From: a virus
Length of the DNA: 23,820 nt
Strand: one strand, 5' to 3'
IMG/VR virus record: IMGVR_UViG_3300043436_001471
Coordinates: 1 to 23,820 of that record
Shown here: in pieces, positions 1 to 23,820 of the stretch
How the letters are laid out: every line of letters begins with the position of its first letter
How positions within the stretch are numbered: the first letter of the stretch is position 1
Translations under genes and position numbers: made by a program
The notes under the pieces: model-generated
The model's database searches: none
What the model was told of the DNA's origin: nothing
What the model saw: the letters and a program-made list of their open reading frames with translations, nothing else

Positions 1-84
1 GACTTTACAGCCGGTGTATCAATCTCTGTACAGGTTACTGCTCCTATGCCTTTAGACCTTTGTTCCATCCCTACCGAATCATAA
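1..84 (+). CDS. C-terminal end of an unidentified protein (partial)
   Basis: An open frame enters from the left edge and stops at TAA 82-84, giving a 27-residue tail ending in LCSIPTES. The next gene starts two bases after the stop, so it probably belongs to the same transcription unit. The segment is too short to assign. A virion gene is plausible because lysis-type genes follow, but that is inference from position only. Confidence 0.5.
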   Translation, partial: DFTAGVSISVQVTAPMPLDLCSIPTES

Positions 85-85
85 A

Positions 86-289
86 ATGAATATCTTGCAG
101 AAAGATGAAATAGGAGTACCCTCCACACTCGTAGCAGTCCTTGCGAATGTTTTCCAAGCCATAGGAATAGACTTCTTGAATGTGGTATTGACTATGATTA
201 TTTCGCTGCTTTCAATCGTGTGGCTAGTGTATAAAATCAAAAACGAAAAGGCAATTTTTGACAGCAGGAAAGATGAAGAAGGGAAGTAG
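86..289 (+). CDS. Small single-span membrane protein, holin candidate
   Basis: This 67-aa protein has one strongly hydrophobic stretch at about residues 29-49 (FLNVVLTMIISLLSIVWLVY), followed by a short charged, Lys- and Asp/Glu-rich tail. The ATG lies one base after the upstream stop codon. The 3' end overlaps the next small gene by 17 bases, and the endolysin follows. Size, topology and closeness to an amidase fit a holin or other lysis-associated membrane protein, but no family signature was recognised. The holin role is inference from context. Confidence 0.6.
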   Translation: MNILQKDEIGVPSTLVAVLANVFQAIGIDFLNVVLTMIISLLSIVWLVYKIKNEKAIFDSRKDEEGK

Positions 290-395
290 TGTTCAGAAGG
301 CTTCTGCATTTGGGAAGCGAAGAAAAGGGAAGGCTAAAAAATCCTATGCAAAAAACGAAAGCAGACCTAAAAAGTACAGGGGTCAAGGAAGATGA
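273..395 (+). CDS. 40-aa highly basic small protein
   Basis: A short frame from ATG 273 to TGA 393-395 encodes 40 residues, with nearly half Lys or Arg (for example GKRRKGKAKK). It overlaps the preceding gene by 17 bases, and its stop overlaps the endolysin start as ATGA. This tight packing on both sides is the main argument that it is real. It could be a nucleic-acid-binding or charge-neutralising peptide. No function can be given from sequence alone. Confidence 0.6.
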   Translation: MKKGSSVQKASAFGKRRKGKAKKSYAKNESRPKKYRGQGR

Positions 396-817
396 AAAGA
401 CCTATTAAATATATTGCGATCCATTGCACAGCATCTCAACCTACTGCTACCGTGGCAGCCATTCAAAGGCATTGGAAAGATACGCTAGGATGGAAGTCTC
501 CAGGCTATCATCTACTGATTGAAGCGAATGGCACTATTCACAGGCTAATGGATTTTAACGGAATAGCAAACGGGGTAAGGGGTTTCAATAAGGAATCAAT
601 TCACATTTCTTACATTGGAGGGATAACCAAGGAAGGAAAGCCGATTGACAACCGAACCGATGCGCAAAAAAAAGCAATTTTGTTGTGCATAAAAGAGGTA
701 TTAGAGTGGAGTGATAATAAGAAACTAATCATTCAAGGGCATAGGGATTTTCCAAATGCAAACAAAGCCTGTCCATGCTTTGATGCGAAGGCGGAATACA
801 GAGGGATAGTACAATGA
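392..817 (+). CDS. N-acetylmuramoyl-L-alanine amidase (Amidase_2/PGRP), phage endolysin
   Basis: This 141-aa protein is the size of a minimal T7-lysozyme-like amidase, which cuts the bond between N-acetylmuramic acid and L-alanine in peptidoglycan. Expected zinc ligands are visible: His11 in AIHCTAS, His117 in IQGHRDF and Cys127 in KACPCFD. Tyr39 (GYHLLIE) and Lys125 match the catalytic Tyr and Lys of the family. The segment GIANGVRGFNKESIHISYIGG is typical of the fold centre. No signal peptide is evident, so export through a holin is likely. The gene is joined to both neighbours by ATGA overlaps. The family call is firm; the lysis role follows from family and context. Confidence 0.93.
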   Translation: MKRPIKYIAIHCTASQPTATVAAIQRHWKDTLGWKSPGYHLLIEANGTIHRLMDFNGIANGVRGFNKESIHISYIGGITKEGKPIDNRTDAQKKAILLCIKEVLEWSDNKKLIIQGHRDFPNANKACPCFDAKAEYRGIVQ

Positions 818-1002
818 AATTGAAGAACCTAAAAGCATGGAAGACTACAGCCCTAGGAATTATTCTAATTCTGGCTAGTATCTTGAGTGTCTTTGTCAAA
901 AGTGTATCTTGGTCTGATGCTTCCTTCGGGATAGGTATCGGATTAGTTTTAATCTTCAGCCCTGATACCATATTGAGCAGGTTTGAAAAGTTCGTAAAGT
1001 AA
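814..1002 (+). CDS. Small two-span membrane protein, holin candidate
   Basis: This 62-aa protein has a basic N-terminus (MKLKNLKAWK) and two hydrophobic segments, about residues 11-31 (TALGIILILASILSVFVKSV) and 37-50 (SFGIGIGLVLIFSP). Its start overlaps the amidase stop as ATGA, so the two are probably translationally coupled. Two-span topology, size and coupling to the endolysin make it a good holin candidate, perhaps better than the single-span protein at 86-289. One could be the holin and the other an antiholin or pinholin-like partner. No sequence family was recognised. Confidence 0.68.
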   Translation: MKLKNLKAWKTTALGIILILASILSVFVKSVSWSDASFGIGIGLVLIFSPDTILSRFEKFVK

Positions 1003-1023
1003 AGGAAACCAAATATTCCCTAA

Positions 1024-1905
1024 ATGGAATTAAATAAAATAGCACGGAATGTGCATTCTCTTTCACTAAGCAAAGAGGAAAACAGAGTAGCCCTTCTTTC
1101 GGATCTTCATTGGGATAATCCAAAGTGTGACAGGGATATGCTCAAGAGACATCTAGACTATTGCCTTGAAAATCAAATTCCTGTTTTTATCAATGGGGAT
1201 TTTTTCTGTTTAATGCAGGGCAAGGGAGATCGAAGAGGGAATAAAAGTGACATCCTTCCTGAACATAACAATGCAAAGTACTTGGATAGCATAGTAGAAA
1301 CGGCTGTAGAATGGTGGTCACCTTATGCTTCTATCTTGACTGTGATAGGGTACGGCAATCATGAGACTGCCATCATCAAATACCAGGAGACAGACATCCT
1401 TCAGAGATTTGTAGACCTATTCAACTACAAGAATCAAAGCAATGTTTTTACCGGTGGATATGGAGGATGGATAGTATTAAAATACGAGATTAAAAGCAAT
1501 ACTTTCATGACTAAAAGCCTGAAGTATTTTCATGGATCAGGTGGAGGTGGAATTGTTACAAAGGGTGCTATCAACTTGACTAGAGCCTTAGAGACCTATG
1601 AGAATATGGATGTATTCGTGATGGGTCACATTCACGAGAATGCTAGTAGAAATGATGTTAGGGACTGCCTCCACTACAACCAAGGGAAGCGGGTCTACGA
1701 ATTACAACAAAAGCAGATTCACCTTGCTATCACGGGATCTTACAAAGAAGAGTACGGGGACGGATCTCATGGATGGCATATTGAGAGGGGCGCACCTGTC
1801 AAGCCTGTAGGCGGTAGGATACTAACCCTGCACGGCAGAAGATCAGTAAGGGATGGTTCAGAGAATTATGAAATATTAGTAGATTCCCATAAGTTTCCGC
1901 TATGA
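1024..1905 (+). CDS. Calcineurin-like metallophosphoesterase
   Basis: This 293-aa protein carries the metal-binding motifs of the calcineurin-like phosphoesterase superfamily in order: DLH (Asp27, His29), GD (Gly58-Asp59), GNHE (Asn112-His113), a single His170 in YFHG, and GHIH (His202, His204). These normally hold two metal ions used to hydrolyse phosphomono- or diesters. The length fits a single-domain enzyme, with no extra membrane or nuclease-partner domain. The substrate cannot be read from sequence; DNA, RNA, nucleotide and cell-wall precursor substrates all occur in the superfamily. It lies inside the lysis-type cassette and its stop overlaps the next start (ATGA). Confidence 0.9.
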   Translation: MELNKIARNVHSLSLSKEENRVALLSDLHWDNPKCDRDMLKRHLDYCLENQIPVFINGDFFCLMQGKGDRRGNKSDILPEHNNAKYLDSIVETAVEWWSPYASILTVIGYGNHETAIIKYQETDILQRFVDLFNYKNQSNVFTGGYGGWIVLKYEIKSNTFMTKSLKYFHGSGGGGIVTKGAINLTRALETYENMDVFVMGHIHENASRNDVRDCLHYNQGKRVYELQQKQIHLAITGSYKEEYGDGSHGWHIERGAPVKPVGGRILTLHGRRSVRDGSENYEILVDSHKFPL

Positions 1906-2123
1906 AAGTAGAACTATCATTCAACCTACCGGAGGAAGAGGAAGATTTCCGAGCAGCCATAAACGGGCAGAAGTTAAGGTCTATCACCTATGACTTTGAC
2001 CAATGGCTGAGAAACCAAATCAAGTACGAAGATCTCACGGATGAGGAGTACCAAACCTTACAAAAGTGCAGAGATCAATTCAGGGCTATGTTTTACGATG
2101 AAGACCTATTTATCACACAATGA
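1902..2123 (+). CDS. Small acidic protein of unknown function
   Basis: This 73-aa protein is rich in Glu and Asp (for example LPEEEEDF and YEDLTDEEYQ) with a probable helical C-terminal half. It has no membrane segment and no motif I recognise. ATGA overlaps on both sides put it firmly in the same operon as the phosphoesterase and the following membrane-anchored protein. It could be a small regulator or chaperone of a neighbour, but nothing in the sequence shows this. Confidence 0.7.
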   Translation: MKVELSFNLPEEEEDFRAAINGQKLRSITYDFDQWLRNQIKYEDLTDEEYQTLQKCRDQFRAMFYDEDLFITQ

Positions 2124-2668
2124 AAGAACTGCTTGACGATGAACGAATCAGGATTGCTACTATCTCTTTTTTGATTGGGGTGATCCTTGCTTTTGTGATC
2201 TACCCTAGACCTGAGCAGGAGACAGTCTACAAAACAGAAACGAAGGTAGAAACGGATACAATTTACTCTCATGTAGTGGACACTATTTATGTGCCAAAAA
2301 CTAGGATAAAAACTCAGGTTTTAAGGGATACAGTACTAAAAGAATATAAGCCTAAAATAAGCCTGTTTAAGACCTCCTTTCCTTCGGACTATGGAAGTAC
2401 CAATGTAAGCGGAGAAGTCCTTGGAGAAGTCCTTAAAATGACTGCTACAAACGATTTCAAAATACCTGTGGTTACGAACACAATAACCGAAACAAAAACA
2501 GAGACAAAAATCATAAAGCCGAAGGGAATCTATTTAGGTGCCGGAGTAAATTCTCTTTTGCAACCTAGCGCAAAAGTTTCCTACTTGGATAACAAGTACT
2601 TGTTTGAATACCAATTCCAACCACTACAAGGAATGCATCAGATAGGTGTATCTAAAAAACTATTCTAA
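2120..2668 (+). CDS. Membrane-anchored protein with beta-rich C-terminus, spanin-like candidate
   Basis: This 182-aa protein starts with a charged N-terminus and one membrane span at about residues 12-28 (ATISFLIGVILAFVIYP). A long Thr/Glu/Lys-rich region likely in the periplasm follows (about 30-135, repeated patterns such as ETKVETDT and TETKTETK). The final ~45 residues look like short beta strands (IYLGAGVNS, KVSYL, YLFEYQFQ, QIGVSKKLF) and end in Phe, as outer-membrane beta proteins do. The layout could bridge the inner and outer membranes, a spanin-like role, and the gene sits in the lysis cassette. This is a topology argument only. It starts with an ATGA overlap, and the next gene abuts its stop. 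Confidence 0.6.
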   Translation: MKELLDDERIRIATISFLIGVILAFVIYPRPEQETVYKTETKVETDTIYSHVVDTIYVPKTRIKTQVLRDTVLKEYKPKISLFKTSFPSDYGSTNVSGEVLGEVLKMTATNDFKIPVVTNTITETKTETKIIKPKGIYLGAGVNSLLQPSAKVSYLDNKYLFEYQFQPLQGMHQIGVSKKLF

Positions 2669-2914
2669 ATGTGGATTGAAATCGAAGTCATGCTATCAGG
2701 CCAAACCATTGACTGGAAATCTCTAGGCTTAGAGGTTCAGCATGAATGGTCTAGAAGGATGGTAAGGATCGGGGACATCCAATATGTGCAGGAGTTACTG
2801 CATGATATCCAGATCATTTACTTCTATGACAATACTTCCTGCTTGATCAAGGGCAGGTATCAAGATATTAGGACTGAGATCCTACACCTAGATCAGGAAA
2901 ATGATTTAGATTAA
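2669..2914 (+). CDS. Hypothetical 81-aa protein
   Basis: The ATG follows the preceding TAA directly (zero spacing), and the gene is the last of the left + strand operon. The protein mixes short beta-like and helical segments (MWIEIEVML, VQELLHDIQIIYFYDN) and ends in an acidic tail (DQENDLD). No membrane span, Cys cluster or known motif is seen. It is cytosolic by appearance and its function is unknown. Confidence 0.6.
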   Translation: MWIEIEVMLSGQTIDWKSLGLEVQHEWSRRMVRIGDIQYVQELLHDIQIIYFYDNTSCLIKGRYQDIRTEILHLDQENDLD

Positions 2915-2931
2915 TTCGGATTTTTTCCGAA
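2915..2931. terminator. Inverted repeat after the left operon, possible weak terminator
   Basis: TTCGGA (2915-2920), a five-T loop and TCCGAA (2926-2931) form a perfect six-pair hairpin directly after the stop at 2914, between converging operons. It is followed by A residues rather than T residues, so it lacks the classical U tract. It could be a terminator, an RNA 3'-end stabiliser or a protein-binding palindrome. Confidence 0.35.
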
Positions 2932-2972
2932 AAAGTGCATGAATTTTTACTAAAAGTTAATTCATTTTTATA

Positions 2973-3005
2973 TGCCAAAAGATATATTTTTTTAAGAATT
3001 TGGCA
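2973..3005. repeat. Inverted repeat in the convergent intergenic region
   Basis: TGCCAAA (2973-2979) and TTTGGCA (2999-3005) are exact reverse complements around a very AT-rich centre containing a long T run. The whole 2915-3028 gap separates converging transcription units and has no plausible gene. The hairpin may serve as a terminator for the - strand operon or for both. The loop is long, so confidence is low. Confidence 0.3.
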
Positions 3006-3028
3006 GATTATATGCAAATGAATATAGA

Positions 3029-3346
3029 CTAGTCCTCGTTTGCTATCCTATTTTTCAGCCTATTATCCCTATTCCTTTTGTACCTTTCCTCTTGTGTTTG
3101 AATCTTGAGTAGGACTAGGTAGCCTATCAGATCATTGATCACATCTTCATCATCCTTTTCCAGGCTGCCGTTTTTTATCCGCTTGAGTTTGTCATCTATC
3201 CGGATAAGAAGACCTTCCCTAGGATCTAGTTTTGAGAAGATGCCTATAGGCTCAAGGGCAGAATTCCCATACTTGAGATTCTTAGTAATTAGAAGTTCAC
3301 GAATTTCTAAAAGGTAAGATAAAATCTTATTTGCAAAATCATTCAT
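3029..3346 (-). CDS. DUF1599 / Nmad1-like protein
   Basis: This 105-aa, all-helical protein contains the pattern LKYGNSALEP-x-x-IFSKLDPREGLLIRIDDKL-x-R and then EDVINDLIGYLVLL, which I recognise as the DUF1599 family, also called nucleotide-modification-associated domain 1. Members occur in phages and are predicted to be related to MazG-like all-alpha nucleotide pyrophosphatases. The conserved acidic residues in IDDKL and EDVINDL fit metal-nucleotide binding. It is the last gene of a three-gene - strand operon, and its start overlaps the stop of the 31-aa peptide as ATGA. The activity is inferred from family descriptions and not demonstrated. Confidence 0.72.
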   Translation of the reverse strand: MNDFANKILSYLLEIRELLITKNLKYGNSALEPIGIFSKLDPREGLLIRIDDKLKRIKNGSLEKDDEDVINDLIGYLVLLKIQTQEERYKRNRDNRLKNRIANED

Positions 3347-3438
3347 TGGTAGAAGAGTTCAAAGATGGCTATGACTATGAGTGCAAAGATAAGAGAAAAT
3401 CCTACTACTTTAAAGAAGGATCTAGAACGTGAACTCAT
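3343..3438 (-). CDS. 31-aa single-span membrane peptide
   Basis: On the - strand, ATG at 3438-3436 opens a 31-residue frame ending at TGA 3345-3343. It has a basic, Ser-rich N-terminus (MSSRSRSFFK) and a hydrophobic stretch of about 16 residues (GFSLIFALIVIAIFEL). It overlaps the upstream gene by 17 bases and the downstream gene as ATGA, an arrangement seen again and again in this genome. That packing is the main evidence it is translated. Function is unknown; a membrane effector, antiholin-like or exclusion peptide are possibilities. Confidence 0.58.
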   Translation of the reverse strand: MSSRSRSFFKVVGFSLIFALIVIAIFELFYQ

Positions 3439-3673
3439 GGCACTCCTTGAAAGTTTTGAACCTATCCCCTTTCAGGTATTGGCTTGATTTGAATTTTGAC
3501 CTTCCCTTCTTGATCAGGAAACCATCCTCAAAAAGAATGTAAAACTCATTCTCACTCACTACCTCATTGAATTGAATGTAGTCTACCCACCATTCCGCAG
3601 GCTTTCGATTTTCATCCATGACTTTTGAAGCCCTTCCGTATCCAAAAGGATTCAAGATCTCGATTTCTTCCAT
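3422..3673 (-). CDS. Hypothetical 83-aa protein
   Basis: I chose ATG 3673-3671 (MEEIEILNPF), preceded by an A-rich leader like other starts here, instead of a GTG further upstream at 3727. The extension would add residues from what looks like a leader. The product is mixed alpha/beta with many aromatic residues (PAEWWVDYIQFN) and a basic C-terminal third (KKGRSKFKSSQYLKGDRFK). The frame covering a conserved WWVDY-type patch resembles small phage proteins of unknown function. It is the first gene of the - strand operon; no convincing TAnnTTTG promoter was found for it. Confidence 0.6.
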   Translation of the reverse strand: MEEIEILNPFGYGRASKVMDENRKPAEWWVDYIQFNEVVSENEFYILFEDGFLIKKGRSKFKSSQYLKGDRFKTFKECHEFTF

Positions 3674-3756
3674 AGTTTTTTTTGGCAAGTTATAGGGATA
3701 AAAAACCACACTCTGAAAAAATCTCACTTTTTGTAGAAAATATTTTCAGATTTATT

Positions 3757-3786
3757 TTTGTTTTTAATAAATACCTTTTATTTTTG
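3757..3786 (+). promoter_or_regulatory. Bacteroidetes-type sigma-70 promoter for the early/replication operon
   Basis: TTTG at 3757-3760, an 18-base spacer, and TATTTTTG at 3779-3786 match the Bacteroidetes housekeeping consensus (-33 TTTG, -7 TAnnTTTG). The transcript would start near 3793, about 20 bases before the ATG at 3815. This is the best promoter match seen in the window and lies in the divergent gap between the - strand operon and the recombination/replication genes. Confidence 0.75.
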
Positions 3787-3814
3787 TTTCATTATTAACC
3801 CAAACAAAAAACCA

Positions 3815-4081
3815 ATGAACTACGAAACAGAAAATTTCTACGATCAAGAGATTGAATTCACCTACGAAGGTAGGGAGTACGTCTGGCAAGGAGACTACAC
3901 TATAGAACACACAGGAGAAGATGAAAGCGAGTATGCTCCTGCCTATGGCGAAATAGAGATCAGCATAGATCACACTACTAGCCTGTCCTATTATGATGAA
4001 GATCTTGAGAAGGTAGTAGAGGTAAAGCCTACTGCTTCGATTCTCATGGAATTAGAAATCCAAATTGAAAGAAACTATTAA
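3815..4081 (+). CDS. Acidic 88-aa protein, first gene of the early operon
   Basis: The start at 3815 (leader aaaccaATG) is preferred over an in-frame codon at 3758 because the latter would place the promoter inside the gene. The protein is strongly acidic, with beta-like alternation (IEFTYEGREYVWQGDYTIEH, YGEIEISIDH). First-expressed acidic small proteins in phages are sometimes DNA mimics or host-takeover factors, but no homology supports that here. It lies 19 bases upstream of the ERF gene. Confidence 0.68.
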   Translation: MNYETENFYDQEIEFTYEGREYVWQGDYTIEHTGEDESEYAPAYGEIEISIDHTTSLSYYDEDLEKVVEVKPTASILMELEIQIERNY

Positions 4082-4100
4082 CCAAATAAACACAAACCAA

Positions 4101-4640
4101 ATGAAAGAACTTATTAAAATTCAGGCAGAATTGAAAGCCCCAAAGAATCAATTTAATTCCTTCGGCAAGTACAAGTACAGGTCAGTAGAAGACATCTTAG
4201 AAGCGGTGAAGCCTTTACTATTAAAGTATGAATGCACCTTGATAATTGAAGATGAAGTTAAGGAAGTAGGAGGTATAGTATTTATTGAATCAACTGCTTC
4301 AATTCAGAAGGACATGGAAGGCAGAGCGGTTACTGCTCAGGCAGGCATTGACATAAATCGTAAAGGCATGGACATAGCACAGTCATTTGGGTCATCTTCA
4401 TCCTATGCTAGAAAGTACGCATTGAATGGTTTATTCCTGATTGATGATACCAAAGATCCTGATTCAACAAATGACCATCAGCCAAAAGCATCTACAAAGG
4501 TAGCACCTACAGAAGAGCAGTTTGCCTATATAGTTAGATATCTGAACGGAACAGATTCACAAAAGAAGCAGGCTAAAGAGGCCATGAGCAAGTATACATT
4601 TAATCAAAATCAATTAGACATCTTAGAAGGACTGATATGA
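4101..4640 (+). CDS. erf: ERF-family single-strand annealing recombinase
   Basis: This 179-aa protein matches the ERF superfamily, which anneals complementary single strands during phage recombination and genome circularisation. The hallmark elements are present: YKYRSVEDILEAVKPLL at residues 24-40 and GSSSSYARKYALNGLFLI at 97-114, followed by the Asp-rich DDTKDPD. The C-terminal ~55 residues form a separate, likely helical tail after a Pro/Ser/Thr linker. ATG 4101 with an A-rich leader (aaaccaaATG) is preferred to ATG 4065, which would overlap the upstream gene. It is coupled to the Gp157-like gene by ATGA, a common ERF neighbour in siphophages. Confidence 0.9.
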   Translation: MKELIKIQAELKAPKNQFNSFGKYKYRSVEDILEAVKPLLLKYECTLIIEDEVKEVGGIVFIESTASIQKDMEGRAVTAQAGIDINRKGMDIAQSFGSSSSYARKYALNGLFLIDDTKDPDSTNDHQPKASTKVAPTEEQFAYIVRYLNGTDSQKKQAKEAMSKYTFNQNQLDILEGLI

Positions 4641-5119
4641 ACCTATACCAAATCACACAGGAGGCGCAGTACTTGGCTGCCCTCCTTGAAACCGAGGAAC
4701 TAACTCCAGAACTAGAAGCAGAACTGCTAATCAATCAAGAGCAACTTCAAAGCAAAGGCATAAACTATGCGAAGGTGATAGCCAACTATCAAAGCGAAGC
4801 GGATCAAATAGATGCCGAAATAAAGCGTCTCAAGGCAATGAAAGAAAGCAGGGATAAGAAGGTCACATGGTTGACAGAAAGCCTCAAGAAAGCCATGCTA
4901 GTAAGCGGAATAGAAAAGATAGAAAGCCCACTATTCAAGATCTCACTAAGAAGATCAGAAGCGGTGGAGGTAGAAATCCCTGAGGCTTTGCCCGTAGATT
5001 GGCAGGTCAAGAAGGTCACAATCACAGCGGACAAAGTAGCAATCAAAAAAGCAATCAAGGAAGGCTACTCTATCACGGGTGCTAGACTAGTAGAAAACTT
5101 CAACCTACAGATCAAATGA
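4637..5119 (+). CDS. Siphovirus Gp157-like protein
   Basis: This 160-aa protein has the typical Gp157 layout: an acidic helical N-terminus, a long coiled-coil at about residues 45-88 (YQSEADQIDAEIKRLKAMKE), then a small beta domain (FKISLRRSEAVEVEIPEALP) and a C-terminal KKAIKEG...GARLVENFNLQIK. The family lies next to ERF, RecT or nuclease genes in siphophages and was linked to phage resistance in Streptococcus thermophilus. A Gam-like or annealing-accessory role is often suggested; that is inference. ATGA overlaps join it to both neighbours. Confidence 0.82.
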   Translation: MNLYQITQEAQYLAALLETEELTPELEAELLINQEQLQSKGINYAKVIANYQSEADQIDAEIKRLKAMKESRDKKVTWLTESLKKAMLVSGIEKIESPLFKISLRRSEAVEVEIPEALPVDWQVKKVTITADKVAIKKAIKEGYSITGARLVENFNLQIK

Positions 5120-5343
5120 AAAAGACAGCAGTAGACTACCTATTTGAAAAACTTTGGGGAATACCAAAAGACAAATTTACCTGGCAAATGATTTTAAATG
5201 AAGCAAAGAAAAAAGAAAAGCGGCAAATAACTGATGCCTACGATCAAGGTATTTGTGAGGGGTTTGATTATGGCTACCATAATGACAATCCAAAAGAAGA
5301 ATCAGGTGAAGAATACTATGAAAAAAACTACGAAATCAAATGA
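5116..5343 (+). CDS. Small phage protein with TAVDYLFEKL motif
   Basis: This 75-aa protein begins KKTAVDYLFEKLWG and continues with a basic helix (LNEAKKKEKRQITDAYDQG) and a Glu/Tyr-rich tail. A TAVEWLF/TAVDYLF start followed by an AKxxEKxQIxDAYDxG helix is a recurrent small-protein type in Bacteroidetes phages and prophages. Its function is unknown to me. It is joined by ATGA overlaps to genes on both sides. Confidence 0.72.
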   Translation: MKKTAVDYLFEKLWGIPKDKFTWQMILNEAKKKEKRQITDAYDQGICEGFDYGYHNDNPKEESGEEYYEKNYEIK

Positions 5344-5477
5344 AATACCTAGGCAAAGAAATACAGAGACCAGGAGACCTTGCCCCAAAAGGAGTGAAGT
5401 CTACCTACCAAACTGAAAAACTTCCATTTAATGAAACCTTTGAAAGAATATGGCTGCTTGCAAATACCAAAGCCTAG
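5340..5477 (+). CDS. 45-aa hypothetical protein
   Basis: ATG 5340 overlaps the preceding stop as ATGA and the frame runs 45 residues to TAG 5475-5477, overlapping the next gene by 28 bases. The product (MKYLGKEIQRPGDLAPKGVK...) is basic at its start and has no membrane span. The coupled start is the main evidence for translation. No function can be proposed. Confidence 0.5.
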   Translation: MKYLGKEIQRPGDLAPKGVKSTYQTEKLPFNETFERIWLLANTKA

Positions 5478-5779
5478 CACCCCTTGTACGGGATCTATAC
5501 ACCCAAGGCTATACAAGAAATAAGATTGCCGAGATCATGGGGGTCAAGAATATCGTGGTGCAGTACATCCTGTATAAGATTTTGCTAGTAAACAAGAGCA
5601 ATCCAAGGAGCAACTTGATGGAAGTACTGCCAAAGGATCAGGTCAACAGGATAATAACCCTTTCCTGTTGGGGCTATAACAATTACGAGATAGCAGAGGA
5701 TTTAGATTTGCCCGTGAAGAATGTCACTCTGGTTATCAAGGAAGCACGGAATAAAAAATTAATTCAAAAATTTTGTTGA
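5450..5779 (+). CDS. Protein with two helix-turn-helix segments
   Basis: This 109-aa protein contains two similar HTH-like segments: residues about 11-41 (LVRDLYTQGYTRNKIAEIMG) and about 65-97 (RIITLSCWGYNNYEIAEDLD). Each has a helix, a Gly-Tyr turn and an IAE recognition-type motif. The duplication suggests binding to two adjacent DNA half-sites or a compact homeodomain-like pair. It is the last gene before a new promoter. A role as an early regulator is likely but its targets are unknown. Confidence 0.7.
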   Translation: MAACKYQSLAPLVRDLYTQGYTRNKIAEIMGVKNIVVQYILYKILLVNKSNPRSNLMEVLPKDQVNRIITLSCWGYNNYEIAEDLDLPVKNVTLVIKEARNKKLIQKFC

Positions 5780-5784
5780 AATAT

Positions 5785-5815
5785 TTTGTTTTCTAATTTA
5801 TTCCTAAGATATTTG
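5785..5815 (+). promoter_or_regulatory. Probable Bacteroidetes-type promoter
   Basis: TTTG at 5785-5788, a 19-base spacer, and GATATTTG at 5808-5815 match the -33/-7 pattern with one mismatch in the -7 element. Transcription would start near 5822, about 25 bases before ATG 5847. It lies just after the double-HTH gene, which makes autoregulation possible. Confidence 0.5.
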
Positions 5816-5846
5816 ACCTATCAAATAACTCTAACCAAAAAACACC

Positions 5847-6023
5847 ATGAAAATTTTAACAAACTCAACAGGAAAAAAAGAAGTGATGATCAGACAAAAT
5901 GGAGAAAAATCAGTAATTGCTTTATATTGTCAAGTTTATCAGGGAGAATCTGAAGTTCTAGAATCTAAGTTCTTTTCAAATTTCAAGAATGCAGAGAAGT
6001 GGGCTGCTAAAATCCTTAACTAA
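5847..6023 (+). CDS. 58-aa hypothetical protein
   Basis: ATG 5847 has an A-rich leader (aacaccATG) and the frame ends at TAA 6021-6023. The product looks like a small beta-sheet followed by one helix (EVMIRQNGEKSVIALYCQVY, then FSNFKNAEKWAAKIL). This compact layout is common in small phage proteins of unknown role. It has its own predicted promoter upstream and a stable hairpin downstream, so it may be expressed more strongly than its neighbours. Confidence 0.62.
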   Translation: MKILTNSTGKKEVMIRQNGEKSVIALYCQVYQGESEVLESKFFSNFKNAEKWAAKILN

Positions 6024-6027
6024 TCAC

Positions 6028-6041
6028 AGCCCTTCGGGGCT
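6028..6041 (+). terminator. UUCG-capped hairpin between small genes
   Basis: AGCCC (6028-6032), loop TTCG (6033-6036) and GGGCT (6037-6041) form a perfect stem with the very stable UUCG tetraloop, five bases after a stop codon. Only three T residues follow (6041-6043), so it is at best a weak intrinsic terminator. It may instead protect RNA ends or set the ratio of upstream and downstream expression. Confidence 0.42.
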
Positions 6042-6055
6042 TTACCTTCTACACC

Positions 6056-6154
6056 ATGAAAAAAGCACTTCAAATCACAGGCAAAATCATCTACTTCATC
6101 GTAGCCATGTCTCCAATCTTTGCCCTAGGCTATATGCTAGGAATGAAACTTTAA
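6056..6154 (+). CDS. 32-aa single-span membrane peptide
   Basis: ATG 6056 (leader ctacaccATG) opens a 32-residue frame ending at TAA 6152-6154. After a basic start (MKKALQITGK) the peptide is almost entirely hydrophobic (IIYFIVAMSPIFALGYMLGM). It fits a tiny membrane protein. Function is unknown; phage peptides of this kind include host-inhibition and superinfection-exclusion factors, which is only a possibility here. Confidence 0.55.
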   Translation: MKKALQITGKIIYFIVAMSPIFALGYMLGMKL

Positions 6155-6173
6155 TCTAAACACCAAAACACCT

Positions 6174-6479
6174 ATGGAAAATTTCAAAATCAAAATCACA
6201 CAAACTCAGGAAGTAGAGAGCGAAGTCTCAATCCCAAAGTACTTCACCTTGAATAAGTACTATCACTACAAACTGCTCTCAGATTCGGCAGTCATAGCAG
6301 TCAACTACTACACGGATAAACTTGATAACTTGGTAGCCCTTGAATTGTGGCCATCTATCAAGGTAGAACATATTAGATATGTTACCTACATTCTCAAATC
6401 TGATAACCTAGAAGAGATCACAGAAGAGGAATTCACTTCACACCTAAATGCTGCTAAAAAATTAATCTACTCGCTATGA
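6174..6479 (+). CDS. Hypothetical 101-aa protein
   Basis: The protein looks like an alpha/beta fold: beta-like start (FKIKITQTQEVESEVSIPKYF), a Tyr-rich middle (NKYYHYKLLSDSAVIAVNYY) and a Glu-rich C-terminal helix. The N-terminal pattern recalls small phage proteins with an ExExxxxIPxYFxxxxxYY signature, but I cannot name a function. The leader is A/C-rich (aaaacacctATG). ATGA overlap with the following HTH gene suggests coupled expression. Confidence 0.68.
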   Translation: MENFKIKITQTQEVESEVSIPKYFTLNKYYHYKLLSDSAVIAVNYYTDKLDNLVALELWPSIKVEHIRYVTYILKSDNLEEITEEEFTSHLNAAKKLIYSL

Positions 6480-6682
6480 AATCCACAGACTCACAGACTG
6501 CCTTGATCAAGGGGTGGCTATTGAATGGCTACTCGATTACTCAACTAGATGCCTTAAATATGTTCGGCTGCTTCCGGTTATCCGCAAGGATTGCCAACCT
6601 ACGGGAGGAAGGGCTTGACATTGTCACCGACATGGTGAATGTAAATGATAAACGTATAGCAAAATACTACCTGAACAAATGA
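6476..6682 (+). CDS. Small winged-HTH protein (HTH_39-like)
   Basis: This 68-aa protein contains LIKGWLLNGYSITQLDALNMFGCFRLSARIANLREEGLDIVT, the signature of short phage helix-turn-helix proteins with the Q(T/A)ALIxxxLxxGxSIT-xxxAL...RLsarI..LR.eG pattern. It probably binds DNA as a small regulator or replication accessory. ATGA overlaps link it to both neighbours. The family assignment rests on motif memory; the DNA-binding fold is likely and the specific target unknown. Confidence 0.78.
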   Translation: MKSTDSQTALIKGWLLNGYSITQLDALNMFGCFRLSARIANLREEGLDIVTDMVNVNDKRIAKYYLNK

Positions 6683-7044
6683 CCAGAGAAGAAATCATCA
6701 CCGAACTAAATCACCGTAGTACTCAGAAGTACTTGGTGTACCTAGCCCTGCAGGAGATCATGCTTGATTACTATGAGGATGTATCTATGCTCAAGTTCTT
6801 TGACCTGGATTTGCAGACCAAGCACAAGAATATGATTAACGCTTTAAAGAAAAAGTCTACGCAGGCTTTCAGATACCTAGAAGGCTACGATAATGGCGAA
6901 GCGACTATCAAGCAGTTCCATGAGTTCGTGACCTTATTCGAAAGGCTTCATACTGCTATCGATGAAGGAGGAAGCATCTTCCATGATTGCCTGAATGCTG
7001 TAGAAGAAATCCTAGATAAGCATGAAAAGGCGCAGGGTAACTGA
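6679..7044 (+). CDS. Helical hypothetical protein, 121 aa
   Basis: The sequence predicts a nearly all-helical protein (for example YLVYLALQEIMLDYYEDVSM and LNAVEEILDKHEKAQ) with no membrane span. I recognise no catalytic motif. Its start is coupled to the HTH gene (ATGA) and its 3' end overlaps the next small HTH gene by 23 bases, so it belongs to the same operon. Function unknown. Confidence 0.7.
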   Translation: MTREEIITELNHRSTQKYLVYLALQEIMLDYYEDVSMLKFFDLDLQTKHKNMINALKKKSTQAFRYLEGYDNGEATIKQFHEFVTLFERLHTAIDEGGSIFHDCLNAVEEILDKHEKAQGN

Positions 7045-7171
7045 AGAGGAAAAGCAGATGATTTTTGAAGGATGGCAGGACAGAAAGCCGATAAAGGTGA
7101 TTGCTATTGAATTAGGTAGATGCTACGGAACTGTATTTGCTGAATTAAAAAAGAGGCATCTAGTAGGATAA
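7022..7171 (+). CDS. 49-aa homeodomain-like HTH protein
   Basis: ATG 7022 lies inside the end of the previous gene, and the frame ends at TAA 7169-7171. The product starts very basic (MKRRRVTEEEKQMIFE) and carries a recombinase-type HTH: an EEEKQMIFEGWQDRKPIKVI helix pair followed by AIELGRCYGTVFAELKKR as turn and recognition helix. The size is that of a bare DNA-binding domain. It is the last gene before the structured RNA element, so it may act on that region; this is inferred from position. Confidence 0.62.
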   Translation: MKRRRVTEEEKQMIFEGWQDRKPIKVIAIELGRCYGTVFAELKKRHLVG

Positions 7172-7185
7172 TTAAAAAAAGTTTC

Positions 7186-7193
7186 TATATTCG
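7186..7193 (+). promoter_or_regulatory. Putative -7 element upstream of the structured RNA
   Basis: TATATTCG at 7186-7193 differs by one base from TAnnTTTG, and the identical octamer precedes the XRE gene at 11826-11833. No clear TTTG -33 box is present upstream here, so an activator or a phage sigma factor may be needed. The RNA would begin near 7200. Confidence 0.45.
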
Positions 7194-7199
7194 TGCATT

Positions 7200-7287
7200 C
7201 AAGAATCATTCCTGTGTGGAAGCGAGAATGATTCCATAGGTTAAAACTAACCTGAGCCTGGCAGTCTTCCACCTGTCGGGCTTTTTT
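7200..7287 (+). ncRNA. Compact three-stem RNA: small RNA or attenuator leader of the replication gene
   Basis: Three perfect or near-perfect stems follow each other: GAATCATTC (7203-7211) with GAATGATTC (7226-7234) around a 14-base loop; AGGTTA (7238-7243) with TAACCT (7248-7253) around AAAC; and a ten-pair terminator stem (7255-7264 with 7273-7282) followed by six T residues. Loop one contains GTGGAAG (7216-7222), the exact complement of CTTCCAC (7266-7272) in the terminator loop, so the loops could kiss. The element ends 11 bases before the initiator ATG. It could be an independent ~88-base RNA or a cis attenuator. I cannot match it to a known RNA family. The 5' end is estimated. Confidence 0.72.
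7255..7287 (+). terminator. Intrinsic terminator just upstream of the initiator gene
   Basis: AGCCTGGCAG (7255-7264) pairs with CTGTCGGGCT (7273-7282), ten pairs including two G-T wobbles, around the loop TCTTCCAC, then TTTTTT at 7282-7287. This is the strongest intrinsic terminator in the window. It lies between the upstream transcription units and the initiator ATG at 7299, so read-through or antitermination is needed for initiator expression unless another promoter exists. Confidence 0.83.
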
Positions 7288-7298
7288 ATTTTCAAAAA

Positions 7299-8012
7299 AT
7301 GAGCGGATGGATTAAAGTACACAGACAACTTCAGGAGCATTGGGTCTGGTCAAAGCCGGAGTATTTAAAATGGTGGCTTGACATTTTGATGTCGGCTAAC
7401 ATAGAGCCAAAGAAGGTTTTGATTAAGGGTCAACTTTTAGAAGTTAATAGGGGTGAGGTAATTTACTCCTATGAAACTTGGGCGAATAGATGGAAAATCA
7501 ATAAGTCTAAGGTTTTGAGGTTTTTAAAAATGCTTGAAAAAGATTCAATGATCGTGCTAAAAAGCGAAACGGTTACAACACGGCTAACTATCTGTAAATA
7601 TGATACTTACCAAGGTGAGCGAAACGATAGTGAAACGCAAGTGAAACGCACACGAAACGCAAGTGAAACGCAAGTGAAACCAACTAAAGAAGTAAAAGAA
7701 TTAAAGAATGAAATAAGTAAAGAGACTTTGATTTCTTTGGATGAAGTAGAGGAAGAGATGGGTAAGGAAAAGCCAATGCAAAGAAGTTACTTTATTAGAA
7801 TGCAGTATATCTATAACCTAGATGAAAAGAAGGTAAAGGAAGCATTTAAGAATTGGAAGATCCTGAAGGAAGGAGAAGCAATGACTATAGGTAAAGCACA
7901 GAACTCATTCAATCTCTACCTGAAGAATAATGCAAGTACAGGATATAGTGGAAGCACAGAAGTACAAGCACCTAAGTACGCAAAGTCAAATTTTAAAGAT
8001 AATTGGTGGTAA
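7299..8012 (+). CDS. Phage replication initiator (lambda O-like role) with winged-helix domain
   Basis: This 237-aa protein starts with an aromatic segment (SGWIKVHRQLQEHWVWSKPE) and a winged-helix region at about residues 57-95 (YETWANRWKINKSKVLRFLK), typical of phage replication organisers. Residues 108-130 form an 11-aa repeat (RNDSETQVKRT then RNASETQVKPT) encoded by the DNA iterons at 7621-7681. The C-terminal part (about 160-212) is helical (YIYNLDEKKVKEAFKNWKIL) and may contact the helicase or its loader. The gene lies directly after a terminator-bearing RNA leader and upstream of a RecA-fold ATPase, as in lambda-type replication modules. The role is inferred from domain order and context. 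Confidence 0.8.
   Translation: MSGWIKVHRQLQEHWVWSKPEYLKWWLDILMSANIEPKKVLIKGQLLEVNRGEVIYSYETWANRWKINKSKVLRFLKMLEKDSMIVLKSETVTTRLTICKYDTYQGERNDSETQVKRTRNASETQVKPTKEVKELKNEISKETLISLDEVEEEMGKEKPMQRSYFIRMQYIYNLDEKKVKEAFKNWKILKEGEAMTIGKAQNSFNLYLKNNASTGYSGSTEVQAPKYAKSNFKDNWW
7621..7681. repeat. Six 11-bp iterons inside the initiator gene, probable replication origin
   Basis: GAAAC-starting units occur at 7621, 7632, 7643, 7654, 7665 and 7676, an exact 11-bp period; the best unit is GAAACGCAAGT. The last unit is degenerate (GAAACCAACT). Another GAAACG at 7566 lies exactly five periods upstream. Because 11 is not a multiple of three, the repeat passes through all reading frames, so selection is on DNA. 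An A-rich, purine-rich stretch follows (7682-7735) and could be the unwinding element. The layout resembles the lambda origin inside gene O. Confidence 0.78.
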
Positions 8013-8320
8013 TGGAAGCGAAAGATATCCAGAAAATGAATGAACTGAATAGGGATATTTGGGGCATGATAGTACAGGCACAGCGAACTAAGAACTGGGC
8101 ATTGATGGAAATTAATCTCAAGAGGCTGTACTCCTTACAAAAAAAGTATATTAATCTTATTAATTTAATGGATTATGAGGTAAAAGGTACTACCTTGATG
8201 CTTCAAGATGAAATGAGGATCAGGAATCAATTTGAGAAGCAATGGTTCAGAGATGTAGCAGAAAGAAATAATGCGTACCAGGAGATGAAGGAAAACATAG
8301 ATAAACACTTTGCTGAATGA
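8012..8320 (+). CDS. Helical hypothetical protein in the replication module
   Basis: ATG 8012 overlaps the initiator stop as TAATG, so I prefer it to a TTG nine bases upstream. The 102-aa product is predicted all-helical and charged (IVQAQRTKNWALMEINLKRL, ERNNAYQEMKENIDKHFAE), with no catalytic motif. It lies between the initiator and the RecA-fold ATPase and is coupled to the latter by ATGA. A helicase-loader or bridging role is possible from position but not shown by sequence. Confidence 0.7.
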   Translation: MEAKDIQKMNELNRDIWGMIVQAQRTKNWALMEINLKRLYSLQKKYINLINLMDYEVKGTTLMLQDEMRIRNQFEKQWFRDVAERNNAYQEMKENIDKHFAE

Positions 8321-9381
8321 AAAAGAAATCAGATAAGACCTTTGACCTTGACTTCTGCGAAGCCTCAATCAAAACCTTTGCAGGGCAGAGAGATTCAATG
8401 CTGCAGAACTTCAGGAAAGGTAAGGAGGCAGGATCAAAGACCTATGTAAGGGACTTAGATCAAATCAGTAGTGGAGGTATTCAAAATAAAATGTGGTCTT
8501 GGAAGGCAGGAGAATTTAACCTGTGGACAGGATATAACAATGAAGGGAAGTCTCAGTTCCTAATTTTTCTATGCGTATTAAAGGCAATTAATGAGGGATG
8601 GAAGTTCGCTTTTTTCAGCCCTGAAAACTACCCACCTGATGAATTCTTTGATGACATCATCCACACAATCCTTGGGAAAAGTACGGATAGATTCTACAAG
8701 AATTTTGATGTGAGTGAGCAGGAATACCTCAAGGCTTTTGACATGGTAAAGGACTCTTTCTATTTTGTCTATCCGGAAAAGAATGGGGTGCCTGATTTTA
8801 CCATTGAGCAGATTGAATCAGTATTCGAGTTTCTAGTATGGGAGAAAGACGTGAAGGCTGTAGTGGTAGATCCATACATCAAGATTCGGCACGAGATGAC
8901 AGCAGGAGAGCCAGAACACCTGTATGCTTCTAGGTTTATGATGGATCGAATCAACTTCACGCGAAAGAATAATATATCCTATCACCTAGTCATGCACCAG
9001 ACAACACCTAGAAAGGAGAAGGATGGAAACTACCCTCCACCTTCCCTATACCAAATCAAAGGCGGTGGAACATTTGCAGACTCTACAGATAACTCGATCT
9101 CAGTATGGAGACCTAACAGGGCTACTGATCCGAATGATACCACAGTAATCATCAAAACGGATAAGATCAAGAAGCAGAAATTGGTAGGCGTACCTTTTGA
9201 GATTGAGATAGACTTCAATAGAAAGAAGAATAGGTACATGGGAAAGGATGGCTTTGACTACTTTGAGAATGCGAAAAAAGTAACCGGTTCAGAACCGGTT
9301 CAAGAGCCAAGAGTAGAGAAGTTTCACAGATCAGGGATAGAAGATTTTGAATTCAATCAAGAAACTATAACACCATTTTAA
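8317..9381 (+). CDS. RecA/DnaB-fold replicative ATPase (helicase-like)
   Basis: This 354-aa protein has a Walker A at residues 72-79 (GYNNEGKS) and a Walker B at 181-185 (AVVVD). Other motifs fit the DnaB/Twinkle helicase core: SPENYP at 101-106 after the second strand, and YHLVMHQTTPRKEK with a sensor-type His. A GGGTFADSTDNSISVWR segment matches the conserved 'G-s-D' region of phage DnaB-like enzymes. The usual N-terminal primase or DnaB helical domain is missing; only about 60 residues precede the core. It probably unwinds the fork after loading by the initiator. The fold is clear; helicase activity is inferred. Confidence 0.85.
   Translation: MKKKSDKTFDLDFCEASIKTFAGQRDSMLQNFRKGKEAGSKTYVRDLDQISSGGIQNKMWSWKAGEFNLWTGYNNEGKSQFLIFLCVLKAINEGWKFAFFSPENYPPDEFFDDIIHTILGKSTDRFYKNFDVSEQEYLKAFDMVKDSFYFVYPEKNGVPDFTIEQIESVFEFLVWEKDVKAVVVDPYIKIRHEMTAGEPEHLYASRFMMDRINFTRKNNISYHLVMHQTTPRKEKDGNYPPPSLYQIKGGGTFADSTDNSISVWRPNRATDPNDTTVIIKTDKIKKQKLVGVPFEIEIDFNRKKNRYMGKDGFDYFENAKKVTGSEPVQEPRVEKFHRSGIEDFEFNQETITPF
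9282..9300. promoter_or_regulatory. Tandem AACCGGTT palindromes upstream of the methyltransferase gene
   Basis: Two identical 8-bp palindromes, AACCGGTT at 9282-9289 and 9293-9300, are centred exactly 11 bp apart, one helical turn. They are read in two different frames (acc ggt, then ccg gtt), so the repeat is not forced by the protein. They lie about 80 bases before the cytosine methyltransferase start. This could be a paired operator, or methylation sites allowing self-control of that gene. Confidence 0.4.
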
Positions 9382-10461
9382 ATGAAAGACAATAAGCACA
9401 GATTCCCGTACAAATGGAATCTAAAGGATGCAGTATTCACTAAGGATAAAGGCAAAGTTTTTTCCTGCTTCGCTTGCGGTGGAGGCTCTACAATGGGCTA
9501 TAAGTTAGCCGGGTTTGATGTTCTAGGATGCAATGAGATTGATCCTAAAATGATGGAAGCATACAAGGCTAATCACAATCCAAAGTATTCTTTTCTTGAG
9601 GGTATTCAAACCTTTAAACTTAGAGATGATCTTCCAGAAGAACTTTATAACCTTGACATACTTGACGGATCACCTCCATGCAGTTCGTTCTCTATGGCAG
9701 GGAATAGGGAATCCGATTGGGGAAAGGAAAAGAAATTTAGAGAAGGCCAGGCTGATCAAGTCCTTGATACTTTGTTTTTTGATTTTATTGATCTAGCAAA
9801 AAAACTGCAGCCAAAAGTAGTAGTGGCTGAGAATGTTAAGGGCTTACTTCTAGGAAATGCTATTGAGTACGTTAAAAAGATTTATAAGGAGTTTGACCAG
9901 GCAGGATACTACTGCCAGCATTGGCTACTTGATGCCTCAAAAATGGGAGTACCACAAAGAAGGGAAAGAGTATTCTTTATTTGCATGAGAAAAGATATTG
10001 CAAATCCTTTCCTTCAGCAAGTTGATTTCTTTACATCTCTTCCTAAATTAAGTTTAAATTTTGATGAACCTGAAATACTTTATAAAGAATTAAAAACAGG
10101 AATCATGGGAAGAGAATTGACTTGTCAGACCAGATTACTTTGGGAAGAAAGACTTCCTACAGATAATGATTTCGGAGAAATTAATATGAGATTAAATAAT
10201 AAAATAAATAGATTCGGGTTAAAATTTATAGATGATGAAAAGGTCTCATTGACTTTATGTGCAAATGATGAATCTGAACATGTTAAAAAAGATGTTCCGT
10301 ACAGAATAGAAGAGAATGAAATAAAAATGATAGGAACTTATCCATTAGATTATGATTTCAAAAAGAATAAAGTAATTTATTTAGTAGGAATGTCTGTGCC
10401 TCCAGTAATGACTGCACAAATTGCTACAGAGATTTACTCACAATGGCTTTCAAAAATTTAA
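9382..10461 (+). CDS. DNA (cytosine-5) methyltransferase
   Basis: This 359-aa protein has the C5-methyltransferase motifs in order: motif I FACGGGSTMGYKLAGF (residues 30-45) for S-adenosylmethionine, motif IV DGSPPCSSFS with catalytic Cys100, motif VI ENV (150-152), motif VIII QRRERVFFI (192-200), and motif X GMSVPP near the C-terminus (GNSVPP in most members). Residues about 210-335 are the target-recognition region. Base composition drops from about 40% G+C in the first half to about 27% at 10081-10380, suggesting exchange of that region. No restriction enzyme gene was recognised nearby, so it is probably an orphan that protects phage DNA. The ATG follows the ATPase stop directly. Confidence 0.93.
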   Translation: MKDNKHRFPYKWNLKDAVFTKDKGKVFSCFACGGGSTMGYKLAGFDVLGCNEIDPKMMEAYKANHNPKYSFLEGIQTFKLRDDLPEELYNLDILDGSPPCSSFSMAGNRESDWGKEKKFREGQADQVLDTLFFDFIDLAKKLQPKVVVAENVKGLLLGNAIEYVKKIYKEFDQAGYYCQHWLLDASKMGVPQRRERVFFICMRKDIANPFLQQVDFFTSLPKLSLNFDEPEILYKELKTGIMGRELTCQTRLLWEERLPTDNDFGEINMRLNNKINRFGLKFIDDEKVSLTLCANDESEHVKKDVPYRIEENEIKMIGTYPLDYDFKKNKVIYLVGMSVPPVMTAQIATEIYSQWLSKI

Positions 10462-10464
10462 AAA

Positions 10465-10641
10465 ATGAAAAAGATAATCCAGAGTTTCACACCTTCAAAG
10501 CAGGATCTGTTCAGCATACAGTCTACCTTGCTTTCGATATTTACCCTGTTTCATTTTGAATTTGAAGTAGGCTTTCTGTTTATGGTGATAGTAGCCCTGT
10601 ATACTATAGGGATGGATCTAATCTATAAGGCCTGCAGATGA
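10465..10641 (+). CDS. 58-aa membrane protein
   Basis: ATG 10465 lies four bases after the methyltransferase stop (leader tttaaaaATG) and the frame ends at TGA 10639-10641, overlapping the resolvase start as ATGA. After a polar, basic N-terminus the product has one or two hydrophobic stretches (TLLSIFTLFHFEF and VGFLFMVIVALYTIGM). G+C content returns to the local norm. It fits a small inner-membrane protein; function unknown. Confidence 0.62.
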   Translation: MKKIIQSFTPSKQDLFSIQSTLLSIFTLFHFEFEVGFLFMVIVALYTIGMDLIYKACR

Positions 10642-10979
10642 TACAATTCAAGATCAATGAGAAGCCTATGTCTGTGAATCTGGCATGGCAGGGTAAGAGA
10701 TTCAAAACACCTGCCTACAAGGAGTATGAAAGTTCAATGCTTTTGATGATGCCGAAGGCTAAGATTGAAACGGATGAAATGCTACGGGTAGAGTTCTTCT
10801 TTGGGTTCAGTAACAAAGCAAGTGATCTAGATAATCCGGTCAAGTTACTCATGGACATAGCGCAAAAGAAGTACGGATTTAATGATAAAATGGTCTTTGA
10901 GTTGAATGTCAGGAAGTGCATAGTGAAGAAAGGAGAAGAGTTCATTCAGATGGGGATTTATAAAATGCTACCTTTTTAA
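10638..10979 (+). CDS. rusA: RusA-like Holliday junction resolvase
   Basis: This 113-aa protein matches the RusA family, dimeric endonucleases that cut four-way DNA junctions. The acidic metal ligands are visible in SDLDNPVKLLMDIAQKKYGFNDK: Asp63, Asp65 and Asp83, at the spacing known for RusA (DxDN then a later D). Length is normal for the family. It would resolve recombination and replication intermediates before packaging, working with the ERF protein. It is coupled to the upstream membrane-protein gene by ATGA. Confidence 0.9.
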   Translation: MIQFKINEKPMSVNLAWQGKRFKTPAYKEYESSMLLMMPKAKIETDEMLRVEFFFGFSNKASDLDNPVKLLMDIAQKKYGFNDKMVFELNVRKCIVKKGEEFIQMGIYKMLPF

Positions 10980-10981
10980 AT

Positions 10982-11785
10982 ATGAAAACTATCAATAGTT
11001 TAAGTGGAGGCAAAACGTCTTCCTATCTAGCAGTTCACTACCCTGCTGATTTCAATATTTTTGCATTAGTGCAGATTGAAGATATTAACTGCAAACCAAA
11101 AGATGAAAGCATAGTGAAATATGCATCTGAAAAGTTAGGGAAAGATTTCATAGCCACAGCAGAAAGTGATTTTACTCTGTATGCCATGAGAGACCTTGAG
11201 CAGTTACTAGGAAGTGAGATTATTTGGGTTGCTGGAAAAACATTTGAGCAGGTCAATAAAAAGGCTTCGGTGATTCCAAATCAACAATGGAGATTCTGTA
11301 CTTCTGAAATGAAATTAAGACCTATTTTCGATTGGTGGTTTAAAAATGTAAATGAGAAGGTGAAGATGGGAGTAGGCTTTCGATATGATGAAAAGGAAAG
11401 GGCAGAAAGATTCAGCACTTCATTCAAGGGAATAGTAGGAAAGAGAGGCACTAGAAATAGATGGGAAGAAATAGAATGGAGGGAAGGATATTTTCCTTTG
11501 ATTGAAAATAAGATAACTCACTACCCTATCTACCAATGGGCTAAGAAAAGCGGAATTATTTTTCCTGAAGACAGCAACTGTGTTGGATGCTTTTGGAAAC
11601 CTGTTCAGCAACTTAGAAAGAATTGGGATAATGAAACCAATAAGATGCAATGGTTCGCAAATCAAGAAGTAAAAGGGACTTGGAAGAAGGAGATGTCCTA
11701 TGAGCAGATTAAAACAATAGGTTTGCAACAGGATTTCTTCTTTGGAACAGGTAGCGGATGTCAAGCAGGATTTTGTACAGATTAG
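10982..11785 (+). CDS. PP-loop ATPase, PAPS reductase-like, with multiple Cys motifs
   Basis: This 267-aa protein begins with the PP-loop SLSGGKTSS (SGGKTS at residues 8-13), which marks adenine nucleotide alpha hydrolases such as PAPS reductase and tRNA or DNA thiolation enzymes. Cysteines form clusters: Cys106 in WRFCTSEMKLRP, Cys200 and Cys203 in NCVGCFW, and Cys260/Cys265 at the extreme C-terminus (GCQAGFC). These could hold an iron-sulphur cluster or carry sulphur. Phage members have unknown substrates; DNA or RNA modification or sulphate-type metabolism are possible. It is the last gene before a new promoter. The superfamily is firm; the substrate is unknown. Confidence 0.85.
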   Translation: MKTINSLSGGKTSSYLAVHYPADFNIFALVQIEDINCKPKDESIVKYASEKLGKDFIATAESDFTLYAMRDLEQLLGSEIIWVAGKTFEQVNKKASVIPNQQWRFCTSEMKLRPIFDWWFKNVNEKVKMGVGFRYDEKERAERFSTSFKGIVGKRGTRNRWEEIEWREGYFPLIENKITHYPIYQWAKKSGIIFPEDSNCVGCFWKPVQQLRKNWDNETNKMQWFANQEVKGTWKKEMSYEQIKTIGLQQDFFFGTGSGCQAGFCTD

Positions 11786-11804
11786 ACAAAATTCATCCTT
11801 TTAC

Positions 11805-11833
11805 CTTGGATATTAATTTTTATCATATATTCG
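11805..11833 (+). promoter_or_regulatory. Probable promoter of the XRE gene and middle operon
   Basis: CTTG at 11805-11808, a 17-base spacer, and TATATTCG at 11826-11833 form a promoter with one mismatch in each Bacteroidetes box. The start would be near 11840, about 12 bases before ATG 11852. The -7 octamer is identical to the one at 7186, which suggests shared control of the RNA element and this operon. Confidence 0.5.
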
Positions 11834-11851
11834 TATAAAATAACAAACCAA

Positions 11852-12061
11852 ATGAGCGTAGAAGAAGGAAGATTTATCAGGCAAGCAAGGAAGAAAAGCG
11901 GCTTTACTCAGTTAGAACTCTGCAAGAAACTAGGCATAAGCCATGCACCTATCAATCAAGTTGAGAATGGATGGGAATCTATCAGCCTTTTCAATCTTAG
12001 AATGATATGTGAGGCTATAGGATTAGAAGTTGTAATCAGAGAAAAGAAACAGAATGCCTAG
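11852..12061 (+). CDS. XRE/Cro-family HTH transcriptional regulator
   Basis: This 69-aa protein is a bare helix-turn-helix domain of the Cro/C1 type: FIRQARKKSGFTQLELCKKLGISHAPINQVENG, with the usual Q-E-L turn and a variable recognition helix, then LFNLRMICEAIGLEVVIREK as the closing helices. The leader is accaaATG after a predicted promoter. The second HTH gene expected of a lysogeny switch is not adjacent, so a simple regulatory role for the middle genes is more likely than a classic repressor pair. It overlaps the next gene by eight bases. Confidence 0.88.
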   Translation: MSVEEGRFIRQARKKSGFTQLELCKKLGISHAPINQVENGWESISLFNLRMICEAIGLEVVIREKKQNA

Positions 12062-12305
12062 AATGCTCCCAAAATCCCGACTAGATTATTCCCTTGAGAT
12101 CCGTTACAGGCTTTCAAGTGGAGAGTGGTCTAAGTGGATGAATAAGGGAAAGGGCAGTTTTCAAAGTATTGAAATAGTACAGCAGCAGATTAGACTCCTT
12201 GCGGCTTCATTTAAAGGCCGTGAGAAAGAGATCAGGTTCGAATGGAACGGATGGCTTTGCGACTATGCAGGGCTTCCCACAGGCGAAGTAATTAGCCTAA
12301 AATGA
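12054..12305 (+). CDS. Hypothetical 83-aa protein
   Basis: The protein has a beta-like N-terminal half (YSLEIRYRLSSGEWSKWMNK), a helix (IEIVQQQIRLLAASFKGREK) and a C-terminal beta strand with aromatic residues (IRFEWNGWLCDYAG). ATG 12054 overlaps the XRE gene by eight bases; an ATG nine bases later is an alternative start. It is joined to the sigma-like gene by ATGA. Function unknown. Confidence 0.68.
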   Translation: MPRMLPKSRLDYSLEIRYRLSSGEWSKWMNKGKGSFQSIEIVQQQIRLLAASFKGREKEIRFEWNGWLCDYAGLPTGEVISLK

Positions 12306-12787
12306 AAGCGATCGGATGGCTATATGATCAGGAGTTTAAATATGTTTTTCAGAACATAGGTAAGGATCTATGGGAAGATCTACGGCAAGAGGTAGCGGTC
12401 ATAGTGCTAGAATACGATCAGGAAAAACTCAGGGAATTAGAAGCCAAAGGAAAGCAGGTTTTCAAGTTCTGGATTGTCAGGATCTGCTGCAATCAAACGA
12501 ATTCAAAGTACGGAAAGTTTGGCAGGATGTATGCAGCCCTTGTGCCGGTTGAAGACATAGTCAAGTTCATCAAGGAAGAGGAGGAGATAGACAACAGCCA
12601 AGCAGTAGCAGATTCAATTTCAAAGATAGTAGAAGGGCTGTATTGGTACGATCAGGAGATCCTCAAGATGTATGTGGAACTCGGATCAGTTAGGAAGGTA
12701 TCAAAGCAGACGGGCATACCACATACTTCAATTTTTATAACCATTAAAAATATCAGAAAATGTATCAAGCAGCAGTTAGTATACTAG
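12302..12787 (+). CDS. Sigma-70-like phage transcription factor
   Basis: This 161-aa protein has a sigma-like layout. A region-2-type helix bundle lies near residues 10-70 (LWEDLRQEVAVIVLEYDQEK, then VFKFWIVRICCNQTNSKYGK). A region-4-type HTH lies near 112-150 (YDQEILKMYVELGSVRKVSK followed by QTGIPHTSIFITIKNIRKCI). Similar short sigma-like proteins occur in Bacteroidetes phages just before packaging and structural genes. A role in late transcription is plausible from position. Divergence from true sigma factors leaves a plain DNA-binding protein as the alternative. It overlaps the next gene by 28 bases. Confidence 0.7.
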   Translation: MKAIGWLYDQEFKYVFQNIGKDLWEDLRQEVAVIVLEYDQEKLRELEAKGKQVFKFWIVRICCNQTNSKYGKFGRMYAALVPVEDIVKFIKEEEEIDNSQAVADSISKIVEGLYWYDQEILKMYVELGSVRKVSKQTGIPHTSIFITIKNIRKCIKQQLVY

Positions 12788-13026
12788 GGTCAATCGGGAT
12801 AACCTTGATTTACTTCTACATCCTAAATATTCCTGCGGTATTTACAAGGGTAACAAAGCGGAAACTAGTCAAGCCTTTCTCATGCTCCTTCTGTATGTCC
12901 TTTTGGATTAGTCTCTTTTTTCTAATTTTAAAAACGGATTTGCTAGAAGCGATATTTATAAGTAGTATAGTACCCTTCATCTACCTAAATGTGGAGGATC
13001 ATTTCACTAACAAATTTCAATCATGA
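12760..13026 (+). CDS. Multi-span membrane protein with CxxC motif
   Basis: This 88-aa protein has about three hydrophobic segments (VSILGSIGITLIYFYILNIP, SFWISLFFLILK, AIFISSIVPFIYLNV). Between the first two lies KPFSCSFCMSFW, a Cys pair at the membrane surface seen in small phage and bacterial membrane proteins of unknown function. It starts inside the sigma-like gene and is coupled to the next gene by ATGA. It could be a metal- or lipid-associated factor; no function can be given. Confidence 0.72.
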   Translation: MYQAAVSILGSIGITLIYFYILNIPAVFTRVTKRKLVKPFSCSFCMSFWISLFFLILKTDLLEAIFISSIVPFIYLNVEDHFTNKFQS

Positions 13027-13373
13027 CTCCAGAAGATCACGAACTATTCAAGAAGCATTTCGAACTATACGAGTGCTACAAAAAGCACGCTTTCATTCGC
13101 AACTATAGCAAGGAAGTATATGCGGAACTTATTCACCTATACACTACCTACGTCAACCCGAAGCACAACTTCAGCCATTGGTGCAGTAGTTGCAGGGCTG
13201 AGTTAGTTAATTACCTCTACGGATGGTACACAAATGACCAAAATACTACCTGGTACAGAAAGCAGCAGGAAGAGGAAGCAGCACAGGCTTTGCAGGAGGT
13301 AGAGGTAGCATTTACTACAGAGACACCGGTGATAGAAAACAAGCCAATCAAGAGAAGAAGAAAAACCAAATAA
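13023..13373 (+). CDS. Hypothetical protein with CxxC and basic tail
   Basis: This 116-aa protein is mostly helical and rich in His and Tyr (YECYKKHAFIRNYSKEVYAE). It has a WCSSCRAEL Cys pair near the middle and a C-terminal tail ending in KRRRKTK. The basic end after a Glu/Ala/Pro-rich linker suggests nucleic-acid contact. The middle part is of a type seen beside small terminase or SSB genes in Bacteroidetes phages, but I cannot assign it. ATGA links it to the membrane-protein gene. Confidence 0.68.
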   Translation: MTPEDHELFKKHFELYECYKKHAFIRNYSKEVYAELIHLYTTYVNPKHNFSHWCSSCRAELVNYLYGWYTNDQNTTWYRKQQEEEAAQALQEVEVAFTTETPVIENKPIKRRRKTK

Positions 13374-13381
13374 ATAAACAC

Positions 13382-13681
13382 ATGGACAACAAACCAAAAA
13401 CCAGACTAGGAAACGGGAAGAAAAGAAACGATTCCTGGATCACGGCTTCACTATGCCTATCAGATGCCGAGGCGCACGCATACACCTACAACGGGAAGAA
13501 GTATGTCAACTTAAATGTAAACATCTACGATAAGCCGAATGAATACGGAAAGGATGTGGCAATCAGTTTGAATGATTACAAGAAAGAGGTGGAGGCTAAG
13601 AAAATGGAAGAAAAATGGCCTATCAAAAATACTGCACCTGCTACTCCTTACCAGGCTGAGGACTACGATCTACCCTTCTAA
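13382..13681 (+). CDS. SSB-like small protein with DLPF tail
   Basis: This 99-aa protein has a beta-rich core (SWITASLCLSDAEAHAY, KKYVNLNVNIYD, GKDVAISLNDY) and ends EDYDLPF. An acidic tail closing in a D-x-P-F tip is the protein-interaction signature of bacterial single-stranded DNA-binding proteins. The core is shorter than a canonical SSB domain, so this may be a reduced OB-fold or a phage protein that copies the SSB tail to recruit host partners. The leader is A-rich (aataaacacATG). Confidence 0.55.
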   Translation: MDNKPKTRLGNGKKRNDSWITASLCLSDAEAHAYTYNGKKYVNLNVNIYDKPNEYGKDVAISLNDYKKEVEAKKMEEKWPIKNTAPATPYQAEDYDLPF

Positions 13682-13683
13682 CT

Positions 13684-13809
13684 ATGGCAAAGTTCAAACT
13701 AGAAGTGGAGGAAGGATTCTATGAATCTGACAGCCTTACATCCCTGATCTTTGAGGTGCTGAAGCATAGGTTTTGGCATCTCAGGACTCATGGCAAGTGG
13801 ATGGATTAA
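13684..13809 (+). CDS. 41-aa hypothetical protein
   Basis: ATG 13684 comes three bases after the previous stop, and the frame runs to TAA 13807-13809. The product is an amphipathic small protein (MAKFKLEVEEGFYESD, then SLIFEVLKHRFWHLRTHGKW). Spacing and composition match its neighbours, which supports translation. No function can be proposed. Confidence 0.5.
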   Translation: MAKFKLEVEEGFYESDSLTSLIFEVLKHRFWHLRTHGKWMD

Positions 13810-13841
13810 AAAGAAAACATAAACATCAAATCAAAAAAATC

Positions 13842-14027
13842 ATGTCAAATTTTCAATTGAATTTCAATAGCCCTAAAAAGGTAGTAAGTATCACCCTAGA
13901 TGAAGAAGAAGGAATCTTTCAACTTGCTTACTTGTTTAAGAAGTTGCTAGATGATGCAGGGATAGCCAACAAAGTAGAGGAAAAAGAAGTAGAAGTAGTT
14001 GAGGCTACAGAAGAGAATAGCAACTAA
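13842..14027 (+). CDS. 61-aa acidic hypothetical protein
   Basis: I place the start at ATG 13842 (MSNFQLNFNSPKK) after an A-rich leader, not at 13773, which would overlap the preceding small gene and add an unlikely basic extension. The body is one beta-like segment plus a helix (FQLAYLFKKLLDDAGIANK), followed by a Glu/Val-rich low-complexity tail. It is the last small gene before the terminase pair. Function unknown. Confidence 0.6.
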   Translation: MSNFQLNFNSPKKVVSITLDEEEGIFQLAYLFKKLLDDAGIANKVEEKEVEVVEATEENSN

Positions 14028-14046
14028 ATAGACAAAAATCCACAAA

Positions 14047-14388
14047 ATGGACTTAAAAAAGAAAGCATTTCTTGAAGCCTATAAAAAGGCCTTTGGTAAT
14101 ATATCAAAGGCCTGCAAGGCTACCAATATGGACAGGGGGACTTTCTACGATTGGAAGGTCAAAGATCCTGAGTTTTTATCTGCATTGGAATCCATTGAGC
14201 CTGATGAAGACTTTGCTGATTTTGTGGAGGATGCCTTAGTAGAAAAGATCAAGGACAAAGATACTACTGCTATCATTTTCGCCTGCAAAACCAAACTTAA
14301 AAAGAGGGGCTATGTAGAACGGCAGGAGATTACCGGAGCAGATGGCAAAAAGGTATTCGAGGTGAAGATCGTGGATGACGGCAATTAG
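14047..14388 (+). CDS. terS: Terminase small subunit-like HTH protein
   Basis: This 113-aa protein carries an N-terminal HTH (about residues 6-37, KAFGNISKACKATNMDRGTF then YDWKVKDPEF), a central acidic helix (DEDFADFVEDALVEKI) and KDTTAIIFACKTKLKKRGYVERQE. The last segment is the typical C-terminal half of phBC6A51-type small terminases. Its role is to recognise the packaging site on phage DNA and deliver it to the large subunit. It overlaps the large-subunit gene by 14 bases, as expected of a terS-terL pair. Confidence 0.85.
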   Translation: MDLKKKAFLEAYKKAFGNISKACKATNMDRGTFYDWKVKDPEFLSALESIEPDEDFADFVEDALVEKIKDKDTTAIIFACKTKLKKRGYVERQEITGADGKKVFEVKIVDDGN

Positions 14389-15535
14389 TATAAAGACAAA
14401 TAAGGTATTTCGCCATCTTGAGAGTAGCAAAAGCAAGATAGTAGTACAGCAAGGTGGCACGAGATCAGGGAAGACCTACAATATCCTTCTCTGGATTATT
14501 TTTTCATACTGCGAAAAGAACACTGGGAAAATAATCACGATCTGCAGGAAGACTTACCCTGCTTTGAGGGGTACTGTCATGCGTGACTTTTTGACTATCC
14601 TCAAGGATCACGAGATATATTCTGAAGATGACCACTCAAAGACTGCATCTGAATACAAGTTAAACGGCAACACAATAGAATTCATCTCCCTTGATATGCC
14701 TCAAAAAATCAGGGGTAGAAAGCGAGATCTACTATTCGCAAATGAGGCGAATGAGTTGACCTTTGAAGATTGGCAGCAGTTGCTTTTCCGTACAAATGAG
14801 AAGGTGATCATTGACTTCAACCCTTCGGAGGAATTCCATTGGATCTATGACCAGGTGCTACCTAGAAAGGATGTAGAATTCTATCAGACTACCTACAAGG
14901 ATAACCCATTTTTAGGGGCTGAGATCAAGGCGGAAATTGAAAGGCTCAAGGAGATAGATGAAAACTATTGGAGGGTCTACGGGCTAGGGGAAAGGGGGCA
15001 GAGCCGATCCCTAGTATATACCTTCAGTACTACCAAGCAGATACCAAAGGAGGCTAAACTTGTAGCCTATGGTTTGGACTTTGGATTTAGCAACGATCCT
15101 ACAGCATTGGTAAGGACTTATATCCTTGAGGATTCTATGTATGTAGATGAACTGATCTACAGGACAGGGATGACCAATCAGGACATAGCCAAAGAGATGC
15201 AGAGCCTAGGACTAGAAAAGGCTAATGAAATATTTGCCGATTCAGCCGAGCCTAAAAGCATTGAAGAAATCTACCGGATGGGATGGAATGTCAAGCCTGT
15301 GGTGAAAGGTGCTATCAATCTAGGGATAGATATAATCAGGAGATACAACCTTTATGCAACCGAGGGAAGTTACAACCTGATTAAGGAACTAAGAAACTAC
15401 AAGTACATAGAGGATAAGAATGGGCAGATCACGAATAAGCCCGTGGATAATTTCAACCATGCCTTGGATGCTCTCAGGTATTCGGTGGTGAATAAGATCT
15501 CCAATAGTCACCTAGGGAAGTACTCCTTCAGATAA
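14375..15535 (+). CDS. terL: Terminase large subunit (PBSX-type)
   Basis: This 386-aa packaging motor has an N-terminal ATPase: Walker A QGGTRSGKT (residues 26-34) and Walker B LLFANEANE (119-127) with catalytic Glu124. A DFNPSEEFHW coupling-type segment follows (147-156). The C-terminal RNase H-fold nuclease has metal-binding acids in GLDFGFSNDP (Asp235), FADSAEP (Asp289) and NHALDALRY (Asp365). All expected motifs are present, so the enzyme looks intact. It overlaps the small subunit gene and would translocate and cut the DNA concatemer. The next gene is of tail type rather than the usual portal gene. Confidence 0.95.
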   Translation: MTAISIKTNKVFRHLESSKSKIVVQQGGTRSGKTYNILLWIIFSYCEKNTGKIITICRKTYPALRGTVMRDFLTILKDHEIYSEDDHSKTASEYKLNGNTIEFISLDMPQKIRGRKRDLLFANEANELTFEDWQQLLFRTNEKVIIDFNPSEEFHWIYDQVLPRKDVEFYQTTYKDNPFLGAEIKAEIERLKEIDENYWRVYGLGERGQSRSLVYTFSTTKQIPKEAKLVAYGLDFGFSNDPTALVRTYILEDSMYVDELIYRTGMTNQDIAKEMQSLGLEKANEIFADSAEPKSIEEIYRMGWNVKPVVKGAINLGIDIIRRYNLYATEGSYNLIKELRNYKYIEDKNGQITNKPVDNFNHALDALRYSVVNKISNSHLGKYSFR

Positions 15536-15567
15536 ATACATCAAACCTTAAAAATATATTTCTAATC

Positions 15568-16176
15568 ATGTGGGATAAATTGACTGTCGGGCAGTTCATC
15601 AGCCTGTACGATATCGAAACAAATGCAAATCTGAATATCATTGAGAAGCAGGCCAAAATGCTTGCTATCGTGGAGGGTAAAAGTGAGGAGCATTATGATA
15701 CATACAAGTATCGAGATCTCATGCATACCTACGCAGAGAAGTTGGATTTCTTTAATAATATTCCACAGACCAAACCTGTAGACTATTTGCAGGTAGGGGA
15801 TAATAGGTATAAATTCTGCCATGAACTACACGAGATCACGGCAGGTCAGTACATTGATATTCTTGCTTTTAGCGGTGAAATCATGCAGTTGAATAAGATT
15901 GCTGCTTGCTTCTTTCTACCGATGAAAGGGAAGAAATATCAGGGCTATGGGGTAGTGCCTCATGACGTGGTGGCAGATGATTTGCTAGGGGCAAAATTCA
16001 TAGAAGTATATGCTTGTATGCTTTTTTTTTGTCAATTATTCAGCGAATTAATAAGCAATACCATAATCTCCTCAATGGTGAATCAGGAGATGGCGAAGAA
16101 GGTAGTGGATTTATGGCAAGGTGGGGCTGGGTATTTAGCACTAAGCAGGTCGCAGACTTCCAGAACATCAAAGTGA
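15568..16176 (+). CDS. Tail assembly chaperone-like protein, zero-frame product
   Basis: The frame encodes 202 residues. The N-terminal part (KLTVGQFISLYDIETNANLN, then IIEKQAKMLAIVEGKSEEHYDT) resembles Bacteroidetes phage and prophage structural or tail-chaperone proteins. From codon 152 the gene runs through T9 (16022-16030) with codons CTT TTT TTT. The zero-frame end after it (CQLFSELISNTIISS to SRTSK) looks less like conserved protein than the -1 frame. A shift would give a 242-aa product ending at 16295. Frameshifted pairs at this genome position are a hallmark of tail assembly chaperones such as lambda G/GT, but the role is inferred. Confidence 0.6.
   Translation: MWDKLTVGQFISLYDIETNANLNIIEKQAKMLAIVEGKSEEHYDTYKYRDLMHTYAEKLDFFNNIPQTKPVDYLQVGDNRYKFCHELHEITAGQYIDILAFSGEIMQLNKIAACFFLPMKGKKYQGYGVVPHDVVADDLLGAKFIEVYACMLFFCQLFSELISNTIISSMVNQEMAKKVVDLWQGGAGYLALSRSQTSRTSK
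16022..16030 (+). other. T9 slippery site
   Basis: Nine T residues sit in zero-frame codons CTT TTT TTT TGT, giving the slippery heptamer T TTT TTT. Ribosomal -1 slipping, or polymerase slippage adding one U, would both join the two frames. Only a weak five-pair hairpin (ACCAT 16060-16064 with ATGGT 16075-16079) lies downstream, too far to be an obvious stimulator. Confidence 0.6.
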
Positions 16177-16295
16177 ATGATGCCTATGATCTGAGGGTAG
16201 TGGAGTACTTGAATACCCTAGCATATTTGAAGGATTACAACAAGGATAAAGAAGCACAACTAAAAAAATGGCAGTTGCAACAAAAACTCAAGTAG
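16029..16295 (+). CDS. -1 frame extension of the chaperone-like gene
   Basis: This frame has no ATG at its start and joins the upstream gene at the T9 run: after slipping back one base, reading resumes with TTG at 16029-16031. It adds 88 residues (LSIIQRINKQYHNLL..., FMARWGWVFSTKQVADFQ, then NIKVNDAYDLRVVEYLNTLA). These look like genuine coding sequence, with an RWGW patch and a charged helical tail ending KKWQLQQKLK. It overlaps the next gene start by 28 bases, which supports its use. A sequencing error in the T run would give the same picture. Confidence 0.55.
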   Translation: MSIIQRINKQYHNLLNGESGDGEEGSGFMARWGWVFSTKQVADFQNIKVNDAYDLRVVEYLNTLAYLKDYNKDKEAQLKKWQLQQKLK

Positions 16296-16888
16296 CGAAT
16301 TTAAACATAGGCGGAAGGAAACTTGAGCCTAGCGAATACATTGCTGCTGTAGAAGGCACGTTAATCAAAAACGTGAGCGATGCCATGACCAAACTAGGCA
16401 TCAACATAGTTGAAAACCTAGCCAAAAATACACCTGCGGATTCAGGTAGATTGTCTTCCTCTTTTTCTGTTATCGGGGTAAAGGAAACAAAGACAGGATA
16501 CAGGCTTGAGATTGGAATCGGGGTAGACTATGCTGACTACATAGATAAGGGGGTAAGGGGTATTCAAAACAGGCGGAAGACCTACAAGAATGATCAGGGA
16601 AAGTTCTACCAATTCAAGACTTACGGGATGCCTCCTGAAGCCTTGCAGCAGTTGCAGGGATGGATGCAACGGAAGAACATGGAGATTGAAGCAACTAACC
16701 TGATAGAGGGCAGAAATGTACTTCCTCAGATTTCAACAAGTGCTAAGAGATTAGCCTACTACATCAAAAAGTATGGTATTGAAGGAAGGCAATTCATCAA
16801 GAAATCAATCGATGAAGCGACACCTGAATTCAATGTCGACATTCAAACCATTGGAAGTGATTCACTCGTTTTAAGAATAAGCAAATGA
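16268..16888 (+). CDS. HK97 gp10-like head-tail/tail completion protein
   Basis: This 206-aa protein contains LGINIVENLAKNTPADSGRLSSSFSVIG followed by YRLEIGIGVDYADYIDKGVRGI, the signature of HK97-gp10-like proteins that join head and tail or finish the tail tube. The middle has a basic loop (NRRKTYKNDQGKFY) and the C-terminus is beta-like. The start at ATG 16268 lies inside the end of the -1 frame extension of the preceding gene. It is coupled to the next gene by ATGA. The family match is by pattern. Confidence 0.75.
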   Translation: MAVATKTQVANLNIGGRKLEPSEYIAAVEGTLIKNVSDAMTKLGINIVENLAKNTPADSGRLSSSFSVIGVKETKTGYRLEIGIGVDYADYIDKGVRGIQNRRKTYKNDQGKFYQFKTYGMPPEALQQLQGWMQRKNMEIEATNLIEGRNVLPQISTSAKRLAYYIKKYGIEGRQFIKKSIDEATPEFNVDIQTIGSDSLVLRISK

Positions 16889-18066
16889 TAACCCTAGTAG
16901 AACCAAGTATCGATATCCTTCCGGCATTCAATCGGATCAACTACACGATAAGCAGCACGAACTCTGAGGAGATCGGTTTCAAGTATGTGGTCAAAGTATA
17001 TAACTCAGATGATGAACTCGTGACTACTGCATACTATGACAGCCCTGCTGATCCTGGAGATCCTGTGGAGTTCGATGTCTCTAAGTACGTCTCTGTAGAC
17101 TTTACCTACAGCAAAGGGTTCTATGAGACTGCTACTTCCTCAAGTTCAAAGAATGCTATTAAGGGATACTACCTGAAGTGCTACGAATACTATGAGGTTG
17201 ATGGGGAATTTGTGATAGTCCTAGCAAGCGAAGTAGTGAGTGAAACCAAGTATGCTTTCGCCGGTGCTTTGCCTTTGCTTGAGTTGAAGAATTGGTACTC
17301 AGGCCAGGCTCAATATTGGGGATCTAGCAACACAGTCTACAAGCCTTTGACAGCATGGGATACTATCAAACTAAGAGAGACCGATGCTCAGGTTTTTGGC
17401 TTTATCAATACAGGTCTTTTGACCAATGTCGAACTATTGGTAACCTACACAAACGCTACAACTCAGACCTACTATATCACACCTACCACAGTAACAAGTC
17501 CGCATATTACCTACATTCAGATCACTCCTTTGACCTATGGCGGTAGTGTGGCATCTATCCAACTATTCGTAAATTGGAATAACGGCTCTGCAAGGAGGTA
17601 CAAATTTGCAACCCTATACACTCAATCTTGTGGCAGGTACGATCCTATGCGTATAGCCTACCTTAATAAATACGGGGTTTATGATTTCTTCAACTTTGAC
17701 CTAGTGAATAAGACTACTTTTCAGATTGAAAAGAAGGGATATGAGAGAAACTATAACGGGGATATTTATGAGGCTAATGGGATAGTGGTGAAGAACGTGA
17801 ACCCTATCTACTTCACTAAGGAAACACAGAATTGGAGAATCATTTCGGACTACATTAATGACGTGCAGGCGGAACTACTAAGGGAACTTTACTCTTCCCC
17901 TTTGGTTTATTTGAACTTGGTGAATGATAACTACATCACTCCTTCATGGATACCGGTGAAGCCTAACGCTACCACATACGAGGTGAAGAAAACTGCCTCG
18001 GATAAGTTATTCAACCTAGAAATAGATGTAGAATTCCAACTACTAAACACCAGACAGGTAATATGA
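16885..18066 (+). CDS. Tail/baseplate-type structural protein
   Basis: This 393-aa protein is beta-rich, with many Tyr, Thr and Ser residues and no signal peptide. N-terminal segments look like immunoglobulin-like strands (FKYVVKVYNSDDELVTTAYY). The C-terminal third (DYINDVQAELLRELYSSPLV, then VKPNATTYEVKKTASDKLFN) matches a recurrent ending in Bacteroidetes phage tail proteins. I take it to be a minor tail or distal tail protein. It is joined by ATGA overlaps to genes on both sides. The structural role is likely; the exact position in the tail is inferred. Confidence 0.68.
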   Translation: MITLVEPSIDILPAFNRINYTISSTNSEEIGFKYVVKVYNSDDELVTTAYYDSPADPGDPVEFDVSKYVSVDFTYSKGFYETATSSSSKNAIKGYYLKCYEYYEVDGEFVIVLASEVVSETKYAFAGALPLLELKNWYSGQAQYWGSSNTVYKPLTAWDTIKLRETDAQVFGFINTGLLTNVELLVTYTNATTQTYYITPTTVTSPHITYIQITPLTYGGSVASIQLFVNWNNGSARRYKFATLYTQSCGRYDPMRIAYLNKYGVYDFFNFDLVNKTTFQIEKKGYERNYNGDIYEANGIVVKNVNPIYFTKETQNWRIISDYINDVQAELLRELYSSPLVYLNLVNDNYITPSWIPVKPNATTYEVKKTASDKLFNLEIDVEFQLLNTRQVI

Positions 18067-20237
18067 GCGCAAGGCTATTCGTAGAAGGGATCGAAGCGGA
18101 TACCCTTGGAGATATCGATGTTGATTTCACCTTCTCGGTGGCTGATGTTAGCGACATTGAGAGGAGAAATACTTCCTATTCAAAGACTATTATCCTGCCA
18201 AACACGGCAAAAAACCAGAGCCTTTTTGGGAATATCTTTGATATCTCTGTGAATAATGACTACTATGAGGAAGATGTCAATATCGGGGTAAACTTTAACC
18301 CTGCTAAACAGGCAAAAGCGCAGATCTTCCTTGATAACGTCAAGATATTTGACGGGGTTTTGAGGATGTCTAAGATCAATTCTAGGGAAGGAGATATCAC
18401 TTATGAGGTCAATATGTTTGGTAGGCTTCGGGATATCCTCCATGAGTTGGGTGATAAGACTTTGGCAGAACTAAATTTTGCGGACTATGACCATGTATGG
18501 AATAGAACCAATATTCAGAACTCTTGGAATAGGACTGAGTGGGTAGAAGGTGCGCAGAACTATGTCTACCCTTTGGTAGATTATGGCTATTCAGTTGACT
18601 CAATCACCTACCCTATCAAGAACTTCAAGCCTGCTGTTTTTGTCACGGAGATTCTCAAGCGGATTTTCTCCGAGGCTAACTTTCAACTAACTGCACCTTT
18701 CTTTGAAAGTTTCTATTTTAGAAAGTTGCTACTGATCACGGCAGAGAAGACCATCACAAGGGAAAGCACTACCCTACTAAATCAAACTACTAACCTATTT
18801 CAGCAAGAGGTAACTACAGATCCTGACTTTACCCATCTGCTAGGATTTACATCCGTAGAGACTTCAGGATTCACCATTACTAACTCAGGCACTCGATTCA
18901 CATGGAATAAAGCGCAGCCTTTAAACACAGGATTAAACCTAAATTTTAAAATATTCTTGGAGGCTTTACAGGGCTACACAGATAACGTCTGGACAGTGTC
19001 AGTTTTAAAGAATGGTTCAGAAGTTTTGTACAGCAGCAAGTTAGTTTCCTTTATTTCTGCAGGTCAAATCTATGCTTGGGATGTCTCAATTAGTGGAGGC
19101 ATTGATCTTGCCTTGAATGACTACTTTGAAATCAGGCTAACCGGAGAGGTTGCAGGATCAGGAACGAATACCCAACTACAGACAGAGGTAGTGATTCAGC
19201 CTGGAGGAACATTCAAGATAGGCAACACAGTACCCGTGGCTGTAGAACTTGAGGAAGGGGATACTATGAAGATAGGTTACACCTTGCCAAAGTCAATGAA
19301 GCAGAGGGATTTCTTGAAGTCTATCATATCGATGTACAACTTGTATGTAACTCAGGACAGGCTTCGGACAAATGTCCTTGAGATAGTGCCTTATAATGAG
19401 TTCTACAGAACCTTTAAAGATCAGGCACTTGATTGGAGTGATAAACTAGACCAATCACAGGACATCACTATAACCCCTCTTTCCGAACTATCGGCAAAGG
19501 AATACAGGCTTACCTTTGATGATGATTCAGACTACTGGTCTACATCCTATAAGACCAAATTCAATGAGGCTTATGGGGAAAGCAGAACGATCATAGACAA
19601 TGATTTCATACTTGATACAAAGACTGTCAAGGTGGTCTTCAGCCCTCCTGTAATGCGGGAGCAGGTAGCAGGTAGAATCATGATTCACCTTTACAAAGTG
19701 GAGAATGGGGTCAAAGTACCTGACAACTTCAAGCCTAGAATAGCATATTGGAAGCCACAGGTTGAATGCCCTTCTTGGAATATCGGGTATGCTTCAGGGA
19801 ACATAGCCTATACTACCTATCCCTATGCAGGTCACCTAGACGATCCTATCGAGCCTCAGACAGATGTCCTTTTCTCTTTCCCTCGGGAGGTCTATTTCAG
19901 CATTGGTTTATACCCTCAAAATAATAACCTTTACACGGAATATTATGAGGGGCTAATCACTTCGATAGGTGACAGAAATAGTAGGCTTTTAGAGGGATAT
20001 TTCTACCTAACTCCTACCGATATTTCAAACCTAGATTTTAGAACTATCGTGAAGGTAGGTGTTCACTACTTCCAACTTGAGAAGGTGGATAAATACAACC
20101 CGATAGCGAACGGACTTTCCTACGTTTCCCTATTCAAGATCCTGAGAAATATTAGCCCTGTGGACTATGACTACATCCTTCTTGAGAATGATGCCTATAT
20201 GCTACAGGAAAACGGAAGTTCTAGATTTTATATTTAA
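18063..20237 (+). CDS. Large tail/baseplate protein
   Basis: This 724-aa protein starts SARLFVEGIEADTLGDIDVDFTFS and has a distinctive N-terminal region (VADVSDIERRNTSYSKTIIL, NTAKNQSLFGNIFDI) that I know as a conserved opening in Bacteroidetes phage tail proteins. The centre (about residues 250-400) looks like an inserted beta-sandwich, rich in Thr and Ser, that could bind carbohydrate. The rest includes SMKQRDFLKSIISMYNLYVT and EIVPYNEFYRT, patterns seen in baseplate hub-like proteins. A hub or tail-tip role is inferred from size, place and fold type. Coupled to the upstream gene by ATGA. Confidence 0.66.
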   Translation: MSARLFVEGIEADTLGDIDVDFTFSVADVSDIERRNTSYSKTIILPNTAKNQSLFGNIFDISVNNDYYEEDVNIGVNFNPAKQAKAQIFLDNVKIFDGVLRMSKINSREGDITYEVNMFGRLRDILHELGDKTLAELNFADYDHVWNRTNIQNSWNRTEWVEGAQNYVYPLVDYGYSVDSITYPIKNFKPAVFVTEILKRIFSEANFQLTAPFFESFYFRKLLLITAEKTITRESTTLLNQTTNLFQQEVTTDPDFTHLLGFTSVETSGFTITNSGTRFTWNKAQPLNTGLNLNFKIFLEALQGYTDNVWTVSVLKNGSEVLYSSKLVSFISAGQIYAWDVSISGGIDLALNDYFEIRLTGEVAGSGTNTQLQTEVVIQPGGTFKIGNTVPVAVELEEGDTMKIGYTLPKSMKQRDFLKSIISMYNLYVTQDRLRTNVLEIVPYNEFYRTFKDQALDWSDKLDQSQDITITPLSELSAKEYRLTFDDDSDYWSTSYKTKFNEAYGESRTIIDNDFILDTKTVKVVFSPPVMREQVAGRIMIHLYKVENGVKVPDNFKPRIAYWKPQVECPSWNIGYASGNIAYTTYPYAGHLDDPIEPQTDVLFSFPREVYFSIGLYPQNNNLYTEYYEGLITSIGDRNSRLLEGYFYLTPTDISNLDFRTIVKVGVHYFQLEKVDKYNPIANGLSYVSLFKILRNISPVDYDYILLENDAYMLQENGSSRFYI

Positions 20238-20242
20238 GAATT

Positions 20243-23200
20243 ATGGCAGATAAGAGAATAAGTCAACTGATTGAGAGAACGGACATTGCTAATAACGATG
20301 TCCTTCCTATAGTAGCAAGCGGTGCTACCACTACGAACAAGGTAACTGTTTCAACCCTTCAGGATTGGATGCAGGACAACCTAGATGTAGGGGTAACTTC
20401 GGTAGGTCTTTCAGTACCTTCTGCCTTTACAGTATCTGGTAGCCCTGTAACTACTTCAGGAAATATCACTATTTCAGGAGCAGGAACTACAGCGCAGTAC
20501 ATCCGAGGTGATGGTAGCCTAGCAGACTTCCCTTCAAGTATAGGTGGTGGAGGTGCTTCCGTTTCTTACTACCTAAATGGATCAGTATCTCAGGGTACTA
20601 TCGGGGGTGTGGCTTATCGTGAATTGAGCAAGTCACCTATTTTGGGAGCAGGCACAGATTTCACCATCAATGCAGACGGCTACATAGCCTCATTCATTAC
20701 GGATGCTGGAGATCCTAGCCTACTTGAGATTCCAGGCGGTAATTGGAATTTTGAAACCTACTTCCAAGCATCTTCAGGAGGTGGAACTCCTACCTTCTAT
20801 GTAGAACTATACAAAGTTAGTTCAGGCGGTACGGCTACCTTGATAGCGACTAGCAGCGGAAGCCCTGAGTTGATTGCTTTCGGTACAAATATCACCCCAT
20901 ACTTCTCTAGCCTTGCAGTTCCTACTACTACCCTAGCCCTTACAGATAGGCTTGCTATCCGTTACTATGTGGCTCACTCAGGTAGGACTATTACCCTCCA
21001 CACAGAAAACAATACCCTCTGCCAAATCATCACCACATTCACCACAGGCTTGACTGCCTTGAATGGGTTGACTGCTCAGGTGCAGAACTTCGCAACGGGT
21101 ACAAGTGGCACGGATTTCAATATCTCAAGTGCAAGCACTACCCACACCTTTAATCTTCCAGATGCCTCTGCTTCGAATAGGGGTGCAGTCACTACAGGTA
21201 GCCAAGTTTTTGGAGGCGTTAAGACCTTCGCGAATGGCTTATCTTTACCCTCTGCCGGAGGTAGCAATCAGGTGACTAGATTGGTCAACATTGGAACTCT
21301 TCACGAAGGTAGTGCTACCTTGAACCAGATAGGATTCAATAGTGCAAATAATATCTACTTCGGAAAAGGTCTTTCAAATGGAGGGGTACTTCAATGGACA
21401 AATGCAGCGGTAAGATATTACACTTTGCCGGATGCTGATGGCACTCTTGCTTTGGCTAGTCAACTAGGTGCTTATCTTCCTTTAGCAGGGGGAACTTTGA
21501 CAGGTGCTTTAAATGGTACTTCCGCAGTTTTTAGCGGTGATGTTCAAAGCGGTACTAGACTCATTGCTGCTGCCTCAAGTCAATCTATTCTTTTGACTCC
21601 TAATTCAGGAGGATCTACCAACCGAGTAGAAAGCGTAGGCACTTTACCTTTGGCTTTGGTATCTGCTGCTGCTATAACTATGGCAGCCGGAGGTACTACT
21701 CCTCAGATTACTTTGACCACAGCAGGCAATGTAGCAATAGGAACAGGATCAGTAACAGGAGCAATTAATGCTGATTCATTAAGGGCAAACTTAATTTTAG
21801 GTGCTGCAAATAGCAATAAAATTTCATTTAATAATGGATCTACAACTGAAACAGGATTTATTTATAATGATCCATCAGAAACTGCGATAGGCTACCCATC
21901 AGCAGGGTCATTTAAAATTCAAAGAGTTGGTGTAGGTAGTGTATTAACCCTAGCCTCCACAGGCGCGGCTACCTTCTCAAGCAGCGTGACGGCTGCAGGA
22001 AATGTTACAATTTCATCAACTACTAATTCAAGTTTAATTGCTGCTACAAATTCAACTACAGGATTTACCTTTATTGATTTAATAAACAATGGAGCATCAG
22101 GCAGGAATTACCAAATAGGTCTTGGTGGAAATGGAGCAGCAGCAGGATATGCAAATAATTTATATTTTGATTTAGTAGGCTCAGGGAATATCATGACCTT
22201 GACAAGTGGTCGCAACGTAGGCATAGGCGTAGTTCCTAGTGCATGGTCGGGTATTGTTCGCGGTTTTCAAGTTGCTTTAGGTGCATCTTTTTCAGGCAAT
22301 ACTGCAACATCAGATGCTTACATGACTTCTAATTGTTACTATGATGGATCAACTTGGAGGTATATAAAATCAGGTGAATTTGCTTTGAGTTATGATGCAA
22401 GGGGAGGAACAGGTGACTATGTTTGGCAAACTGCACCAAGTGGAACTGCAGGTGCCGCTTTGACTTTAACCGAAAGAATGCGCATCACTTCGGGGGGGTC
22501 TGTTCAAATTGGAACATCATCGGGAAGTGGTGCAAAAACATTTATTTACGATAATAGATCAAATAGCACTTCTCTAGATGAGGCTGCTTTGTATGTTAGA
22601 CAAGACGGCACAAATGCAATTCAGACATGGGCAGGAGGTGGAGCAAACGAACGGATGCGCATCACTTCGGGGGGGAATGTAGGCATAGGCACGGATAGTC
22701 CTCAAGATAGATTAGATGTTAATGGTTCAATCCGATTCCGAGGAAACACATCAAACTTTACGGCAGTTACAGACAATGCTGTAATTGATTATGTTCCAAC
22801 TTCTGTTTTTGCAACTGCTCCACAAATTAGAATTGCATCTATTGGTACTGCTAGTGTTGGTGCTTCGATTAACTTCTTGACAGGAACATCGACCTCTTTA
22901 GATACGAGAATGAGCATCACTTCGGGGGGGGCAGTTTTAATTGGGCATACTGCTACTACATACTCAGAAAAAGCATTGATTCAATATGCAGGAGGAGATA
23001 ATCAAGGACTGCATATTAATCAAACAGGGTCTACAGCAGCAAATGATAAGATTCTTTTTTCTAATGGAAACGGAATAGTGGGTTACATTAGAACAGATGG
23101 TTCTGCTACTTCCTATGTGACTGCTTCGGATTATAGATTGAAAGAAGACCTTCAAGAAATTAATGGACTTGAAAAAGTATCTGCTTTGAAAGTATATGAT

Positions 23201-23395
23201 TTTAAATGGATAAATTCAGAAGATAGAACAGATGGTGTACTTGCCCATGAACTTGCAGAGGTATTGCCTTATGCAGTAAGTGGTGAAAAGGATGGGGATC
23301 AAATGCAAGGAGTTGACTATTCCAAAATAGTACCTGTCCTAATCAAAGCAGTACAAGAACTTAAAGCAGAAATAGATTCACTTAAAACCAAATAA
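20243..23395 (+). CDS. Tail fibre with C-terminal S74 intramolecular chaperone
   Basis: This 1050-aa protein begins with a virion-anchor type segment (ADKRISQLIERTDIANNDVLPIVA). About residues 95-260 form a beta domain starting YYLNGSVSQGTIGG. A long Gly/Ser/Thr/Ala-rich shaft follows, with recurring MRITSGG-x-V-x-IG units. The last ~90 residues are a peptidase S74 domain, the endosialidase chaperone: TASDYRLKEDL with the Ser962-Asp963 dyad, YDFKW, GVLAHELAEVLPYAV and a final helix VLIKAVQELKAEI. The domain helps the fibre trimerise and then cuts itself off. It is probably the receptor-binding fibre. The shaft shows sharp shifts in base composition. Confidence 0.9.
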   Translation: MADKRISQLIERTDIANNDVLPIVASGATTTNKVTVSTLQDWMQDNLDVGVTSVGLSVPSAFTVSGSPVTTSGNITISGAGTTAQYIRGDGSLADFPSSIGGGGASVSYYLNGSVSQGTIGGVAYRELSKSPILGAGTDFTINADGYIASFITDAGDPSLLEIPGGNWNFETYFQASSGGGTPTFYVELYKVSSGGTATLIATSSGSPELIAFGTNITPYFSSLAVPTTTLALTDRLAIRYYVAHSGRTITLHTENNTLCQIITTFTTGLTALNGLTAQVQNFATGTSGTDFNISSASTTHTFNLPDASASNRGAVTTGSQVFGGVKTFANGLSLPSAGGSNQVTRLVNIGTLHEGSATLNQIGFNSANNIYFGKGLSNGGVLQWTNAAVRYYTLPDADGTLALASQLGAYLPLAGGTLTGALNGTSAVFSGDVQSGTRLIAAASSQSILLTPNSGGSTNRVESVGTLPLALVSAAAITMAAGGTTPQITLTTAGNVAIGTGSVTGAINADSLRANLILGAANSNKISFNNGSTTETGFIYNDPSETAIGYPSAGSFKIQRVGVGSVLTLASTGAATFSSSVTAAGNVTISSTTNSSLIAATNSTTGFTFIDLINNGASGRNYQIGLGGNGAAAGYANNLYFDLVGSGNIMTLTSGRNVGIGVVPSAWSGIVRGFQVALGASFSGNTATSDAYMTSNCYYDGSTWRYIKSGEFALSYDARGGTGDYVWQTAPSGTAGAALTLTERMRITSGGSVQIGTSSGSGAKTFIYDNRSNSTSLDEAALYVRQDGTNAIQTWAGGGANERMRITSGGNVGIGTDSPQDRLDVNGSIRFRGNTSNFTAVTDNAVIDYVPTSVFATAPQIRIASIGTASVGASINFLTGTSTSLDTRMSITSGGAVLIGHTATTYSEKALIQYAGGDNQGLHINQTGSTAANDKILFSNGNGIVGYIRTDGSATSYVTASDYRLKEDLQEINGLEKVSALKVYDFKWINSEDRTDGVLAHELAEVLPYAVSGEKDGDQMQGVDYSKIVPVLIKAVQELKAEIDSLKTK
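22478..22931 (+). repeat. Repeated G-rich linker ATGCGCATCACTTCGGGGGGG in the fibre gene
   Basis: Exact 21-base copies sit at 22478-22498 and 22655-22675, and a near copy (ATGAGC start, eight G) at 22910-22931. They encode MRITSGG, but the shared third-position choices, including TCG GGG GGG, exceed what the protein requires. The stretches between them are AT-rich and unrelated. They could act as recombination joints for swapping fibre segments. Confidence 0.65.
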
Positions 23396-23402
23396 AAACA
23401 AA

Positions 23403-23549
23403 ATGAAAGTAACGCTTAACGAAGACCAGATTAAAATGCTTGAAGCATGGGCGCAAGAACTGCCTACCAAGTACGGGATGTCCTTTATTCAATTCCTAGC
23501 ACAGCAAGTGCAGGAGCAGAACCCGAAGGAAGAAGCAGAAGCAGAGTAA
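23403..23549 (+). CDS. 48-aa hypothetical protein
   Basis: ATG 23403 has an A-rich leader (aaaacaaaATG) and ends at TAA 23547-23549. The product is a helical acidic peptide (VTLNEDQIKMLEAWAQELPT, then FLAQQVQEQNPKEEAEAE). It lies between the fibre and the tape measure-like gene, a place where fibre-assembly helpers can occur. No function can be assigned from sequence. Confidence 0.58.
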   Translation: MKVTLNEDQIKMLEAWAQELPTKYGMSFIQFLAQQVQEQNPKEEAEAE

Positions 23550-23558
23550 AAATCAAAT

Positions 23559-23582
23559 GGGGAATTCTTGGGGATTCCCCAA
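23559..23582 (+). promoter_or_regulatory. Mutually exclusive hairpins before the tape measure-like gene
   Basis: GGGGAAT (23559-23565) can pair with ATTCCCC (23574-23580), or TTGGGG (23568-23573) can pair with CCCCAA (23577-23582) around ATT. Both use the same C run, so only one can form. No U tract follows, so this is probably not an intrinsic terminator. It could adjust translation of the gene at 23603. Confidence 0.35.
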
Positions 23583-23602
23583 ACCTTTAAAAACCCAATC
23601 CA

Positions 23603-23820
23603 ATGGCTGAAGAAAATAAAATCATTTTAGACGCTGATGTCAAACCCCTCAAGAAACAATTAAGGGAAGCGACTCAAGAACTACAAGTAGCACGGCAGAA
23701 ATACGGGGAATTCTCAGATGAAGCCGTAAACGCAGCGCAAAAGGTAGCGGGCATTCGTGATGAGATTGATGCAGCCAATGAGGCGGCTCAGTTATTTGAT
23801 CCAGGCAAAAGGTTTCAGGC
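23603..23820 (+). CDS. N-terminus of a tape measure-like tail protein (partial)
   Basis: The frame from ATG 23603 (leader aatccaATG) is open to the right edge, giving 72 residues. The sequence is highly charged and helical (ADVKPLKKQLREATQELQVA, then EAVNAAQKVAGIRDEIDAAN, ending FDPGKRFQ). This is typical of the coiled-coil start of Bacteroidetes phage tail tape measure proteins, which fix tail length and guide DNA exit. The gene is cut by the window, so length and membrane segments cannot be checked. Confidence 0.65.
   Translation, partial: MAEENKIILDADVKPLKKQLREATQELQVARQKYGEFSDEAVNAAQKVAGIRDEIDAANEAAQLFDPGKRFQ

Follow-up and report, generated by a model that had tools for sequence, protein, structure and literature searches.

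The tail fibre genes of lambdoid phages are mosaics with short homologies, and to our knowledge no ordered set of DNA joints is known in them. The gp38 adhesins of T-even phages are described as having four hypervariable segments and five glycine-rich motifs (PMC12529663) and, according to the title of Tetart 1998, recombination between conserved motifs swaps their specificity. In marine phages, variable C-terminal regions of fibres are reported to follow fibre-specific repeat patterns (Mizuno 2014, PMC3909814). As for the enzymes, the minimal pairing segment is given as 23-27 bp for Red-beta and 31-34 for RecA, and D3 Erf/Exo is reported to be about as efficient as lambda Red (De Paepe 2014, PMC3945230). 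The fibre gene discussed here is, with good probability on the sequence comparisons given below, also modular, that is, its segments would be exchanged by homologous recombination between phages at short DNA joints.

The gene lies at 20243-23395 (3153 nt, 1050 amino acids) of the window, which means the whole analysed stretch of 23,820 nucleotides, and like all the features named below it is on the plus strand. In Pfam and PHROG scans, the fibre matched S74, tail (including PHROG tail fibre) or structural families and, judged by family names, no gp38 family. Peptidase_S74 (PF13884) was found at amino acids 962-1012 of 1050 (1.2e-09), so by Pfam the fibre has a predicted C-terminal S74 intramolecular chaperone domain. 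No solved relative of the fibre was found by phmmer at E ≤ 0.01, and no usable AlphaFold2 model of residues 664-1050 was obtained (mean pLDDT 48) except for the S74 part. Immediately upstream is a gene for a 724-amino-acid protein (18063-20237), which is conserved in relatives and served as the backbone yardstick. At about 39%, the best matches of the terminase are a human-faecal phage record together with Bacteroides and Flavobacterium phages, and the genome contigs collection yielded neither a relative of the upstream protein nor the exact linker.

The fibre was compared with 50 related fibres from IMG/VR, and four joint types (a, b, c and e) were picked by hand from the comparisons, in a catalogue that is incomplete. 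A shared head is followed by islands of 30-50 nt common to up to about half of the relatives (at most about 27), and between the islands after 21743 the segments match only about 0-2 of the 50. The head (20243-21160), common to about 20-46 of the 50, contains a candidate joint coding NLDVGVTSVG (20378-20413), where sharing falls from about 42 to 31 and the matches of relatives L180, L261 and L177 break (20406-20417); a further candidate coding PDADGTLALA (21428-21457) is shared by about 16, and one L261 match stops at 21457. Joint a (YLPLAGGTLTGALNG, 21473-21517, core 21494-21511), shared by about 22-27 of the 50, is followed by segment a-b (21518-21949), the first 225 nt of which occur in about 4-9 relatives and the remainder in about one. 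Within this segment a degenerate c-like joint coding LTTAGNVAIGT (21713-21745) is marked by the sharing profile and by the ends of the window matches of L226, L159, L180 and L261 (21744, 21734, 21715 and 21715, respectively). Joint b (LASTGAATFSSSVTAA, 21950-21997, core 21959-21988), shared by up to about 24 of the 50, precedes one or more variable segments (21998-22467) matched by about 0-1 relatives, apart from a weak c-like GRNVGIG (22208-22237, up to about seven); the stretch 22232-22477 had no match within the phages collection. Thereafter come the first copy of joint e, coding ERMRITSGG (22468-22498), a variable segment (22499-22647, about one match in 50), a second copy of joint e fused with joint c (ERMRITSGGNVGIGTDSP, 22648-22702), another variable segment (22703-22904, 0-1 in 50) and the third and last copy of joint e, coding RMSITSGG with G8 (22905-22930). 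The gene is completed by a C-terminal cassette (22931-23351, with Peptidase_S74 at about 23126-23278), in place of which other relatives have different cassettes, and by a conserved 3' end (ELKAEIDSLKTK, 23352-23395).

A preliminary description, made from the letters of this DNA, had portrayed the gene as AT-rich inserts joined by identical G-rich linkers coding MRITSGG. There are indeed three near-identical linkers, two of them coding MRITSGG and the third MSITSGG: the 21-mer ATGCGCATCACTTCGGGGGGG is exact at 22478-22498 and 22655-22675 and recurs with one mismatch at 22910-22930, and it had zero matches in 100 shuffles of the window. The G-runs are also present (G7, G7 and G8, the eighth G opening the next codon) as the codon choice of one linker kind, not common to all, and at least four kinds of linker occur in the gene rather than the single one envisaged. 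A GC-rich stretch remarked on at 21961-22000 does lie beside AT-rich segments and is itself part of joint b, a second linker kind (GC 0.65 at 21950-21997). The GC content is high in joints b, c and e (0.53-0.65 for b and e) and lower in the segments 3' of joint a (0.38-0.41) and in the C-terminal part (0.36); the head (0.46) is not AT-rich and joint a (0.42) is not GC-rich.

One line of evidence for exchange is that relatives differ by clean replacement of blocks instead of aligning over their full length. The window and L228 are 93.7% identical over 7735 bp up to 21994, within joint b; in the next 1.36 kb there is one 32-nt joint match only, and from 23352, at the conserved 3' end, homology resumes with 94.2% identity and continues downstream. 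Similarly, L210 and L211 are 98.8% identical over 10,058 bp running into joint a and have different tails thereafter. In junction comparisons among 51 fibres, 44 of 45 stop at the joint, the one that continues being from a near-identical pair, and none of the 43 segment matches with a testable neighbour (49 matches in all, 48 fibres) continues across a joint. Of 200 informative pairs from 48 fibres, 191 agree with one order of the four joint types and nine do not; 10 of the 48 fibres lack all four types, and the window itself is one of seven with joints out of order. Breakpoints are enriched at the linkers, as the preliminary description had expected, 21 of 39 shared-block ends at ≥92% identity being at islands (20% expected). 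The other 18 are elsewhere, as are 102 of 171 ends at ≥80% identity (±24 nt), which means either that exchange also takes place away from these joints or that some joints are missing from the catalogue. Exact matches of 23 nt or more were found in 14-31% of joint pairs versus one in 400 random places, most joint pairs being shorter today. Outside the fibre gene the cores of b, c and e were not found in 413 kb on both strands; the 18-nt core of joint a has 19 such sites in relatives, which makes it the least specific joint.

The relatives are metagenomic contigs, some of them start within the fibre (L012/L203, L024/L231) and one traverses two versions of the locus, so the mosaics might be assembly chimeras joined at the shared repeats of 30-50 nt. 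Such an origin is very unlikely, because for six fibres (L004, L179, L194, L208, L229, L238) identical junctions turned up in contigs from two or three metagenomes with different numbers, most segments are unique, which chimerism of shared pieces would not yield, and two phages in culture, CRP-7 and S-CRES1, have frozen linkers too.

Recombination joints are also indicated by the codons, because in this group of phages the linkers show limited variation at synonymous positions. When the residue is the same, codon identity in the joints is 0.71-0.88 in all divergence bins; in the upstream gene it drops with divergence from 0.79-0.84 to 0.48-0.49. Even with both flanks unrelated, codon identity is 0.566 for b, 0.651 for c and 0.773 for e (0.361, 0.394 and 0.339, respectively, expected from fibre codon usage), which exceeds all 500 simulations, and upstream-gene usage would predict even less (0.28-0.33). 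In MRITSGG, Arg is CGC in 23 of 27 copies, Ser is TCG in 26 of 27 and the two Gly are GGG in 25 and 19 of 27, although CGC makes up 5% of the Arg codons in fibres and 1% in the upstream gene, and TCG and GGG stand at 5% and 10% in fibres. Joint a is a weak case, its codon identity in the closest phages being 0.75 versus 0.84 in the upstream gene.

It could be supposed that the linkers are conserved as protein only, for example as structural turns, and that their DNA identity results from codon bias and common descent. The peptide probably does have a protein role, since the motif recurs in different DNA in many viruses and also in cultured phages, and some of the codons could follow backbone usage, because the upstream gene makes frequent use of GGG and ATC (31% and 42%), both of which are rare in fibres. 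As a full explanation this is nevertheless unlikely in view of the rarity of CGC in both genes, the small loss of joint codon identity with phage divergence and its excess over codon usage between unrelated flanks. In viruses at large the same peptide is encoded by 96 different 21-mers among 123 copies, so the freezing of codons is within lineages; in cultured phages, three ORFs with at least two linkers have frozen codons and four not clearly. Since joints b, c and e mark the borders of segments and contain codons that fibres seldom use, these codons might instead be kept for translation or folding, such as slowing of the ribosome between domains, and not as recombination sites. There is little probability in this, since other lineages encode the same peptide with other codons, TCG is kept and not TCC although both are at 5% in fibres, and the breakpoints and the joint order are left unexplained.

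Homopolymer runs of seven or eight G in the gene of a surface protein are also what phase-variable slippage tracts, switching the C-terminal cassette on and off, would look like. However, of the related fibres that terminate at a stop codon, L014 alone is followed within 2.5 kb by a joint e, and phase variation was rejected on finding the L014 frame broken by two deletions away from the G-run. In 8 of 27 copies a synonymous GGT, GGC or GGA shortens the run, and the other joints lack one, so slippage is extremely improbable. What does happen at joint e is the replacement of cassettes. Among 26 cassettes attached there, belonging to 15 DNA families, 21 match S74 and one Peptidase_G2, three have another ending by alignment and one is cut by its contig. 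The S74 chaperone had been thought to stay constant while receptor-binding segments were exchanged, and this part of the preliminary description fails, the cassette itself being exchanged; its main idea of modular exchange at the linkers was largely right, as borne out by the breakpoints, the joint order and the frozen codons.

The interchangeable segments, mostly about 200 nt and up to about 1 kb long, would be bounded by joints a, b, c and e and exchanged in co-infection by annealing at identities of 20-35 nt, which a phage-encoded ERF protein may promote. The window has a gene for a predicted protein of the ERF family, a single-strand annealing recombinase family, at 4065-4640 (PF04404, 7.7e-35), and PF04404 is also found in the records of 16 of 22 relatives, the six with none being perhaps fragments; from this presence, ERF is plausibly the exchange enzyme. 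Every exchange would reset the joint, which would explain why joints stay uniform and the reading frame is kept. The distinct sequence of the joint at each position would help to hold segments in their slots, and the segments may be under host selection as units of the shaft or of receptor binding. A fibre that combines a conserved head with hypervariable segments is also expected of a dedicated machine, namely a diversity-generating retroelement or a site-specific recombinase (shufflon, invertase). These candidates were rejected and are highly improbable, because the reverse transcriptase PF00078, the serine resolvase PF00239 and the tyrosine integrase PF00589 were each found in 0 of 23 records (the window and 22 relatives, some perhaps fragments). 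Moreover, the joints are direct repeats or mutually different, and a search for inverted repeats bounding segments gave only nine short imperfect pairs.

Recombination at the joints might be carried one step further, and tentatively so, to an address code in which every border between slots carries a DNA sequence of its own that each exchange renews, and segments drawn from a large shared pool would enter the right slot in frame. Phages of the same joint "dialect" would then form a recombination-compatibility group, and similar frozen-linker systems with other dialects would occur in other MRI-[TD]-S lineages. A block is shared by 25 of 408 ORF pairs with the same last joint and by 0 of 952 with at least nine joint differences; these counts are confounded by kinship and were for this reason set aside, so the dialect as an exchange barrier is not counted here. 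If exchange at the joints is true, it gives a DNA-level account of how new fibres arise in frame and in the correct order without a dedicated machine, frozen joints between unrelated segments become a marker for exchangeable segments in metagenomes, and whether common joints determine which phages trade host-recognition parts becomes testable.

Variation of this kind agrees with several descriptions of other phages. Recombination events are reported in the tail fibre gene and the next gene of Litunavirus, in a paper whose main text mentions neither linker nor motif (PMC9786124). Tail fibres are among the mosaicism hotspots of Smug 2023 (PMC10684548), as here, by protein-level HMM comparison and with no linker, breakpoint or S74 in the main text. 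In the metaviromic islands of marine phages, the C-terminal regions of fibres differ among environmental phages that occur together, and the main text of that paper is without recombination or a conserved motif (Mizuno 2014, PMC3909814). An ERF-family gene, and the stretches of minimal-pairing length that a minority of joint pairs offer, would be in line with Rad52-like relaxed recombination; the homologies in De Paepe 2014 (PMC3945230) are of hundreds of bp and the mosaics at least 100 bp, whereas here short homology recurs at fixed places in one gene. The closest precedent is T-even gp38. In gp38 as described and in the present fibre alike, hypervariable segments are separated by short conserved motifs, at which exchange takes place. 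Unlike gp38, the present joints are several distinct DNA sequences, ordered along a fibre of 1050 amino acids, which also exchanges its C-terminal chaperone.

The fibre gene (20243-23395, + strand, 1050 aa) lies in a window of 23,820 bases whose record is classed as viral and whose + strand carries terminase and tail genes, and its product ends C-terminally in a Peptidase_S74 chaperone. The linker 21-mer occurs in this gene in three copies, one with a mismatch, and was found neither elsewhere in the window (up to three mismatches) nor in 100 shuffled windows. The linkers had been described as identical MRITSGG repeats; this is true of two copies, and the third, with its one mismatch, codes for MSITSGG. 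The window also encodes a C5 cytosine methyltransferase (9382-10461) and has a match to a PHROG family of phosphoadenosine phosphosulfate reductase (10982-11785).

IMG/VR was searched with the 724-aa protein of the upstream gene (18063-20237), of which the best 80 of 100 loci were taken, and with the fibre (54 loci). The fibre N-terminus is present in 109 of all loci collected, 75 being left once contained copies were removed, and the comparison with the window took in 50 of these (head identity at least 60%, length at least 1500 nt). The head (20243-21160) is common to about 20-46 of the 50, and downstream of it the sharing profile consists of narrow islands, namely LPLAGGTLTGAL (in up to about 27 relatives), ASTGAATFSSSV (in about 24), the ERMRITSGG/RMSITSGG linker (about 27, 24 and 22 for its three copies) and the final 44 nt of the gene (about 22). 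The GC-rich stretch singled out in the preliminary description is present and falls within one of these islands. Non-island sequence within 21743-23090 is matched in about 0-2 relatives, the weak island GRNVGIG (about 7) being the exception. The islands that bound variable segments are called joints: a (21473-21517), b (21950-21997), c and e, the last being the MRITSGG linker, whose second copy is fused to joint c. For segment a-b, matches to its first part occur in 4-9 of the 50.

In total, 134 segments were cut. The b-c slot holds 22 segments of 20 DNA families, and the c-e slot 26 segments of 26 DNA and 24 protein families. Among 49 segment matches between fibres, the neighbour across the joint was comparable in 43 and matched in none; at the DNA level 28 of the 49 fall within one slot type, 20 in types sharing a border and one in neither. 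Relatives thus differ by segments. The window and its relative L228 are 93.7% identical over 14260-21994, up to where joint b ends; in the 1,357 nt that follow, a single 32-nt match, joint e, is found at E<=1e-5, and 94.2% identity is back from 23352 on. L228 and L242, whose upstream proteins are 72% alike, are 96.7% identical over the last 627 nt, from joint e on, and L231 and L019 (70%) have a b-c segment 96% alike with neither neighbour common. At a degenerate c-like joint, matches to the window stop for L226 (21744), L159 (21734), L180 (21715) and L261 (21715); for L180, L261 and L177 there is also a break in the head (20406-20417). At joint a, L229 is longer than L172 by about 243 nt.

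The proposal that linkers are breakpoints is supported in that breakpoints are enriched there. When all 51 fibres are compared without the head, sharing stops at the joint in 44 distinct junction comparisons and continues in one, between the near-identical L204 and L208. When islands are defined by 15-mers present in at least four other fibres, ±24 nt, they hold 21 of 39 block ends at >=92% identity, where their area would predict 20%, and 69 of 171 at >=80% (23% predicted), so many block ends lie elsewhere.

For six fibres, identical junctions recur in contigs of two or three metagenomes with different numbers, which speaks against the mosaics being assembly chimeras, although assemblies from related samples are not fully independent. 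In the 44-kb contig IMGVR_UViG_3300024346_000136 the region occurs twice (L210, L211), at a distance of about 31.9 kb; the copies are 98.8% identical along 10,058 bp reaching into joint a, and their fibre tails beyond it differ. The assembly apparently circled a phage genome of about 32 kb 1.4 times, passing through two strains. L014 is near-identical to L179 except for two deletions that break its fibre frame, and these may be real or the result of faulty assembly. Some contigs of the group start inside the fibre gene (L012/L203 and L024/L231), perhaps since assemblers break at joints.

The order a, b, c, e holds in 191 of 200 informative pairs of the four joint types, as compared with at most 64.5% in 2000 shuffles; of 48 fibres, 33 have at least two joints, 10 have none and seven, the window included, have a pair out of order. 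In the 413 kb surrounding the 48 fibres, on both strands, the cores of b, c and e are confined to the fibre gene; that of a, which is shorter, has 19 sites outside it.

MRITSGG occurs 27 times in 22 of these 48 non-redundant fibres, with CGC in 23 copies, ATC in 24, ACT in 27, TCG in 26 and GGG in 25 and 19; in these fibre genes as a whole, the same codons serve for 5, 17, 42, 5, 10 and 10% of the respective residues. Their shares in the upstream gene are 1% for CGC, 9% for TCG, 42% for ATC and 31% for GGG, so, given the last two, not all joint codons are foreign to the phage. Codon identity of the joints between phages at the same residue is 0.71-0.88 over four divergence bins, and that of the upstream gene (available for 45 of the 48 fibres) declines with divergence from 0.79-0.84 to 0.48-0.49; joint a is the exception in the closest bin (0.75 vs 0.84 for the upstream gene). 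Among copies with both flanks unrelated (25 of 38 for b, 30 of 46 for c, 17 of 27 for e), codon identity is 0.566, 0.651 and 0.773; fibre codon usage predicts 0.361, 0.394 and 0.339, all 500 simulations staying below the observed values, and upstream-gene usage predicts 0.295, 0.327 and 0.280. Within the phage group the linkers thus do not vary freely at synonymous sites and, judged by codon choice, the joints are kept as DNA and not merely as peptide. In viruses at large at least 96 different 21-mers code for the peptide in at least 123 copies among the matches listed; by this measure its coding is free elsewhere. GC at third codon positions is 0.15-0.24 in the segments, as against 0.32 in the head and 0.44 in the upstream gene; joints a, b, c and e have 0.29, 0.51, 0.55 and 0.77.

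The chaperone, which had been supposed to stay constant, belongs to the exchange, because the cassettes attached at joint e differ in kind: of 26, 21 carry S74 and one (L006) Peptidase_G2, ends of another kind are seen by alignment in L229, L261 and L210, and the contig of L180 stops within the cassette. The Peptidase_G2 cassette (L006:6567-7268) replaces S74 behind the same joint. The third kind of end contains ALDDYE or ALNDYE and EGTWTP, after joint e or a variant; no Pfam family was found in the C-terminal cassettes of L229 and L261.

Such linkers are repeated in other phages. In a mixed set of 75 ORFs with at least two, drawn from all loci collected, within-ORF codon identity is 0.594 against 0.380 expected, 14 ORFs not being above expectation. 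For a second dialect, that is, another set of joint sequences, ATG[AC]GAATCACATCGGGG, seven ORFs were picked, their last linker being common by choice; comparison of L137 with the six others gives islands at linkers, as in the first dialect. Seven ORFs in nine phage records examined carry at least two linkers; codons are frozen in CRP-7, S-CRES1 and one HTVC168P ORF, and not clearly so in P-TIM68, S-PRM1, S-EIVl and the other HTVC168P ORF.

It is concluded that segments are exchanged by short-homology recombination at the joints; the enzyme, the frequency of exchange and the receptor-binding role of the segments we infer. An ERF-family protein is encoded by the window and in the records of 16 of 22 relatives, and searches of the 23 records for reverse transcriptase, serine resolvase and tyrosine integrase were negative. 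According to De Paepe et al. 2014 (PMC3945230), the minimal pairing segment of Red-beta is 23-27 bp and the efficiency of D3 Erf/Exo is about that of lambda Red. An exact stretch of at least 23 nt is present in 14-31% of joint pairs, as against 1 in 400 random pairs. The partly accessible literature searched, which covered few subscription journals, yielded no account of fibre joints ordered at the DNA level. The nearest precedent, going by an excerpt of PMC12529663 and the title of Tetart 1998, is gp38 of the T-even phages.
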